Under the pieces are notes generated by a model, which saw only the letters and a list, made by a program, of their open reading frames with translations, was not told where the DNA came from and made no database searches. DNA of 64,000 bases from Centipeda artemidis DSM 19719 (GTDB lineage Bacteria > Bacillota > Negativicutes > Selenomonadales > Selenomonadaceae): positions 62,001 to 126,000 of the forward strand of contig NZ_AUFU01000001.1 of NCBI RefSeq assembly GCF_000426665.1, written 5' to 3'. The position numbers and the translations under genes are program-made. Positions 1 through 64,000 of this stretch are shown piece after piece (position 1 is the stretch's first letter; each line of letters opens with the position of its first letter).

Positions 1-533
1 GCATTGAGGAGCGAGGACTTCCCCGTGCCGGAGGGGCCTGCAAAGACGGTGATCTCCCCTGCGAGGCAGTCCCGCAGCGCCGCAATCCCCTCCCCCGTCT
101 GTGCCGAGGTGCAGAGGACGGGGTAGCCCGCCGCCGTGTAATCCGCCGCAAGCGTGCGGACATCTCCGCGATAGAGATCCGTCTTGTTGATGCAGAGGAC
201 GATTTTCCGAACGCCGGAGCGTTCCGCAAGGACGAGGAAACGGCTCACGACGAGCGGATGCGGATCGGGTGCGACGGCGGCAATCGTGACAACGATCTGT
301 GTCAGATTCGCCACGCGCGGACGCGCGAGCAGATTCTGCCGCGCGTCGATGCGCTCGACGATGCCCTCCTCCTCATTCATGCGGACGAAGGTCACGATGT
401 CCCCGGGGACGATCCCTGTGTCGCTGCGCCCTTTCTTCATCTTGCCGCGCAGCTTGCACGCGACGACGCCGTCCTCAGCTGCTGCGTAGAGCACGCTGTT
501 GTATACCTTCAGAACACGCCCCTGCTCCAACAT
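1..533 (-). CDS. rsgA: Ribosome small-subunit-dependent GTPase RsgA, 3' part beyond window
   Basis: RsgA is a GTPase that acts late in 30S ribosome assembly. The N-terminus reads MLEQGRVLKVYNSVLYAAAE, the start of an OB-fold domain. The circularly permuted GTPase order typical of the family is visible: the INKTD motif (G4, about 174-189) comes before the P-loop GPSGTGKSS (G1, about 15-38). The zinc-binding C-terminus lies outside the window. The ATG at 533 follows a GGGGGA ribosome-binding site and begins 12 bases after the prkC stop, so it is the last visible gene of the prpC-prkC-rsgA run, the same neighbourhood as in Bacillus. Confidence 0.93.
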   Translation of the reverse strand, partial: MLEQGRVLKVYNSVLYAAAEDGVVACKLRGKMKKGRSDTGIVPGDIVTFVRMNEEEGIVERIDARQNLLARPRVANLTQIVVTIAAVAPDPHPLVVSRFLVLAERSGVRKIVLCINKTDLYRGDVRTLAADYTAAGYPVLCTSAQTGEGIAALRDCLAGEITVFAGPSGTGKSSLLN

Positions 534-545
534 AGTCCCCCGTTT

Positions 546-2309
546 CTACTCGGTTTTTTCCGCTTGGATGCGGCGTGCCGACGGCGGCTTCTCGCTGCTC
601 TTGCTATTATTATTCTTCGTGTCCTTGCCCTTCGCGGGCGCAGACTTGCTGCCCTCGGAGACGGTCAGACGGACGGCAGTTCCCTCGTCGACCTCCGTCC
701 CCGCCGCGGGAGACTGCGCGGTGACGGTTCCCGCCGCTTGGCTGTTCTCCTCCTGCGCGACGGTGCCGACCTTCAGATTGCTCTCTTCGATCATACTGCG
801 CGCGCGGTCAATGGGAACCCCCTTGACATTCGGGACATTGGTCTTTTTCACCTTCTGCCCCTTGCTGACCGTAATGTCAACCGTCTGCCCTTTGCTGATG
901 CGTGCGCCGCTGCGCGGATCCTGTGAGATGACCGTGCCGACCTCCTCGTCGGAGAACGTCTCGTAGGACGAGCCGAGCCGCAGCCCCATCTTTTGCAGGC
1001 GATCAATGGCGTCTGTCTGCTTCAACCCGCGCAGGTTCGGCATCTCAAGTGCCTCGCCGCCCTTGCTGACGTAGATGGTGATCGCGCGCTCTTCCTTAAC
1101 CGTCATGCCCGCCTCGGGCGACTGCGAGACGACGACGCCGACTGGCACATCCGCGTCGAAGGTCTCGGCGACGGTCACGCGCAGATGCTGATCCTCCAGT
1201 ATCTGACGCGCGAGCGTCATCTGTTTGCCCGTCACGTCGGGAACGGTGACCTCGACCGTGCTCCAGAACTTTCCAAAGCTGAGGAAAATCCCTGTAAAAA
1301 AGCCCAAAATGAGCACGAGTACCAGCCCGAAAATGAATTTCCTCGTGCGGAAGAATGAGCGTTTTTCCACCGCATCCGGAGACTCCTCCCCTTCTTCGGC
1401 AAATGCGGAGATCTCCTGTGCCTCGCCCGGCGTGAGCACGCGGGTGGCATCGGGATCAAACGCGGGGACACTCGCCGTTTCACCGATTGAGGCGGAAAGC
1501 TGCTCCGCACGGCGGATATCGCGGACGAGCTGTGCGCTGTCGGGTCGCTGCGCGGGGTCTTTTGCCATCATGCGCATGACGAGCGCATCGACCACGGGCG
1601 GAATCCCCGGGAGGATGCTGTGCAGCGGCTGAGGCTCCTCGTCGAGATGTCGGCGCGCGATGCTCACCGCCGTATTGCCGTCAAACGGCACATGCCCGGT
1701 CAGCATCTCGTAGAGCACGATGCCGAGGGAATAGACGTCGGATTTCGGTGTGATGGTCGTGCCGCTCGCCTGCTCGGGCGAGAAATAATGTACCGATCCC
1801 ATCACGCTGTCGTTATAGGTCATGGTGGATTCCGTCACCGCGCGCGCGATGCCGAAATCGGCGACCTTCACCGTACCGTCCGGCATGACGAGGATGTTGT
1901 GCGGCTTGATGTCGCAGTGTACAAGCCCGGCTGCATGTGCCTGTGCGAGCGCGCTTGCAATCTGCCCCGCGATACGCAGCGCCTCCGATACGGGCAGCGC
2001 CACTTCCTCCTTGATCCGTTCTTTGAGCGTGCGCCCGGGAACGTACTCCATCACGATGTAATGCCGCCCCTCGGCGACGCCGACATCGTAGACGTTGACG
2101 ATGTTCGGGTGCGTGATGCGTGCCGCCGCCTTTGCCTCGCGCTGAAACCGCGCGATGAACTCCGTATCGTTTTCATATTGCCGGTGAAGAATCTTAACGG
2201 CGACGGTGCGCTCCAATAGCTGATCCTTTGCCCGATAGACATCCGCCATGCCGCCGCTGCCGATCGGCATTTCCAGCGCATAGCGACCGTCCAGGACGCG
2301 CTCACCCAT
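546..2309 (-). CDS. prkC: PASTA-domain Ser/Thr protein kinase PrkC/PknB
   Basis: Membrane Ser/Thr kinase that senses peptidoglycan fragments and controls growth and cell-wall synthesis. 587 residues: kinase domain about 8-270 with glycine loop IGSGGMADVY (17-26), catalytic Lys39, catalytic loop HCDIKPHN (131-138) and DFG (151-153); a threonine-containing activation loop; an acidic linker; one transmembrane helix near 327-347; then three extracellular PASTA repeats (about 353-545) and a Lys/Ser-rich tail. Unusually, the Arg of the normal HRD motif is Cys132, making it a non-RD kinase by sequence. It sits between pbpA and rsgA and its antagonist phosphatase is three genes upstream. Confidence 0.95.
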   Translation of the reverse strand: MGERVLDGRYALEMPIGSGGMADVYRAKDQLLERTVAVKILHRQYENDTEFIARFQREAKAAARITHPNIVNVYDVGVAEGRHYIVMEYVPGRTLKERIKEEVALPVSEALRIAGQIASALAQAHAAGLVHCDIKPHNILVMPDGTVKVADFGIARAVTESTMTYNDSVMGSVHYFSPEQASGTTITPKSDVYSLGIVLYEMLTGHVPFDGNTAVSIARRHLDEEPQPLHSILPGIPPVVDALVMRMMAKDPAQRPDSAQLVRDIRRAEQLSASIGETASVPAFDPDATRVLTPGEAQEISAFAEEGEESPDAVEKRSFFRTRKFIFGLVLVLILGFFTGIFLSFGKFWSTVEVTVPDVTGKQMTLARQILEDQHLRVTVAETFDADVPVGVVVSQSPEAGMTVKEERAITIYVSKGGEALEMPNLRGLKQTDAIDRLQKMGLRLGSSYETFSDEEVGTVISQDPRSGARISKGQTVDITVSKGQKVKKTNVPNVKGVPIDRARSMIEESNLKVGTVAQEENSQAAGTVTAQSPAAGTEVDEGTAVRLTVSEGSKSAPAKGKDTKNNNSKSSEKPPSARRIQAEKTE

Positions 2310-2355
2310 AATCGTTCCTCCTCAATCTGCCCGCATGTTTATTGATAAAAAGGCT

Positions 2356-3756
2356 TTACCCTTCGAAATATGCTCTAATGATTTGCCGCGCAATGCCCGC
2401 CGCAGCCCTGCCGCCAAAGCCGCCTTCCTCCACAAGAATAGCCATGACGATCTTTTTCCCGCCTCGCTCCGCCGAGCCGATGAACCACGCGTGATCCGTT
2501 CCGGTCGCGTTCTCCGCCGTCCCAGTCTTACCCGTGACGCGCACGCCGGCAACGTCCGCCGCCGTCCCCGTGCCCGCCGCGATGACCTGCGCCATATAGC
2601 CGTCGATGAGCGCGGCACGCGCGGGCGTCGTCGCCGTCCTCCACACAGACGGTGCACCGCGATAGAACGCCGTCCCGTCCGCCGCGACCACGGCGTCCAC
2701 GAGATAGGGCTGCATGATCTCGCCGTTATTTGCAAAGGCGTCCGCAATCAGCGCCATCTGGAGTGGCGTCACGAGAATCTGCCCCTGACCGATGCCGATC
2801 TGCGCGATCTCGCCGTCGCTGAGCTGCGATAACTCCGGTACATGCGCCGCCGACGTCAGTTCGGGTGTCGTGAGTTCCTCCCCGACGCCGAACCGGGAAA
2901 ATCCCTTGGAAAGTCCGCCCGCCCCAAGGCGAAGCGCAAGTGTCGCAAACGTCACGTTGCAGGATTCGCGCAGCGCGTCCGCAAGATTTAATTTTCCATG
3001 CACCTCTCCGTGACTCTCATGCAGGACATAATCCGTTCCGATCGCAAGCTCGCCCGTACAGGTGAAGATCTCGTCCTCCGAGGTCACGCCCGCGGTTAGC
3101 GCGGTATCCGCGATGAGCGGCTTGAACGTCGAACCGGGCGGGTACAGCCCCTGTGTCACGCGGTTCAGCAGCGGGCTGTCCGCGCGTGCGGTGAGCGCAT
3201 CCCAGTCCCGTTCAACGGTACCGGGATCGACGGCAGGTGTGCTCACCATCGTGAGCACAGCGCCGGTCGCGGCATCCATGACGACGACCGCGCCGCGATG
3301 CGCGCCGAGCGCGCGCCATGCCGTCTCCGAGAGCGCAGCGTCCACCGTCAGGCGCACGTCATAGCCCGCGTCCGCACGCAGGAGCGTGCGCAGAGGTCCC
3401 ATGCGATCCATATCGCCGGTCACGCCCGAGAGCGCTCTGCCCTCCACGCGCTCCATCCCTGCCGCGCCGTAACGCTCCGTACGGTAGCCCGTCACGGGCG
3501 CGAGCGCCGCACCGTAGGGATAGCTCCGATGCCCCGCGGCATCACTCTCGGCAAGGACGCTGCCCGTACGGTCGAGGATGCGCCCGCGCCGCACGTCGTT
3601 TTCGGCGAGCGCCGCCCGCGCGTTGAGCGGATGCGCGGCAAGCGACGCGGCATCCCACACGCTCAGTTTGACGAGATAGAGGAGCTGTACGCCGACGAGT
3701 CCGAGCAGGAAGAGCGCGACGACGGCGATGTGCTTTCGAATCCGCGGCTCAGCCAT
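2356..3756 (-). CDS. pbpA: Penicillin-binding transpeptidase, PbpA-like class B PBP
   Basis: D,D-transpeptidase that cross-links peptidoglycan outside the cytoplasmic membrane. From the ATG at 3756 it has 466 residues: a signal-anchor helix near 9-30, a short dimerisation region, then the transpeptidase fold with SxxK (S209-T-F-K212), SCN (265-267) and KTGTAE (from K410). The start at 3756 is preferred over an upstream in-frame start at 3780 because AGGAGG stands 9 bases before it and it overlaps the SEDS gene stop by 8 bases. The pairing with a SEDS polymerase suggests a polymerase/transpeptidase couple, as in the actinobacterial rodA-pbpA cluster. Confidence 0.93.
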   Translation of the reverse strand: MAEPRIRKHIAVVALFLLGLVGVQLLYLVKLSVWDAASLAAHPLNARAALAENDVRRGRILDRTGSVLAESDAAGHRSYPYGAALAPVTGYRTERYGAAGMERVEGRALSGVTGDMDRMGPLRTLLRADAGYDVRLTVDAALSETAWRALGAHRGAVVVMDAATGAVLTMVSTPAVDPGTVERDWDALTARADSPLLNRVTQGLYPPGSTFKPLIADTALTAGVTSEDEIFTCTGELAIGTDYVLHESHGEVHGKLNLADALRESCNVTFATLALRLGAGGLSKGFSRFGVGEELTTPELTSAAHVPELSQLSDGEIAQIGIGQGQILVTPLQMALIADAFANNGEIMQPYLVDAVVAADGTAFYRGAPSVWRTATTPARAALIDGYMAQVIAAGTGTAADVAGVRVTGKTGTAENATGTDHAWFIGSAERGGKKIVMAILVEEGGFGGRAAAGIARQIIRAYFEG

Positions 3757-5026
3757 CCGTCCTCGCCTCCTGATTTTCACCCGAGAGCGCGGTCAAGATG
3801 CCGATGAGGATGAAGCTCGCCGACATCGAGCTGCCGCCATAGCTAATGAACGGCAGCGTAATGCCCGTGAGCGGCAGGAGCTTCGTCACGCCCGCCGTGA
3901 TGATGAACGCCTGCAGGAGGAGACTCACGGCGCAGCCCGCCGCGAGCAGCGACTCCTGCGGACGGCTCAGTCCCATCGCAATGCGGCTCCCGCGCCAAAA
4001 GAGGAGCGCGAAGTTGACGAGCACGAACGCCGCGCCGACAAGCCCTAGTTCCTCGGCAATCGCCGCAAATACGAAGTCCGTATGCACCTCCGGAATGAGG
4101 TTCGGATGCCCCTCGGCAAATCCCGTTCCCCATACGCCGCCCGTGCCGACGGCGAAGAGCGACTGCACGACCTGATACGACATGCCGTTCGGGTCTGCCC
4201 ACGGATGCAGCCAGATGTCAAAGCGCACGCGCACATGTCCGAAGCACACATAGCTGAGCGCCGCCGCGAGCAGGATGAAAAGTCCCGCGAGGAATACATA
4301 GGATTTGCGCCCCGTCCCCATGTAGGTCATGATGACCGCCATTCCAAAGAAGAGCAGCGCGGAGCCGAGATCGCGCGCGATGACGAACATCAGCACGGAC
4401 AGCCCCCAAAGCGCGATGAGGGGCGCGATAAAGCGCACGGGCGGCAAATGCAGGAAGAACACGCGGCGCGCGGGCAGCGTCAGCACCGCGAGATGATCCG
4501 CGAGATACGCCGCGAGGAAGAAAATCAGGAGGATCTTCCCAAACTCCGACGGCTGCACGGAAAACGCGCCGAACGTCAGCCAGTTCCGATTTCCGCCGAT
4601 GCTGACGCCGAAGAGCAGCGGCAAAATCAGCACGCCCGTCGTCAAAAGCCCGAGCACATACGGATAGTCGAGGAGGCGGCGCCAATGCTTCCACGCAAAA
4701 ACAGCCGCGCCCCAGAGGACGATGCCGACCGATGCCCAGCGGAGCTGTGCCGCGAACAGCTCCGGGCGCAGGCGCGCGATCTCCGATAGCCCTACGGCGA
4801 GCAGGACATACGCGATGCTGAGCGGTACCGGATCGAGATGCAGCCGTGCGGCGAGTGCGTACGACGCCGCGCCGAGTGCGAAGAGGAGCGCGAGCCACGG
4901 CAGATAGGGGAGATCCCGCGCAGTGTCAAACGACCAATCGGGCACGCCCGCCCCTGCCTTTAGGAGCAGGATGCCGAGCGCAGACAGCAGGATGCCGAGC
5001 GGGGCAAACCGCATCGCCGCGTTCAT
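3749..5026 (-). CDS. SEDS peptidoglycan polymerase, FtsW/RodA family
   Basis: Polytopic membrane protein of 425 residues with about ten hydrophobic segments. The family polymerises lipid II into glycan strands together with a class B PBP. The conserved SEDS core is visible: NRNWLTFGAFSVQPSEFGK near the middle and the C-terminal TGITLPFISYGGSS motif. FtsW, RodA and SpoVE cannot be separated from sequence alone; position next to pbpA and the PASTA kinase matches the actinobacterial rodA arrangement. It overlaps the PP2C gene by ATGA at its start and pbpA by 8 bases at its end, so translation is probably coupled. Confidence 0.92.
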   Translation of the reverse strand: MNAAMRFAPLGILLSALGILLLKAGAGVPDWSFDTARDLPYLPWLALLFALGAASYALAARLHLDPVPLSIAYVLLAVGLSEIARLRPELFAAQLRWASVGIVLWGAAVFAWKHWRRLLDYPYVLGLLTTGVLILPLLFGVSIGGNRNWLTFGAFSVQPSEFGKILLIFFLAAYLADHLAVLTLPARRVFFLHLPPVRFIAPLIALWGLSVLMFVIARDLGSALLFFGMAVIMTYMGTGRKSYVFLAGLFILLAAALSYVCFGHVRVRFDIWLHPWADPNGMSYQVVQSLFAVGTGGVWGTGFAEGHPNLIPEVHTDFVFAAIAEELGLVGAAFVLVNFALLFWRGSRIAMGLSRPQESLLAAGCAVSLLLQAFIITAGVTKLLPLTGITLPFISYGGSSMSASFILIGILTALSGENQEARTDG

Positions 5027-5730
5027 GACGGCTCGTAGGAGAGCGCAATCGCCGTGATATTATCGCGCCCTCCTGCGGCGACGGCACGCCGCACCATGCG
5101 CTCCGCAGCGTCCACAATGTCACCGCCGAGAATCTCCCGCAGCTCCTCGTCCTCCACCATATTCGTCAAGCCGTCCGTCGCGAGGAGGAAGCGGTCGCCC
5201 GCCGCCAAGGGGAAGCCGTCGCCGTCCACCGCGATCTGAGCGTCCACGCCGACGGCGCGCATGAGCAGATTTTTCCGCGGGTGATGCTGCGCCTCATCCT
5301 CGCTGATTTTGCCCTGCGCGACGAGTTCTTCCACATAGGAATGATCGCGCGACACCTGCCGCAATATCCCGCTGCGCAGGAGGTAGAGACGGCTGTCGCC
5401 GACGTGGGCATAGTACGCCATTCCCGTCCCCTCGTCGATGCGGAGCACGGTCGCGGTCGATCCCATCCCCTCATAGGCGGGATTTTCCTCCGCGGCACGG
5501 TGCACGCGTGCGTTTGCCTCCTGCACGGCGGCGACGAGCGCCGCCGCATCTCCCGCACCGCGGCGCGATAGTTCCTCGACCGCCGCAACCACCATGCGGC
5601 TCGCCACTTCACCCGCCGCGTGTCCGCCGAGGCCGTCCGCCACAACGTATACGCCGTCAAAGACGCCGAAGCTGTCCTCGTTCGATGTTCGTACGCATCC
5701 GATGTCCGATGCGCCGGAAACCTCTATCAT
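5023..5730 (-). CDS. prpC: PP2C-type Ser/Thr protein phosphatase (PrpC/Stp)
   Basis: Metal-dependent phosphatase that removes phosphate from PrkC and its substrates. The 235-residue protein starts MIEVSGASDIGCVRTSNEDSF and shows the PP2C metal motifs: RTSNEDS near the start, VADGLGGHAAGE, the GDSRLYLLR region, LLATDGLTNMV and the final GGRDNITAI. The ATG at 5730 has GAGAGG seven bases upstream and lies four bases after the fhaB stop; an in-frame upstream start at 5778 would run into fhaB and adds no conserved residues. Kinase, phosphatase and FHA readers in one operon form a complete phospho-signalling set. Confidence 0.95.
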   Translation of the reverse strand: MIEVSGASDIGCVRTSNEDSFGVFDGVYVVADGLGGHAAGEVASRMVVAAVEELSRRGAGDAAALVAAVQEANARVHRAAEENPAYEGMGSTATVLRIDEGTGMAYYAHVGDSRLYLLRSGILRQVSRDHSYVEELVAQGKISEDEAQHHPRKNLLMRAVGVDAQIAVDGDGFPLAAGDRFLLATDGLTNMVEDEELREILGGDIVDAAERMVRRAVAAGGRDNITAIALSYEPS

Positions 5731-5734
5731 ACCG

Positions 5735-6193
5735 TTACCTCTCAAACCGCAGAGAGACCGCCCCGATGCGGAGCACATCGCCCGCGTGCAGGTACGTTCG
5801 TCCTGTCAGTATGCCGTCGTTTAGATATGTGTGATTGCGGCTGCCGAGATCCTCCGCCGCATATTGATTTTCCCGGCGATAGATCAGCACATGATGATGG
5901 GAGACAAATTGATTGGGAATCACGATGTCGTTGTCCGCGCTCCTCCCGATCGAGAGCTCCCGCCCGATGGGAAAACTCCGCCCCGCAAGCCCCTCGCCTG
6001 AGAGCACATGCAGTACAGCTTCCGCATGAGCGGCGGCTGCTCCCCCGGCACGCTCTTTTTGCGCCGTACGCAGATCGGCGCGCGTGACGGCAAACATCCT
6101 GTGCGCGAGCTGCACGGAAAAATAGACGAGCCAAAAGAGCATCCCGTATTCGAGTGCGGCGCGCAGTCCCTTGAGCAATACCGCCGTCTCCAT
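5735..6193 (-). CDS. fhaB: FHA-domain membrane protein, FhaB-like
   Basis: 152-residue protein with one N-terminal transmembrane helix (about 16-34) followed by a linker and a C-terminal forkhead-associated domain (about 68-150). FHA domains bind phosphothreonine; conserved positions are seen in GRELSIGRSADNDIVI, VSHHHVLI and SRNHTYLNDGILTG. Start chosen at ATG 6193, two bases after the fhaA stop; longer in-frame versions overlap fhaA. By analogy with the actinobacterial protein, a likely reader or substrate of the PASTA kinase that links it to the SEDS/PBP pair (inference from context). Confidence 0.88.
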   Translation of the reverse strand: METAVLLKGLRAALEYGMLFWLVYFSVQLAHRMFAVTRADLRTAQKERAGGAAAAHAEAVLHVLSGEGLAGRSFPIGRELSIGRSADNDIVIPNQFVSHHHVLIYRRENQYAAEDLGSRNHTYLNDGILTGRTYLHAGDVLRIGAVSLRFER

Positions 6194-6195
6194 CG

Positions 6196-6936
6196 TCACA
6201 GCGCCTCGTACCGCAGCGTCGTCGCGCCGATCCGCACCTCGTCGCCGTCGCACAGGCGGTGCGCCGTGATGCGCACGCCGTTGACGAACGTGCCGTTGCG
6301 GCTCTTGGCGTCGCAGATCGTATGCCGGTGATGTTCGTACGCGATCCACGCGTGCATCCGGGACACATTCGTATCTGTCAGGATAAATTCGTTGCGCTCC
6401 ATGCGCCCCATGTAGATTTTGCGCTCGCTCAGCATCGCGGACGTCCCCGCATCGGGGCCCCCCGTCACGGATAGCGCGGCGAGGTCGTGTTCGGGCGGGA
6501 GGTTCAGGCAGCGCACCTCCGAGAGCGACGGACGCTCGAGGACGATGGTCTGCGCCTCCTCGTCATAGGACGCTGCGCCGTCCGCCTCAGGAACGCACTC
6601 CTGCTGTACGCGCGCGTCGAGCCGATAGGTGCCCGCGCGCAGCTCTTCGTCCAATCCGAAACAGATGCTCAGTTTCCCGTCCATCGAGAGATCGGCACGA
6701 ATGATGTGCTTCTTGAGCGCGATGCCGAGCTCGTCGGCGATGCGGTGCGAGCACAGCCGCCGGTAATCCTCCGTCCCGAGCGTGAACACATACGAATTGG
6801 GCAGCGGCGCGCCCTGGCGGCGCACCTCTTTCTCGAGCCCTTTAAGCAGCTCGACCGGCTCGAGACGGCTGCTGAATTTACGATTGAAGAATCCCTCGAT
6901 GTGATCCCCCAAAAAAGATTCTACGCGTTCGATCAT
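6196..6936 (-). CDS. fhaA: DUF3662 and FHA-domain protein, FhaA-like
   Basis: 246 residues. The N-terminal half (about 1-115, MIERVESFLGDHIEGFFNRKF) matches the DUF3662 domain of FhaA, and the C-terminal part (about 160-245) is an FHA domain with YMGRMERNEFIL, VSRMHAWI and SRNGTFVNGVRI. No transmembrane helix, so cytoplasmic. In actinobacteria FhaA binds phosphorylated partners of cell-wall synthesis, including MurJ; that role here is inferred from the shared neighbourhood. Start ATG at 6936 follows AGGAGA by ten bases. A 76-base gap to rlmN leaves room for a promoter, but I see only a weak one (possible TATGAT). Confidence 0.9.
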   Translation of the reverse strand: MIERVESFLGDHIEGFFNRKFSSRLEPVELLKGLEKEVRRQGAPLPNSYVFTLGTEDYRRLCSHRIADELGIALKKHIIRADLSMDGKLSICFGLDEELRAGTYRLDARVQQECVPEADGAASYDEEAQTIVLERPSLSEVRCLNLPPEHDLAALSVTGGPDAGTSAMLSERKIYMGRMERNEFILTDTNVSRMHAWIAYEHHRHTICDAKSRNGTFVNGVRITAHRLCDGDEVRIGATTLRYEAL

Positions 6937-7012
6937 TGCGCAGTGTTCTCCTGTAAAACGAAATGCCTAATAAGTCTTTATCTTCGTTATCATAACACAA
7001 AACGCGGAAAAT

Positions 7013-8053
7013 TTACAGTCCCGCTTCCAAAAGACGGTTGCGCAGCTGTCCGCACGCCGCCTGAATATCCGTCCCCATTTCGCGCCGCAGCGTCGCCGTG
7101 ATATGCCGCTCCTCCAAGGTGCGCTGAAACCTGCGGATCACGTTGCTGCTCGGGCGGTGGAGATTGCGCTCGGCGACGGGGTTGATCGGGATGAGATTGA
7201 CGCTCGCGAGCCTGCCGCGCAGGAGCGCCGCGAGCTGCTCCGCCGCGCGCACGCCGTCGTTCACATCGCGGATCAGGATGTATTCGTAGGTAATGCGCCG
7301 CTTCGTCCGCACCGCATAATGCCGGGCGGCGCGCATGACGTCCGCGAGCGGATATCTGCGGTTGACGGGCATAATGCGCGAGCGCAGCTCGTCCGTCGGC
7401 GCGTGCAGGGAGATCGAGAGCGAAATTGGGATGCCTTCGTCCGCGAGCCGTTCGATGCCCGGCACGATGCCCGAGGTCGAGAGCGTCATGCCCCGATAGC
7501 CGAGCCCCAGAACATAGTCCTCATGCAGCAGACGCAGTGCGCCGACAACGTTGTCGTAGTTTTCGAGCGGCTCGCCCGAGCCCATGACGACGATGGTATC
7601 GACGCGCGCCCCCTCTTGCCGGAGAAAATCAGCGATGCCGATCGCCTGCGCCGCGATCTCCCCGCGCGTCAGATTGCGCACGAGCCCGTGCAGTGTCGAG
7701 GCGCAGAACGCGCAGCCCATCGCGCAGCCCGCCTGCGTGGAGATGCAGACCGAGTTCCCGTACGGATGCCGCATGAGCACCGTCTCCGCCGTCTGCCCGT
7801 CGGCGAACGCATAGAGGAGCTTGATCGTCGCGCCGTCCGCAGAGTGCAGGCGGTTCACGACCGTCGGGCGCTCGATGGTAAAGTTTTCCGCAAGTTGCGC
7901 GCGCAGCGATTTCGGCAAGCTCGTTATCGCATCAAAAGAAACCGCCCCGCGCCGATAGATCCCCTCTGCGATCTGCGCGGCACGGAAGCGGGGTATGCCG
8001 AACGGCGCGAGCGCGGCGCGCAGCTCCTCCACCGTCATTCCAAAGATGTTCAT
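7013..8053 (-). CDS. rlmN: Dual-specificity RNA methyltransferase RlmN
   Basis: Radical SAM enzyme that methylates C2 of adenine 2503 in 23S rRNA and A37 of some tRNAs. 346 residues, normal length. The radical-SAM cysteines are C110, C114 and C117 (GCAMGCAFCAS), and the C-terminal ACGQL holds the second catalytic cysteine needed for the methyl-carrying intermediate. Start ATG at 8053 overlaps the rsmB stop as ATGA; an internal Met six codons on is also possible. The order def-fmt-rsmB-rlmN-prpC matches Bacillus. Confidence 0.96.
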   Translation of the reverse strand: MNIFGMTVEELRAALAPFGIPRFRAAQIAEGIYRRGAVSFDAITSLPKSLRAQLAENFTIERPTVVNRLHSADGATIKLLYAFADGQTAETVLMRHPYGNSVCISTQAGCAMGCAFCASTLHGLVRNLTRGEIAAQAIGIADFLRQEGARVDTIVVMGSGEPLENYDNVVGALRLLHEDYVLGLGYRGMTLSTSGIVPGIERLADEGIPISLSISLHAPTDELRSRIMPVNRRYPLADVMRAARHYAVRTKRRITYEYILIRDVNDGVRAAEQLAALLRGRLASVNLIPINPVAERNLHRPSSNVIRRFQRTLEERHITATLRREMGTDIQAACGQLRNRLLEAGL

Positions 8054-9405
8054 AGCCGTTTCATACGGGCGATGAAGAACCCGTCCCCTCCGTCCTCCGT
8101 CGGGAAAATTTGCACCATGGCGTCCTCGGTCTGCTGCACTGGGAGGAACGCGCCCGCCCTTTCAAGAACAAATTCCGGATGCAGTTCCAAAAAACGCTGC
8201 ACGACGCCCTCGTTCTCCGCCGTCTCCATCGTGCAGGTGCTGTAGACGAGCGCTCCGCCCGGCCTTACCGCCGCCGCGGCGCCGGCTAGAATCTCCTGCT
8301 GGAGTTTCGGCAGGGCGCCGAGCTCCTCGGGCTTTCTCCGCCAGCGCGCGTCCGGCTTGCGCCGCAGTACGCCGAATCCGCTGCACGGCGCGTCGATGAG
8401 CACGCGATCCGCCGTCCCCGCATAGTGCGCGCCGATCTCCCGCGCATCGAGAAGGCGGGGCTCGATGATGTCGATGCCGAGCCGCCGCGCATTGTTCTCG
8501 ATGCGCGCGATCTTGCCCTCATAGACGTCGAAAGCATAGATTTTCCCGCGATTCTCCATGCGCTGCGCGATGTGCGTCGTCTTGCCGCCGGGCGCGGCGC
8601 AGGCGTCGATCACGGTCATGCCGGGCGCGGCGCCGAGCACATGCGCGACGAGCATCGAGCTCTCGTCCTGTACCTGACAAAGCCCCTCGCGCAGCGGCGC
8701 AAGCGCGTCGAGCATCCCGTGCGACGTCACCACGATGCCGTCGGGCACGGTCGCCGACGGGCGTGCCTGCGCCCCCGCCGCCGCAAGTTTTTTCAGCAAG
8801 CCTTCACGGTCGATGCGCAGCGTGTTCACGCGCAGAGCGAGCGGCGCGCTCCCGTTGTTGCAGCGGCAAAGCTCCTCCGCACGCTCATAGCCGTAGAGAC
8901 GCACCCACCGGTTCGCCATCCAAAACGGATGCTGCTCCCGCAGCGCGAGCAGTCGCGCATTGCGCCCCGCCGGGATCGCGGCGCGTTCCGGCTCTCTGAC
9001 CGCCGCGCGCAGCACCGCATTGACAAACGAATCCGCCCCCCTCTTGCCGTGTTTTTTCGCGAGTTCTACGGCAGTGTTGCAGGCGGCGGATGCGGGTACT
9101 TTATCCATGAAGAAGATCTGATAGATGCCGAGGCGCAGAATTTCACGGATCTGCGGCTTTATGCGCGCTTTTCCGTCGCGCAGATACTTGGCGATCATAT
9201 CGTCGAGCGTGTCGCCCGCCTTGACCGTGCCGTAAACGAGTTCCGTCAAAAAGCGGCGGTCGCGGTCGGTGAGCTGCGCCGCTCGCATCGCACGGACGAG
9301 CGCGACGTTCGCATACGCGCCGTCCCTATGCACCTCCATGAGTACCTGCATCGCAAGCTCCCGCACGGGATCGATCTTGTCTGCGGCATAGCGGTTTTCT
9401 GTCAT
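8050..9405 (-). CDS. rsmB: 16S rRNA (cytosine-967-C5)-methyltransferase RsmB
   Basis: 451 residues. The N-terminal NusB-like RNA-binding domain (about 10-145) contains LAMQVLMEV and RDRRFLTELVYGT; the C-terminal SAM-dependent domain has DACAAPGGKTTHIA, DAPCSGFGVLRR (motif IV Cys) and YSTCTMETAENE (catalytic motif VI Cys). These two cysteines define RNA m5C methyltransferases. ATG at 9405 has AAGGGGAAGG upstream, and the gene is translationally coupled to rlmN. Confident on family; the target base C967 is by homology. Confidence 0.95.
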   Translation of the reverse strand: MTENRYAADKIDPVRELAMQVLMEVHRDGAYANVALVRAMRAAQLTDRDRRFLTELVYGTVKAGDTLDDMIAKYLRDGKARIKPQIREILRLGIYQIFFMDKVPASAACNTAVELAKKHGKRGADSFVNAVLRAAVREPERAAIPAGRNARLLALREQHPFWMANRWVRLYGYERAEELCRCNNGSAPLALRVNTLRIDREGLLKKLAAAGAQARPSATVPDGIVVTSHGMLDALAPLREGLCQVQDESSMLVAHVLGAAPGMTVIDACAAPGGKTTHIAQRMENRGKIYAFDVYEGKIARIENNARRLGIDIIEPRLLDAREIGAHYAGTADRVLIDAPCSGFGVLRRKPDARWRRKPEELGALPKLQQEILAGAAAAVRPGGALVYSTCTMETAENEGVVQRFLELHPEFVLERAGAFLPVQQTEDAMVQIFPTEDGGDGFFIARMKRL

Positions 9406-9418
9406 TCAGCCTTCCCCT

Positions 9419-10246
9419 TTATTTCTCCTTGACCGGCTCGATGATCTGCTCAAGCTGCGCGCGCACCTCCGCCATGTCGACGCTCGTATTGTAGCACGGT
9501 CCGTTCGGGCGGATGTTGAGCACGCCGACGGCGGGCAGCGGGTAGACGTCCTGAATCCCGCTCATGAGGTCGCGTTCGCACGCGATGGCGAGCACCGCCT
9601 TCGGGCGCGTATTGTAGACCATCTGCCGCGCGAGCGTGCCGCCCGTCGCGATGAAGAAATGGAATCCCATCTCCTCCGCGAGCGCGACGAGATCGCCGAC
9701 ATTGCAGCCGCCGCATCGCTTGCAGTTGTTCGGATCGCGCGTCACCTTGTGAGGACAGCTCGCGAGCTGCAAGCAGTGCGGCGTCACGACGAGCAGCCGA
9801 TTCGCGGGGACGCGGATGTGCATCCGGTGAAACAGCAGATTGCTCACCGCGATGAACGAGCCCTCCAGGCGCCGCCGCTTGATGCCAAAGACGGCGCCGA
9901 GCCGCACGGCGGCGGGGAAAAGGAGGTTGATCAGCTCGTACGTCTGCCGCTTCATCCACGGCACATAGGGCAGCCCCGCGATCGCGAGCACCATGTTGAA
10001 GATCCCAAAGAAGGACACCAAAACCGCAATCGAAAGGAGCGCCCCGAGCCCCCACGGCAGCATCGGCTGAATCCGCGCGAGCCCCGGCACACCGATGTAC
10101 CATATGGCAAAGAGGAGCGCCGCCGTGAGCAGTGTCACGAGCGAGAGCATCCCGATGAAAAGCCTTTTTTTCGGACGGGACGGCAGCACGATCGTCTTTT
10201 TCACCCCGCGCGCCGCGCCGTTGACCGTTAATACCTGTTCACTCAT
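9419..10246 (-). CDS. DUF116 membrane protein with cysteine cluster
   Basis: 275-residue protein of the DUF116 family, function unknown. Two N-terminal transmembrane helices (about 28-52 and 64-90) are followed by a soluble domain with a cysteine-rich stretch, SCPHKVTRDPNNCKRCGGC, a spacing that could bind metal or an Fe-S cluster, and a conserved ATGGTLARQMV region. The ATG at 10246 is chosen over a TTG at 10252 because AAGG lies seven bases upstream; it overlaps the fmt stop by eight bases. It is wedged between fmt and rsmB, which suggests coexpression with translation genes but does not reveal its job. Confidence 0.85.
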   Translation of the reverse strand: MSEQVLTVNGAARGVKKTIVLPSRPKKRLFIGMLSLVTLLTAALLFAIWYIGVPGLARIQPMLPWGLGALLSIAVLVSFFGIFNMVLAIAGLPYVPWMKRQTYELINLLFPAAVRLGAVFGIKRRRLEGSFIAVSNLLFHRMHIRVPANRLLVVTPHCLQLASCPHKVTRDPNNCKRCGGCNVGDLVALAEEMGFHFFIATGGTLARQMVYNTRPKAVLAIACERDLMSGIQDVYPLPAVGVLNIRPNGPCYNTSVDMAEVRAQLEQIIEPVKEK

Positions 10247-11180
10247 ATTCAAACCTTGTATTTATCTCAAAGCGATGCCCGCGCAGATACGCCGCCGCTT
10301 CCATCATCTTCTTTCCGGGCGCTTGCATCTCCGTCACCGCAACGTCCTCGTCCCCCGCCGCAACGATCAGTCCGCCCTTTGGATCGGCGGACACAATCGT
10401 GCCCGGAACGGCGGACGCGGGGCGTCCCGTCCCGTGGAGACGCCCGATCTTATAGACCGCGCCCGCGTGTGAGGTCACGGCATAGGGCACGGGATTCAGC
10501 CCGCGCACGAGCGCATCCAGCTCACGCGCGGGACGCGACCAGTCGATCTGCGCCGTCTCACGCGTGATGCGCGGCGCGTAGCAGCTCTCACCTGTCTGCG
10601 GCGTGCGAACGAGCCTGCCAGCGGCAAGCTGCTCCATCGTCTCGACGATGAGCGCGGCGCCCATTTCCATCAGTGCGTCATGGAGCGTCCCGTACGTCGT
10701 ATCCGGCGTAATGGGAACCGCGCGGCACAGGAGCATATCGCCCGTATCGAGCCCCGCGTCCATCTGCATCGTCGTGATGCCCGAGACCGCATCGCCCGCC
10801 ATCACCGCGTGCTGAATCGGCGCCGCTCCGCGCCAGCGCGGCAGGAGCGACGCGTGGACGTTGATGCAGCCGTGCGTCGGAACGTCTAAGAGTTCCTGCG
10901 ATAGAATCTGACCGAATGCCGCGACAACGGCGACGTCGGGATGCAGGGCGCGCATCTCCTCGATGAACGCCGCGTCGCGGGCGCGTACAGGTTGAAGTAC
11001 GGGAATCCGGTTCTCGAGCGCCCACGCCTTGACGGGGGACGCAAGCACCTTTTTCCCGCGCCCGCGCGGACGGTCGGGCTGCGTCACGACGGCAACAACC
11101 TCTGTGAGATCGGGACGTGCGGCGAGCGCCGCCGCGATCGGCACGGCAAAATCCGGCGTTCCCATAAAGACGACGCGCAT
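10239..11180 (-). CDS. fmt: Methionyl-tRNA formyltransferase
   Basis: Transfers a formyl group from 10-formyl-THF to initiator Met-tRNA. 313 residues from the ATG at 11180, normal length. N-terminus MRVVFMGTPDFAVP is diagnostic; catalytic region shows NVHASLLPRWRGAAPIQ (Asn, His) and DTGDMLL (Asp); the C-terminal domain begins near 205. Longer in-frame extensions overlap def and are not conserved. AAGGGG precedes the start, five bases after def, giving the usual def-fmt pair of formyl addition and removal. Confidence 0.97.
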   Translation of the reverse strand: MRVVFMGTPDFAVPIAAALAARPDLTEVVAVVTQPDRPRGRGKKVLASPVKAWALENRIPVLQPVRARDAAFIEEMRALHPDVAVVAAFGQILSQELLDVPTHGCINVHASLLPRWRGAAPIQHAVMAGDAVSGITTMQMDAGLDTGDMLLCRAVPITPDTTYGTLHDALMEMGAALIVETMEQLAAGRLVRTPQTGESCYAPRITRETAQIDWSRPARELDALVRGLNPVPYAVTSHAGAVYKIGRLHGTGRPASAVPGTIVSADPKGGLIVAAGDEDVAVTEMQAPGKKMMEAAAYLRGHRFEINTRFEYE

Positions 11181-11185
11181 CGCAC

Positions 11186-11656
11186 TCACCCCTTCTCTTC
11201 CTCTTTGTGCAGATTCACGGCGATGTCGATGAAGAGCCTGCCGTCGAGATGATCGCACTCGTGCTGAATACAGCGCGCGAGCAGTCCCTCGGCGGTCAGC
11301 GACCGCTGGCGGCTGCGCCGATCGGTGTACTCCACCGTCACGCGCGCCGCGCGCTCCACATCGCCGAACATCTTCGGCACGGAGAGACACCCCTCCGAGC
11401 CGACGACCGTGCCCTCGCGCATCGTGATGACGGGGTTGATCAGCTCAAGCAGACCGTGCTCATCCTCTACATCGATCACCACCATGCGGATGGATTTGCC
11501 GATCTGCGGCGCGGCGAGACCTACCCCGTTTGCCGCGTACATCGTCTCCGCCATATCGTCGAGGAGCTGCCGGTGCCGCTTCGTCAGACGGTCGATCGGC
11601 TCCGCCACCTGCTTTAACACGGGATCGCCCGCTTTTTTTATCTCTAAAACAGCCAT
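11186..11656 (-). CDS. def: Peptide deformylase
   Basis: Removes the N-formyl group from nascent proteins. 156 residues from ATG 11656 (AAGGGAAG upstream). All three family motifs are present: GVGLAAPQIG, EGCLSVP and HECDHLDG, giving the Cys/His/His metal site and catalytic Glu/Gln. The motif EGCLS and the short length fit the type 1 enzyme. In-frame sequence further upstream overlaps the amidohydrolase gene and is not deformylase-like. Confidence 0.97.
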   Translation of the reverse strand: MAVLEIKKAGDPVLKQVAEPIDRLTKRHRQLLDDMAETMYAANGVGLAAPQIGKSIRMVVIDVEDEHGLLELINPVITMREGTVVGSEGCLSVPKMFGDVERAARVTVEYTDRRSRQRSLTAEGLLARCIQHECDHLDGRLFIDIAVNLHKEEEKG

Positions 11657-11673
11657 ATATCTTCCCTTTATCT

Positions 11674-12504
11674 TTATGATTCGTCCAAATGCAGACTGTA
11701 GATCCGCACGGCGTTGTCGTAGAACACGGCGTTCCAATGCTCCTGCGGAATGAGTTCCTTTGTAAACGCGATGTAATCGCCGAGGTTCGCAAGCGGCCAG
11801 TCCGTCCCGAACATGAGACGGTCGTACGCGCTCAGATACGAGAGCCAGCCCTTCAGTTGGTCGATGTAGAAGCGACGGCGGCGGCAGAACTCCGCAAAGT
11901 CCGGGATCTTCCCCTCGAGCATACCCGAGAGATCCGCCGACACATTGAGGTTCTTCTCCATCACCGCGACGGCATCCGTGAAATACGGCTCGCCGAAATG
12001 GCACATGACAAAATTCACATCGCGGAACTTCGTCGCCGCCTCGTCAATGACGTTCGGATGCGCGTATTTGAGCAGCGCTTTCTCCGTCGCCGTCAGTCCC
12101 GTATGCACGGCAACGGGCTTCCCGTACTGCGCTGCGAGTTCGTACACGGGTGTCAGGTAGTCCTCGTAAATATAGAAATAATTGTAGCCCGGATAGAGCT
12201 TCACTCCGACGCAGCGGTCGCTTTGGAGGTGCCGCTCCAGTGCGGGTAGGAGCTTTTCGATGCGCGCGTGCGTCATCTCGGTCACCCCATCGCCCGCAAT
12301 CCCCACGCAGTAGTGCAGATAGCCCGGGTAGCCCGGGTGCAGCTCCTCCACGGGCAGATTTCCCATGACGACGCCGTGCACAATCCCCTCGGCGGCAAAG
12401 TCGCGCCGCAGCCCCTCCGCCGTATTCTCGTGCCCTGCGGCACGCGCAATCTCGTCAAAATGCTCCCACATGGAAAAATGCAAATGTGCATCAATGATCT
12501 TCAT
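11674..12504 (-). CDS. TIM-barrel amidohydrolase family protein
   Basis: 276-residue member of the amidohydrolase_2 (2-pyrone-4,6-dicarboxylate lactonase/ACMSD-like) family. Metal-binding HxH is visible at H7 and H9 (IIDAHLHF), a barrel histidine in VAVHTGL, another in MCHFGEP, and the late aspartate in MFGTDWP. Substrate unknown; the superfamily includes decarboxylases and C-C or C-N hydrolases. It is the first gene of the long def-fmt run, 17 bases before def, but this neighbour is not part of the classical def-fmt operon, so a role in translation should not be assumed. Confidence 0.85.
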   Translation of the reverse strand: MKIIDAHLHFSMWEHFDEIARAAGHENTAEGLRRDFAAEGIVHGVVMGNLPVEELHPGYPGYLHYCVGIAGDGVTEMTHARIEKLLPALERHLQSDRCVGVKLYPGYNYFYIYEDYLTPVYELAAQYGKPVAVHTGLTATEKALLKYAHPNVIDEAATKFRDVNFVMCHFGEPYFTDAVAVMEKNLNVSADLSGMLEGKIPDFAEFCRRRRFYIDQLKGWLSYLSAYDRLMFGTDWPLANLGDYIAFTKELIPQEHWNAVFYDNAVRIYSLHLDES

Positions 12505-12597
12505 ATCGATCTCTTTTCTATGCAGTATCTATTTATGCTGTCCGTTTAGTTTACCACAGGCGTCAATAGTTTTCCGTAACGAAAGAGACATTCGAGG
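12505..12597 (-). other. Intergenic gap between queE and amidohydrolase
   Basis: 93 bases, AT-richer than the surroundings. It contains TTGACG and TAAACT on the minus strand but at a spacing too short for a standard sigma-70 promoter. I see no convincing terminator for queDE here, so read-through into the def-fmt run is possible. Confidence 0.3.
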
Positions 12598-13329
12598 TCA
12601 GAGCAAATCCATCATGCGGTGTGTCTGCGGGATCACGCGCACATCGGGGACGTGTACAAGCGCGATTTGCTGTAATGCAAGCAGCCGCGCAGGCGTCGGC
12701 GCCGTACAGCCGCCGTACGGCGTCACGGGCTGAAGGATGAGCAGCACATCGGGCGCAGTCTCCGCGACCATTCGCGCCGCCGTGCGCACCTCGTCCTCTC
12801 GCGTCTCGGCCGCGACGACCACCTTCACATAGACATCCTTCGTGCGCGCGATTTCTAAAAACCGCGCGTGCGCGTCCCACACGGGATGCGAGAGCACGCC
12901 CGGAAGTTTAATGTCCATACTGATGTACGACACGCAGTCAATACAGCGCGCGAGCGCATCATGCAGTGTGCCGTTCGTCTCAAGAAAGATTGGCAGCGGC
13001 ACGCGCTCTTTGAGCGCACGAATGAACGGCACATGCAGGAGCGGTTCACCGCCCGTCACGCTCAGCGAATGATGCGGCACGTCCCCCGCGACCTGTGCGA
13101 CGAGCGCGGCGACGGTCTCGATAGAGAGCGGATTGGCATAGGAGTGCAGCTCATGCGAGCCCGCAGGCATCTCCACCATACAGGTCGGGTGCCGCCCGAT
13201 CTCGTTCTCCGTATCGCAGTAAGTGCAGTCGAGATTGCAGCCCTCAAGGCGCACGAATACCTGCCGGCAACCGACATACTTCCCCTCGCCCTGAATAGAA
13301 GAAAAAATTTCGATGATATTCTCGCGCAT
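12598..13329 (-). CDS. queE: 7-carboxy-7-deazaguanine synthase QueE
   Basis: Radical SAM enzyme that turns 6-carboxy-tetrahydropterin into CDG in queuosine/preQ0 synthesis. 243 residues. N-terminus IIEIFSSIQGEGKYVG is the family signature, followed by the cluster cysteines C31, C35 and C38 (GCNLDCTYCDT) and SVTGGEPLLH. One base separates it from the queD stop, so the two successive pathway enzymes are cotranscribed. The other pathway genes (queC, queF, folE) are not in this window. Confidence 0.96.
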   Translation of the reverse strand: MRENIIEIFSSIQGEGKYVGCRQVFVRLEGCNLDCTYCDTENEIGRHPTCMVEMPAGSHELHSYANPLSIETVAALVAQVAGDVPHHSLSVTGGEPLLHVPFIRALKERVPLPIFLETNGTLHDALARCIDCVSYISMDIKLPGVLSHPVWDAHARFLEIARTKDVYVKVVVAAETREDEVRTAARMVAETAPDVLLILQPVTPYGGCTAPTPARLLALQQIALVHVPDVRVIPQTHRMMDLL

Positions 13330-13330
13330 A

Positions 13331-13711
13331 TCAGTCCTTCGTATAGGTGACGGAGGACTTCGGCGACTCCCACACGGTCAGCGCCGCAAGCTCCGCGCCC
13401 GTCCCCGCGAGCTCCTCGCGCGCGGCAAGCCGCTCATAGATGATGCGCGCGAGGTTCTCCGCCGTCGGGTTGACCCCTTCGCTGAACGGCGGAATATCGT
13501 TCAGATAATAATGGTCGTAGTCGTCCAAAACGGCGGCAAGCGCCTTCTTTGCGACCTTAAAGTCGATCAGCATTCCGAGATCGTCGAGCTGCGTCCCGCG
13601 AAATGCCGCCTCGACCACCCAATTATGACCATGCAGACGGTCGCATTTCCCCGGGTAATCGACCACCCGGTGCGCCGCCTCAAAAGCGCCCTCAACGCGC
13701 AGTGTGTACAT
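13331..13711 (-). CDS. queD: 6-carboxy-5,6,7,8-tetrahydropterin synthase QueD
   Basis: Converts 7,8-dihydroneopterin triphosphate to 6-carboxy-tetrahydropterin. 126 residues, T-fold family. Zinc histidines H14 (EAAHRV), H27 and H29 (LHGHN) and catalytic Cys23 are present, with the late PTAEN motif. ATG 13711 follows AAAGGAG. The gene starts immediately after a terminator-like hairpin (13727-13753), which may attenuate queDE or end the upstream transcript. Confidence 0.96.
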   Translation of the reverse strand: MYTLRVEGAFEAAHRVVDYPGKCDRLHGHNWVVEAAFRGTQLDDLGMLIDFKVAKKALAAVLDDYDHYYLNDIPPFSEGVNPTAENLARIIYERLAAREELAGTGAELAALTVWESPKSSVTYTKD

Positions 13712-13726
13712 AAAGTCTCCTTTACT

Positions 13727-13753
13727 GAAAAGACTGCCGCATAGAAGCAGCAG
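13727..13753 (-). terminator. Terminator-like hairpin directly upstream of queD
   Basis: On the minus strand a 7-bp stem (13747-13753 with 13734-13740, one G-U pair) and a 6-base loop are followed by TCTTTTC, just ahead of the queD ribosome-binding site. It could end the psd-pssA-GT2 transcript after it crosses the repeat element, or act as an attenuator of queDE. I did not find a preQ1-I aptamer pattern upstream. Confidence 0.5.
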
Positions 13754-13828
13754 CCATGTTTTATCTCCCTATGATTGTCCAGAATTTTTCTAAGCTGCAC
13801 CGCTAGGTGCCACCGCCACGATAGCCTA

Positions 13829-13955
13829 AGCGACGCGGAAGTTTCGATGCAGCGCAAGGAATGAGGAGAACGCGAAGGAGGCGTAGTTAAGACCTACGTC
13901 GACTGATGCGTTCGACGACATGACACAGCGATGCGCGAAAATCCCGTGTCACGCC
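13829..13955. repeat. Structured dispersed intergenic repeat, copy A
   Basis: About 127-bp element ending just before the stop codon of the GT2 gene. It shares long blocks with copies B and C: GACGCGGAAGTTT..GATGCAG at one end, and ATGACACAG..ATGCGC..AAAATCCCG at the other. The centre folds into an outer stem GAACGC (13868-13873) with GCGTTC (13908-13913) and an inner stem GGCGTAG (13880-13886) with CTACGTC (13894-13900). The same nested stems form in the other copies with different bases. It encodes no plausible protein. Orientation and function are unknown. Confidence 0.82.
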
Positions 13956-13956
13956 T

Positions 13957-15237
13957 CTATGCGCCAAAATCGCGCTTCACGACCTCGTCCATGCTCATCG
14001 CACGGGTGTGTTTGGTATGACTCCACTCATGCTCGTTCCTGTGAATAAACCCGAGGAAGATGATCGGGATCCACGAGTAGATGAACACGGGATAGAGCAG
14101 GAGGTAGAACCACGCTTTGAGTTTGGCGCGGACTTTGATCAGGATGATCATCGGCAGGACGTACTGCCCGATCATGATGACGGTCATGAGCTGGGACGGG
14201 AGGAATTTATAAATGCTCGTATAAAAGGGCGGGAATGCAAGCTGCACATAGCTGATGATGATGAACAAGGTTGAGATCATGAGGAAGTGCGGCTGCAGGA
14301 GGTAGAGACACCCGTCCCAAATGCGGATGTCCCTGCGCCGCCATCCCTCGCGCAGCATGGTCGGAATGAATCGATGCGCGACGTCGAACTGCCCCTGCGC
14401 CCAGCGGCGGCGCTGGTTCCACGCTTGGCGGAACGTCAGCGGCTTCTCGTCGTAGACGATGGCGTCGTGCGCCCATGTGGTCTTGATGCCCTCGGCGAGG
14501 AGCTTCATGGTGAACTCCATGTCCTCGGTGAGACAGGTCGCGCGCCAGCCGTGGCGTTTCAGCACGTCGGTCGTGATGCACATGCCCGTGCCGCCGAGAC
14601 ACGCGGAGAGTCCGATGTTCGTCTTGGCAAGGTGGGAGATGTGGTCGATGACCCAGAACGCGATGGCAAACGTCCCCGCGACCCATGTGTCATACGGATT
14701 CTTCGCGTCGAGATAGCCCTGAATCACCTTGTCGCCCTTGAGGAGGCGGTTGTTCATCTCTTTGAGGAAGTTCGGGTGGACGAGGTTGTCCGCGTCAAAT
14801 ATGGCGACGGCGTCGTATTCCTTATCCATGGTGAAAAGGCGGTCGAACATCCACTCAAGGGCAAAGCCTTTGCTCTTCTTCGTCGGGTGCGTACGCTCAC
14901 AGACGATCGCGCCGGCATCCGCCGAAATCTGCGCAGTCGCGTCGCTGCAGTTGTCCGCGATGACGTAGATATCGTAGAGTTCGTCGGGGTAGTCGAGCCG
15001 CTTTAGATTCTCGATGAGCTGTCCGATGACCGCTTCCTCGTTGTGCGCGGCGACGACGACGGCAAAGTTTTTTTCCGGTGTGAGGATCTTCTTCTCTTTG
15101 CGCCGCCACAGGCAGCAAAAGCCGATGAAGAAGAAGTACAGGGTAAAGAGCAGAATAAAAATCTGCACCGGTATCATGACGATATCGAAGGGATGTGCCG
15201 GCAGGAGCGGCGAGAGAGAGTGAATAATCTCAGTCAT
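13957..15237 (-). CDS. Membrane-bound family 2 glycosyltransferase (processive type)
   Basis: 426 residues: two N-terminal transmembrane segments (about 20-45), a cytosolic GT-A domain, and about three C-terminal helices (about 325-400). Catalytic landmarks are VVVAAHNEEAVI, the DAD metal motif (AIFDADNLV), TED (CLTEDMEFT) and the QRRRW signature (NQRRRWAQGQF), which is the pattern of cellulose/poly-GlcNAc/hyaluronan-type synthases. The product cannot be told from sequence. Six bases downstream of pssA, so coexpressed with phosphatidylethanolamine synthesis; it may make a glycolipid or an exported glycan. Confidence 0.88.
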   Translation of the reverse strand: MTEIIHSLSPLLPAHPFDIVMIPVQIFILLFTLYFFFIGFCCLWRRKEKKILTPEKNFAVVVAAHNEEAVIGQLIENLKRLDYPDELYDIYVIADNCSDATAQISADAGAIVCERTHPTKKSKGFALEWMFDRLFTMDKEYDAVAIFDADNLVHPNFLKEMNNRLLKGDKVIQGYLDAKNPYDTWVAGTFAIAFWVIDHISHLAKTNIGLSACLGGTGMCITTDVLKRHGWRATCLTEDMEFTMKLLAEGIKTTWAHDAIVYDEKPLTFRQAWNQRRRWAQGQFDVAHRFIPTMLREGWRRRDIRIWDGCLYLLQPHFLMISTLFIIISYVQLAFPPFYTSIYKFLPSQLMTVIMIGQYVLPMIILIKVRAKLKAWFYLLLYPVFIYSWIPIIFLGFIHRNEHEWSHTKHTRAMSMDEVVKRDFGA

Positions 15238-15243
15238 GCAGCT

Positions 15244-15957
15244 TCAGCCTTCCTTTTTCGGCATGACGGCGGCAATCGTGTGGTTGACGATGCCAAAGAC
15301 CGCATAGGTTGCAAAGAGCGCGGCAAAGACGGCGGGCAGCGCCGCCGCGCTTCCAAGATAAATGATGCCCGCGAAAATGACGAGCGCCGCGAGCTTCGCG
15401 CCGAGGTAGATTTTTTCTCCGCCGCCCTTAAAATCGGGATAGTGAATATGACTGACCATGAGATAACCGACGACCGCGACGAAGATCGGCGCGGCGGCGC
15501 CGAACGCGCGCGGGTCGATGCCGAGCGAGAGGAGCAGCCACACGGTCATGCCGACGAGGTTGCCCCCCGCGGGAATCGCGAGCCCCATGAAATAGCCGTG
15601 CACGACCGCGGCATTGACGTTGAACCGCGTGAGCCGCCACATGCCGCAGATGGCAAAGAAGATCGTTGCGGCGACGCCAAGCGATCCATAGCTGTGCAGC
15701 ACAAACGTCCACGCGAGCAGCGCGGGCGCGATGCCGAACGAGCCGAGGTCGCAGAGCGAGTCCATCTCCTTGCCGAACTCGCTTGAGACGCCGAAAAAGC
15801 GCGCTGTCCGCCCGTCCAGTCCATCCGCGATGAGCGCCAAAAAGATAAAGATTGCGCCCCAATCGAGATGTCCCTGCACGGTCGAGAGAATCGAACACAT
15901 GCCAAAGACCAAATTCATCGCCGTACAGAGATTCGGCAGGAACCGTCTGTAATTCAT
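15244..15957 (-). CDS. pssA: CDP-diacylglycerol-serine O-phosphatidyltransferase
   Basis: Makes phosphatidylserine from CDP-diacylglycerol and serine at the inner membrane. 237 residues with six or seven hydrophobic helices. The CDP-alcohol phosphatidyltransferase signature D-G-x2-A-R-x8-G-x3-D-x3-D is complete (ADGLDGRTARFF through MDSLCD, near 45-70). It overlaps the psd stop by ATGA, so product (PS) and the next enzyme (PS decarboxylase) are made together. Confidence 0.95.
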   Translation of the reverse strand: MNYRRFLPNLCTAMNLVFGMCSILSTVQGHLDWGAIFIFLALIADGLDGRTARFFGVSSEFGKEMDSLCDLGSFGIAPALLAWTFVLHSYGSLGVAATIFFAICGMWRLTRFNVNAAVVHGYFMGLAIPAGGNLVGMTVWLLLSLGIDPRAFGAAAPIFVAVVGYLMVSHIHYPDFKGGGEKIYLGAKLAALVIFAGIIYLGSAAALPAVFAALFATYAVFGIVNHTIAAVMPKKEG

Positions 15958-16586
15958 TCGCCGTCAAGCCTCCCCAGAACGGTGATCCCGCCCTGTACTT
16001 TTTCGCCTTTCTCCACGAGCACCTTTGCCCGCACGGGCATGACAACCTCGAGACATGAGCCGAACCGGATCATGCCGTAGATTTCACCCTGCTGCATCTT
16101 GTCGTCGAGCGTCACCCACGAGACGATGCGCCGCGCGAGGATGCCCGCGATCTGCTTCACCGTGACGCGCAGATCGCCGCGGTCGATGCCGATGAGATGA
16201 TGCTCGTTCTCAAAGCCGACCTCGTCCTTATACGCGGGGCGGAATCGCCCGCAGTAATACCGCTGCAGTTTAATCTCGCCGTCGATCGGACTGCGGTTCA
16301 CATGCACGTTGAACACGGACATGAAGATGACGATCTTGTTACACGGCTCGCCGACAAATTCATCCGCTGGGACGGGGCAAATCTCCGTGACCGTGCCGTC
16401 CGCAGGCGAGAGGATATGATCCCTGTGCTGCACGATCTCGCGCGCGGGACTGCGGAAAAAATATGCAAAGTAGCAGGCGAGTATCACGAACGGAACGGCT
16501 GCGTAGGGATGCGCAAATCCGCCGAGGATCGCCGCGAGCACGAGCGCCGCGCCGATGAACTTATAGCCCTCGCTGACAATGACCAT
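15954..16586 (-). CDS. psd: Phosphatidylserine decarboxylase proenzyme
   Basis: Pyruvoyl-dependent enzyme that forms phosphatidylethanolamine. 210 residues, the short class. Two N-terminal hydrophobic segments, the HVNRSPIDGEI motif, and near the C-terminus MIRFGSCLEV, in which the Gly-Ser bond is the self-cleavage site that creates the pyruvoyl group. ATG 16586 has AGGAGG upstream and the gene has its own near-consensus promoter (16615-16643), making it first in the psd-pssA-GT2 operon. Confidence 0.95.
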   Translation of the reverse strand: MVIVSEGYKFIGAALVLAAILGGFAHPYAAVPFVILACYFAYFFRSPAREIVQHRDHILSPADGTVTEICPVPADEFVGEPCNKIVIFMSVFNVHVNRSPIDGEIKLQRYYCGRFRPAYKDEVGFENEHHLIGIDRGDLRVTVKQIAGILARRIVSWVTLDDKMQQGEIYGMIRFGSCLEVVMPVRAKVLVEKGEKVQGGITVLGRLDGE

Positions 16587-16614
16587 GCGCCTCCGCCTCC
16601 TTTTATTCTCTCAT

Positions 16615-16643
16615 ATTATAATGGAAAGCCTATTCTTTGTCCA
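16615..16643 (-). promoter_or_regulatory. Sigma-70-type promoter of psd-pssA-GT2
   Basis: On the minus strand TGGACA (-35, 16638-16643) and TATAAT (-10, 16615-16620) are separated by 17 bases. The predicted start of transcription is about 20 bases before the psd ribosome-binding site. Strong match, seen directly. Confidence 0.75.
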
Positions 16644-16655
16644 CAAGTGCCGCCC

Positions 16656-17381
16656 TCATTTTCGTGCGGCGTGTACCTTCAGGACGAATTTCGGCAGGGC
16701 GAGCAGTCTGCCCGCGCGCTTCGGCTGGAGCATTCCGCGGAAGAGCCATTCGAGCTTTGCCTTTTGCATCCAGCGCGGCGCGCGCTTCATGACGCCCGCC
16801 ATAACGTCGAGTGTGCCGCCGACGCCGATGGCGACGGGAACGCCGAGCGCCGCGAGATGTTCGTGAATCCACTTCTCCTGTTTTGGCACGCCGAGGGCGA
16901 CGAGCAGGAGGTCGGGGCGCGCGGTGCGAATATCCGAAATAATCGCATCATTCATGTCCGCCGAAAAGAAACCGTCGCGAACGCCGACGATCTCGATGCC
17001 GGGATATAGCTGCTCCGCCTTTGCCTTTGCCTTCTCCGCAACGCCCGGCGCAGCGCCGAAGAAATAGACGCGGCGGTGTGCGGCAGGCGCGCGGCGCAGG
17101 AGCTCCTGCACGAGGTCGTAGCCAGCGACGCGCTCGGGCATCGCGTGCCCGAGGTGGCGTGCCGCCCAGACTGTCCCCGCGCCGTCCGGTACGACGAGCG
17201 CCGCCGCGGCGAGAACGTCCCGCAGAGCGGCATCCTTCGTCGCGCGCATGATCATCTCCGCGTTCGCCGTCGCGACCGTCACCCCCGCGCGCGCATCCAT
17301 ATAGTACTCGACGGCGGCGACCGCCTCCGGCATCGTCACGGCGTCCACCGCAACGCCCAAAATATTCACACGCTCCGCCAA
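16656..17381 (-). CDS. tagA: WecG/TagA/CpsF family N-acetylmannosaminyltransferase (GT26)
   Basis: 241 residues. Family members add ManNAc(A) to undecaprenyl-PP-GlcNAc in teichoic acid or enterobacterial common antigen synthesis. Recognisable features are the N-terminal VNILGVAVDAVTM, TANAEMIMRA, the VVPDGAGTVWAAR motif holding the likely catalytic Asp, and GVPKQEKWI/GVGGTLDVMAG. Start is TTG at 17381, supported by GGAGGAGG nine bases upstream. In an outer-membrane Firmicute the acceptor polymer is uncertain; the label tagA is by family only. Confidence 0.88.
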   Translation of the reverse strand: MAERVNILGVAVDAVTMPEAVAAVEYYMDARAGVTVATANAEMIMRATKDAALRDVLAAAALVVPDGAGTVWAARHLGHAMPERVAGYDLVQELLRRAPAAHRRVYFFGAAPGVAEKAKAKAEQLYPGIEIVGVRDGFFSADMNDAIISDIRTARPDLLLVALGVPKQEKWIHEHLAALGVPVAIGVGGTLDVMAGVMKRAPRWMQKAKLEWLFRGMLQPKRAGRLLALPKFVLKVHAARK

Positions 17382-17420
17382 TGGGCATTTCCTCCTCCCG
17401 TATCACGACCCGATGTCGTG

Positions 17421-17448
17421 AAAAGAGAGCGCCTTCATAGACGCTCTC
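17421..17448 (-). terminator. Rho-independent terminator after aspS
   Basis: Minus-strand GAGAGCG (17442-17448) pairs with CGCTCTC (17425-17431) around a 10-base loop and is followed by TTTT. It lies 13 bases past the aspS stop and ends the fur-hemZ-hisS-aspS unit. Confidence 0.85.
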
Positions 17449-17460
17449 CCCTATTTCCCG

Positions 17461-19269
17461 TTACTGCGCCGCGCCGTCCTGCTTCTTCTTCGGAACGGCG
17501 GTGCGGATGTAGAGCTCGCGGAGCTGCTTTTCGTCCACCGACGAGGGTGCCTGACACATGACGTCCGACGCGCTCTGCGTCTTGGGGAACGGAATGACGT
17601 CGCGGATCGAACGGCGCTTTGCCATGAGCATCACGAGGCGGTCGAGCCCGAACGCGAGCCCGCCGTGCGGCGGCGTGCCGTATTCGAACGCGTTCATCAT
17701 GAAGCCGAACTTCTCGCGCGCCTCCTCGGGGCTGAGCCCGAGCGTCTCAAAGACCTGCTCCTGCAAGTCGCTCCGATAGATGCGCAGACTTCCGCCGCCA
17801 ATCTCGACGCCGTTGAGCACCATGTCGTACGCGTTTGCCTTAACCTTGCCGGGATCGGTTGCGAGCATGGGGATGTCCTCGTCGCGCGGCGCGGTGAAGG
17901 GATGATGCATCGCCTTGTATCGTTTTTCCTCCGCGCTGTATTCGAACATGGGGAAATCGACGACCCACAGGAAGGACAGCGCGTCCGGGTCGATAAGCCC
18001 GCGGCGGCGTCCCATTTCGAGACGGAGTTCGCCGAGCGCCTGCGCGACGACGGCGGGCTGATCCGCGACGACGAGCAGGAGGTCGCCCGTCTTTGCGTCG
18101 ACGGCGTTCTTGATGGTCTCGAACGTCTCGTCCGCGTAGAACTTCTTAAACGGAGACTTGACGCCCTCCTCCGTGTACTGAATCCACGCGAGCCCCTTTG
18201 CCCCGTAGTTCTGCACATAGGTCACGAGCCCGTCGAGCTCGCGGCGCGGGATGTTGGCGTAGCCCTCGACGTTGATGACCTTGACGCGCCCGCCCGCTTC
18301 CATGACGGCGTTGAACACCTTGAACTCCGAGCCGCCGACGTACTCCGTGATGTCCCGAAGCTCCATGCCAAAGCGGAGATCGGGCTTGTCCGAGCCGAAC
18401 CGCTCCATTGCTTCGTCCCACGACATGCGCGGCAGCGGCGTCTCGATGTGCGCGCCAAGCGTCTTTTCGAATACTTCTTTGACGAGCTCTTCCATCAGGG
18501 AGAGAATGGATTCCTGATCCATGAACGACATCTCGATATCGAGCTGGGTAAATTCGGGCTGACGATCCGCGCGCAGATCCTCGTCGCGGAAACAGCGCAC
18601 GATCTGGAAGTATTTCTCAAATCCGGAGACCATGAGGAGCTGCTTAAAGATCTGCGGAGACTGCGGCAATGCGTAGAACTCGCCCGCGTTGAGACGGCTC
18701 GGCACGAGGAAGTCCCGCGCGCCCTCGGGCGTGCTCTTGCAGAGCATCGGCGTCTCGATCTCGAGGAAGCCGCTGCGGTCGAAGAAGTCGCGCATGATCT
18801 TTGCGACGCGGTGACGCAGCATGATGTTTGCCTGCATCTCGGGACGGCGCAGGTCGAGGTAGCGGTAGCGCAGGCGTATCATCTCGTCGACGTCGATGCC
18901 GTCCTGAATGTAGAACGGCGGCGTCTTTGCCTTGTTGAGAATGCACAGCTCGCTCACGACGATCTCGACTTCGCCCGTCTCCATGTTCGGGTTCACCGTG
19001 TCCGCACTGCGCGCACGCACGCTGCCGCGCACGGCGATGACGAACTCCGAGCGCAGCGTCTCGGCATCATGAAATGTGCCGCCCGCCATGACCGCCTCGT
19101 CAAAGACGATCTGGACGAGCCCCGAGCGGTCGCGCATGTCGACGAAGATCAGCCCGCCGTGGTCGCGGCGGCGCGATACCCAGCCGCACAGCGATACTTT
19201 GCCGCCGACGTGCTCCTTGCGCAGCGTGCCGCAGCCGTGTGTTCTCTTTAATCCCTGCATTGTTTCCAT
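17461..19269 (-). CDS. aspS: Aspartyl-tRNA synthetase
   Basis: 602-residue class II synthetase of the bacterial type. The OB-fold anticodon domain (CGWVSRRRDHGGLIFVDMRDR) is at about 25-110; class II motif 2 is in FRDEDLRADRQPEFTQLDIEMSF; a GAD insertion domain spans about 290-420; motif 3 is GLAFGLDRLVMLM near the end. Start METMQG at 19269 has AAGG at good spacing and follows hisS by one base. I cannot tell from sequence alone whether it is discriminating or also charges tRNA-Asn. Confidence 0.97.
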   Translation of the reverse strand: METMQGLKRTHGCGTLRKEHVGGKVSLCGWVSRRRDHGGLIFVDMRDRSGLVQIVFDEAVMAGGTFHDAETLRSEFVIAVRGSVRARSADTVNPNMETGEVEIVVSELCILNKAKTPPFYIQDGIDVDEMIRLRYRYLDLRRPEMQANIMLRHRVAKIMRDFFDRSGFLEIETPMLCKSTPEGARDFLVPSRLNAGEFYALPQSPQIFKQLLMVSGFEKYFQIVRCFRDEDLRADRQPEFTQLDIEMSFMDQESILSLMEELVKEVFEKTLGAHIETPLPRMSWDEAMERFGSDKPDLRFGMELRDITEYVGGSEFKVFNAVMEAGGRVKVINVEGYANIPRRELDGLVTYVQNYGAKGLAWIQYTEEGVKSPFKKFYADETFETIKNAVDAKTGDLLLVVADQPAVVAQALGELRLEMGRRRGLIDPDALSFLWVVDFPMFEYSAEEKRYKAMHHPFTAPRDEDIPMLATDPGKVKANAYDMVLNGVEIGGGSLRIYRSDLQEQVFETLGLSPEEAREKFGFMMNAFEYGTPPHGGLAFGLDRLVMLMAKRRSIRDVIPFPKTQSASDVMCQAPSSVDEKQLRELYIRTAVPKKKQDGAAQ

Positions 19270-19270
19270 G

Positions 19271-20536
19271 TCAGCCCTTCACCTCAGAAATCAGTCGTTG
19301 TACCATATCTGCAAGAGGAATCGTCTCCTGCGTGCTCTCCGTCATATCGCGCAGCGCCGCCGTGCCGCTCCGCAGCTCATCCTCGCCGAGGATGACGGCA
19401 TAGCGCGCGCCCGCCTTGTTCGCCTGCTTCATCTGCGCCTTCATGCTGCGCCCCGCATAGTCCATGAGTGCGCGCACGCCGCCGCGCCGCAGGTCGTGCA
19501 GCAGCGGGAATGCCGTCGCCCCCGCCGCAGCGCCGAGCGCGATGATGAATACGTCCGCCGCGGGCGGCTCCTCCGGGAGGAGATTCTGCTGCGTGAGGGC
19601 GAGCAGGACACGCTCGATCCCCGCCGCAAATCCGACGGCGGGCGTCGGACTCCCGCCAAGCTCCTCGACCAGTCCGTCATAGCGTCCGCCCCCCGCCACA
19701 GCACTCTGCGCGCCGAGCGGCGGATAGGCAATCTCGAACGCCGTCCGCGTGTAGTAGTCGAGCCCGCGCACTAGACGCGTGTCGAGCGTGTAGGAGACGC
19801 CTGCCGCCGTCAGATGCGACTGCACCGCGTCAAAATGCGACGCGCATTCGGCACAGAGACAGTCCGTAATCGCGGGCGCGCCCGCCATGAACGGCTGCGC
19901 CGCGTCCGCCTTGCAGTCAAGGATGCGCAGGGGACTGCGCGTGTATCGGTCACGGCAGTCCTCGCAGAGCTCTCCCAGATACTCTTTGAAATACGCCTGC
20001 AGCCGCTCGCGGTACGCGGGGCGGCACTGCGGGCAGCCGACCGCGTTCAGTTTCAGCTTCAGCCCCGTAAGCCCGAGTTCCTCAAGGAAGTCCAGCGCGA
20101 GCAGGATGATCTCGGCATCCACCGCCGGGCTTTCCTCGCCGACCGCCTCCACGCCGAACTGGTGAAATTCGCGCATCCGCCCCGCCTGCGGGCGGTCGTA
20201 GCGGAACATCGATCCGATGTAGAAGAGTTTTTGAAGTCCCCCGTCCGCATAGAGTTTGTGCTCGATATAGGCGCGGATCGCCGCGGCGGTGTTCTCGGGG
20301 CGCAGCGTGAGGCTGCGGTCGCCTCGGTCGGTAAAGGTATACATCTCCTTGTCGACGACGTCCGTCCCGTCGCCGATGCCGCGCTGAAAAAGCTCCGTAT
20401 GCTCAAAGTGCGGCGTGCGGATCTCCTTGTATCCGTACCGATCGCAGAGCCCGCGAATCACGCGTTCCACATGCGTCCACGCGCCGACTTCCCCGGGCAG
20501 TATATCCTTTGTCCCCCGCGGTGCCTTCGTCAGCAT
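19271..20536 (-). CDS. hisS: Histidyl-tRNA synthetase
   Basis: 421-residue class II synthetase. PRGTKDILPGE at the N-terminus, motif 2 (GSMFRYDRPQAGRMREFHQFGVEA), the histidine-specific LVRGLDYYTRTAFE, motif 3 (AVGFAAGIERVLLAL) and a C-terminal anticodon-binding domain are all present. GAGGAGG precedes the ATG, which lies inside the last codons of hemZ (7-base overlap). The pairing hisS-aspS is common in Firmicutes. Confidence 0.97.
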   Translation of the reverse strand: MLTKAPRGTKDILPGEVGAWTHVERVIRGLCDRYGYKEIRTPHFEHTELFQRGIGDGTDVVDKEMYTFTDRGDRSLTLRPENTAAAIRAYIEHKLYADGGLQKLFYIGSMFRYDRPQAGRMREFHQFGVEAVGEESPAVDAEIILLALDFLEELGLTGLKLKLNAVGCPQCRPAYRERLQAYFKEYLGELCEDCRDRYTRSPLRILDCKADAAQPFMAGAPAITDCLCAECASHFDAVQSHLTAAGVSYTLDTRLVRGLDYYTRTAFEIAYPPLGAQSAVAGGGRYDGLVEELGGSPTPAVGFAAGIERVLLALTQQNLLPEEPPAADVFIIALGAAAGATAFPLLHDLRRGGVRALMDYAGRSMKAQMKQANKAGARYAVILGEDELRSGTAALRDMTESTQETIPLADMVQRLISEVKG

Positions 20537-22038
20537 CTAGGTTCCTCCTCATACTCGCCGCGCAGAAGCGCGCGCCGCTTTTCAATATAAACGTCGATGT
20601 CCCGCAGATATGTCGTCAAATCCTTGGCATTGAATACCGAGCGCATCCTGTCGCCGCGCACGCCGATGACCTTCGTCGTCGCCGCACCGCCGATGCCGAT
20701 GATGGTCTGTTGTTCCTCCATGATCTGAACATTATACATGCTCTCCGCACCGGGGCGCGCGTAGCCGACGTTCTCAAGGTCGCCGCTCATATATCCCTGC
20801 CGATAGAGATAGTACGGGCGGTATCCCGCACGGCGCACGGCATCCGTCGCGGCAGCGCTCATGCGCATCGTCTCCTCGCCGGAGGGGAGTGCGACATGCG
20901 TCTCCTCCATCATGCGGCGCAGCTGCGAGCCGCGCTTAATTGCAAGCGCGTGGAGCGTGATGTCGTCGGGGGCGAGCGCCGTCACCTGCGCCATCGTGGA
21001 GGCGACGTCCTCCGCCGTCTCTCCCGGCAGTCCCAGGATGACGTCCATGTTGATATGCACCTCGTATGCCGCGCGCAGATCATGCAGCATACGAACGACC
21101 TCCTCGGGCGTATGCCGCCGCCCGATGCGGCGCAGCGTGCGCTCCTGCATGGACTGTGGGTTCACGCTGACGCGCGTCACGCAATGTTTCTTCATGCAGG
21201 AAATCTTCTCCGCGCTCATACTGTCGGGACGCCCCGCCTCGACCGTGAACTCCACGATCGAAGATCCATAAAAGGCATTATATACCATTTCGAGCATTTC
21301 GGCAAAAAAATCGTTCGGCAGGCTCGTCGGCGTCCCCCCGCCGACGTAGATGTTCTGCACGGTGAGCCCGAGTGCGGCGACGTCCGCGGCGGCGGCGGCG
21401 ATGTCGCGCGCGAGCACACGCATAAAGCCGCGCAGCTTCTCCTCGCCCGGCAGGATGTTCGCTGGGAACGAGCAGTAGAGACAGCGCGTGATGCAGAACG
21501 GAATGCCGACATAGACGCTCACCGTCCGCGCGTCCGTCTGCGCGAGCAGCGGCTGCTGACGCACGGCGACCTCCGTGATGAGCTGCGCTTTCTCCAAGCT
21601 GCAAAAATAATCGTCTTGCAGCCTTTGAACGACCGCTGCGGCAGTCATCCCGCCGCGCATCCACCGATGTACGATCTTGGTCGGACGTACCCCATGCAAA
21701 ATACCCCATGGAGCATGGGGCATTTGAAAGTGTTCTCTGACAAATTGATAGAAGTTCCGTTTGATTGCGCGGTGCACGGCTGCACGTACCTGCTCGTCCG
21801 CACAGCCCGCCGACGTATACGAATGTGTTTCGCTCGTGCCGTCTATATGAAAGAGCAGCACCTCGGTCGTCACGACGGGCAGCTCCGCCCGCTGCTCGCG
21901 GTTCACCACCGACAGCTGCGCGTAGTCCGCCGCCCCCGCCGTGCCCACAATCTCGATGTGAAAGAGCGTCAGCACCTCGCGGATGATTTTACGGACGACC
22001 TCGGCGCGGCTGTTTACGGTCAGTGTCCTTACTCTCAC
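20530..22038 (-). CDS. hemZ: HemZ-like oxygen-independent coproporphyrinogen dehydrogenase / radical SAM protein
   Basis: 502 residues from a GTG at 22038 that overlaps the fur stop (GTGA). Long in-frame sequence upstream lies in fur and is not real. Radical SAM cysteines are C182, C186 and C189 (IPFCITRCLYCSF), followed by YVGGGTPTSLP and NMDVILGLPGET, the HemN/HemZ/HemW family layout. The N-terminal 180 residues before the cluster are typical of HemZ and absent from HemW. Probably makes protoporphyrinogen or coproporphyrin-type intermediates anaerobically; family activity is not always proven. Linkage to fur suggests iron control of haem synthesis. Confidence 0.85.
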   Translation of the reverse strand: MRVRTLTVNSRAEVVRKIIREVLTLFHIEIVGTAGAADYAQLSVVNREQRAELPVVTTEVLLFHIDGTSETHSYTSAGCADEQVRAAVHRAIKRNFYQFVREHFQMPHAPWGILHGVRPTKIVHRWMRGGMTAAAVVQRLQDDYFCSLEKAQLITEVAVRQQPLLAQTDARTVSVYVGIPFCITRCLYCSFPANILPGEEKLRGFMRVLARDIAAAAADVAALGLTVQNIYVGGGTPTSLPNDFFAEMLEMVYNAFYGSSIVEFTVEAGRPDSMSAEKISCMKKHCVTRVSVNPQSMQERTLRRIGRRHTPEEVVRMLHDLRAAYEVHINMDVILGLPGETAEDVASTMAQVTALAPDDITLHALAIKRGSQLRRMMEETHVALPSGEETMRMSAAATDAVRRAGYRPYYLYRQGYMSGDLENVGYARPGAESMYNVQIMEEQQTIIGIGGAATTKVIGVRGDRMRSVFNAKDLTTYLRDIDVYIEKRRALLRGEYEEEPRC

Positions 22039-22517
22039 GCCTTGCTCTTCTTCTCCCGACACTTGCCGCAGATGCCGAAGAACTTCGCCTGATGGTTCTC
22101 CACCTTGAAGCCCGTCTTTTTGAAAATATCCTCCTCGAGATGCTCGAGCATATCCTCTTCGAACTCCGTGATTTCCTTGCACTCCGTACAGATGAGATGA
22201 TGATGGAAATGCTGGTTCGGATCGACAGGATTCAGCTCGTATGAATACGATCCCTTGTTGCGTTTGTCAAATTCCTTACCAAATTCAATTTTTTGAAGAA
22301 TCCCGAGTGATACCAGGATCTCAAGGCTGCGGTATACCGTCGCAAGCCCGATCTCGGATTCCGTGCCGCGCAGAAGGTCATAAATCTTCTCCGCGCTCAA
22401 ATGCTCGCCCGGATGATCGAGGATGACCTGCAGCACGATCTGGCGCTGCGGCGTCATCTTACGCTGCGTTGCCTGCAGTCGTTTTTTGAGATCCTCCATG
22501 GTATAAGTATCTGCCAT
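22035..22517 (-). CDS. fur: Fur-family metal-dependent repressor
   Basis: 160 residues. Winged helix about 10-85 (MTPQRQIVLQVIL, IGLATVYRSLEIL), then a dimerisation domain with the His-rich HFHHHLICTEC and two CxxC pairs, C110/C113 and C150/C153, which form the structural zinc site. Fur, Zur and PerR share these features; the large iron-uptake operon nearby favours Fur. ATG 22517 has GGAGGGG upstream. A Fur/Per-type palindrome in its own promoter region suggests autoregulation. Confidence 0.9.
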   Translation of the reverse strand: MADTYTMEDLKKRLQATQRKMTPQRQIVLQVILDHPGEHLSAEKIYDLLRGTESEIGLATVYRSLEILVSLGILQKIEFGKEFDKRNKGSYSYELNPVDPNQHFHHHLICTECKEITEFEEDMLEHLEEDIFKKTGFKVENHQAKFFGICGKCREKKSKA

Positions 22518-22567
22518 ATTCTTTCCCCTCCATGTCCCGGTGACACTATGGCGCTCCTAACATATAA

Positions 22568-22590
22568 TCACAATCATTGAGAATAGTATA
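22568..22590 (-). promoter_or_regulatory. Candidate fur promoter with Fur/PerR-like box
   Basis: Minus-strand TCTCAATGATTGTGA (22568-22582) is a 7-1-7 near-palindrome (six of seven pairs) with the AAT-N-ATT core of Fur and PerR boxes. It follows directly on an extended -10 element TGCTATACT (TATACT at 22585-22590); the -35 is weak. Placement just downstream of the -10 would allow repression. Operator identity is inferred. Confidence 0.5.
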
Positions 22591-22653
22591 GCACAGACGC
22601 GACACTTTTGCTATAGTGTTCATTCATTCATGAAGAATATTTTACAGAAATGT

Positions 22654-24099
22654 TCACTTTGCGATACGCCGCAAGGTTTCCATGATGAGCTTGGCCTCAG
22701 GAACGATCGCCGCGACCTCGATGCGCTCGTTTGGCGTGTGAATATCGTGCGCCGTGACACCGATGGATACCATGTCGAGCGCAGGATTCTTCGCCGCGTG
22801 CCAACTCGTCTCGAGCCCCGCATGGATGCTCTCGATCGTCATTGCCTTGCCGCCGTTCTGATCGGCATAGACCGCGCCCATAATTTTTGCGAGCTCGCTC
22901 TCTGCGTTCTCACGCCACGCAGGAGACTGTGTGCCAATGACGAGGTTAAAGCCCGTGAGCTCCGACACAGCGCGCGCTGTCATAATAATTTCGGACAGCT
23001 GCTCGTTGACCGAGGAGCGTGGGAAATACGCGACGCGCACCTCGTATTCGTCCATCTCGACGAGTCCGAGGTTCGCCGAGGTCTCAACCAGCCCGGGGTG
23101 CAGGCGCGACATCTCATAGACCCCTGTGCGCAGGACGGTAAGCAGTGCGAGCAGGTCGTGCATCTCCTGTCCACCAATCGCTTTTCCTGCGTTCTGCACA
23201 GGCGTCAAGGCAAATTTCATGCTGGGATCGGCAGCGCCATAGATGCTGTGGAACCGCTTTTCTTCCTCCACGAGAATATCGACCAGTTCCCGTTCATTCA
23301 TCGCCGTATAGATAACTGCATATGATGTCGAGGGGATCGCATTGCGCGCGACACCGCCATGGAAATCCGCAAGAGTGATGCGCCCTTGTTCATGGATGCG
23401 GCACAGGGCAAGCGCGAGCGTGCGTATCGCGTTGCCCCGTCCCGCACCGATGCGCTCGCCCGAATGCCCGCCAAGCAGTCCCTGCACCTCGATGCGGTAC
23501 GCCGTCCCGGCCTCCTCATGCCGTGTGAGGCTGCGCGCATAGTCGAGGTTGACGCTGCCCGCACTGCCGACGGTCATGATGTGATAGTCCTCGGAGTCGC
23601 AGTTGATGAGGTACTTCGCATCAGCAAGATGCGCCGCGTCCAGTTTCTGCGCCCCCGTCATGCCGACTTCCTCGTCAACGGTGACGATCGCGCGGAGCGG
23701 TCCGTGCTCCTCTGCATATTGAAAGGCAGCGATAATCTCCGCGACGCCGATACCGTCATCACCGCCGAGACTCGTTCCCTCCGCACGGATAAACTCCTCC
23801 GTCCGCACCATTTTGATGGGATCGTGGACGGGATCATACAAAACGCCGGGTGCGGCGACACAGACCATATCCATGTGCCCCTGCAGGATCGTCAGCGGCG
23901 CATGTTCCTTCCCCGGCGTCGCCGGCAGATCGGCGACGATATTATTGTGCGCATCCTGCGTGACCGCACATCCGAGATCGCCGAACCGTTTCTTCAAATA
24001 ATCACTGACGGCGCGCTCATGTCCCGAAGGGCGCGGAATATGCGTCAGTGCCTCAAATTCTGCGATCACGGCTTCCATTAGTTTCTGATCATCCATCAT
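22654..24099 (-). CDS. pepD: Aminoacyl-histidine dipeptidase PepD (M20 family)
   Basis: 481-residue zinc dipeptidase acting on X-His and other dipeptides in the cytosol. M20 metal ligands appear in ILQGHMDMV (His, Asp), SLGGDDGIGV (bridging Asp), VDEEVGMTGA (catalytic Glu and ligand Glu), INCDSED (Asp) and a late His (VSIGVTAHDIHTPNE). The lid domain occupies the middle. ATG 24099 follows GGAGGAGAG. It is probably transcribed on its own, between the terminator of the iron operon and the fur promoter. Confidence 0.94.
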   Translation of the reverse strand: MMDDQKLMEAVIAEFEALTHIPRPSGHERAVSDYLKKRFGDLGCAVTQDAHNNIVADLPATPGKEHAPLTILQGHMDMVCVAAPGVLYDPVHDPIKMVRTEEFIRAEGTSLGGDDGIGVAEIIAAFQYAEEHGPLRAIVTVDEEVGMTGAQKLDAAHLADAKYLINCDSEDYHIMTVGSAGSVNLDYARSLTRHEEAGTAYRIEVQGLLGGHSGERIGAGRGNAIRTLALALCRIHEQGRITLADFHGGVARNAIPSTSYAVIYTAMNERELVDILVEEEKRFHSIYGAADPSMKFALTPVQNAGKAIGGQEMHDLLALLTVLRTGVYEMSRLHPGLVETSANLGLVEMDEYEVRVAYFPRSSVNEQLSEIIMTARAVSELTGFNLVIGTQSPAWRENAESELAKIMGAVYADQNGGKAMTIESIHAGLETSWHAAKNPALDMVSIGVTAHDIHTPNERIEVAAIVPEAKLIMETLRRIAK

Positions 24100-24141
24100 A
24101 GCTCTCCTCCCCGCCCTTTGGGCGATTTAATAACATAATGC

Positions 24142-24173
24142 AAAAAGGCGGCATACATATTTGTATGCCCGCC
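24142..24173 (-). terminator. Strong terminator of the iron-uptake operon
   Basis: Minus strand GGCGGGCATAC (24163-24173) pairs with GTATGCCGCC (24147-24156), leaving one unpaired G, followed by TTTTT. It is 18 bases past the FMN-binding lipoprotein stop and insulates pepD. Confidence 0.9.
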
Positions 24174-24191
24174 TCCATTCATGCTAAAAAA

Positions 24192-24662
24192 CTATTTTTT
24201 TGCCTCATCGACGGCTTTTTCGACCGCTTCCTTGAACTGATCGTAACTGATGGTCGCACCCGCGACGGCATCCACCTTCGAAAGATCTTTTTTCGATTCG
24301 AGCTGACTTGCGTAGGAACCGATTGCCTTGTAGGCGTTTTGTGCCTTCTTCTGCGCGCCCGGTTCCTTGCCCTCGCCGTAGTGCTCATCCTTCACATTGC
24401 CGTTCTTATCGATGCCGGTATGAACAACCTTCGTGATTGCGCCGTCTTTAATGGTCAGCTCGACGTGGGAGTGACCGACCTTCGCTTCGGAACTGTCCGC
24501 CGAGAACGTGCCGTCCTTAACGCCCGTCATATCGAGTGCGGCTTCCTGGGGTGCTTCTTTTCCGGCATCCTTCTGTGCTGATTTATCATCGCCGCAGCCG
24601 GCTGCGACGAGCCCCGCACTCAAGAGAAATGCTATACCCAATGTCAACTTCTTTTTCATCAT
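24192..24662 (-). CDS. FMN-binding domain lipoprotein
   Basis: 156 residues. Signal peptide with lipobox VAAGC (Cys23), then a charged linker and an FMN-binding domain (about 58-155) ending in VDAVAGATISYDQF, close to the (S/A)GAT(x)(S/T) flavin-attachment motif of NqrC/RnfG-type proteins. Likely tethered outside the cytoplasmic membrane and redox-active. Start ATG 24662 has AAAGGA upstream; in-frame extension runs into the ABC gene. As last gene of the P19/FTR1 operon it occupies the place of the thioredoxin-like genes of the Campylobacter p19 cluster, so it may supply electrons for periplasmic iron reduction (inference). Confidence 0.85.
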   Translation of the reverse strand: MMKKKLTLGIAFLLSAGLVAAGCGDDKSAQKDAGKEAPQEAALDMTGVKDGTFSADSSEAKVGHSHVELTIKDGAITKVVHTGIDKNGNVKDEHYGEGKEPGAQKKAQNAYKAIGSYASQLESKKDLSKVDAVAGATISYDQFKEAVEKAVDEAKK

Positions 24663-24663
24663 C

Positions 24664-25323
24664 TCACGCCGTCCTTTCACGCATATGACCATGCTCGATA
24701 ATAACGCAGCGCTGCGCCTCCTCGCCAACTTCGGCGGAGTGCGTAACGGTCAGAATCGTATGTCCCTCGTCGTGCAGTTCATGGAAAATCTTCATAACGA
24801 GTTTCTGATTCTGTTCGTCGAGGTTGCCCGTCGGTTCGTCCGCAAGGATAAGAACCGGATAGTTGATAAGCGCCCGCGCGATGCAGACGCGCTGCTGCTC
24901 GCCGCCCGAGAGCTGACTCGGCAGATGACTTGCGCGGTCGGCAAGTCCCACGCGCTCCAGCGCTGCCATTGCCTCGTCGCGATCGGGCATACTATGATAA
25001 TACTGCGCAACCATGATATTTTCAACCGCCGTAAGGTAGGGAATCATGTGAAATTGCTGAAAAACGATCCCGATCTTATCGCGGCGATAGCGCGTGAGTT
25101 CCTCGGGGCTCGCGTCCGTCAGGTTCTCGCCGTCGAGGATCACCTCGCCGCTCGTCGCGCTGTCCATGCAGCCGATGATATTCATCAGTGTGGACTTGCC
25201 GGAGCCGGAGGGTCCCATGACAGCGAGCCATTCGCCCTTTTCAACTTTCAGATTGACATCCTCGAGCGCGAGGAATTTTTCATTGTAGGCCTTTGATACA
25301 TGCCTTAGTTCAAGCAGACTCAT
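24664..25323 (-). CDS. ABC transporter ATP-binding protein, MacB/LolD type
   Basis: 219 residues. Walker A GPSGSGKST, Q-loop FQQFHMI, signature LSGGEQQRV, Walker B VLILADEP and the switch His (TVTHSAE) are all present. The sequence is of the MacB/LolD class that partners with FtsX-like permeases rather than classic importers. ATG 25323 follows GGAGGAGG; an in-frame upstream start overlaps the permease gene. Works with the two permeases just upstream. Confidence 0.92.
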   Translation of the reverse strand: MSLLELRHVSKAYNEKFLALEDVNLKVEKGEWLAVMGPSGSGKSTLMNIIGCMDSATSGEVILDGENLTDASPEELTRYRRDKIGIVFQQFHMIPYLTAVENIMVAQYYHSMPDRDEAMAALERVGLADRASHLPSQLSGGEQQRVCIARALINYPVLILADEPTGNLDEQNQKLVMKIFHELHDEGHTILTVTHSAEVGEEAQRCVIIEHGHMRERTA

Positions 25324-25339
25324 TATTTCCTCCTCCAAC

Positions 25340-26470
25340 TCATTCGCCCCGCAGGATGATCGCGGGATCCACATTCGTCGCAATACGTACGGGCAGGAGC
25401 GACGCCACGCCCGTGACGAAGATGGACATGATCAATGCCACGACAACAATCGTTGCCGAAAACTCGATGCCGCGCCCGAATACATTTACACTGACGCTCT
25501 CGGCGAAGAGGTACCCAAATCCCGAGCCGAGCACGCCGCCGAGCGCGCCGAGGAGACATCCCTCGCCGAAGAACTCCGCCACGATATGACGGTTGTCTGC
25601 GCCGAGCGCCTTTTTAAGGCCGATCTCTTTGCGCCGCTCCGTGACAATTGCCATCATCGTGGTCGACACGCAGATGAGCGTCAGCACGAGCACAACGATC
25701 GTCACGATGAGTACGAGCGCTTGGAGCTTTCCGAGCACTGTGTCCTGCGACTGCGCGATCTGCTTGACAAGCTGCGGTTCCGCGCCCGGCACGTCGGCGC
25801 GAATCTTTGCCTCGGCGCGTGCGAGATCCTCCTGCCCCGCGACGACGGAGACCTGCGCGAGGCTGATCTCATCGGGACGATTCTTAATGCTCTGCAGTTC
25901 TCCCAGCGGGACAAAAACGAAGTTCTCCTCGTTGCCGCCCGTGCGGACGATGCCAGAGACGCGGTAATCGCTCACGATCGTCCCCTCGCCGCCCGATACC
26001 GTCACGGTATCGCCGGGCGAGACACGCAGTTTCTGTGCGAACTCCGCGCCGAGCAAAATATCCTTTTCCCCCGGTGTCGGCCAGTCACCGCGGATCTGCC
26101 AATAGGGGCTGACTTCCTGCAATACGGCGAAATCCGTGCCGCCGGCCATCACCGTCTGATGATTGACGAGAAGCGTATCATAGAGGAACGGTGTAATACC
26201 GACGATCTCATAGTCCGAGAGGGTCTTTCGGACATTTGCAATCGTATCTTCATGGATCACCGGCTGATCTCCGCCCGGCAGGATGAGCATATTCGCGCCG
26301 TACGCGCGGAACGCACGTCCCATCTGCTCCGGTACTTCTTTGTATACCGTAATCATGCCCGAGATGATCGTCGCTCCGATCGCGACGGCGAGCAGGGCAA
26401 TTGCCATGCGTGCCTTGCGCCGCAGGAGGGAGTTGGCGATCATGATAAAAAACATCTTATAGCGATTCAT
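25340..26470 (-). CDS. FtsX/MacB-type ABC permease (iron operon, second copy)
   Basis: 376 residues with the MacB topology: one N-terminal helix (about 20-40), a large extracytoplasmic domain, and three C-terminal helices (from about 235). The C-terminal region has ERRKEIGLKKALGAD, the typical FtsX coupling segment. AGGTGA precedes ATG 26470. It differs in sequence from its neighbour at 26477, so the pair probably forms a heterodimer. In the Campylobacter p19 locus a similar permease pair is required for iron use. Confidence 0.88.
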   Translation of the reverse strand: MNRYKMFFIMIANSLLRRKARMAIALLAVAIGATIISGMITVYKEVPEQMGRAFRAYGANMLILPGGDQPVIHEDTIANVRKTLSDYEIVGITPFLYDTLLVNHQTVMAGGTDFAVLQEVSPYWQIRGDWPTPGEKDILLGAEFAQKLRVSPGDTVTVSGGEGTIVSDYRVSGIVRTGGNEENFVFVPLGELQSIKNRPDEISLAQVSVVAGQEDLARAEAKIRADVPGAEPQLVKQIAQSQDTVLGKLQALVLIVTIVVLVLTLICVSTTMMAIVTERRKEIGLKKALGADNRHIVAEFFGEGCLLGALGGVLGSGFGYLFAESVSVNVFGRGIEFSATIVVVALIMSIFVTGVASLLPVRIATNVDPAIILRGE

Positions 26471-26476
26471 TGTATA

Positions 26477-27760
26477 TCACCTGCCATGTAGAACCTCTGC
26501 GGGATGAAGTGAGAGCAGCATACGGATCGCCGGCACGCTGCCGATGATGAGCACGAGCGACATCAGGACGGCGATGAGCGGCACAACATACGGATTCACG
26601 GCAATGCCGGAGCCGAACACCGTCTCGCCGATGAGCTGTGCAAAGCCCAGCCCCACGAAGTAGCCGAATACACCCCCGATGATACCCGCGATGAAGATCT
26701 CTGCGAGCACGGAAAGTACGACGGCAATATTCGTTGCCCCGAGCGCCTTGAGGAGTCCCAGCTCACGGCTGCGCTCCATGATGTTCGCGCTGATGAGGTT
26801 GCTGACACCGAGACTCGATGAGAGCAGTGAGAGTACGGTGATGAGGAGCATAAGGAGCTGCGTCTTGTCGAGGATCTTGCCCTCGGACTCCGCGATCTGG
26901 CGCACGGGATGCGCCGCCGCATTCTGCATGACCTCCTCGATCTGATAGGCAATCGAGCCGACATAGGAGGTGCAGTACCAGATATCGTATTCCGCCTGCG
27001 AGAGCGACTTCGGATTTTCCGCCGCCTTGCGCGCAAGATCATTCTCCGGCGTCGTCATCGCGCTGACCTCGACCTGGTCGATCTTGCCCTCCGCATGGGC
27101 AAGGCTCTGTGCGAGACTGAGCGCACCGACAATTTGATTCTCCTCGTTGCCGCCGCCCGAGACGACGCCCATGACGCGTAGCGTTCCCTCCGTGCCGTCC
27201 TCTTTCGTATAGGACAGCGTACTGCCCGCCGATACGCCGAGTTTCTGCGCGAGCTTTGCGCCGACGAGCACTTCGTCCTGCTGTGCGTCGTCCGCCCAGT
27301 CGCCGTCTATATGCCACCACGACTTCATGAATTTCACGCCCGTCGTGTAGGTCTCGTCCGTCGGCAGGGTGAGCGTGTGCTCGAACCATGTGCCGAAGAG
27401 CTGTTCCCTCTCCCCGTCCGCAAGCGTGATGCTCGTCGTCAGGGACGGCGCAAAGGCAACGATGTTGTTTGTCCAAAAGATGGTCTTGATATTGCCGAGA
27501 TCTTCTTCCTCAAGGTATTCGCGATGCGTGCTTGTCGTCGTCTCCACACCGTAGAGATCCTTGAGCACCATCGAGTTGCGCGGCGTCACCATGATGTTCG
27601 CGCCGAACGCCTTCAATTCTTGGTTCACCTTCTCGCCGATGTCAAACATGACGTTCAGCATGGCGGTTGCGAGCGAGACACCGAGCGCAACCGTCAGTGC
27701 GATGAGGATAAACCTCCCGCGCTGGCGGATCAGCGCTCCTTTTACCATTTGCCAAAACAT
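26477..27760 (-). CDS. FtsX/MacB-type ABC permease (iron operon, first copy)
   Basis: 427 residues: N-terminal helix (about 15-38), extracytoplasmic domain (about 40-290), three C-terminal helices. ERSRELGLLKALGATN near 335 is the FtsX signature. GAGG lies just upstream of ATG 27760, and six bases separate it from the next permease. Such transporters often move energy across the membrane to act on a periplasmic partner instead of moving a substrate; here the partner could be P19 or the DUF2318 protein (inference). Confidence 0.88.
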   Translation of the reverse strand: MFWQMVKGALIRQRGRFILIALTVALGVSLATAMLNVMFDIGEKVNQELKAFGANIMVTPRNSMVLKDLYGVETTTSTHREYLEEEDLGNIKTIFWTNNIVAFAPSLTTSITLADGEREQLFGTWFEHTLTLPTDETYTTGVKFMKSWWHIDGDWADDAQQDEVLVGAKLAQKLGVSAGSTLSYTKEDGTEGTLRVMGVVSGGGNEENQIVGALSLAQSLAHAEGKIDQVEVSAMTTPENDLARKAAENPKSLSQAEYDIWYCTSYVGSIAYQIEEVMQNAAAHPVRQIAESEGKILDKTQLLMLLITVLSLLSSSLGVSNLISANIMERSRELGLLKALGATNIAVVLSVLAEIFIAGIIGGVFGYFVGLGFAQLIGETVFGSGIAVNPYVVPLIAVLMSLVLIIGSVPAIRMLLSLHPAEVLHGR

Positions 27761-27786
27761 GGCTTACCTCCTCTCATGCCGCCCCA

Positions 27787-29052
27787 TCAGCGGAAGTGAA
27801 CACGCGCAGCCTCAAGTGCATCCGCCTGAATCTGCACTTCGCCGCTTGCCACACGATAATCCACGGGAATCGGGTTGCATCCGCCGGGCAGTCCAATCGT
27901 CGCCTTGTTCATAACGACATCGCAGAGCCGGCAGACGATCTGACCGTCACGTTCCAAATAACCCGTCGGGCCGCAGATCTCGCACGCGTCAAGTCCGACG
28001 CCAAAGGCAGAGCCGCCCTTTTGCACGATGATAACGCGCACCTCCGTCCCGTCCGAGGCACGGAACGCAAAGCGGTGGAGATGTCCGTCCGAGACCTCCT
28101 CGAGGGGAATGTGCACCACACCGTCCTCTGCCTTCACGGCGACCGCGGGGACGAGCGCTTCCTTCTTATTCGCGTACCAGCCGCCGACGCTTGAGACCAA
28201 CACCGTCACAAACAGCATGGCGAGGAGCCCCGAACCCCAGCGTTTCCGACGAATGGAACGCGAAAGAATCTGACGGTACTGCGCCGGATTCGCCCAGTCC
28301 GGACGCTCCGGACGCGGCTGTAAAAAGAGCGTGATGGGAACGAGGATCGACACGAAGTAGATCGCATAGATCACTTTATTCTGATTGTCGATGAACGGCG
28401 CCATAAAAGAGATGAGACTCTCGGCGCCAAACACTTGACGCGCCATCATGACCGTCATGACAAAGATGATCTGTTGAATCGCGGTCGCTATGATCTGTAC
28501 GGTGAATACGAACACCAATCGTCCATGATTGAGCGCCGCTGCCGCTTTATAGGCAAGATAGCCCGAGAGGAAGCCGAGAAAAATGCCCCCGACAAAACCG
28601 AGCATCTTGATGAAAAAGTTCAATGTCACATAGTCGCCCATCGCAACCTGCACGATGGCGACGGGGATCAGCCATAGTTCGAGTCCGTGATAGAGGAAGA
28701 GTCCAAGTGTCAGCGCCCCCGTGCCGATGCGAAAAATGCGCTCCTCTCCGCCCGTCCATGTCCTGTGGATGCTGCGCAGGAGAATCGTGCAGAGCACGAT
28801 CGCACCGACGAGATCAACAGTGATCGCCATACTCTCAAAGATCTCGCGGTTCACCGCCGAGCGCGTGCCGACGCGCACCGCCGTCATGAATACCGAGAGG
28901 AAAAAGCCCCATTTGAGAACGCGTGTAAATGTGCGGCGAATACTTTGATCGGGCAGAGGCAAAATGATTGCAAGCAAAATGCCGAGCGGCACGGCGAGTT
29001 TCACACTCTCTTCCAGTGCCGGTACCAATTGTTGTAAAAATGCCTGTAACAT
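27787..29052 (-). CDS. DUF2318 membrane protein with CxxC motifs
   Basis: 421 residues. About eight N-terminal transmembrane helices (1-290), then an extracytoplasmic C-terminal DUF2318 domain with two cysteine pairs and a lone Cys: CEICGPTGY, CRLCDVVMN and LPGGCNPIP. The motifs suggest a bound metal, haem or Fe-S centre. The family is a regular member of FTR1/P19 iron loci. AAAGGGA precedes ATG 29052. A terminator hairpin stands between p19 and this gene, so it may be made at lower level. Confidence 0.87.
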   Translation of the reverse strand: MLQAFLQQLVPALEESVKLAVPLGILLAIILPLPDQSIRRTFTRVLKWGFFLSVFMTAVRVGTRSAVNREIFESMAITVDLVGAIVLCTILLRSIHRTWTGGEERIFRIGTGALTLGLFLYHGLELWLIPVAIVQVAMGDYVTLNFFIKMLGFVGGIFLGFLSGYLAYKAAAALNHGRLVFVFTVQIIATAIQQIIFVMTVMMARQVFGAESLISFMAPFIDNQNKVIYAIYFVSILVPITLFLQPRPERPDWANPAQYRQILSRSIRRKRWGSGLLAMLFVTVLVSSVGGWYANKKEALVPAVAVKAEDGVVHIPLEEVSDGHLHRFAFRASDGTEVRVIIVQKGGSAFGVGLDACEICGPTGYLERDGQIVCRLCDVVMNKATIGLPGGCNPIPVDYRVASGEVQIQADALEAARVHFR

Positions 29053-29074
29053 TAGAATTTCCCTTTCCTATTAG

Positions 29075-29100
29075 AAAAGCCGCCGTCCCGGTCGGGCGGC
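29075..29100 (-). terminator. Intra-operon terminator between p19 and DUF2318 gene
   Basis: Minus-strand GCCGCC (29095-29100) pairs with GGCGGC (29079-29084), and the inner bases can extend the stem; TTTT follows. It lies 78 bases after the p19 stop and 23 before the next start, so it probably lowers expression of the ABC part relative to FTR1-P19. Confidence 0.75.
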
Positions 29101-29177
29101 AGCCGTTCTAATACCGGCAGGAACACGGCGGACACGATATCATCGTGCCGCCGCTGCCATCATGTGTGCGCTGGAAA

Positions 29178-29747
29178 TTACCACTTACGCGGAACGTAGT
29201 TGAACACCCAGCTCATCTTGACCGGCTCGGTCCAGAAGTGACCCGGAACGCCCGTCTCAGGATCCGTGTGGAGCATGTAGTTTTGACGTGCGGGGCTGTC
29301 GATCGAAAACTCGCAGTCATAGGTTCCCGCGCCGAGCATCTTGACGTTCGCACCGTAGTGCGGGCCGTCGTCCGCGCTCATCGGCATGAATACGCCCTCA
29401 AGGCTCTCACCCGTCTCGCGTTTCGTGAACTTGTAGTGCACCGTCAGATACGGAATCCACTCGCCGACGCCGAAGCCGCACTCATTGCCTTCGGTCGCAT
29501 GGATATCCGTCTCGATGTGGATATCCGCCTGATCTGCGGGAAGGCTCATTCCTGCGGGCTCCATCGTGACCGGCTGGAAGTAAACGAGCGCAACCTTGAA
29601 GTGGTTCGTCGTGTCCTCAAGCTCGTCGCCGATCGGGAATTCCTCAAACGCAGCTTCACTGACGCTCGCATTGATCGCAAAGGTCGAGAACGCAATCGCG
29701 CCGACGGCAAGAGCCTTCTTGAGCATACTGAGACCGGATTTCTTCAT
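29178..29747 (-). CDS. Periplasmic iron-binding protein P19/Tp34 family
   Basis: 189 residues with a signal peptide (MKKSGLSMLKKALAVGAI, cleavage likely after SEA near 32). The mature part is an Ig-like P19 fold: MEPAGMSLPADQADIHIETDIHAT contributes the conserved Met, Asp and His metal ligands, with FMPMSADDGPHYGANV supplying a further His. P19 proteins bind copper and iron and pass iron to the FTR1 permease. ATG 29747 follows GGAGG by eight bases. Next to ftr1 exactly as in FetMP and Campylobacter P19 systems. Confidence 0.92.
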   Translation of the reverse strand: MKKSGLSMLKKALAVGAIAFSTFAINASVSEAAFEEFPIGDELEDTTNHFKVALVYFQPVTMEPAGMSLPADQADIHIETDIHATEGNECGFGVGEWIPYLTVHYKFTKRETGESLEGVFMPMSADDGPHYGANVKMLGAGTYDCEFSIDSPARQNYMLHTDPETGVPGHFWTEPVKMSWVFNYVPRKW

Positions 29748-29803
29748 GGGTAAATCCTCCTTAAAGAAAATAACTTCTTTCCTCTCTATCGAGGAAAAAC
29801 GAC

Positions 29804-30997
29804 TTACGCCGCTGCTGTTGCAGAGCGTTTTTTATATGATACCACCGCCACAGCGATAATGACAAGCAAAATCTGCGGAATGATGGTTTCATAGGTGGGG
29901 TAAAGGCCAAGCACATCGATGCTTGGAATGGGGACCGCCTCGATGACCGATGTCGAGACGACATCCGCCTCCTGCAGCGCCTTGACGCCGCCGCCGAGGA
30001 ACGTAACGGCAAGGACGAACATGAAGATGCTCGTGACCTTGAAGAACGGCCCGATGGGAATGCGCAGCGCGCCCCGCTGCATGAGGAAGAACATAATGGC
30101 AAGCACGGCGCATGCTGCGACAAAGCCTGCCCAGATCATATCGATATCGCCCGCCGCGTTGTTAAAGAGCGCCTGATAGAAGAGAATGACCTCCGCGCCC
30201 TCGCGGTACACGGCGAGGAACGCGGCAAAGCCGAGTGCGCGCGCCTTTCCCGTCGAGAGACTGAGCTTCACCTTGCTCTCGATGTATTTCTTCCACGCAT
30301 TCGCATTGGACTTGCCGCCCATCCATGCCGACGTCCCGAGAAGGACACAGACGGCAAAGAGCGCGGTAAATCCTTCGATCGCTTCGCGGCTCGCGCCCGT
30401 CGCATTCGCATCGAGCACGGAGTTGAAGAGATAGGCGCTGATGAAGCTCATCACAATACCCGCAATCGCCCAGTTGTAGACGGCGGAGAGTTCCTTCTCA
30501 TGCCCCGCACGTCCAAGATAGGCGATGATGCCGAGCAGGACGAGCATCGCCTCAATGCCCTCGCGCAGCAGAATGACGAATGCCTGGAGGAACATCGCCC
30601 AGCCGCCCGACTGGACGCCGGAGTTCTCGAGCGTTGTGACCTCCACTTGGATCATGTCGAGGAGCTTATCCCCCTCGGCCTTCACCTCATCCAGCGTCGC
30701 CCCCGCACGGATCACCTTTTTCAGCGTGTAGAACTGATACTCCGTGAGGTTGGCACTCTTGGACGAGATGCCGCTGCGCACGGCGCTCTCAAGGCCGTCC
30801 TTCTCATAGATGCCGTAATAGATGTCGTTGACGGCGTTCTTCGCCCCCTCGGCATCACCGGACTGATAGATCGTGTAAACATTATCCAGTTCGGTGCGGA
30901 TATGGTCGTGAATCTGCTGCCATGTCTGCGCCGCATCTGCGGGCGCCGTCGGCAAAAGCATGAAGAGCGCCGCTAATAAGATCAAGATTTTTTTCAT
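29804..30997 (-). CDS. FTR1-family iron permease with signal peptide and periplasmic domain
   Basis: 397 residues. Signal peptide (1-22), an extracytoplasmic helical domain (about 23-130), then seven transmembrane helices. Two REGxE iron-binding motifs are seen, LLREGIEAMLV and VYREGAEVILF, the hallmark of FTR1/EfeU/FetM permeases. The large N-terminal periplasmic domain is typical of FetM-type proteins. Paired with P19 it should import iron across the cytoplasmic membrane. The ribosome-binding site (AGGAAAGAAGG) is rather far from the ATG. Confidence 0.93.
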   Translation of the reverse strand: MKKILILLAALFMLLPTAPADAAQTWQQIHDHIRTELDNVYTIYQSGDAEGAKNAVNDIYYGIYEKDGLESAVRSGISSKSANLTEYQFYTLKKVIRAGATLDEVKAEGDKLLDMIQVEVTTLENSGVQSGGWAMFLQAFVILLREGIEAMLVLLGIIAYLGRAGHEKELSAVYNWAIAGIVMSFISAYLFNSVLDANATGASREAIEGFTALFAVCVLLGTSAWMGGKSNANAWKKYIESKVKLSLSTGKARALGFAAFLAVYREGAEVILFYQALFNNAAGDIDMIWAGFVAACAVLAIMFFLMQRGALRIPIGPFFKVTSIFMFVLAVTFLGGGVKALQEADVVSTSVIEAVPIPSIDVLGLYPTYETIIPQILLVIIAVAVVSYKKRSATAAA

Positions 30998-31024
30998 GAT
31001 TGCGTGATCAACCTTCTTTCCTGC

Positions 31025-31678
31025 TTACGATTCACTCGGCGGATCGGGCAGATACCCGAAGTATATGACGCAGGCGGTCCCGCTTGCTACAGCCTTGCCT
31101 TCCGCATCGTGCGTGGGGGAAAACTTCCATTTCTTTTGCACAAGCTCCGCAGCCGCCGTATCGTATTCCTGATTGCCCGAGGAGACGAGGATTTTTGTCT
31201 CCTGTACTTTCCCCATATCGTCAAGCGCCGCGGAAACAACCGTCTGGGTTTTCACATCCGGGTATTTCTTGATCTTCGGCTGTACCTGTTTTACCGCCTC
31301 GGCAAGTTTTGTCTGCGTTTCTTCTCCCTTGGAGAAGAAAAATGTCTGACGGACATAACAGGGAACGGGCTGTCCCGCAGCATCAAGTGCAGGAGAGAAC
31401 GTGACGCTCCCGGCATGAAAATACACCAGCATATACGCATCGAGGAGCGGATAGCCGGACGAACGCCAAATCCGTGCGGATGGAACCTTTCCCTCTGCGT
31501 CGACATACATATCCACAGCAACGCGTCCTTCTATGCCCAGGCTATAGAGCGGCGCCCGCTGAATGACTTGGGGCGGCTGCTTGGGTCTATTCTCTGCCTG
31601 TGCAGCATCTGCCTGCGGCACCAAGGCCCCCATACCGAGGAGTGCAGTCAGTACCATCGTTAAAATACAGCGTTTCAT
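31025..31678 (-). CDS. Secreted protein with two TonB-C-like domains
   Basis: 217 residues. N-terminal signal peptide ending ADA-AQ near 26, no transmembrane anchor and no Pro-rich spacer. Two modules resemble the TonB C-terminal domain: about 45-115 (IEGRVAVDMYVDAEGKV..SSGYPLLDAYM) and about 130-210 (VVSAALDDMGKV..SSGNQEYDTAAAELVQKKWKFSP). The repeated 'SSG..YD' and 'W.F.P' elements match tonB next door. Lacking the ExbB/D-binding helix, it cannot by itself be energised; it may compete for or bridge TonB boxes, or bind receptors in the periplasm (inference). Confidence 0.8.
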   Translation of the reverse strand: MKRCILTMVLTALLGMGALVPQADAAQAENRPKQPPQVIQRAPLYSLGIEGRVAVDMYVDAEGKVPSARIWRSSGYPLLDAYMLVYFHAGSVTFSPALDAAGQPVPCYVRQTFFFSKGEETQTKLAEAVKQVQPKIKKYPDVKTQTVVSAALDDMGKVQETKILVSSGNQEYDTAAAELVQKKWKFSPTHDAEGKAVASGTACVIYFGYLPDPPSES

Positions 31679-31693
31679 AAAAGAGCCCTCTCG

Positions 31694-32149
31694 TCATCGT
31701 TCCCTATGTTTCGGTTTCATATTGAAATACACGGGACACATAATATTAGACACGATGTATTCTCCGTTCACCATCGCCGGCCGGAATACCCATTCCGTTT
31801 CAACGAGGCGGCATGCCGTCCTGTCGTATAACAGCTTCCCGGAAGATCGCATAATCGTGGTTTCGAGCACGCTGCCGTCCGTGCCGATGCGTGCCCTAAC
31901 GCTGACAAGCCCTTTGAAGGACCCGCCGGGCGGCGGCTGTACGGCATGAATGATTCTGCCCGGTTCGGACTGACTCCAAGTACCTTCGTGTGCTTGCTCA
32001 TTGCTCGGATGCCTGTCGGTATCTATATCTCGGTCTTCCTGACGCATTTCCTCGGAAGTCTGCGGCGATTCCGGCTGCTCCGCGCAAGCTGTAACAACGC
32101 CGACTCCGAGCAGAACGATGAGTGTCATGATGAACACGAATCGCTTCAT
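31694..32149 (-). CDS. TonB-C-domain lipoprotein
   Basis: 151 residues from ATG 32149 (GAGG seven bases upstream). N-terminal signal with a lipobox-like VTAC (Cys22), a polar linker rich in Glu, Asp and Gln, then one TonB C-terminal domain (about 70-150: GLVSVRARIGTDGSV..SSGKLLYDRTACRLVETEWVFRP). No inner-membrane TonB helix. Closest in sequence to the tonB domain one gene upstream, so probably arose by duplication. Lipid attachment is predicted, not proven; the signal could also be cut conventionally. Confidence 0.78.
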   Translation of the reverse strand: MKRFVFIMTLIVLLGVGVVTACAEQPESPQTSEEMRQEDRDIDTDRHPSNEQAHEGTWSQSEPGRIIHAVQPPPGGSFKGLVSVRARIGTDGSVLETTIMRSSGKLLYDRTACRLVETEWVFRPAMVNGEYIVSNIMCPVYFNMKPKHRER

Positions 32150-32181
32150 CGGTATACCTCCCAATCGCCCCATTTTACATA

Positions 32182-32832
32182 TTACTTGATCTTTCTCGCG
32201 GGCGGCCTGTTGAAATAGACAGGGCACTGCATATCCGACTCCATGGGCTCGCCCTTAATATCTTTTGCCGGTTCGAATTTCCATTTGGTTTCAACGATAC
32301 GCCGTGCCAAGCGGTCATAGAGCGCATTGCCCGACGTTACCTGAATGGCCGTCCTAATGACCTTTCCATCCTTGCCGATGCGCGCCGTTACTGCAATGCG
32401 TCCCTTAAACGGAATAACGCCGTATGCCGGCTGCTCGGCATGAAGGATCTTCCCCGGAAGCCCCTTCTGCTGTGTTGATGTCGAGCGGATGACATTATCC
32501 TTCGGCTCGTCCTTCATCTCCTCCGCTTCTTTGAGGAGTTCCGTCGTCGCTTCCTCCGGAATCTCCGCTTCAACAACGGCAGGTTCCTCCTCTGCCTGCT
32601 CCGGTTCCGGCGGTGGAGGAGGCGGCGGCGGTTCCGGTTCTTCTTCCTGCTGCTCTTCCTGTGTATCGCCGAAATCATCCGCAATATCGACCCATTCCAT
32701 AGGATCCTCCTGCGGCGGCGGTTCTATCATCTTGAACACTATCGGGATGAGGAGCATGAGCACGAGCCATACGACGAGATGGAAGAAGAATGCGAGAACA
32801 AAGGCGAGCCGCCAATGTGTCCGGTAGTGCAC
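32182..32832 (-). CDS. tonB: TonB energy transducer
   Basis: 216 residues, canonical layout: one N-terminal inner-membrane helix (about 9-32) including a His (FFFHLVVW) like the essential TonB His, an acidic and proline-rich periplasmic spacer (about 60-85 with PEPPPPPPPPEPE), and a C-terminal domain (about 135-210). GTG start at 32832, directly after the exbD stop, supported by GGGAGGGG. It should carry proton-motive force from ExbBD to outer-membrane receptors; no receptor gene is in this window. Confidence 0.92.
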   Translation of the reverse strand: MHYRTHWRLAFVLAFFFHLVVWLVLMLLIPIVFKMIEPPPQEDPMEWVDIADDFGDTQEEQQEEEPEPPPPPPPPEPEQAEEEPAVVEAEIPEEATTELLKEAEEMKDEPKDNVIRSTSTQQKGLPGKILHAEQPAYGVIPFKGRIAVTARIGKDGKVIRTAIQVTSGNALYDRLARRIVETKWKFEPAKDIKGEPMESDMQCPVYFNRPPARKIK

Positions 32833-33243
32833 TCAGACCCCTCCCGTCTCCGTTGCGATGGACACATGGCGTGTCCCCGCTTCCTTGAGAACATCGAACA
32901 CGGAGACAACGTATTGATAGTCCGTTTTCTTGTCTCCACGCACGACAAAAACCGTATCGGGGTCCGTCTCGAGCTGCGTCTTCACCCGTGCCGAAAGCTC
33001 ACGCGTCGGCTCATCGTCACGATCGAAGAGAATTTTGCCGTCCTCCGTGACCGTGATCGAGATGATGTGCGGACGCGTATCCTGCTGCGCGGTCGCCGCC
33101 TGCGGAAGGTTGACCTGCACCGTGCTCGTATTCACCATATACATCGTGCTCAGCATGAAGAACACGAGCAGAAAGAGCATGATGTCGATCATCGGGATAA
33201 TCATGACGAGCGGCTCGCGCACCTCATGAAAATTACGACGCAT
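32833..33243 (-). CDS. exbD: ExbD/TolR-type biopolymer transport protein
   Basis: 136 residues. One N-terminal transmembrane helix (about 14-36) carrying the conserved membrane Asp (MIIPMIDIMLFLLVFFM), then a periplasmic domain. The sequence VVRGDKKTDYQYVVSVFDVLKEAG is the usual C-terminal signature. It overlaps exbB by 11 bases and abuts tonB, so the three proton-channel/transducer parts are coupled. TolR is an alternative but the tonB neighbour decides for ExbD. Confidence 0.94.
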   Translation of the reverse strand: MRRNFHEVREPLVMIIPMIDIMLFLLVFFMLSTMYMVNTSTVQVNLPQAATAQQDTRPHIISITVTEDGKILFDRDDEPTRELSARVKTQLETDPDTVFVVRGDKKTDYQYVVSVFDVLKEAGTRHVSIATETGGV

Positions 33244-33868
33244 GGCGATTGCCTCCGTCTATGACCGCAAATCCGGCTTGCAGCGTATTCATCGTCTTTT
33301 CGAGGAGCGTCAGCATCACGTCCATGCGCTGCCCGAAGTAGGTGTGCACAACGAGGGAGAAGATCGCCACCAGGAGGCCCGTCGCCGTGGCGATCAGCGC
33401 CTCGCCGATGCCGCCCGTAATCGCCATGGGCTGCCCGGCCTGTAGATTGAAAATGCTGAACGATTCAATCATGCCGGAGATCGTGCCGAGCAGTCCCATC
33501 AGCGGCGCCATCGTCACGATCATCGAGAGATAGTTGAGGCGCGCGCGCAGGAGCATCGCCGCCTCGCCGTACGCCGCATCGAGTGCCATCGGCACATCCT
33601 CGCCCGCCGCACGCGCGTCGAGCGCAGTCTTCACAAAATATGCGACCATATTATCCTGTCCCTCGACGGCAGGGGCAAGTTCGTTGATCTTCCTGCCGCG
33701 CAGGGATTTTGAAACCTCCGCCTCAAGTGCACGCGCCCCCTGGGAAGCACGCCGATAGAGCATAAATCGGTCAATTGCAATTGCCGCCACCGTGAGCGAG
33801 CACAGGAGCAGCAGATACATCATCGGTCCGCCTTTTTCAAAGAGTTCCGCACTGGTCAAAAAGAACAC
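33233..33868 (-). CDS. exbB: ExbB/MotA/TolQ-family proton channel protein
   Basis: 211 residues with three transmembrane helices: about 16-36, 108-130 and 150-175; GLLGTISGMIESF and GGIGEALIATATGLLVAI are the family signatures. The N-terminus KGGPMMYLLLLCS is typical. The listed start is a GTG at 33868, but AAGGAAGG is better placed for a TTG three codons later (33859), and an ATG at the first MMY is a third choice. First gene of the 12-gene iron operon, behind a consensus promoter. Confidence 0.93.
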   Translation of the reverse strand: MFFLTSAELFEKGGPMMYLLLLCSLTVAAIAIDRFMLYRRASQGARALEAEVSKSLRGRKINELAPAVEGQDNMVAYFVKTALDARAAGEDVPMALDAAYGEAAMLLRARLNYLSMIVTMAPLMGLLGTISGMIESFSIFNLQAGQPMAITGGIGEALIATATGLLVAIFSLVVHTYFGQRMDVMLTLLEKTMNTLQAGFAVIDGGNRHAS

Positions 33869-33946
33869 CTTCCTTACACAATATCCCCATGTCCCCTATA
33901 GGTTTGGCAATAAATAAAATAGACTGCCGCATCAGAATCAGATTTA

Positions 33947-33975
33947 AGTATAGCCCCGTAGAGACTGATTGTCAA
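33947..33975 (-). promoter_or_regulatory. Consensus sigma-70 promoter of the exbB iron operon
   Basis: TTGACA (33970-33975) and TATACT (33947-33952) on the minus strand with exactly 17 bases between them. About 70 bases of leader separate it from exbB. I could not find a convincing Fur box overlapping it, although the nearby fur gene makes iron control likely. A weak 6-bp hairpin at 33992-34010 may end the aminotransferase transcript. Confidence 0.8.
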
Positions 33976-34021
33976 TACAGGTTTTAATGAAGAACTTATA
34001 GATGAAGTTCATTCATGTATT

Positions 34022-35206
34022 TTACCGATAGGATTCTACCAGTTTTTGAAATTGCGGCAAGGAACGCCGAATCATATCCGTGCTCACACAATACGCCGCG
34101 CGGAAATATCCGGGACAGCCGAAATCTGCCCCCGGTACAAGCAGAAGATCATAGGATTTTGCGCGTTCGCAAAATGCTTCGTCATCCGGCTCAAGTGCTT
34201 GTGGAAAGAGATAGAACGCCCCCTGCGGACGCATACAGGAAAATCCCGCCTCCGTAAGTCCTTCGAAAAGCAGTGACGCATTCATGCGATACATTGAAAG
34301 ATCGGCATCTCGACCTGCGCATCGCGCCGCTACGAGCTGCCATAGAGACGGTGCATTGACATGCGTGAGGACGCGTGCCGCCCCTGCGATTGCTCCATAG
34401 ACGCGGTCGAAATCTGCAGCCGCATCCGGCACGAGAATGTAACCAATGCGCTCTCCGGGCAGTGAAAAGGACTTGCTGTAGGAATAACAGACAATCGTAT
34501 CGTCGTAAAAATTGGGAATGCAGGGCACTGCCGCCCCCGCATAGACAATCTCACGGTAGGGCTCATCCGCAATGATGAAGATCGGGTGTCCATACTCCTC
34601 CTCTTTTCTCCGCAGAAGCTCCGCTAATTGAGTGATCGTTTCCGCGCTGTAGACGGCGCCGCTCGGATTATTCGGTGAGTTGACAATAACCGCCTTCGTC
34701 TTTGGCGTGAGGGCGCGCTCAAAAGCATCGAAATTGATCTGAAAATCATCGGTCTTTGCGGGAACGACGACAAATCGCCCGCCCACCGCCTCGACGAACA
34801 CGCGGTACTCCGGGAAAAACGGCGCAAAGGTGACGAACTCATCCCCGGCCTCGCAAAGCGCCTTGAATACAATCGTCACGGACGCCGCTGCGCCCGCGGT
34901 CATGAAGAGATTTTTCCCTGCAACACGCATGTCCAACCGCTTGGACAGATCCGCTGCAATCGTTTCACGCACCTCGGGCTTGCCGGGTGCAATCGTGTAA
35001 CCGTGCACCTCGATCGGATCGTTATGCATCAGAATATCGACCGCCGCGTCACGAATAAAATCCGGCGCCGGCACATTCGGGTTGCCGAGACTGAAATCAA
35101 ACACATTCTCCGCACCGACCTCAGCCGCACGCTGCCGTCCATATTCAAAAATCGACCGAATCGTAGACTTCTTTGTCCCAAGCCGATACATTTCCTCCGA
35201 AACCAT
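34022..35206 (-). CDS. PLP-dependent class I/II aminotransferase, AspB-like
   Basis: 394 residues, fold type I. FDFSLGNPNVPAP and the glycine-rich TAGAAASVT region bind the cofactor; VNSPNNPSGAVY, IADEPYREI and SYSKSFSLPGERIGY (Schiff-base Lys) are the family motifs. Probably an aspartate or broad-range amino-acid aminotransferase; the substrate cannot be read from sequence. ATG 35206 follows GGAG by seven bases. Own transcript, between the repeat-containing gap upstream and the iron operon downstream. Confidence 0.9.
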   Translation of the reverse strand: MVSEEMYRLGTKKSTIRSIFEYGRQRAAEVGAENVFDFSLGNPNVPAPDFIRDAAVDILMHNDPIEVHGYTIAPGKPEVRETIAADLSKRLDMRVAGKNLFMTAGAAASVTIVFKALCEAGDEFVTFAPFFPEYRVFVEAVGGRFVVVPAKTDDFQINFDAFERALTPKTKAVIVNSPNNPSGAVYSAETITQLAELLRRKEEEYGHPIFIIADEPYREIVYAGAAVPCIPNFYDDTIVCYSYSKSFSLPGERIGYILVPDAAADFDRVYGAIAGAARVLTHVNAPSLWQLVAARCAGRDADLSMYRMNASLLFEGLTEAGFSCMRPQGAFYLFPQALEPDDEAFCERAKSYDLLLVPGADFGCPGYFRAAYCVSTDMIRRSLPQFQKLVESYR

Positions 35207-35440
35207 AACGATACTCCTTCCGTCAAGTGCAATATAAAACCGCGCATTATTTTAGCACAATGCACGGTTATTTTCTATGTTTGTTGTTGATACGCCCCTC
35301 TCGGCAGGCAAGCCTTCCACGGAAATGTGACATCACGCCGCTCGCCCCTGGTATATGGCGGCGTATGACACGTCCGGCGCAGTAAAGGGGAGTATAACGA
35401 CGCTGGGCTCCAAAATCCCGCATCCAATCGCCGCAACCTG
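35207..35440. other. Non-coding gap with degenerate repeat copy
   Basis: No gene. Nearest the aminotransferase lies a terminator-like hairpin (35236-35267). The part from about 35340 to 35440 looks like a decayed third unit of the repeat: it keeps GGCGGCGTA, TATAACGACGCTG and CAAAATCCCGC in the same order as copies B and C but has lost the central stems. Confidence 0.5.
35236..35267 (-). terminator. Terminator-like hairpin upstream of the aminotransferase
   Basis: Minus-strand CCGTGCATT (35259-35267) pairs with AATGCGCGG (35240-35248; one G-U), followed by TTTTATATT. It likely ends transcripts coming from the M18 gene through the repeats. The loop contains TGCTAAAAT, a possible extended -10 for the aminotransferase. 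Confidence 0.6.
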
Positions 35441-35575
35441 AGTGACGCGGAAGTTTGGATGCAGAGCAAGGAATGAGAAAAACACAAGCGCCGGCGTAGA
35501 AAAGCTACTACAAGCGCAGTGTTTTTTCGATATGACACAGCTATGCGCCAAAATCCCGCTGCACACCGTACACTA
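35441..35575. repeat. Structured dispersed intergenic repeat, copy B
   Basis: About 135-bp unit, tandem with copy C. Shares with copy A the blocks GTGACGCGGAAGTTT, GCAAGGAATGAG and ATATGACACAGCTATGCGCC followed by AAAATCCCG. Outer stem AAAAACAC (35478-35485) pairs with GTGTTTTT (35519-35526); inner stem GTAG (35496-35499) with CTAC (35505-35508). The outer-stem bases differ from copy A on both sides yet still pair. Confidence 0.82.
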
Positions 35576-35697
35576 AGTGAGGCGCCAGCTTTGATGCACA
35601 GCTAGGAATAACGAGAATGCGAGCGACGGCGTAGTAAAAAAGCTACTCCTAGCGAAGCATTCGAAGTTATGACAACGCTGTGCGCAAAGATCACGTC
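35576..35697. repeat. Structured dispersed intergenic repeat, copy C
   Basis: About 122 bp, ending exactly at the stop codon of the M18 aminopeptidase gene. More diverged than A and B but retains TTTGATGCA, CTAGGAATAACGAGAA, GGCGTAGT, TTATGACAACGCTGTGCGC. Outer stem GAATGC (35615-35620) pairs with GCATTC (35657-35662); inner stem GTAG (35631-35634) with CTAC (35643-35646). Confidence 0.78.
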
Positions 35698-37083
35698 TCA
35701 CGTCAACAGGAATGCGTCGTACCCCTTCTTCATTTCATAAATATCCGCCTTACTCGTCACTTCCCACGGGGCGTGCATACTCATAACGGCGACGCCGTTG
35801 TCGATGACGTTCATGCCGTAGTTCGCCATGATATAGGCGATTGTTCCGCCGCCGCCGAGGTCGACGCGCCCGAGCTCTGCGAGCTGATAGCTGACGCCCG
35901 CGCCGTCCATAATGCGGCGCAGTTCGCCGAGGTACTCGGCGCTCGCATCGCTCGAACCTGATTTGCCACGCGCGCCTGTGAACTTGTTGAATACCATGCC
36001 GCGCCCGAGGTAGGCGACGTTTTTCTTTTCAAAGGCGTCGGCATAGAGCCCGTCGTATGCACTGGAAACATCCGAGGAGAGCATCTTCGAATGCATGAGC
36101 GTGCGGCGCAGGGCGATGTCGCTGTACTGTCCGCACGCGGAGAGGACTTCGGCGACCATGTTCTCAAAGAAACGCGACTGCATTCCCGTCGCGCCGACGC
36201 TGCCGATTTCCTCCTTGTCGACGAGGAGCGTACATGCGGTGCGGCGCGGCGCATCGGTCTCAAGCATGGAGCGAAGCGCGGTGTAGGAGCAGACGCGGTC
36301 GTCCTGACCGTAGCCGAGGACGAGGCTTCGGTCAAAACCGAGCTCGCGCGCGCGTCCTGCGGGAACGAGTGTCAGTTCCGCTGATTGGAAATCCTCCGCC
36401 GCAATGCCGTAATGTTCCTCCAGCAGGGCGAGGATACCGTCTTTGACGGATTCCTTGTCGTCCTTTTTGAGCGGCACACTGCCGATGAGGATGTCGAGTT
36501 TTTCGCCCTCGATAACCTTTGCCGCCGTCTTTTCAAGCTGTTCCTGCGAGAGGTGGATGAGGAGGTCGGTCACGCAGAACACGGGATCGCTCTCCTTCTC
36601 GCCGAGGACGATCTCGACGACGGCACCGTCCTTTTTCACCACGACACCGTGCAGCGCTAAGGGGATCGTCACCCACTGGTACTTCTTGATGCCGCCGTAA
36701 TAATGCGTGTCAAAATACGCGAGCCCGCCGTCCTCGTAGAGCGGGTTCTGCTTGACGTCGAGGCGGCAGGTGTCGATGTGCGCGCCGAGGATGTTCATGC
36801 CCTCTTCGAGCGGCGCCGTGCCGATGTGGAAGAGGACGATCGCCTTTTTCATATTGACGGCGTAGACTTTGTCGCCCGCCTTCAGCTTCTCTCCGCGCGC
36901 GACGAGCCCCCCGAGGTCGCGATATCCGCACGCCTCTGCGCGGCGCACTGCCTCGACAACGCTTTCGCGCTCGGTTTTGCAGGCCGAGAGGAAATCAATG
37001 TAGTCTCGGGCGAGGCCGTCCACCGCTGTGCGCTCTTCGTCCGAGTATTTCAGCCAGACGGACTGTTCTTTGGTATCGCTCAT
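35698..37083 (-). CDS. M18-family aminopeptidase
   Basis: 461-residue dinuclear zinc aminopeptidase of the M18 (aminopeptidase I/ApeA) family. Metal and catalytic motifs visible: NILGAHIDTCRLDVK (His, Asp), VLGYGQDDRVCSY (bridging Asp), LLVDKEEIGSVGATGM (catalytic Glu pair), HSKMLSSDVSSAYD, and the last ligand in VMSMHAPWEVTSKAD. Releases N-terminal, often acidic, residues from peptides in the cytosol. ATG 37083 follows AAAGG by seven bases. Its stop codon abuts repeat copy C. Confidence 0.92.
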   Translation of the reverse strand: MSDTKEQSVWLKYSDEERTAVDGLARDYIDFLSACKTERESVVEAVRRAEACGYRDLGGLVARGEKLKAGDKVYAVNMKKAIVLFHIGTAPLEEGMNILGAHIDTCRLDVKQNPLYEDGGLAYFDTHYYGGIKKYQWVTIPLALHGVVVKKDGAVVEIVLGEKESDPVFCVTDLLIHLSQEQLEKTAAKVIEGEKLDILIGSVPLKKDDKESVKDGILALLEEHYGIAAEDFQSAELTLVPAGRARELGFDRSLVLGYGQDDRVCSYTALRSMLETDAPRRTACTLLVDKEEIGSVGATGMQSRFFENMVAEVLSACGQYSDIALRRTLMHSKMLSSDVSSAYDGLYADAFEKKNVAYLGRGMVFNKFTGARGKSGSSDASAEYLGELRRIMDGAGVSYQLAELGRVDLGGGGTIAYIMANYGMNVIDNGVAVMSMHAPWEVTSKADIYEMKKGYDAFLLT

Positions 37084-37095
37084 GATAGAACCTTT

Positions 37096-38067
37096 CTACA
37101 TATATCCCGCGCCGTGCAGGATCTCAACAAATGCGTCCCGCGTGTCCGCGCGGTTGAACCGCTCGCGCAGCTGTGCGCTGCCCGGAAGTCCACGCGTGTA
37201 CCATGCGGCGTGTTTGCGCATCTCGCGAATGCCGATATAGTCCCCCTTATAGGAGATGAGGAGGTCGATATGCCGGAGCACGACCTCCGCGCGCTCGGCG
37301 GGTGTCGGGGGCGGGAGTTCTTCGCCCGTCCGCAGCCAGTGAATGAGCTGCGGGAATACCCACGGATTGCCCTGGGCGCCGCGTCCGATCATCACGCCGT
37401 CCGCACCCGTGATGGCAAGTGCGCGCTTTAGATCGGCGGGGCGGCGGATGTCGCCGCTGACGATGACGGGAATCCCGACGGCACGTTTGACCTCGGCAAT
37501 CGCAGCATAGTCCGCGCTGCCGCTGTAGAACTGCGCGCGCGTGCGCCCGTGGACGGCGACGGCGTCGACACCCGCCGCCTCGGCGATGCGCGCGATCTCT
37601 ACGGCATTGCGCGAGGCGTCGTCCCAGCCGAGCCGCATCTTGACGGTGAAGGGCAGCTTCGTTGCGCGGCGGATTGCTTTCAAAATCTCCTCCGCCTTCT
37701 TTGGATCGCGCATGAGCGCCGAGCCTTCGCCGTTTTTGACGACCTTCGGCGCGGGGCAGCCCATGTTAAAGTCGAGGATGTCCGCCGTGCCGAGTGCCTC
37801 GATATACGCCGCCGCCTCCGCTGCCATCGCCGCGGACTTTGCAAAGATCTGCATCGCGAGCGGACGCTCGGCGGGTTCCGAGCGCAGCATGAGAAGTGTG
37901 TGCTCGTTGCGGTAATGTATGCCCTGACTGCTCACCATCTCGGCGAAGGCAAGCGGACAGCCCATCTCGCGCGCGATGATGCGGTACGCAGTATCGGTCA
38001 CGCCTGCCATCGGTGCGAGGAATACGGGATCGGGAAACGTAAAGGTGCCGAGTTTCAACGGATTCAC
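37096..38067 (-). CDS. dusB: tRNA-dihydrouridine synthase, DusB-like
   Basis: 323-residue flavoenzyme reducing uridines in the tRNA D-loop. TIM barrel with [14 protein letters not shown], the catalytic Cys in [42 protein letters not shown] and the FMN phosphate site VIVSGDI...[14 protein letters not shown] start at 38067 overlaps the coaX stop (GTGA), indicating coupling. The Bacillus neighbourhood also has a dus gene near coaX and ftsH. Confidence 0.94.
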
Positions 38068-38831
38068 GACTGATTTCTCTCATACAGGACGCGCAGCCCC
38101 GTGAGCGTGAGGAAGTGATCCACCTTGTCGATCGTCTTGGACTCCTTTGCCACCATCCGGGCAAAGCCGCCCGTTGCGACAACCTTCATCTCCTGCCCCG
38201 TCTCCTCCTTGATGCGGCGGACGATCTCGTCGATCTGCCCGACATAGCCGTAGATGATGCCCGCCTGCATTCCCTGTATCGTGCTGCGGCAGACGACCGT
38301 CTTCGGCGGGACAAGCTCGATGCGCGGGAGCTGGGCGGCGCGCTGAAACAGCGCCTCGGCGCTCAGCCCGAGCCCCGGCGCGATCACGCCGCCGAGAAAG
38401 TCCCCGTTTTCCGCAACGACGTCGAATGTTGTCGCCGTCCCGATGTCGATGACGATGAGCGGACCGCCGTACTGTTCGTGCGCGCCGACGACGTTCACGA
38501 TGCGGTCGGCGCCGATGGAGCGCGGATTTTCATAGTTCAGGCGGATGCCCGTGCGAATCCCGGGGCCGACAATCAGCGGGCGTATGTGGAAGTAACGCTC
38601 GCACATCTTGCGCAGGGGCACGATGAGCGGCGGCACAACGGACGAGATGATGATCGCCTTGATGTCCTCCATGCTGATATTTTGATACCGAAAGAGTTCG
38701 TTGATGAGGATGCCGTACTCGTCGACCGTCTTTTGCCGATCGGTCGAAATGCGCCAGTGGCGCAGGAGTTTCCTCCCCTCATATGCGCCCATGACAATGT
38801 TGCTGTTGCCGATGTCCAGTACCAGTAGCAA
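38064..38831 (-). CDS. coaX: Type III pantothenate kinase
   Basis: First step of coenzyme A synthesis, catalysed by the potassium-dependent CoaX type. 255 residues, ASKHA fold: [13 protein letters not shown] (phosphate 1), [27 protein letters not shown] (phosphate 2 with catalytic Asp) and VATGGFA. Start is TTG at 38831, with GGAGGG eight bases upstream and the N-terminus exactly where the family begins. Confidence 0.95.
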
Positions 38832-38860
38832 AGCTCTTTCCCTCCGTATGATGCCTTAAT

Positions 38861-39832
38861 CTATTGCTGCGGGCGGATGGAGACATCCCCCGCCAGCACG
38901 CGCCGCTGTCCGGATGCCGTGTCGATGAGCAGCGCGCCCTCTTCGTCAATATCCGCCGCGACCCCGTCAAAGGTTTCGCCCGCCGCGGCGATCACGCGGA
39001 CGGATCTGCCGAGCGTCACCGCATAGGTGCGCCACGCCGCGAGCACGGGGGCAAATCCTTCGCGCTGCACATCGGCATAAAGCCCGTCCAGCGCACGCAA
39101 GAGTTCCTGCAGAAACGCCACGCGCGGAAGCGGCTCCCCTTTCATCTGCATCAGCGAGGTTGCAATCTCCCGCAGGTCGGCGGGAAAATCCTCGGGAGCG
39201 ATGTTCACATTGATGCCGATACCGACGACGATGTAATTCACGCGATCCATCTCGGCGCTCATCTCCGTGAGGATGCCGACGAGTTTTTTCCCGTCGTGGA
39301 GAATGTCGTTCGGCCATTTGATTTCGGCGCGCAGTCCGAATTTCTCCATCGCGCGCGCTACGGCGACCGCCGCCATCAACGTGCACTTCGGCGCCTCCTG
39401 TGGCAGGAACGAGGGACGCAGCAGGACGCTCACCCAGATGCCCTTGCCCGGCGGCGAAAAGAAGCGGCGCTCGAGACGTCCTCGCCCCGTCCCCTGACTC
39501 TCGGCGACGACGACCGTGCCGTCCGCCGCGCCCTCACGCGCGAGCTCCTTCGCGATGAGATTTGTCGAATCCACCGCGCCGTAGCAAGCAACGCGGCGTC
39601 CGATGAGCGACGTATCTAGGTCTTTGCGGATCTCCGCTTCGATCAGGCTGTCCGGCGCACCGCGCAGTGCATAGCCGCTCCGGGGCGCGCTCGCGATGTC
39701 ATAGCCCTGCTCACGCAGCGCCGCGATCTTCTTCCATATCGCGGCACGCGTCACACCGAGACGCTCCGCCATCCGTTCACCCGATATATAACCGCCCGCT
39801 TCACGCAGGAGTTCCAGCACATCACTACGCAT
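38861..39832 (-). CDS. birA: Biotin-[acetyl-CoA-carboxylase] ligase with DNA-binding domain
   Basis: Attaches biotin to carboxylase carrier proteins and, with its helix-turn-helix, can repress biotin genes. 323 residues from ATG 39832 (GGGAGG six bases upstream); a TTG at 39850 in frame is less likely. Winged helix about 1-65 (SGERMAERLGVTRAAIWKKI), catalytic domain with SQGTGRGRLERRF (GRGRxxR biotinyl-AMP loop), KWPNDIL and GIGINVN, then a C-terminal SH3-like domain. Confidence 0.94.
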   Translation of the reverse strand: MRSDVLELLREAGGYISGERMAERLGVTRAAIWKKIAALREQGYDIASAPRSGYALRGAPDSLIEAEIRKDLDTSLIGRRVACYGAVDSTNLIAKELAREGAADGTVVVAESQGTGRGRLERRFFSPPGKGIWVSVLLRPSFLPQEAPKCTLMAAVAVARAMEKFGLRAEIKWPNDILHDGKKLVGILTEMSAEMDRVNYIVVGIGINVNIAPEDFPADLREIATSLMQMKGEPLPRVAFLQELLRALDGLYADVQREGFAPVLAAWRTYAVTLGRSVRVIAAAGETFDGVAADIDEEGALLIDTASGQRRVLAGDVSIRPQQ

Positions 39833-39848
39833 ATTATGCCTCCCAATC

Positions 39849-39888
39849 AAAAAGCCGTTATCCGCCCCATTATACAGCAGATAACGAC
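39849..39888 (-). terminator. Terminator hairpin with embedded -10-like element before birA
   Basis: Minus-strand GTCGTTATC (39880-39888) pairs with GATAACGGC (39854-39862; one G-U) and is followed by TTTTT. It ends the glycosyltransferase operon 24 bases past its last stop. Its 17-base loop contains a perfect TATAAT (39869-39874), possibly the birA -10. Confidence 0.72.
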
Positions 39889-39911
39889 TCTACGCTACAA
39901 AAAAATAGATT

Positions 39912-41282
39912 TTATTCTCTCCGCGCGCGGACGCACCATTGATATGCGTCCAGATCATCTGCGCGCACGTTGATCGAACGCAGGGCAAGCAGCTCCCTGC
40001 GCAGTTCCGTCATCGCCGCAGGCAGATCAAATTGATGCGGCTTCATATCCTCGACGGTCAGCCCTGCCTCCCGGAACATCAGGACAATTTCATGCTGCGT
40101 GAAGAAGCGGAAATGCGTGAGGTCTAAAAGCCCCGCGTCTTGATATTCCCACCTTCCTTGCAGGAGGTAATAGAGGTTCGAGATATGCGCGACGTTGGGG
40201 ATGCTCGCAACGATGCAGCCGCCCGGCACGAGGAGCTTTCGCATATTGCGGAGCGCTTTCCATGGATCAATCAAGTGCTCAAGCACATCGGGCATGAGGA
40301 TGTAGTCAAACCGCTCCCGGATGTCGTTTTCATCCACACGCTCCACATCCATCGCGAGCACGTTGGCATACGTCCGCGCAATCTCAGCCGCTTTTTCATT
40401 CAGCTCCACGCCGTAGAGTTTTGCCGAAGGGCTGCGCGCGCCGATCTCCATGAGCGTTGCCCCGCACGCACATCCGATTTCTAGGATGCGGAGCCCCTCC
40501 GAGGACAGATCCATCAGTGAGAAGAGGTCGTCTCGAACGCCGAACGAATAAGTGAGACTCACGCCCCATTTTTCATGAAACAGATCGGCTTCCGCCAATA
40601 TTTCCTTATCGTAAGCATCTATGTTCTGCGCATGCGCGTTCTCTTGATGATGTACATAGACGGACGGCAAAAGCCCTAAGCGATACCCCGCCCTCACCAT
40701 ACGCAATGTATAGTCGATCGCCGTCATACACGGCGTCCGATACGCCTCGTCGGGAAGCCCCGCCGCGCATACGGCATCCCTTCGTGCCATCAAGCAAAAC
40801 AGCTCCAAATAGAGCGTTGGATGCATCGTAAGACCGCCGCTCCTGCGCTGCTCTGCCGCCGCTGCAAAATTCTCCCACCCCCGATAGCTCGGCTGCGAAC
40901 TGAACTGCCGGTGCTCGTTCATCCGCATCGTGACCGCACTCACCGCACCGATCTCCGGGCGCGCGATGAGGGCATCGAGCATATCCTCCACCGTATAGGG
41001 ACTCAGCATAATGTCCGCGTGGAGGAACAGGATGACATCGCCGTCCGCTTCCTGCAGTCCCATACACAGCGCATGTCCCATGGAGCGATGCTCCTTTGAC
41101 CGCAGCATCCGAATCCCATCTTCGTTGGAAAGTTCGTACGCCGGTTCTTCGCCCTGCGGCGAGCCGTCGTCAACGACGATGATCTCATAGGGAATCCGAA
41201 CGGTGCGGCGAATCGATGCCAAACACTGCTGCAATTGCGACTTCATCCGATACACGGGGATAATAATACTTAATTTTGGCAC
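39912..41282 (-). CDS. Glycosyltransferase family 2 fused to a SAM methyltransferase
   Basis: 456 residues, two domains. N-terminal GT-A fold (about 1-240): LSIIIPVYRMKSQLQQC, IVVDDGSP, and HAD in place of DxD (LFLHADIM). C-terminal class I methyltransferase (about 255-450): ILEIGCACGATLMEIG (SAM motif I), YGVELNEKAA, DYILMPDVLEHLIDPW and HFRFFTQHEI. GTG start at 41282 has GGAGG upstream. Such fusions build and methylate surface sugars (O-antigen, flagellin or S-layer glycans); the acceptor here is unknown. Forms a pair with the similar protein at 41330. Confidence 0.86.
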   Translation of the reverse strand: MPKLSIIIPVYRMKSQLQQCLASIRRTVRIPYEIIVVDDGSPQGEEPAYELSNEDGIRMLRSKEHRSMGHALCMGLQEADGDVILFLHADIMLSPYTVEDMLDALIARPEIGAVSAVTMRMNEHRQFSSQPSYRGWENFAAAAEQRRSGGLTMHPTLYLELFCLMARRDAVCAAGLPDEAYRTPCMTAIDYTLRMVRAGYRLGLLPSVYVHHQENAHAQNIDAYDKEILAEADLFHEKWGVSLTYSFGVRDDLFSLMDLSSEGLRILEIGCACGATLMEIGARSPSAKLYGVELNEKAAEIARTYANVLAMDVERVDENDIRERFDYILMPDVLEHLIDPWKALRNMRKLLVPGGCIVASIPNVAHISNLYYLLQGRWEYQDAGLLDLTHFRFFTQHEIVLMFREAGLTVEDMKPHQFDLPAAMTELRRELLALRSINVRADDLDAYQWCVRARRE

Positions 41283-41329
41283 GCTGCCTCCTCCCTATTG
41301 ATGCGCTGGAAGACGATATGCACGATACA

Positions 41330-43192
41330 CTACGTAATATGCAGAATCAAAAGATCGCCGTACAGAAGGTTTCGGAGTGCGCCGCGCTGCGCATCCGTAC
41401 AATCCGTCAGGCGCGCCGCGAGCGCCTCGATCTCCTCCGTACCGGGGAAAAAATGTCCCCCCGCAATGTAGTGCAGACTGATTTCCCGCGCGCCGAGCTC
41501 CCGCTGCAGGACGCCGACCGTCTCATCAATGGAAAACGCACGGTACCCGTCCGCATCGGGGACAATATCGTAGACAAGAGGCGGAATGCTGTTTGGCAGC
41601 CTTTGCAGAATGTTCTCAGCGCTGCTGTAATTGACAATGCGGCACCGGATGAATCCCCCGGCACGCAGCATACGCCGACACATCCGGAAGAACGGGACGA
41701 CGCGCCGTACGGAAAGATCATTGAGCGCCGCTCCCATAACGATGATGTCGTATTTTTCCCGGATATGTTCCTCTATATTGTCGAGATGCGGCAGCGCATA
41801 CACATGATCCGCCGTATACTTGCTGTCCGGCAGATACCGCTCATCCGCAACGACGGCATCAATCGTCACGCGCCTCTGTGTACGCCGAAAGAAATTCCGT
41901 ATCGTGAAAAGCCCCTCGCCGAACATCGGCTCAATCACAAGCGCGCGCACCGGTTCATTCGCATAGGTCTGTGCCGAAAGCGCCTCTTCGAGATACGGCA
42001 TATGCGCACGGGACTGCCACGGGTCAACCTTCCATTTCTCACGGAAAACGGGGCGCATATTGACAAGGCTTGCAAAGTTGACGGATTTTCTGCGCACCTC
42101 GTTCAGCGTCACCCCGCCGAAATGGTGCACAAACGTGTCCTTTGCGAGGATCTGTTTGAATCCCGACCGCCGGAGTATTGTCGAGAAATCGTCATCCTCG
42201 AAATCACACATGGTATAGGTGTAGTCCGCACAGATCTCCGGCACGTCAAAAAGGTTTGGCACGACGCTGACAAAGGGCATGAGCGCGGCCCGCTCCTCCC
42301 ATAGCAGTGGGTTCGAGCAATTATTGCGCGCTGCGAACGCCTCCATTTTCCCCATGTCCTCAAAGGTATTCTCGTAGTCGACAGGAATCCCCTGCGCGTT
42401 CGAGATACAATTCTCGTTGCAGGTCGGAACAGTCCAAAAGACCTCGGGCATCTCCTCATGCACCCGGAGCAAATTCTCCAGCCAATGCGGCGTCGCCACA
42501 GCGTCGTTCGAGAAATAGACAACGTGCGCCCCCTCCGCGATATGGCGTGCGATGCCCCATCCGAGATGATTGTAGACATTGTATTTGAGGTTGATCTTCT
42601 TCTCATGGGGCAGACTGTTAAAATATTCCTCCGTCCCATCCGTCGAGCCGTCGTTGATCGTAATCAGCTCGATGTCCCCATGGGAAAAATCCGTATGACG
42701 GAACAGGCTCTCGACTGCACAGCGCGAAAACTCCACCTTGTTGTACGCGGGAACAATGATGGTGACGCGGTACTTAAAGTCCGTGCGCCGCGGACGCCGC
42801 CGCGCCGCCTCAAATGCCGCAAGCACCTGTGTGAGACGCTCCGCACGCGCCGACTCGTCGCGCAGGACATTGTACTCGAGATCGAGCTGATAGCAGAGAT
42901 CCGAAAAGAGCGGCTGCACCTCGAACGCCAATAGATTGTACGACGCCTGCAGCGTCTGCGCGGCAAGCGTCTTCCGGGCAGAGTGTGCCGTATTCAGCGC
43001 ATAGCGGCGGCATTTTTCGATGAGAACGCCCTCTTCCTGCGCGAGACGCTCCGCAACGTGCTCCATCACCGCCGCCAGATTCTCAAGGACGTCTCTTGAT
43101 TCCTCCGTGAGCACTCCTTCTTCACGCAGCGTCTGATCCACATAGCGAACGCCATCGTCCGCTGCGCCTAGTATCTCCTCAAACCAATGCAT
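41330..43192 (-). CDS. Large glycosyltransferase family 2 protein with helical N-terminus and methyltransferase-like C-terminus
   Basis: 620 residues. About 1-140 is helical with no membrane segment; about 143-390 is a GT2 domain (YRVTIIVPAYNKVEFSRC, TINDGSTDGTEEYF, and VYFSNDAVATPHWLENL in the DxD position); about 410-600 resembles a Rossmann methyltransferase (ALVIEPMFGEGLF, YDIIVMGAALNDLS), but the glycine-rich SAM loop is poor, so activity is doubtful. ATG 43192 follows GAGAGGG. First gene of a two-gene unit ending in the terminator before birA. Likely surface glycan synthesis; substrate unknown. Confidence 0.8.
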   Translation of the reverse strand: MHWFEEILGAADDGVRYVDQTLREEGVLTEESRDVLENLAAVMEHVAERLAQEEGVLIEKCRRYALNTAHSARKTLAAQTLQASYNLLAFEVQPLFSDLCYQLDLEYNVLRDESARAERLTQVLAAFEAARRRPRRTDFKYRVTIIVPAYNKVEFSRCAVESLFRHTDFSHGDIELITINDGSTDGTEEYFNSLPHEKKINLKYNVYNHLGWGIARHIAEGAHVVYFSNDAVATPHWLENLLRVHEEMPEVFWTVPTCNENCISNAQGIPVDYENTFEDMGKMEAFAARNNCSNPLLWEERAALMPFVSVVPNLFDVPEICADYTYTMCDFEDDDFSTILRRSGFKQILAKDTFVHHFGGVTLNEVRRKSVNFASLVNMRPVFREKWKVDPWQSRAHMPYLEEALSAQTYANEPVRALVIEPMFGEGLFTIRNFFRRTQRRVTIDAVVADERYLPDSKYTADHVYALPHLDNIEEHIREKYDIIVMGAALNDLSVRRVVPFFRMCRRMLRAGGFIRCRIVNYSSAENILQRLPNSIPPLVYDIVPDADGYRAFSIDETVGVLQRELGAREISLHYIAGGHFFPGTEEIEALAARLTDCTDAQRGALRNLLYGDLLILHIT

Positions 43193-43234
43193 ATGTGCCC
43201 TCTCATTTCTCCCTGCGCCTCGCCATTCAAAGTG

Positions 43235-43274
43235 CAGGTATTGATACTCTATTTTATTATCGGCGAAATACCTG
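43235..43274. promoter_or_regulatory. Inverted repeat upstream of the glycosyltransferase pair
   Basis: CAGGTATT (43235-43242) and AATACCTG (43267-43274) form a perfect 8-base inverted repeat 24 bases apart, 43 bases before the glycosyltransferase start. The AT-rich spacer contains GATAAT on the minus strand. Could be a paired operator around a promoter or a long hairpin; not decided by sequence. Confidence 0.4.
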
Positions 43275-43280
43275 TAGTTC

Positions 43281-43319
43281 TAAAAGAAAAGATGCCGCCG
43301 CACGCCGATTCCATGCGGC
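43281..43319 (-). terminator. Rho-independent terminator after ftsH
   Basis: Minus-strand GCCGCA (43314-43319) pairs with TGCGGC (43297-43302), followed after GGCATC by TTTTCTTTT. Sixteen bases past the ftsH stop. Confidence 0.8.
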
Positions 43320-43334
43320 AGCACCTTAGCTGCG

Positions 43335-45332
43335 TTACTTATTCCACTGAGTCAGGTTGAATTTGGGCTCCGCCGTTGGAATGGGAACCGTACGCTCCTC
43401 TACGGTACGCTCCGCCTCTTCGCTCGTCTTCGAGGAGTCGTCGATCACAACATCCACGGGGATGAGGAACGCGGTATCGTCATCATCATCGTCCTCAGAC
43501 TCGTCCGACTTTTCGGCAATATGCCCCCGGTTCATCAGTTCCTCAAGCTCCGCCGCATTCAGCGTCTCTCGTTCGAGCAGCGCGTTTGCAATGAGGTCGA
43601 GCTTGTCGCGGTTCTCGACGATGATCGTGCGGCACGCTTCGTAGGCTTCGTCGATATAGCGGCGCACCTCGCGGTCGATCTGCCCCGCGATGTCCTCGGA
43701 GTAATTGCGGTCGCGATTGAAGTCGCGGCCGAGGAATACCTGATGGTTCTCCTCTCCGTAGGCGATGGGTCCGATCGTATCACTCATGCCATACTGCATG
43801 ATCATGCTGCGGATGATCTGCGTTGCGGTCTGTATGTCGCTCGATGCGCCTGTGCTGATCTCGCCGAGCACAACTTCCTCGGCGACACGTCCGCCAAGTG
43901 CAACCTTGATGCGGTCGAGCAGCTCCGAGCGCGTGCGGTAGGAACGATCCTCCTTCGGCAGAGAGAGCATATATCCACCCGCACGCCCGCGCGGAATGAT
44001 CGTAACCTTATGCACGGGATCAGCGTGCTCGAGCATCATGCCGACGAGCGTATGCCCGCCCTCGTGATAGGCGGTAAGTCGCTTCTCCTCCTCGTTCATG
44101 ACATGAGATTTGCGTTCGGGACCCGCCATGACACGCTCGATCGCTTCCTCCGTTTCCGCCATGTGGATCTGCTTCTTGTTGCGCCGTGCGGCAAGCAGCG
44201 CCGCCTCGTTGACGAGATTGCTGAGATCTGCCCCCGTAAAACCGGGCGTACGCCGTGCAAGAACGTCGAGATTCACATCGTCCGCAACGGGTTTCCCCTT
44301 CGTATGCACCTTGAGGATCGCCTCGCGCCCGCGCACATCAGGCTTATCGACGACAATCTGCCGATCAAAGCGTCCGGGACGCAGCAGCGCAGGGTCGAGT
44401 ACATCGGGACGGTTCGTCGCCGCGATAATGATAATCCCCTCGTTGGACGCAAAGCCGTCCATCTCCACGAGGAGCTGATTGAGGGTCTGCTCCCGCTCGT
44501 CGTGCCCGCCTCCGAGTCCTGTACCGCGTTGACGACCGACTGCATCAATCTCATCGATGAAGACAATGCAGGGCGCGGCTTTCTTTGCCTGATCAAAGAG
44601 ATCGCGCACGCGCGAAGCGCCAACACCGACGAACATCTCGACAAAGTCGGAACCACTGATGGTAAAGAACTGCACGCCCGCCTCGCCTGCAACAGCCTTT
44701 GCGAGCAGGGTTTTTCCTGTGCCCGGAGGACCGAAGAGCAGAACCCCTTTTGGTATACGCGCACCGAGCTCGTTGAATTTATCAGGGGTTTTTAGGAACT
44801 CAACGACTTCCTCGAGTTCCTGTTTCGCCTCGTCCGCACCCGCAACATCGGCGAACGTCACCTTTTTCTTGTCGCTGATCATGAGCCGCACGCGTGACCT
44901 GCCGAAATTCATCAGCCGTCCGCCGCCCATCTGCGACTGCTGCATCATGAAGAACCAGAATCCAATGAGCAGCGCGATTGGAATGAGCGAGGAGAGCAGC
45001 GTCTGCCACCACGGCGGTTCGGGTGGATTCTCCGCAGAGATATTGACGCCTTTTTCCGAAAGACGCTGATAGAGATCCCGGTCACTGTTCGGCGCCTCGG
45101 GGGTAATGGTCGTAAACGCCGTACCATCCTTGAGCGTTCCGCGGATATTGTTTTGAATGATGACGACTTTATCGACCTCACCCGCGTTCACCTTCGCCGT
45201 GAATTCACTGTATCCAAGCGCCGTACTTTGCTGTGCATTGCGGTGCTCCCCCGACATATAGTCGGCAGCCGTCCATACGACAAAGAACATCAGCGCATAA
45301 AATGCGAGATTGCGTAAAAGTGATTGATTCAA
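43335..45332 (-). CDS. ftsH: ATP-dependent zinc metalloprotease FtsH
   Basis: 665-residue membrane-anchored AAA+ protease degrading damaged and regulatory proteins. Two N-terminal helices (about 8-27 and 113-133) flank an extracytoplasmic domain; Walker A GPPGTGKT, Walker B IVFIDEID, the SRH region, and the zinc site HEGGH are intact. The C-terminus carries an extra tail with ESEDDDDDD followed by about 45 Ser/Thr/Glu-rich residues. 17 bases after hpt; the order tilS-hpt-ftsH is as in Bacillus. Confidence 0.97.
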
Positions 45333-45349
45333 CTCATCCCTCCTCCGAA

Positions 45350-45895
45350 TTACTCATAAACGGAATGTTTCAATACACCGATATAGGGAAGGTTCCGGTA
45401 TTTTTCCGCATAGTCGAGCCCATAGCCCACGAGAAACTCATCCGGCACCTCATAGCCAAGGTAGTTGATCTCGACGGGCGCAACACGGCGCGACGGCTTT
45501 GAGAGGAACGCACAAAGCTTGATGCTCTTCGGATGCCGCCCCTCCAGCATTTGCCGCAGATATCGCATTGTCGTCCCCGAGTCAATGATGTCCTCAACGA
45601 TAATGACGTGTTTATTTTCAATCGAAAAATCGAGGTCTTTCAAAATTTTAACCTGTCCGCTCGACACGGTCGCATCGCCGTAACTCGACACGATCATAAA
45701 GTCAAAGGACACCGGATGTTCGATAGCGCGAACCAGATCGGTAAAGAACACGGCGGCTCCCTTGAGGATGCCGACACAGTAGACCGTCTCCTTTGCATCG
45801 CGGTAGTCGGCGGCAATCTGCGCGCCGAGCTCGCGTACGCGCGCCGCAATTTCCTCTTCGGAAAAGGATATGCGTTCAATATCGTCGCTCATCAT
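45350..45895 (-). CDS. hpt: Hypoxanthine phosphoribosyltransferase
   Basis: Salvages hypoxanthine and guanine to IMP and GMP. 181 residues from ATG 45895, which overlaps the tilS stop (ATGA) and has GAAGGAG upstream. The PRPP-binding signature [14 protein letters not shown], the ILKGAAVFF loop, and [11 protein letters not shown] are diagnostic. In-frame sequence further upstream lies in tilS and is not used. In Bacillus HprT also binds TilS and helps control ftsH. Confidence 0.96.
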
Positions 45896-47283
45896 GTGGC
45901 TATCGTCTCCTTCACACATTTGATCTCTACAATTTCTCCGGTCTCCTCCGTGAGCGGAGCGAGGATGCTCCGCCTGCCGCCGACGATCCATAGGATCTCG
46001 CTGCCGCCCGCAACGGCGATCAGCGGCATTCGGTTCCTTTGTTCCTGCGGTACACGGTCGTCGATGAGAATCTTCTTGAGTTTTTTTTGACCGACCGGAA
46101 GCCGCAGATAATCTCCGGCGCGTCGTGTGCGCAGGATAAGGGGCGGCAGATGCGCCGCATCCGCGTAGATCGTATACGCGCCCGCACGGCGCAGGCAGTC
46201 CGCAGGGCGGACACCCCGGATCCGTCTGGTACGGATTTGAAAGTCTTGAAAGTCTATTATAGCATATTCACGTTCTATGGGAAGTATAATTTCAGGATCT
46301 TTTGGTTGATCGTTTTGTATTTCTTTCTTTTTCAGTATCAGCCGCCCGTATTGGCAGACCGCCGTATAACCGTGCGGCATATCGATCTGCGCAACGCCCC
46401 TCACGAAAATCAGGCTGCGCATCTGCTCCTCGTGGAGATAGGAAAAATCCTTGCCCCCCGCCGTTGCCTTCTGCCAATAGAGCCGCAGGACGCGCCGCTG
46501 CAGTGCGGGATGGAGCCCGCACAGGACGGCTGTGGAGAGCCCCCCCGCGTCCTCCGCCCGTCTGAGTGCATCGGCGGAAAGCTCCGCGATGAATTCATCT
46601 TCCTCCCGCGCGAGCGTGCTCAAGCGCACGAGTGCCACCCCTACTGCGGGATTATAGTCGGCACGCAGGATCGGCAGGAGTTTGTTCCGTATCCGGTTGC
46701 GCATCGCGTCGCACATCTCGTTCGTTTCATCAGAACGCGGCGCAAGCGCGCGGGCACGTGCATAAGAGACAATCTCTGCCCGTGTCGCCGTGAGGAGCGG
46801 GCGCAGCAGCACACCGTCCCATTCCCGCATGGCAGCCAGCCCCGCCGTTCCCGTCCCCCGCAGGATGCGCATGAGAACCGTCTCGGCGAGATCGTCCGCA
46901 TGATGTGCCGTCGCAATACAGTCACAGCCACATTCTTCGCGCGCGCGATATAAAAATTCATAGCGCAGGATCCGTGCTGACGTCTCAAGGGACATTCGAT
47001 GTGCCCGCGCGTAGGCGGGCGCATCCACCGCTGCACAGGTGAAAGGAATGCCCTGCACCGCACAATAGTCTTTGACGAACCGCGCATCCGCGCGTGATGC
47101 CACCCCGCGGATACCGTGCTCCACATGTGCACATGTAATATGCGCGCCCCCTGCACGACGGAAGCGGTCGAGCACATCAAGCAGTGCGAGCGAATCCACA
47201 CCGCCGGAACACGCGACGAGGATATGGCGCAGCGGTGAAAAAAAATCGTGCGCGCGCAGAACATGTTCAACCTTTGTTTGCAC
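45892..47283 (-). CDS. tilS: tRNA(Ile)-lysidine synthetase TilS
   Basis: Adds lysine to C34 of the AUA-reading tRNA-Ile, an essential step. 463 residues from GTG 47283, with GGAGG five bases upstream. PP-loop SGGVDS at about 26-31, HVEHGIRG, SLETSARILRYEF, IATAHHADDLAETVLMR and a C-terminal TilS domain. A longer version starting at ATG 47334 is rejected because a terminator hairpin (47297-47325) lies inside it and it lacks a ribosome-binding site. Confidence 0.95.
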   Translation of the reverse strand: MQTKVEHVLRAHDFFSPLRHILVACSGGVDSLALLDVLDRFRRAGGAHITCAHVEHGIRGVASRADARFVKDYCAVQGIPFTCAAVDAPAYARAHRMSLETSARILRYEFLYRAREECGCDCIATAHHADDLAETVLMRILRGTGTAGLAAMREWDGVLLRPLLTATRAEIVSYARARALAPRSDETNEMCDAMRNRIRNKLLPILRADYNPAVGVALVRLSTLAREEDEFIAELSADALRRAEDAGGLSTAVLCGLHPALQRRVLRLYWQKATAGGKDFSYLHEEQMRSLIFVRGVAQIDMPHGYTAVCQYGRLILKKKEIQNDQPKDPEIILPIEREYAIIDFQDFQIRTRRIRGVRPADCLRRAGAYTIYADAAHLPPLILRTRRAGDYLRLPVGQKKLKKILIDDRVPQEQRNRMPLIAVAGGSEILWIVGGRRSILAPLTEETGEIVEIKCVKETIAT

Positions 47284-47296
47284 AGACGCCTCCAAC

Positions 47297-47325
47297 AAAG
47301 AAAGGACACTCCTTACAGAGTGCCC
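47297..47325 (-). terminator. Hairpin terminator between the S1 gene and tilS
   Basis: Minus-strand GGGCACTC (47318-47325) pairs with GAGTGTCC (47304-47311; one G-U), 6-base loop, then TTTCTTT. It lies just before the tilS ribosome-binding site and probably reduces read-through from the S1 gene into tilS-hpt-ftsH. Confidence 0.65.
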
Positions 47326-47410
47326 TTCACCCATTTTACAGTAATGCCCCGCATGAGGGGCGTTCCAACCGGATGTTTTGCCGCACCCATGCGCTGCCGC
47401 TTACTTTACA

Positions 47411-47857
47411 TCATCCGCGGCGCGATCCTCTGCCGCCCCGCTTGGAGTCCGTCTTACGGCGCAGATCCGTCAGACGTTCGTCGCTGTCCTTCAGGAACCG
47501 GGAGAGCTTATCCTCGAACGAGGGAGATCCCGGCTGCCGTGATGCCGCCGTGCGCCGCATATCGCGGGGGGGACGCGGTGGGCGCGCGGGGGCGGCGGAC
47601 GGCTGCGCCGGTGCCTGCGCCTTATCTTGAAGCGCCTTGATGGAAAGACCGATCTTACCGCGGTCATCCACGGTGAGAACTTTCACGCGAACCGTATCGC
47701 GCTCCTTGAGGAAATCATGCACGTCGTTCACATAGACATCGGCAACCTCCGAGATGTGAATGAGCCCTGTCTTTCCTTCCGGGAGTTCGACGAAAGCGCC
47801 AAAATTCGTGATCCCTGTAACGACGCCTTCTACTACACTGCCAACTTCAATGGCCAA
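47411..47857 (-). CDS. S1 RNA-binding domain protein, YabR/GSP13-like
   Basis: 148 residues from TTG 47857 (AGGGA nine bases upstream). One S1 domain (about 1-75: IEVGSVVEGVVTGITNFGAFVELPEGKTGLIHISEVADVYV, split here by eye into the five-strand OB fold) followed by an Ala/Pro/Arg-rich tail that ends in a basic KRGGRGSRRG. Probably binds RNA or ribosomes. Same place as yabR of Bacillus, between divIC and tilS. It has its own consensus promoter. Confidence 0.88.
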   Translation of the reverse strand: MAIEVGSVVEGVVTGITNFGAFVELPEGKTGLIHISEVADVYVNDVHDFLKERDTVRVKVLTVDDRGKIGLSIKALQDKAQAPAQPSAAPARPPRPPRDMRRTAASRQPGSPSFEDKLSRFLKDSDERLTDLRRKTDSKRGGRGSRRG

Positions 47858-47886
47858 AACACTTCTTCCCTTCAATACAAAACCGG

Positions 47887-47900
47887 CGGGGTCACCCCCG
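47887..47900 (-). other. GNRA-type hairpin in the S1-gene leader
   Basis: In the leader RNA CGGGG and CCCCG (47896-47900 with 47887-47891) close a GTGA loop, the GNRA tetraloop class. It sits between the promoter and the start codon and could stabilise the message or be a protein-binding site for autoregulation by the S1 protein; function is not shown by sequence. Confidence 0.45.
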
Positions 47901-47918
47901 ATGATTGATGACCCGTTT

Positions 47919-47948
47919 ATTATACCCAACACATACGCCGTGTGTCAA
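47919..47948 (-). promoter_or_regulatory. Consensus promoter of the S1-tilS-hpt-ftsH unit
   Basis: Perfect TTGACA (47943-47948) and perfect TATAAT (47919-47924) on the minus strand, 18 bases apart. It lies in the short gap between divIC and the S1 gene. Confidence 0.85.
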
Positions 47949-47953
47949 GAAAA

Positions 47954-48253
47954 TCAGTTGCCGCCGCTGCGTTTTCCGGGGGCATAGGGCAGTTCTCCGA
48001 CGCGCGTCATTCCCAGCTCTTCCCGTGCCAATTTTTCGATATATGGGAGTTCGCCAAGGTGCTGCTTTTCTGCCAAGAGGCGCTCGTTCTCCGCCTGCGC
48101 TGCCGCAAGGCGTTCCGCCGCACCTCGCTGATCTTCGTGGACATGGGAGAGATAAAGCCCTTGCGACACAAGAATCGAGCCAAAATAGCCCAGAATGAGG
48201 ATGAGTACAATGACGAACCAGCGCGGTCGTCTAGACGGTCTCTTTCGCGCCAT
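47954..48253 (-). CDS. divIC: Septum formation initiator, DivIC/FtsB family
   Basis: 99-residue bitopic division protein. A basic N-terminus (ARKRPSRRPR), one transmembrane helix (about 12-32), then a coiled coil (about 40-75, AAERLAAAQAENERLL) and the LAREELGMTRVGE motif typical of the family. It should act with FtsL-type partners to activate septal peptidoglycan synthesis. Start ATG 48253 lies 22 bases inside the upstream gene, with GAGGAGATAGAG as ribosome-binding site. Confidence 0.9.
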   Translation of the reverse strand: MARKRPSRRPRWFVIVLILILGYFGSILVSQGLYLSHVHEDQRGAAERLAAAQAENERLLAEKQHLGELPYIEKLAREELGMTRVGELPYAPGKRSGGN

Positions 48254-49385
48254 CTCTATCTCCTCTCTTGCTCCTGCACATCTCCATCAATATCTGCGCC
48301 GCGCAGTCCGCCGCCTCTTCTCGTGCCGATGCGTGCGCTGCTTTGCGCATTGCAGGCAATCGATTTGCGAGAATCTCCGCGACGGCGGGTACGATCTGCT
48401 CGCCCGGATGCAGCCATACTGCGGCGCCCCGCCGTGTCGCGTAGACCGCATTCTCCGTCTCAGGTCCCGGGATCGGATCATGCAGCAGGAGCGGCAGCCC
48501 CGCTGCAAACGCCTCGCTGATCGTGAGTGCCCCCGGTTTTGTAATAAGCAGATCCGCCGCCCGCATGAGCAGCGGTACCTCATCGGTATAATCCCATACA
48601 CGGATCAGATGGCGCGATGTCCGGGCTGCACGCCGCGCATCCGCGGCAAGTGCCGCATTGTGCCCCGCCACAACAAGAACGGCAAGCCGTTCCTGACTTG
48701 TCTCGAGTGCACACAGCGTCCGCTCTATATCGCCGAGCCCGAGCCCACCACCCATGAGTAGAAGCGCCGGCAGTTCGAAGGGAACTCCTGCGCGCTCCTT
48801 CGCCGCTGCGCGGTTCACATGACGCTCTGCACGCGCAATGGGGATGCCCGTCACATGCACTAAGCTGCGGTCAATCCCCAGCTCCGCCATCTGCGCCGCC
48901 ATCGCTTCGGTCGCGACGAAGTAGGTATCTACACCGCGTGAGAGCCAGATCCGGTGGAGTGCATAATCCGTCAGAAGCGCCGCGAGCAAAAAGTCCCCGC
49001 CGTATCGCGCCCGCCACAACGCCGCAGCCCCCTCCGGAAAAGGGTGCGTCGCAACAACGAGATCCGGACGATAAGAGCGTATAAGCCGCCCCATCGTCCG
49101 CACCATCACCCACGCAAATGCAGAGCGCACCACGCCGCCCCCCGCCGCACTCCCCGCAAAGCGGAAGAACACATCGTACAGATTCGGGACAAAACGCAGC
49201 ATCATGAGATAAACACGCTTCATGAGGTAGTGAATCACAGAGACGTCGCGCGCCATAAAATCCACAACGGAAATACGCACGTTCTCGCCCGCACGCGCAG
49301 CAATTGCCGCATGAATCGCCTCCGCCGCCCGCGTATGTCCGGCGCCGATGGAAGCGGTCAAAATGAGAATATGAACACGCCCCAT
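48231..49385 (-). CDS. MGDG synthase-like glycosyltransferase (GT28)
   Basis: 384 residues. N-terminal MGDG_synth domain (about 12-170: ILTASIGAGHTRAAEAI, VVDFMARD) and C-terminal GT28 domain (about 200-370: LLLMGGGLGLGDIE, ADLLITKPGALTISEAFAAGLPLLLHDPIPGPETENA). The family includes plant MGDG synthases, Bacillus UgtP and clostridial homologues that add sugar to diacylglycerol. A membrane glycolipid is the likely product; the sugar is unknown. ATG 49385 follows GGAGGAGG. It ends inside divIC. Confidence 0.88.
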   Translation of the reverse strand: MGRVHILILTASIGAGHTRAAEAIHAAIAARAGENVRISVVDFMARDVSVIHYLMKRVYLMMLRFVPNLYDVFFRFAGSAAGGGVVRSAFAWVMVRTMGRLIRSYRPDLVVATHPFPEGAAALWRARYGGDFLLAALLTDYALHRIWLSRGVDTYFVATEAMAAQMAELGIDRSLVHVTGIPIARAERHVNRAAAKERAGVPFELPALLLMGGGLGLGDIERTLCALETSQERLAVLVVAGHNAALAADARRAARTSRHLIRVWDYTDEVPLLMRAADLLITKPGALTISEAFAAGLPLLLHDPIPGPETENAVYATRRGAAVWLHPGEQIVPAVAEILANRLPAMRKAAHASAREEAADCAAQILMEMCRSKRGDRDGAKETV

Positions 49386-49454
49386 GATCGCCTCCTCCGC
49401 TGAATACGTTTATTGTATCACAATTCCATGCCGCGGACAAAAGTTTTTTTGCAG

Positions 49455-50231
49455 CTATGCTGTGAGCCCACCGTCCACCGTATAGACACTGCCCGTCACC
49501 CATGTCGCACCGGACGATGCGAGGAATGCGATCACCGACGCCGCTTCCTCCGGCGTGCCGATGCGTCCCGTCGGGTAGAGTTCCGCCATCGTGCGCAGCT
49601 GCTCCTCACGCGGCAGATCCGGTCTGAGCTGCCGCTCCGTGAGCGGTGTTAAAATATCCGCAGGCGCAACGGCGTTGACACGCAGGCCGTCCCGTGCCGT
49701 CTCAAGAGCGAGTGAACGTGTGAAGGCAACGACCGCCCCCTTTGTCGCCGCATACGCCGCGCAGTAGTAGTTGCCATGCAGCCCCGCATCAGACGCGACG
49801 TTCACAATATTGCCCCGCGCAGCACGCAGATACGGCAGAGCCGCGCGCGTCATCTGCATTGTCCCCTTTAGATTGACGTCAAGGAGTTCCTCGAGCGTCG
49901 TATCGGAAAGCTCCTCAAGCGCCCCCTCCGCATAAATTCCCGCCGCATTGACAAGAATATCAAGCCCGCCGAAGGCGTGTACCGCCTCATCCACCACCGC
50001 ACGGCAGTCCGCAGTCAGGCGTACGTCACCCGCGCAGTAGACTGCACGCGCACCGCCCGCAAGACGCGCAAGCGCCGTTTCTCCGCGTACCTGATCGCGC
50101 CCCATCAGAACGACCGACGCGCCGCACGCAAGAAAGATCTCCGACGCAGCATATCCGATCCCCGACGTCCCTCCTGAGATCAGTACCGTCCGCCCTGCAA
50201 AAGCAGTAGGCGAGAAAACGAGTTCTTTCAT
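49455..50231 (-). CDS. Short-chain dehydrogenase/reductase
   Basis: 258 residues of the classical SDR type. NAD(P) site TVLISGGTSGIGYAASE, NAAG, catalytic Ser in VNVASDAGL, YxxxK in YAATKGA, and a C-terminal TGSVYTVDGG. The presence of GRDQ after the second strand fits NADP preference weakly. Substrate unknown; resembles 3-oxoacyl-ACP reductase-like members but the setting (between hup and the lipid glycosyltransferase) does not settle it. GGTGAGG precedes ATG 50231. Confidence 0.87.
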   Translation of the reverse strand: MKELVFSPTAFAGRTVLISGGTSGIGYAASEIFLACGASVVLMGRDQVRGETALARLAGGARAVYCAGDVRLTADCRAVVDEAVHAFGGLDILVNAAGIYAEGALEELSDTTLEELLDVNLKGTMQMTRAALPYLRAARGNIVNVASDAGLHGNYYCAAYAATKGAVVAFTRSLALETARDGLRVNAVAPADILTPLTERQLRPDLPREEQLRTMAELYPTGRIGTPEEAASVIAFLASSGATWVTGSVYTVDGGLTA

Positions 50232-50250
50232 ACGACCTCACCGTATAGAC

Positions 50251-50286
50251 AAAAAAGACCGGATTCCCCCATCGGGGAACCCGGTC
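50251..50286 (-). terminator. Strong rho-independent terminator after hup
   Basis: Minus-strand GACCGGGTTCCCC pairs with GGGGGAATCCGGTC around a four-base GATG-type loop (50257-50286), followed by TTTTTT. Fifteen bases past the hup stop; among the strongest terminators in the window. Confidence 0.93.
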
Positions 50287-50301
50287 TCACGCCGTTTCGA
50301 C

Positions 50302-50574
50302 TCAGTTTACAGAATCTTTCAGAGCCTTGCCAGCCTTGAACACAGGCGTCTTCGAAGCCGGGATATTGATCTCCTTACCCGTACGGGGATTGCGCCCCTT
50401 GCGCGCCTGACGCGCCTTCACCTCGAACGTGCCGAAACCAATCAGCTGAACTCTGTCACCTTCGGAAAGAGCACCCTTGATTGTCTCAAAAATGGCGTTG
50501 ACAGCCTTTTCCGCGTCCTTCTTCGTGAGATTTGCCTGCTCTGCTACGTTTGCGACTAATTCCTGTTTGTTCAA
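50302..50574 (-). CDS. hup: DNA-binding protein HU
   Basis: 90-residue histone-like protein that bends DNA and shapes the nucleoid. [20 protein letters not shown] and the DNA-binding arm signature [21 protein letters not shown] are diagnostic. The start is a TTG at 50574, backed by a near-perfect AAAGGAGG eight bases upstream. Own promoter and own terminator, so a monocistronic gene, as expected for a highly expressed protein. Confidence 0.97.
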
Positions 50575-50640
50575 AGTAGCATCCTCCTTTAAGATATTTT
50601 CTTTTTCCCTGCGACCCTAATGACCGCACCGTCATGAGAG

Positions 50641-50669
50641 AATTTAACAGAATTACTTCGAAAAATCAA
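50641..50669 (-). promoter_or_regulatory. hup promoter
   Basis: Minus-strand TTGATT (50664-50669) and TAAATT (50641-50646) separated by 17 bases. The stretch between it and the upstream stop contains AT-rich palindromic sequence (around 50695-50720) that may end the upstream transcript. Confidence 0.65.
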
Positions 50670-50722
50670 GGGGGGGAGAGTGAAAAAAGCCACATTTCCA
50701 CGAAAAAAAGTATATTTTTTCA

Positions 50723-51415
50723 TCATTTTTCCCAAAAAAGGGGCGTATCGGGGATGAAAAGGCTCGTCAAATGATCCGTATCCTCCTGCCGATCGAGTTC
50801 AAAAAGAGCGATCCGTGCAATCCGTTCATCCGGCAGACAGAGGTGATGCAGATAGTATACCTCCCGTGTATCCTCCATATGCTCCATGAGCAACAGCTTC
50901 AGATTGGACGCTATTTCACGCGCATAGACCTGCGTCACAATCGTATCGCCGCGCAGCCCCTCGGCAATGCGATCCTCATCGGCGGCGTCCACGATGGAAA
51001 GTCCATGCACGGGATCGAGACCGAGCACCGCAAAGAGCGGCTCCAAGAAACTCATCGCGGGCAGGATCTTGACGTCCTCCCCCTCCGCGTGTGTCCACGC
51101 CCGCAGGAGGTGCACCGTGCGCTCGGCGACAAACGGGCTGCCCGGCACAAGGTATAAAATCTCCTCCTGTGCCGCACGTTGGAGCAGATCTCCTGCGATG
51201 CGCGCATACAATTCCTCAAAATTCGCTGCAGTCTCATAAAAATCATCGTAACTTTCATACGATATGCCCGCTGCATCGAGTGCCTCCACCGTCGGATGGA
51301 TACGCGTCCGCAGGATAATGTGCCGTGCCGTGGCGATACGATCCCATGTCTCGCGCGTCACCAGTCCGGGTGCCCCGGGTCCGAGCCCTGCGACCGTCAG
51401 CCGATATTTTCCCAT
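50723..51415 (-). CDS. Tetrapyrrole methylase-domain protein, YabN N-terminal half only
   Basis: 230 residues, all belonging to the SAM-dependent tetrapyrrole (corrin/porphyrin) methylase fold: LTVAGLGPGAPGLVT, YLVPGSPFVAERTV, ILPAMSFLEPLFA. In Bacillus YabN this domain is fused to a MazG nucleotide pyrophosphohydrolase; here the reading frame stops at the inter-domain linker (FIPDTPLFWEK) and no MazG-like sequence follows before hup. Position right after mfd matches yabN. The function of the methylase half is unknown in the family. Confidence 0.88.
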   Translation of the reverse strand: MGKYRLTVAGLGPGAPGLVTRETWDRIATARHIILRTRIHPTVEALDAAGISYESYDDFYETAANFEELYARIAGDLLQRAAQEEILYLVPGSPFVAERTVHLLRAWTHAEGEDVKILPAMSFLEPLFAVLGLDPVHGLSIVDAADEDRIAEGLRGDTIVTQVYAREIASNLKLLLMEHMEDTREVYYLHHLCLPDERIARIALFELDRQEDTDHLTSLFIPDTPLFWEK

Positions 51416-51419
51416 TGTA

Positions 51420-56329
<4,910 letters not shown>

Positions 56330-56333
56330 TCAA

Positions 56334-56660
56334 TCAGTTCTGAATGCTTTCGAGTTTCTTCTTCCGCATGGTCTCCTTTGTAACGCCTGATTTAGCTGTG
56401 CCAACAGAGCGTGACGATGAGCGCTTGACCTCGGGCGGCACCCACTCCGTGAGCCCCCATTTGCCCTCGCCCTCGTAGTGAAAGCGGCTGTCCATGTTCA
56501 TCATCGTGTAGATCTCGGAGATCGCCGCCGAGAGCGACTGTACCGGCTTATGTTTCGCCTCGATGACCGCAAGGATCAGCTCTTTGTACTGCACAGACTC
56601 CTTCTTCTCCGTCAGGATATGATAGGCGACATCCATCTCCGACATATGCTCAAAATCCAT
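56334..56660 (-). CDS. rpoE: RNA polymerase delta subunit (short form)
   Basis: 108 residues. N-terminal HARE-HTH fold (about 1-75: MSEMDVAYHILTEKKESVQYKELI, MMNMDSRFHYEGEGKWGL). The Bacillus delta subunit is about 170 residues and ends in a long acidic tail; this one lacks it and ends in a short basic, Ser/Lys/Arg-rich stretch. Place before pyrG supports identity. ATG 56660 follows GGAAGGAG. Confidence 0.88.
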   Translation of the reverse strand: MDFEHMSEMDVAYHILTEKKESVQYKELILAVIEAKHKPVQSLSAAISEIYTMMNMDSRFHYEGEGKWGLTEWVPPEVKRSSSRSVGTAKSGVTKETMRKKKLESIQN

Positions 56661-56686
56661 AAATACGCTCCTTCCTGAGATACCGA

Positions 56687-58348
56687 TTACATCTGCTCGG
56701 GCGCCGAAACGCCGAGGATACCGAGACTATGACGAATAACATGCCGCGTCGCCGTGACGAGCGCGAGCCGCGCCGATGCAAGCGGCTTTTCCCGGCCGAC
56801 GATACGGCATTGATTGTAAAACGAATGAAATGCGCCCGCCAGCTCGTAGCTGTACCGCGCGATACGCTGCGGCGCGTACTCCGCCGCAGCCCGTGCGATC
56901 TCCTCCGGATACGCCGCGAGCTTCTTAATGAGGGCGATCTCCGTGTCCTCCTTCAGCAGTGCGAGCTCCGCGCCATCCGCCGGCGTGAGACCAAGTTCCC
57001 CCGCCTGCCGGAAGATGCTCGAGATGCGCGCATGTGCATACTGGACGTAGTAGACCGGGTTCTCGTTCGACCGCTTCTTTGCAAGATCGAGATCGAAATC
57101 GAGCTGACTGTCAAGCGAACGCATGATGAAGAAATACCGCGCCGCATCGACGCCAACTTCTTCCATCAGCTCGCGCAGCGTCACGGTCTCACCCGTGCGC
57201 TTCGAGAGCTTTACGAGGTCACCGTCGCGGTAGAGACTCACCATTTGCAGGAATAGGACTGTGAGCTGTGCGGGATCGTGCCCGAGCGCCGCCATCGCAG
57301 CCTTGACGCGCGCGACATAACCGTGATGATCCGCTCCCCAGATGTTGATAAGACGCCCATAGCCGCGCCGATATTTATCGTCGTGGTAGGCAATATCCGC
57401 CGCGAGATAGGTCGGCACGCCGTTATCTCGGAAGATCACGCGATCCTTATCGTCGCCGTAGTCCGTCGAGCGCAGCCACACCGCGCCGTCCTTCCGGTAC
57501 GCGGTGCCGCGCGCCAGCAGTTCGTCCACCGCGCGCCGCACCGCGTCGGGATGGAGCGTGCGCTCGCTGAACCAGCGGTCGAACGTCACGCCGAAATCCG
57601 CAAGATCCTCCTTGAGCGCGGCGAGCTTTTCACGATAGGCGACATCCTGAAAAATTCTAAGACGCTCCTCCTCGGGGAGCGCGAGGTATTTGTCCCCGTC
57701 CTTATCGATGATGCGCCGCGCCGTCTCCGTAATGTCGGCGCCGTGGTAACCGTTTTCGGGGAACGTCACCGCCTGCCCCAGCAGCTCGAGGTAGCGCGCA
57801 TTCACCGAGACCGCGAGCAAATTCATCTGATTGCCCGCATCGTTGACATAGTACTCGCTGTCGACCGCATAGCCCGCCGCACACAGCAGCTTTACGAGTG
57901 CCGAGCCGACCGCCGCGCCGCGCCCATGCCCCACATGCAGAGGACCCGTCGGGTTTGCGCTGACATATTCCACCTGCACGCGCGGTGCATCCGCGCGCGC
58001 GGGAAGTTGCCCATATGCCTCTCCTGCCACAAGTACGCCGCGCAGCATATCGGCATATACCGAAGGCTTTAGATAGAGATTAATGAAGCCGGGCCCCGCA
58101 ATCTCCGTGCGCTCCAGCCAGTCCCCTGTCAGATAGGATACAATAATCTCAGCAATCGCTTTCGGAGACTTACGGAACACACGCGCCGACTGCATCGCAA
58201 AATTGGTCGCAACATCGCCCATATCCTTCTCAGGCGGCTCCTCAAGGACAATCGGGGGGAGTGCCGCGCCCTGCGGCAGCAGCCCCTCCGCGGCGGCACG
58301 CTCCGCTGCCGTCATAATCGCCTGCTCGATCTCCTGTTTTATCTGCAC
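56687..58348 (-). CDS. argS: Arginyl-tRNA synthetase
   Basis: 553-residue class I synthetase. N-terminal additional domain, then the HIGH motif as HVGHGRGAAVG, KLSKRTGETV in place of KMSKS, and a C-terminal anticodon-binding domain with YAHARISSIFRQ. GTG start at 58348, AAGGAG six bases upstream. The ywiB-like gene is directly upstream, as in Bacillus. Confidence 0.97.
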   Translation of the reverse strand: MQIKQEIEQAIMTAAERAAAEGLLPQGAALPPIVLEEPPEKDMGDVATNFAMQSARVFRKSPKAIAEIIVSYLTGDWLERTEIAGPGFINLYLKPSVYADMLRGVLVAGEAYGQLPARADAPRVQVEYVSANPTGPLHVGHGRGAAVGSALVKLLCAAGYAVDSEYYVNDAGNQMNLLAVSVNARYLELLGQAVTFPENGYHGADITETARRIIDKDGDKYLALPEEERLRIFQDVAYREKLAALKEDLADFGVTFDRWFSERTLHPDAVRRAVDELLARGTAYRKDGAVWLRSTDYGDDKDRVIFRDNGVPTYLAADIAYHDDKYRRGYGRLINIWGADHHGYVARVKAAMAALGHDPAQLTVLFLQMVSLYRDGDLVKLSKRTGETVTLRELMEEVGVDAARYFFIMRSLDSQLDFDLDLAKKRSNENPVYYVQYAHARISSIFRQAGELGLTPADGAELALLKEDTEIALIKKLAAYPEEIARAAAEYAPQRIARYSYELAGAFHSFYNQCRIVGREKPLASARLALVTATRHVIRHSLGILGVSAPEQM

Positions 58349-58359
58349 AATAAACTCCT

Positions 58360-58821
58360 TTACCTCGGCTCAATTTTTATTTCCAGTGTGTTATCGCTTT
58401 GGCGTACACCGTCCACATAGAGCGTGTAGAAAATGTACGCCTCCTCCGCACCGTCCTCCGCCCTGCGCATCCGCAGACGCCGTGTCAGCGTCGTGATAGA
58501 GAGCGTCCCATACGGCGTGTGGTAGCTGCTTCGGCGCTCCTTGCCCGGTATAAAATGCTGTGCAAACCGCACAATTCCCCGCCGCTGCAGGAGAATCTGA
58601 TCCGCACCGAAGCGCAGCACCGTCGGTACCGTCTCTCCCTCGATCAGCTCCGTATCGTCATAACTTACATAGCGGCTGTCGCCACGCAAAAAACGCCGTC
58701 CCGTGACGGACAGCGCAATGCGGCTTTCTTCACCCGCGGCATCCACCTGACGCCCCACAAGCGAAACATGTACCTCTCCACCCTTCACCGAATCGTCCCT
58801 CCGATAAAAAGTGTTCTGCAT
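58360..58821 (-). CDS. DUF1934 beta-barrel protein, YwiB-like
   Basis: 153 residues, all beta by pattern, lipocalin-like DUF1934 family. YHTPYGTLSITTLTRRL and the end YTLYVDGVRQSDNTLEIKI are the conserved part. Cytoplasmic, no signal peptide. Function unknown; conserved linkage to argS in Firmicutes. The ribosome-binding site is poor, so translation may depend on coupling to cheX, which ends three bases upstream. Confidence 0.85.
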   Translation of the reverse strand: MQNTFYRRDDSVKGGEVHVSLVGRQVDAAGEESRIALSVTGRRFLRGDSRYVSYDDTELIEGETVPTVLRFGADQILLQRRGIVRFAQHFIPGKERRSSYHTPYGTLSITTLTRRLRMRRAEDGAEEAYIFYTLYVDGVRQSDNTLEIKIEPR

Positions 58822-58824
58822 TCC

Positions 58825-59289
58825 CTAATTCTGATCAACGGCAATGTCCAGCTCCACCAGCTTACCACTGAGATCCATCTCCACGACGAGATACTGCCCG
58901 TCGCTGATCTTCACCTCGAAATCGCTGCCCACTGTAAGCGACGGCGTCGATATGTCGACATCGAGCCCAAGTCCCGTGATATTCGTCGCCGTGTTCGCCG
59001 TCAGCATATTGCTGAGCTCGGAGATCGCGCTCTGCGCCATCTCGTCGAATGCCTCCACCGGCATTCCCATCATCATCGTGGAAGCAATGAACTTTGCCGT
59101 ATCCTCACTCATATTGTAAACGACATTGCCGCGAATCTGTTTCGTAAACCCGACAAGCACCGAAACGCCGAGACTTTTGGTGCGGCTCGAAGCAGCGTAG
59201 AGTTTCGTCCGCGTCGGCTCAGGAAAGCCCAGCATCGGCATCACCGTCGTAAAGGCATCCACAAAAGGATTGATCAGTTTTGCATCCAT
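58825..59289 (-). CDS. cheX: Chemotaxis protein CheX
   Basis: 154 residues of the CheC/CheX/FliY phosphatase family, which dephosphorylates CheY-P. The catalytic E-x2-N pattern is seen in AQSAISELSNMLTANT (Glu and Asn of SELSN). One such motif, not two, fits CheX. GAGGGAGAG precedes ATG 59289. Together with the REC-CheX protein upstream it forms a two-gene phospho-signalling unit away from other chemotaxis genes. Confidence 0.9.
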   Translation of the reverse strand: MDAKLINPFVDAFTTVMPMLGFPEPTRTKLYAASSRTKSLGVSVLVGFTKQIRGNVVYNMSEDTAKFIASTMMMGMPVEAFDEMAQSAISELSNMLTANTATNITGLGLDVDISTPSLTVGSDFEVKISDGQYLVVEMDLSGKLVELDIAVDQN

Positions 59290-59292
59290 CGA

Positions 59293-60156
59293 CTACTCTC
59301 CCTCTGCAAAGCCCACGTTCATCCGGATCGTTCCGATCGGCAGCTGCACACTGATACAGAACGTCGTCATGCGCGGGCTTACGATATGCACCTTCGACCC
59401 GCGGATCGTCCCCGGAGGCGTCAGGCGCAGTTCCTTCCCCTCAAGCACATTATTAATCTTTGAAATACCGCGCCCCGCAATGATATTTGCGGCTTCCTCA
59501 ACGGCATCGTCCGCCTCGCTCGGCTCGATCTCTTCGATGGTCGCACGTCCAAGCATATGCATCGCAAAGAGCTTGATCACCGGCTCTTCCAAATAGAAAA
59601 TTGCGCGCCCCGTCGTAAAGCCCGTAATGCCGATGATCACAGCGGCGCCGCTCACATCGAGGTGTCGCGGTTCGTATTCCTCAATCTCCGCCGTCCCTTC
59701 CATGCGGAGCAGTCCCGCCGTCCCTTCTTGAAGTGCGCGTGCAAACGGCTTTGCATAGAGTTCGCGGAACGTCGTCAGTCGGTTCTCTCCCGCCTCACAA
59801 AGCAGATGCAGTGCATCAACGAGATCCTGCTTCGCAATCGGTTTTTGCAGGAACGCCCGTATGCCGATCGCCTTGCCCTGCGTAATGAGGTTCAGATCCT
59901 TCATCGCGCTCGCCATCACGATATTCGCGTCCGGATCCATTATAATGATGCGGCGGCTGCACTCGAGCCCGTTTGCATCGGGCAGATTCATATCCATCGT
60001 CACGGCATCGGGGCGCAGTTCCTCATAGAGGCGCACCGCCTCCGCGGCGTCCGCCGCCATCCCGCACACCTCAAAATCCGTATCCCTTAGATTCTCGGCA
60101 ATCATCACGCGGCTGATCTTGGAATCATCGACGACCAGTACCCGTAAATTCCCCAT
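59293..60156 (-). CDS. Response regulator with REC and CheC/CheX-like output domain
   Basis: 287 residues. Receiver domain about 1-120: acidic pair D10/D11, phosphoacceptor D55 (VTMDMNLPDANG) and the conserved Lys in LQKPIAKQDLV. The second part (about 130-285) resembles CheC/CheX, with EEAANIIAGRGISKINNV in the catalytic helix region, so this could be a regulator whose own output is phosphatase-like. ATG 60156 follows a GGTGAAAG site and has a TATAAT promoter. Confidence 0.88.
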   Translation of the reverse strand: MGNLRVLVVDDSKISRVMIAENLRDTDFEVCGMAADAAEAVRLYEELRPDAVTMDMNLPDANGLECSRRIIIMDPDANIVMASAMKDLNLITQGKAIGIRAFLQKPIAKQDLVDALHLLCEAGENRLTTFRELYAKPFARALQEGTAGLLRMEGTAEIEEYEPRHLDVSGAAVIIGITGFTTGRAIFYLEEPVIKLFAMHMLGRATIEEIEPSEADDAVEEAANIIAGRGISKINNVLEGKELRLTPPGTIRGSKVHIVSPRMTTFCISVQLPIGTIRMNVGFAEGE

Positions 60157-60196
60157 ATTCTTTCACCCTCTTTGACACAGTCTGAACTGCGTCTCC

Positions 60197-60225
60197 ATTA
60201 TACACGAAATTGGGTATTCCGTCAC
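60197..60225 (-). promoter_or_regulatory. Promoter of the REC-CheX / cheX unit
   Basis: Minus-strand GTGACG (60220-60225) and a perfect TATAAT (60197-60202), 17 bases apart; the -35 overlaps the stop of the VOC gene. Confidence 0.7.
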
Positions 60226-60587
60226 ATATTTTTTGGCAAAACTTCGATCCAGTATCCGTCGGGATCCTCGACGAAGTAAATGCCCATCTCCGCGTTCTCG
60301 TAGCAGATGATGTCCATGTCCGCATGTTTTGCGCGTGCCGCAGCGTAGTCGTCCGTATAGAGCGCGAGGTGGAACTCCTTCTCCCCGAGATTATACGGCT
60401 CTTTGCGCTCGTGGAGATAGGTCAGCTCGAGCTCAAAATCCGATGCGCCGTCCGTCAGATAAACGAGCGTAAAACCGGACGCTTCCAAGCGCCGCTTCTC
60501 CCTGAAATCAAAAGCACGCGCATAGAATTCCATACTCCGAGACAAATCAAGTACATTGAAATTGACATGTGTAAACGAAAATGCCAT
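60222..60587 (-). CDS. VOC-superfamily protein, glyoxalase I-like
   Basis: 121 residues, two beta-alpha-beta-beta-beta modules. FTHVNFNVLDLSRSMEFYARAF starts the first; metal-ligand positions are the His in THVN, Glu in LELTYL, His in FHLALY and Glu in GYWIEVLP, the glyoxalase I (lactoylglutathione lyase) pattern. Organisms of this type may lack glutathione, so the thiol partner is uncertain. Start placed at the second of two ATGs (60587) because AGGAGG is too near the first (60590). Confidence 0.87.
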   Translation of the reverse strand: MAFSFTHVNFNVLDLSRSMEFYARAFDFREKRRLEASGFTLVYLTDGASDFELELTYLHERKEPYNLGEKEFHLALYTDDYAAARAKHADMDIICYENAEMGIYFVEDPDGYWIEVLPKNM

Positions 60588-60647
60588 CATGCCCTCCTAT
60601 CAGGATACCAAAACATCGGCAGGAAAACCGTATCTTTCGTTACGATA

Positions 60648-62132
60648 TTACGGTCGTCCGTCCCCCGTATCCACGCGGTCGAAGGCCTCCGTAACTGCCT
60701 GCGGCGGCGGCGCGTCAAGCCTGCTCACAACGTAGATCGCGAGCAGGGAGAAGAGGAAGCCCGGTACGATTTCATAGAGCCCAAAGGGCGCGAACTGCTT
60801 CCATATGAGCACCGTCAGCCCGCCCGTCACAATACCCGCGAGCACGCCGCGTTCCGTTGTCCGCCGCCAAAAGAGACACGAGAGGAGCGCGGGACCGAAC
60901 GCCGCGCCAAAGCCCGCCCACGCATAGGCAACCATATCGAGGATGAAATTGTCGGGGCTCAGTCCCAGATAGATTGCGCCCGCCGCGATCGCGAGAACGG
61001 AGATCCTGCTGACCCAGACCAGTTCCTCTTGGGGTGCTGCGGGACGGAAACTGCGGCGGTAGATGTCCTGCGCGAACGCCGACGCCGCGACAAGGAGCTG
61101 TGCTGACGCCGTACTCATGATCGCTGCAAGTACTGCCGCGAGGATCAGCCCTGCCGCAATCGGGGGGAAGAGCTCCCCCGCCATCACGAGGAACACTGTC
61201 TCCGCCGCCGTTCCCTCAAGCGGCGTCCGCAGATAGACCGCGCCCACCATGCCGACGAGCAGCGCTGCCCCGAGCGAGATCACGACCCATGCCATCGCAA
61301 TGCGCGTCGCCTGCGGCAGCTCGCGTGCGTCCCGGATTGCCATGAACCGCACGAGGATATGCGGCTGCCCAAAGTACCCGATGCCCCATGCCATCAGCGA
61401 GATGAACTCGATGAAGCCGAGCGTCGACCCATCGGGTTTGGTCAGCGGCGCAAAGAAAGAGGCATGCGTCGCATAGAGCATCTGTGCCGTCGCTGTAAAC
61501 CCGCCGAGCATCAGCGCCGCGCTGACGGGAACAACGAGAATCGCAAAGAACATCATCACACCCTGGATGAAGTCCGTACGCGACACCGCAAGGAAGCCGC
61601 CGACAAGCGTATAGAACACGACGACACCCGCTCCGAGCAGGAGCGACGGCACATACGGCAGGCTGAAAATCGTCTCAAAGAGGCGTCCCGCCGCTACAAA
61701 TCCTGAGGACGTATAGAGGATGAAAAAGATCAGAATAAAAATTGCCGGTACGACGCGCAGCATGCCCGAATCACTCATAAAGCGATTTTCAAAGAAGTCC
61801 GGCAGTGTCAGCGAATTATTCGCCGCCTCCGTGTAGACGCGCAGCCGAGCAGCAACAAAATGCCAGTTCGCCCATGTTCCGAGGATGATGCCGAGCGCAA
61901 TCCAGCCCGCATTCAGTCCGGCCACATACGCAAATCCCGGCACCCCCATCAGCATCCAGCCCGACATATCGGACGCCTCGGCGCTCATGGAGGTCACCCA
62001 TGCGCCAAGCTTGCGGTTACCGAGGAAATAGTCGCTCATGTTGCGCGTCCGCCGATAATAATACACCCCGATGCCCATCATCAGGAACATATAGACGAAG
62101 AAAACAATACTTATCTCTATTCGATCCGCCAA
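60648..62132 (-). CDS. putP: Sodium/proline symporter PutP family (SSS)
   Basis: 494 residues with 12-13 transmembrane helices. GAWVTSMSAEASDMSGWMLMGVPG, LTLPDFFENRF and VSRTDFIQGVMMFFAI are typical of PutP within the sodium:solute symporter family. Likely imports proline with Na+, though a related substrate is possible. TTG start at 62132 with AAGGAG eight bases upstream. Own promoter lies in the tail of the neighbouring mobile-element gene. Confidence 0.93.
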   Translation of the reverse strand: MADRIEISIVFFVYMFLMMGIGVYYYRRTRNMSDYFLGNRKLGAWVTSMSAEASDMSGWMLMGVPGFAYVAGLNAGWIALGIILGTWANWHFVAARLRVYTEAANNSLTLPDFFENRFMSDSGMLRVVPAIFILIFFILYTSSGFVAAGRLFETIFSLPYVPSLLLGAGVVVFYTLVGGFLAVSRTDFIQGVMMFFAILVVPVSAALMLGGFTATAQMLYATHASFFAPLTKPDGSTLGFIEFISLMAWGIGYFGQPHILVRFMAIRDARELPQATRIAMAWVVISLGAALLVGMVGAVYLRTPLEGTAAETVFLVMAGELFPPIAAGLILAAVLAAIMSTASAQLLVAASAFAQDIYRRSFRPAAPQEELVWVSRISVLAIAAGAIYLGLSPDNFILDMVAYAWAGFGAAFGPALLSCLFWRRTTERGVLAGIVTGGLTVLIWKQFAPFGLYEIVPGFLFSLLAIYVVSRLDAPPPQAVTEAFDRVDTGDGRP

Positions 62133-62172
62133 GAACAGCGCTCCTTACAATCAATTCAGCAATATGTTGCTC

Positions 62173-62201
62173 ATTATACGAGATTTTTCATAGAAAAGCA
62201 A
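62173..62201 (-). promoter_or_regulatory. putP promoter overlapping the mobile-element ORF
   Basis: Minus-strand TTGCTT (62196-62201) and perfect TATAAT (62173-62178), spacing 17. The -35 and spacer are inside the last codons of the ORF at 62174-62524. Confidence 0.65.
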
Positions 62202-62524
62202 AATGTTTTCCGGATTTCCTCATTTACGTATGTTGGGCAACAATTCATAGCGCCGTCGGCAAATCGGCTTCGCTGCTCCTCTGTGAGACTTGCAGCAACT
62301 TTTTCAATACGCGTTTTCACATAGTCGTTCTGCGCCGCAACGGTCATGTTTTCATAGAACATATACTCTTCATCCGGAATCTCCACTTGATAGAGCGTCG
62401 GTTTATCGTGTTCAATCTGCCACTCTCCGCCCTCTTTTTCAAGGATATCCAAAGCCTCCCGCATGATAGCGGCGCTCTTCTCCATTTTGTGATCTTGAAA
62501 AAATGCAAGCTGCTTCTTAAACAT
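62174..62524 (-). pseudogene. Detached C-terminal part of an ADP-ribosyltransferase-like polyvalent protein
   Basis: 116 residues from ATG 62524, which overlaps the upstream stop by eight bases in another frame. TLYQVEIPDEEYMFYENM resembles the segment that normally follows the AWHGSP..GWGLYF core in the ART-like domain of phage and plasmid polyvalent proteins, so this looks like the continuation of the upstream reading frame after a +1 shift. The ribosome-binding site is crowded against the ATG. It ends earlier than expected for the domain, probably a decayed element edge. Sequencing error at the junction is an alternative. Confidence 0.6.
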
Positions 62525-64000
62525 CCTCTTTTGCCGCAGCAAGATCGCCCTCTGCCCCTTCAAAAGCCATGAGCGATTGATCCACAGGAGAGCCGTCTTC
62601 AAACCGAGTGCCGCTTTTCTCTAAAATCCAGCGTCCTTCTTCATCAAGTGTATAGGTGTCTGTCTTTGTATGCACTTTAGGCATGTGTTCCAGCCATGTC
62701 TTATAGGCTTCGGAAATATGTCGATCCTTCGCAAAATACAGTCCCCACCCGTGTGCCTGATGTCCCTCACCCATGCCAATCATGCCGAGGTCAAACGAGG
62801 TGAATTCATACGGCGAGCCGTGCCATGCGATTTGATTGAATACCTGCTGCGGCAGAGAATGAATCGGATCGAAATTCGCTTTCCCCGTCACAGGGTCGAT
62901 ATAAAAATTCTTGTCTGTATCCTTGACACCGCGCAGCATATCCCTTATAGTTATATGCGAAGGGACTCCGTTGGCCACATTTACACCCTTGGTGGTGCCG
63001 TGGTACGGGGTTCCTTTTTTGTGTGTAATTTCAATCTCATAAAGTGATACATTCTGCGGGCTAATGGAGACTGCCCCGTTCATATCCTCTGCTGTAATAA
63101 TAAGCGTTTTAAGCTGTCCCCCCGCTTTTATGGGGACCATGATGCGATAATTTTTCCGCTCTTGCACTGTGCGTGCGCGCCCCGTGAGTCCCTTTGAGGG
63201 CTTAGCTTTTGTGTTCGAAGAAATATCAATGACACGTGCATTTTGAAGGACAGTCGCAAGATTACTGAGCGTCTTATTGCGCGCTTTAACATTTCTAGGA
63301 TCACCCTGCGATTTACCAAACACGATATGTTTTTGACCGTAGGTATCTGTATTAGCAGGAATCCCAACAAGCGCGCAGAAGTCTGCCGTCGGAATTGGCG
63401 CTATTGTGCTAAGAGAGCGAATGTAGGCGAGCACGGCTTTCTTATCCGCTTTCTTGAGTACGTTCGCCATGCTGTCAAAGTCAAGCACAGGAACGTTCTC
63501 ATTAAGGTTTACACCTTGTGCAACCGCCTGATGCAGATCAGCCTGGTACTTCCCCTCGCTGTCCAGCCCGAAGAACCGCTCGTAATAGTCTTTCGCTGTC
63601 AGCTTCTCGCCCGTCTTTTTCGATACGGCATTTGCAAAGATATCCGCATGACGGGCAAAGAGGATCGCATTGAGACGCGCGACGGGTGCCGTCTGCCCGC
63701 CGATCGCCGTGAGCTTCTTCGACAGATCCTGGTACACATGGAAAGCCTCGGGGGATAGTCCCTCCGTGAGCTTCATTTCCGCGCTCGTCATTTCCTTCAT
63801 GTGCGGCTTGATGCGCTCCATCACGGAAAGGTTATCGCGCAGCTTCTCAATCGCAGGAGCGGCTTCTGCCATTGCCTCCGCCGTTTCGGCACTATCGGGG
63901 ATCCATCCCTCGACCTTCGGCGCAGACGCATCGCCCGTTACCATGGCAACCGCCATATCCTCGAGTTCTGCAACAGTCGGCTTGCGCTTATGTTCCTTGA
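62517..64000 (-). CDS. Mobile-element polyvalent protein, 5' end beyond window
   Basis: At least 494 residues; the frame is open to the window edge (KEHKRKPTVAELEDMAVAMV upstream of an internal Met), so the start is outside. Helical N-terminal region, then a beta-rich stretch (RKNYRIMVPIKAGGQLKTLI..VSLYEIEITHKKGTP) like the LPD3/barnase-type modules of large polyvalent proteins, then AWHGSPYEFTSFDLG followed by GEGHQAHGWGLYFAKDR, the ADP-ribosyltransferase-like (ART-PolyVal) signature. No transmembrane helix. Such proteins come from prophages and conjugative elements and are injected with the DNA. The domain stops at 62517 before its usual end. Confidence 0.75.
   Translation of the reverse strand, partial: KEHKRKPTVAELEDMAVAMVTGDASAPKVEGWIPDSAETAEAMAEAAPAIEKLRDNLSVMERIKPHMKEMTSAEMKLTEGLSPEAFHVYQDLSKKLTAIGGQTAPVARLNAILFARHADIFANAVSKKTGEKLTAKDYYERFFGLDSEGKYQADLHQAVAQGVNLNENVPVLDFDSMANVLKKADKKAVLAYIRSLSTIAPIPTADFCALVGIPANTDTYGQKHIVFGKSQGDPRNVKARNKTLSNLATVLQNARVIDISSNTKAKPSKGLTGRARTVQERKNYRIMVPIKAGGQLKTLIITAEDMNGAVSISPQNVSLYEIEITHKKGTPYHGTTKGVNVANGVPSHITIRDMLRGVKDTDKNFYIDPVTGKANFDPIHSLPQQVFNQIAWHGSPYEFTSFDLGMIGMGEGHQAHGWGLYFAKDRHISEAYKTWLEHMPKVHTKTDTYTLDEEGRWILEKSGTRFEDGSPVDQSLMAFEGAEGDLAAAKEDV

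Follow-up and report, generated by a model that had tools for sequence, protein, structure and literature searches.

The analysed window, a stretch of 64,000 nucleotides from Centipeda artemidis DSM 19719 (contig NZ_AUFU01000001.1, positions 62,001 to 126,000), carries three full-length copies (A, B and C) of a short repeat, together with the remnants of two further units (Table 1). A comparison of gene ends with those of congeners showed that the tail remnant beyond copy A overlaps the last codons and the stop of the neighbouring glycosyltransferase gene, and that copy C contributes the stop of the aminopeptidase gene, whose best match (76%) is found in Selenomonas ruminantium. The terminator-like hairpin that precedes copy A resembles the intrinsic terminator found after the orthologous gene in relatives, and the element now lies between this hairpin and the gene.

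Table 1. Features of the two window sites, and the related hairpins found in the L10 operons of two congeners
Feature	Position	Strand	Basis and remarks
Copy A, full-length element (model positions 1-136)	13823..13957	+	cmsearch R1, 143.9 bits
Copy B, full-length element	35435..35569	+	cmsearch R1, 127.2 bits
Copy C, full-length element, head-to-tail with B	35570..35706	+	cmsearch R1, 133.1 bits
3' tail remnant of a second unit (model 103-134), limits approximate	13953..13983	+	nhmmer, 14 bits
Degraded, 5'-truncated unit (model 76-129), upstream of copy B	35371..35425	+	nhmmer, 15 bits
Glycosyltransferase family 2 gene (Pfam)	13957..15237	-	ORF list; last codons and stop in element tail sequence
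M18 aminopeptidase gene (Pfam)	35698..37083	-	ORF list; last codons and stop from copy C tail
Terminator-like hairpin	13730..13755	-	By eye, limits approximate
L10-operon relatives	L141 (G009) and L143 (G005), 1501-1637	sense	Two congeners without dispersed copies

The original prediction had described A, B and C as copies of a dispersed intergenic element, which was borne out, as they are three of 78 matches in this genome (G000). Its outer stems GAACGC/GCGTTC (A), AAACAC/GTGTTT (B) and GAATGC/GCATTC (C), as well as the inner GTAG/CTAC stem common to the three copies, are present in the sequence. The hairpin is therefore real, although the prediction covered only its middle, as the whole unit of about 136 bp forms one long imperfect hairpin from end to end, with a size of about 110-140 bp across the family. 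The consensus unit carries a terminal inverted repeat (GTGACGCGG/CCGCGTCAC) of the kind expected of MITEs, the CGTC at the unit end sits inside the paired terminal stem, and the outer helix is paired in 92.2% of cells among 118 distinct copies from G000 and from G013, a second genome of the genus. The stems vary freely yet stay paired, and the conserved parts are two internal-loop modules, the first consisting of GC-AAG-GA... with ...TGAC-ACA-GC and the second of GAAGGCGTAG-loop-CTACGTCGAG. An identity as an intrinsic terminator was rejected, since the consensus has no U-run after the stem and a separate terminator-like hairpin was seen by eye in relatives.

The + strand of copy A folds at -53.8 kcal/mol, and, against dinucleotide shuffles, the folding z-scores of A, B and C were -4.67, -3.29 and -6.49 for the + strand and -1.79, -2.88 and -3.39 for the - strand, with both strands of copy B nearly equal in folding energy. 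The + strand was the better folder in 96 of 117 full units; it presents GA-rich loops and recurrent wobbles, a U-G at one pair (108/118) and a G-U at another (82/118), and in a wider set the same two positions gave 35/66 and 46/67. At the other pairs, G-U was not significantly commoner than A-C (97 vs 75, p 0.11; 22 vs 23), so that the earlier alternative between an RNA and a folded DNA still stands, and the strand data favour neither RNA nor single-stranded DNA as the acting form.

A DNA search of the genome gave 55 matches, and the 78 mentioned above were obtained with the covariance model R1, which was built from alignment A2 (51 of the 53 full copies). Only two of the 14 genus genomes are rich in the element, G000 with 78 copies and G013 with at least 55, whereas the other 12 carry 0-2: two, one and two copies in G001, G004 and G011, one, two and one weak matches in G005, G006 and G009, and no R1 match in six of the 14 genomes. 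The core model R2 was based on alignment A5, A4 and A5 comprising 25 and 13 of the 29 core rows that remained of the 45 in A3 after 16 (antisense and misaligned rows, two L10-operon rows and duplicates) had been dropped. At E<=1e-5, R2 matched 58 of the 200 class genomes and 24 of the 299 phylum genomes scanned, G000 and G013 included in both, and gave no match in the remaining 142 and 275, the 'phylum' rank of the latter set being possibly narrower than Firmicutes. The class scan yielded at least 494 matches in the 58 genomes, with no more than 23 scored in any one of them, and 19 of the 58 have at least 12 each; the genus, class and phylum counts are all lower bounds, and some weak matches were lost to the stricter filters of the class and phylum scans. 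The two loop modules recur in these relatives on stems that are unrelated. Thus, a covariance-model search extended the element well beyond the window, and the proposal that it belongs to no described family also held: Rfam 15 gave no match over the element, with no family in the window at gathering scores, none over the element in L001, L002, L018, L338 and L340 at E<=1, and none over it in six relative loci at E<=10. Additionally, no description of a hairpin repeat of about 136 bp was found in the accessible parts of the literature searched. The family is apparently undescribed, large, and present in many genomes of the class and some beyond it.

An identity as 5S or another Rfam RNA was discarded; weak cross-family hits looked 5S-like, and Rfam calls none of them a known RNA and places some of them beside rRNA or tRNA genes. 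Carriage by plasmids or phages was rejected as well, copy A finding no match at the DNA level. When viral contigs were scanned for the pattern, 15 matches came up, among which L338, L339 and L340 (IMG/VR) look by eye like genuine elements, and either a phage or a host flank is possible for these three copies.

At both window sites, no element hit was obtained in the 12 congeners other than G013, and a terminator-like hairpin lies within about 80 nt past the stop in nine of the 10 congeners (of 12) inspected by eye at each locus. G013 has two units at locus A, where the counterpart of the tail remnant is a full-length unit, and a truncated copy at locus B/C (by eye), so this site is not empty. 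The finding that a unit truncated in G000 is full in G013 at one locus suggests that truncation followed insertion. One clean filled/empty pair was obtained at a third locus, with 15 nt in G013 against 314 nt in G000, the latter made up of one full unit and one tail remnant (the remnant by eye); no target-site duplication was apparent by eye at this single pair, whose left limit is uncertain.

G000 and G013 together have 111 arrays, 57 of which are multi-unit and head-to-tail; 22 of the 23 gaps between neighbouring full units measure 3-18 nt. Truncation at the 5' end affects the 5'-most unit in 36 of these 57 arrays, and 52 of them finish with a full 3'-most unit. Another short repeat was observed at L042 (about 2903-2980, G000:C5) and L225 (about 3061-3139, G000:C10:73854-73932), the two sequences sharing 95% identity over about 79 nt; it separates a decayed tail from a full element in one array and lies beside a partial element elsewhere. 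The gene context was assessed with longest-ORF gene calls in the 97 arrays whose best unit scored 60 bits or more, the other 14 having been dropped. In 65 of them an opposite-strand gene lies downstream, and 37 of these arrays have the element 3' end within -8..+2 nt of the stop of that gene, while the mirror case, a same-strand gene ending at the element 5' end, occurred in two of 44; many array sites are common to both genomes, and these counts are not independent. Read from the gene side, the element tail offers a TGA usable as a stop. Of 53 loci from other lineages, 50 had a downstream gene called, which is on the opposite strand in 32, with no sharp peak at the stop. A conserved neighbour gene was sought and rejected, since at most four of the 88 flanking proteins scanned (154 ORFs found) share a Pfam family. 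In L170 (G138) and L175 (G164), the element lies between two same-direction genes with nearly the same neighbours in both genomes, which are related, and pooled Pfam hits suggest that these neighbours form a histidine operon.

The orientation of the arrays relative to replication was also biased. The GC skew of the fetched G013 pieces switches near 1.37 Mb, and 35 of 45 G013 arrays oppose the leading strand inferred from it (p 2.5e-4), although this bias may be partly a consequence of gene orientation. According to the accessible part of one source, IS608 and ISDra2 are among the mobile elements that target the lagging-strand template (PMC6006769).

The proposal that structure is conserved through paired changes was upheld by RNAalifold, which predicted 34 pairs among 51 copies, 22 of them with a double change that kept pairing. 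In the 118 distinct copies from G000 and G013, 95.1% of pair cells form, against 84.2% in shuffled alignments, double-sided changes affect 25 of the 34 pairs, 469 double-change cells compare with 146.5 in shuffles, and the covariation score of 0.329 exceeds both that of shuffles (0.139) and the values of at most 0.060 obtained when partners were slid by 1-3 columns; a genome-wide alignment thus places covariation above chance. In 67 copies from other genomes across the phylum, 95.0% of cells are paired, against 73.6%, and the score is 0.572 against 0.189, while the number of double-change pairs (16) is less exceptional, being reached by five of 500 shuffles. Each alignment was fitted to its model and is biased towards it.

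Evolution in place gave a different picture from that expected if each copy were constrained. For 35 G000 units, each compared with its closest counterpart at that site in G013, some G013 units being used more than once, mean identity was 0.781, against 0.735 for 150 random pairs, and 12 of the 35 reached 0.84. Since same-site units are mostly little more alike than random ones, reinsertion and gene conversion are indistinguishable at most sites. Among the 12 copies that reached 0.84, treated as orthologous between the two genomes, 343 pairs were unchanged; where one side had changed, nine pairs were kept and 26 broken, and where both had changed, 19 were kept and three broken. The predominance of broken single changes means that single copies show no clear structural constraint, and selection is therefore more plausibly acting on the source lineages from which mobile copies descend. 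The earlier inference of selection on structure was thus right about the paired changes, which are real, and needs qualifying with respect to individual copies. By eye, the paired differences between copies are often whole exchanged cores. The kept double changes appear to be mostly such exchanges; as selection would also yield them, the in-place test is suggestive and not decisive. The best reading is that covariation reflects source lineages together with recombination, a caution against taking covariation between dispersed copies as a sign that every copy is under selection.

A set of relatives is found near stable-RNA genes. Rfam scans of 56 genomes besides G000 and G013, with L179, L181, L183 and L184 among the loci left out, showed by our reading 17 genomes in which the element lies no more than about 300 nt from an rRNA or tRNA gene, a share inflated by the use of the best-scoring locus per genome and by the partial seeding of R2 from such loci. 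The element runs in the sense direction relative to these genes in 16 of the 17 genomes, the exception being G418. Tandem pairs lie between two tRNAs of the 16S-23S spacer in G001 and between two tRNA genes in G011 (no rRNA was seen in the small part of that stretch covered), single copies lie in 16S-23S spacers in G004, G006 and G078 and between 23S and 5S in G051, and tRNA arrays hold copies in G041, G049, G081 and G171. In G005 and G009, a weaker relative occupies the sense direction between the L10 leader and the L10 gene; an identity as the leader itself was rejected, because the RF00557 match (40.7 and 35.8 bits, respectively, against a gathering score of 44) adjoins the hairpin and is not the hairpin.

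These elements are probably, with moderate confidence, non-autonomous dispersed mobile repeats of about 110-140 bp that depend on their hairpin, resembling ERIC, REP or MITE repeats. This reading is based on the abundance of copies in two genomes against 0-2 in 12 close relatives, the existence of sites without the element in relatives, the arrays with their 5'-truncated 5'-most and full 3'-most units, the frequent coincidence of 3' ends with the stop codon of an oppositely oriented gene, covariation far above controls both in the genus and across the phylum, the replication-strand bias, and the lack of a conserved neighbour among the flanking proteins scanned. A protein acting in trans would recognise the folded + strand, as single-stranded DNA or as RNA, through the two modules and would insert new copies, and each inserted copy would then persist as a passenger in a 3' untranslated region, where it would decay and recombine. 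Against it stand the failure of reverse transcriptase (RT) and Y1 searches of the genus genomes to find a mobiliser protein, the lack of an apparent target-site duplication at the one clean site, the limited likeness of most same-site units in G000 and G013, the occupied B/C site in G013 and the looser stop placement in other lineages. Nor would a random passenger be expected to read in the sense direction beside rRNA and tRNA genes in 16 of 17 genomes, a placement that also has no simple fit with the replication bias. This placement would instead be expected of a host RNA, that is, a transcribed hairpin cut by an RNase III-type enzyme, for instance, and serving as a processing or protection signal in rRNA and tRNA operons, with the dispersed copies as a secondary spread. 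The relative in the L10 operon of two congeners, the better folding of the + strand, and its GA-rich loops and recurring wobbles agree with such a role. We nevertheless regard it as rather unlikely, given that two-thirds of the arrays in G000 and G013 (65/97) run antisense to the gene downstream, that single copies show no clear constraint in place, that most class and phylum genomes lack a match at the threshold used, and that the rRNA/tRNA share is inflated by sampling. A further possibility, which we put forward tentatively, is that an undescribed structured-RNA module of the class and of other phylum members acts as RNA in rRNA and tRNA operons, where it would be processed or bound by protein at the two internal-loop modules, and has repeatedly escaped as a mobile repeat. 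If this were true, a transposable family would pass on an RNA shape as its signature, with stems otherwise free to change.

The nature of a putative mobiliser separates two further explanations. Mobilisation as a REP/BIME-type repeat by a RAYT (REP-associated tyrosine transposase) would suit the many copies, mostly 3' of genes, the hairpin and the replication-strand bias. Moreover, an intermediate-score Y1 protein was the best hit in 28 of the 58 element-positive class genomes against 12 of the 142 negative ones, and any Y1 hit occurred in 47/58 against 71/142; the threshold of the former comparison was set after looking, the association is confounded by phylogeny, an intermediate score may mean RAYT-like or merely partial, and two of the 28, G000 and G004, have hits that are fragmentary or partial. 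However, REPs are described in the accessible part of one source as 20-40 bp long with an unpaired GTAG or CGTC tag at one end (PMC3733652), against about 136 bp here, and the three genus Y1 proteins scanned (G013, G001 and G010) are IS200, with the RAYT model below cut-off. G010 has four Y1 hits and yet no element; the four hits of G000 are short and lie at contig ends, and G013 has one sub-threshold hit besides. A RAYT is an improbable agent on present evidence, and the intermediate Y1 hits remain a phylogeny-confounded lead for RAYT-type enzymes. Retro-mobilisation, in which a reverse-transcribed RNA copy would produce 5'-truncated units and template jumping would produce head-to-tail arrays, draws on the frequent truncation of the 5'-most unit (36/57), but PF00078 was not found in G000 or G013 and was found in one of the 14 genus genomes, and the locus at which only the G000 unit is truncated suggests later truncation. 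This route is disfavoured and considered very improbable.

Small repeats of bacteria are usually tracked by sequence, and a family with nearly unconstrained stems that is traceable across a phylum by its fold and two small loop modules is unusual, as is its repeated residence in rRNA and tRNA operons. It is not covered by Rfam 15 despite its many matches, some of them within such operons, and whether a protein acting in trans recognises a folded strand could be tested on it directly. Compared with known systems, the mobile repeats proposed here share with the ERIC/IRU elements of enterobacteria, which are imperfect palindromes also named RU-1, a small size, an intergenic and dispersed location and a MITE-like character. 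RU-1 measures 127 bp according to the accessible part of its source (PMC2759123), and the resemblance concerns size and palindromic form only; the present element occurs in another phylum, has two loop modules and is also found in rRNA and tRNA spacers. REPs, in the accessible part of a second source, occur in many copies, mostly downstream of coding regions, as plausibly transcribed hairpins with a suspected transposase (PMC3733652), and in copy number, location, hairpin form and suspected mobilisation by a transposase REP/BIME repeats resemble the element. However, the present unit exceeds them in length three- to sevenfold, the CGTC at its end is paired and its arrays are head-to-tail and not inverted; with about 136 nt and a paired CGTC, it was not assigned to the REPs, which have 20-40 bp and an unpaired tag, and no RAYT was identified in the genus among the three Y1 proteins scanned. 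Like MITEs, it is small and non-coding, with a terminal inverted repeat and a patchy copy number, but its inner structure is conserved and not its ends alone, and no target-site duplication was seen at the one site available. Processing hairpins are known as a class in rRNA and tRNA spacers, and the sense hairpins within the spacers of stable-RNA operons are similar to them, whereas the same modules are here also found at dozens of unrelated protein-gene ends. Small hairpin mobile repeats are an established kind, and what is new is this family.
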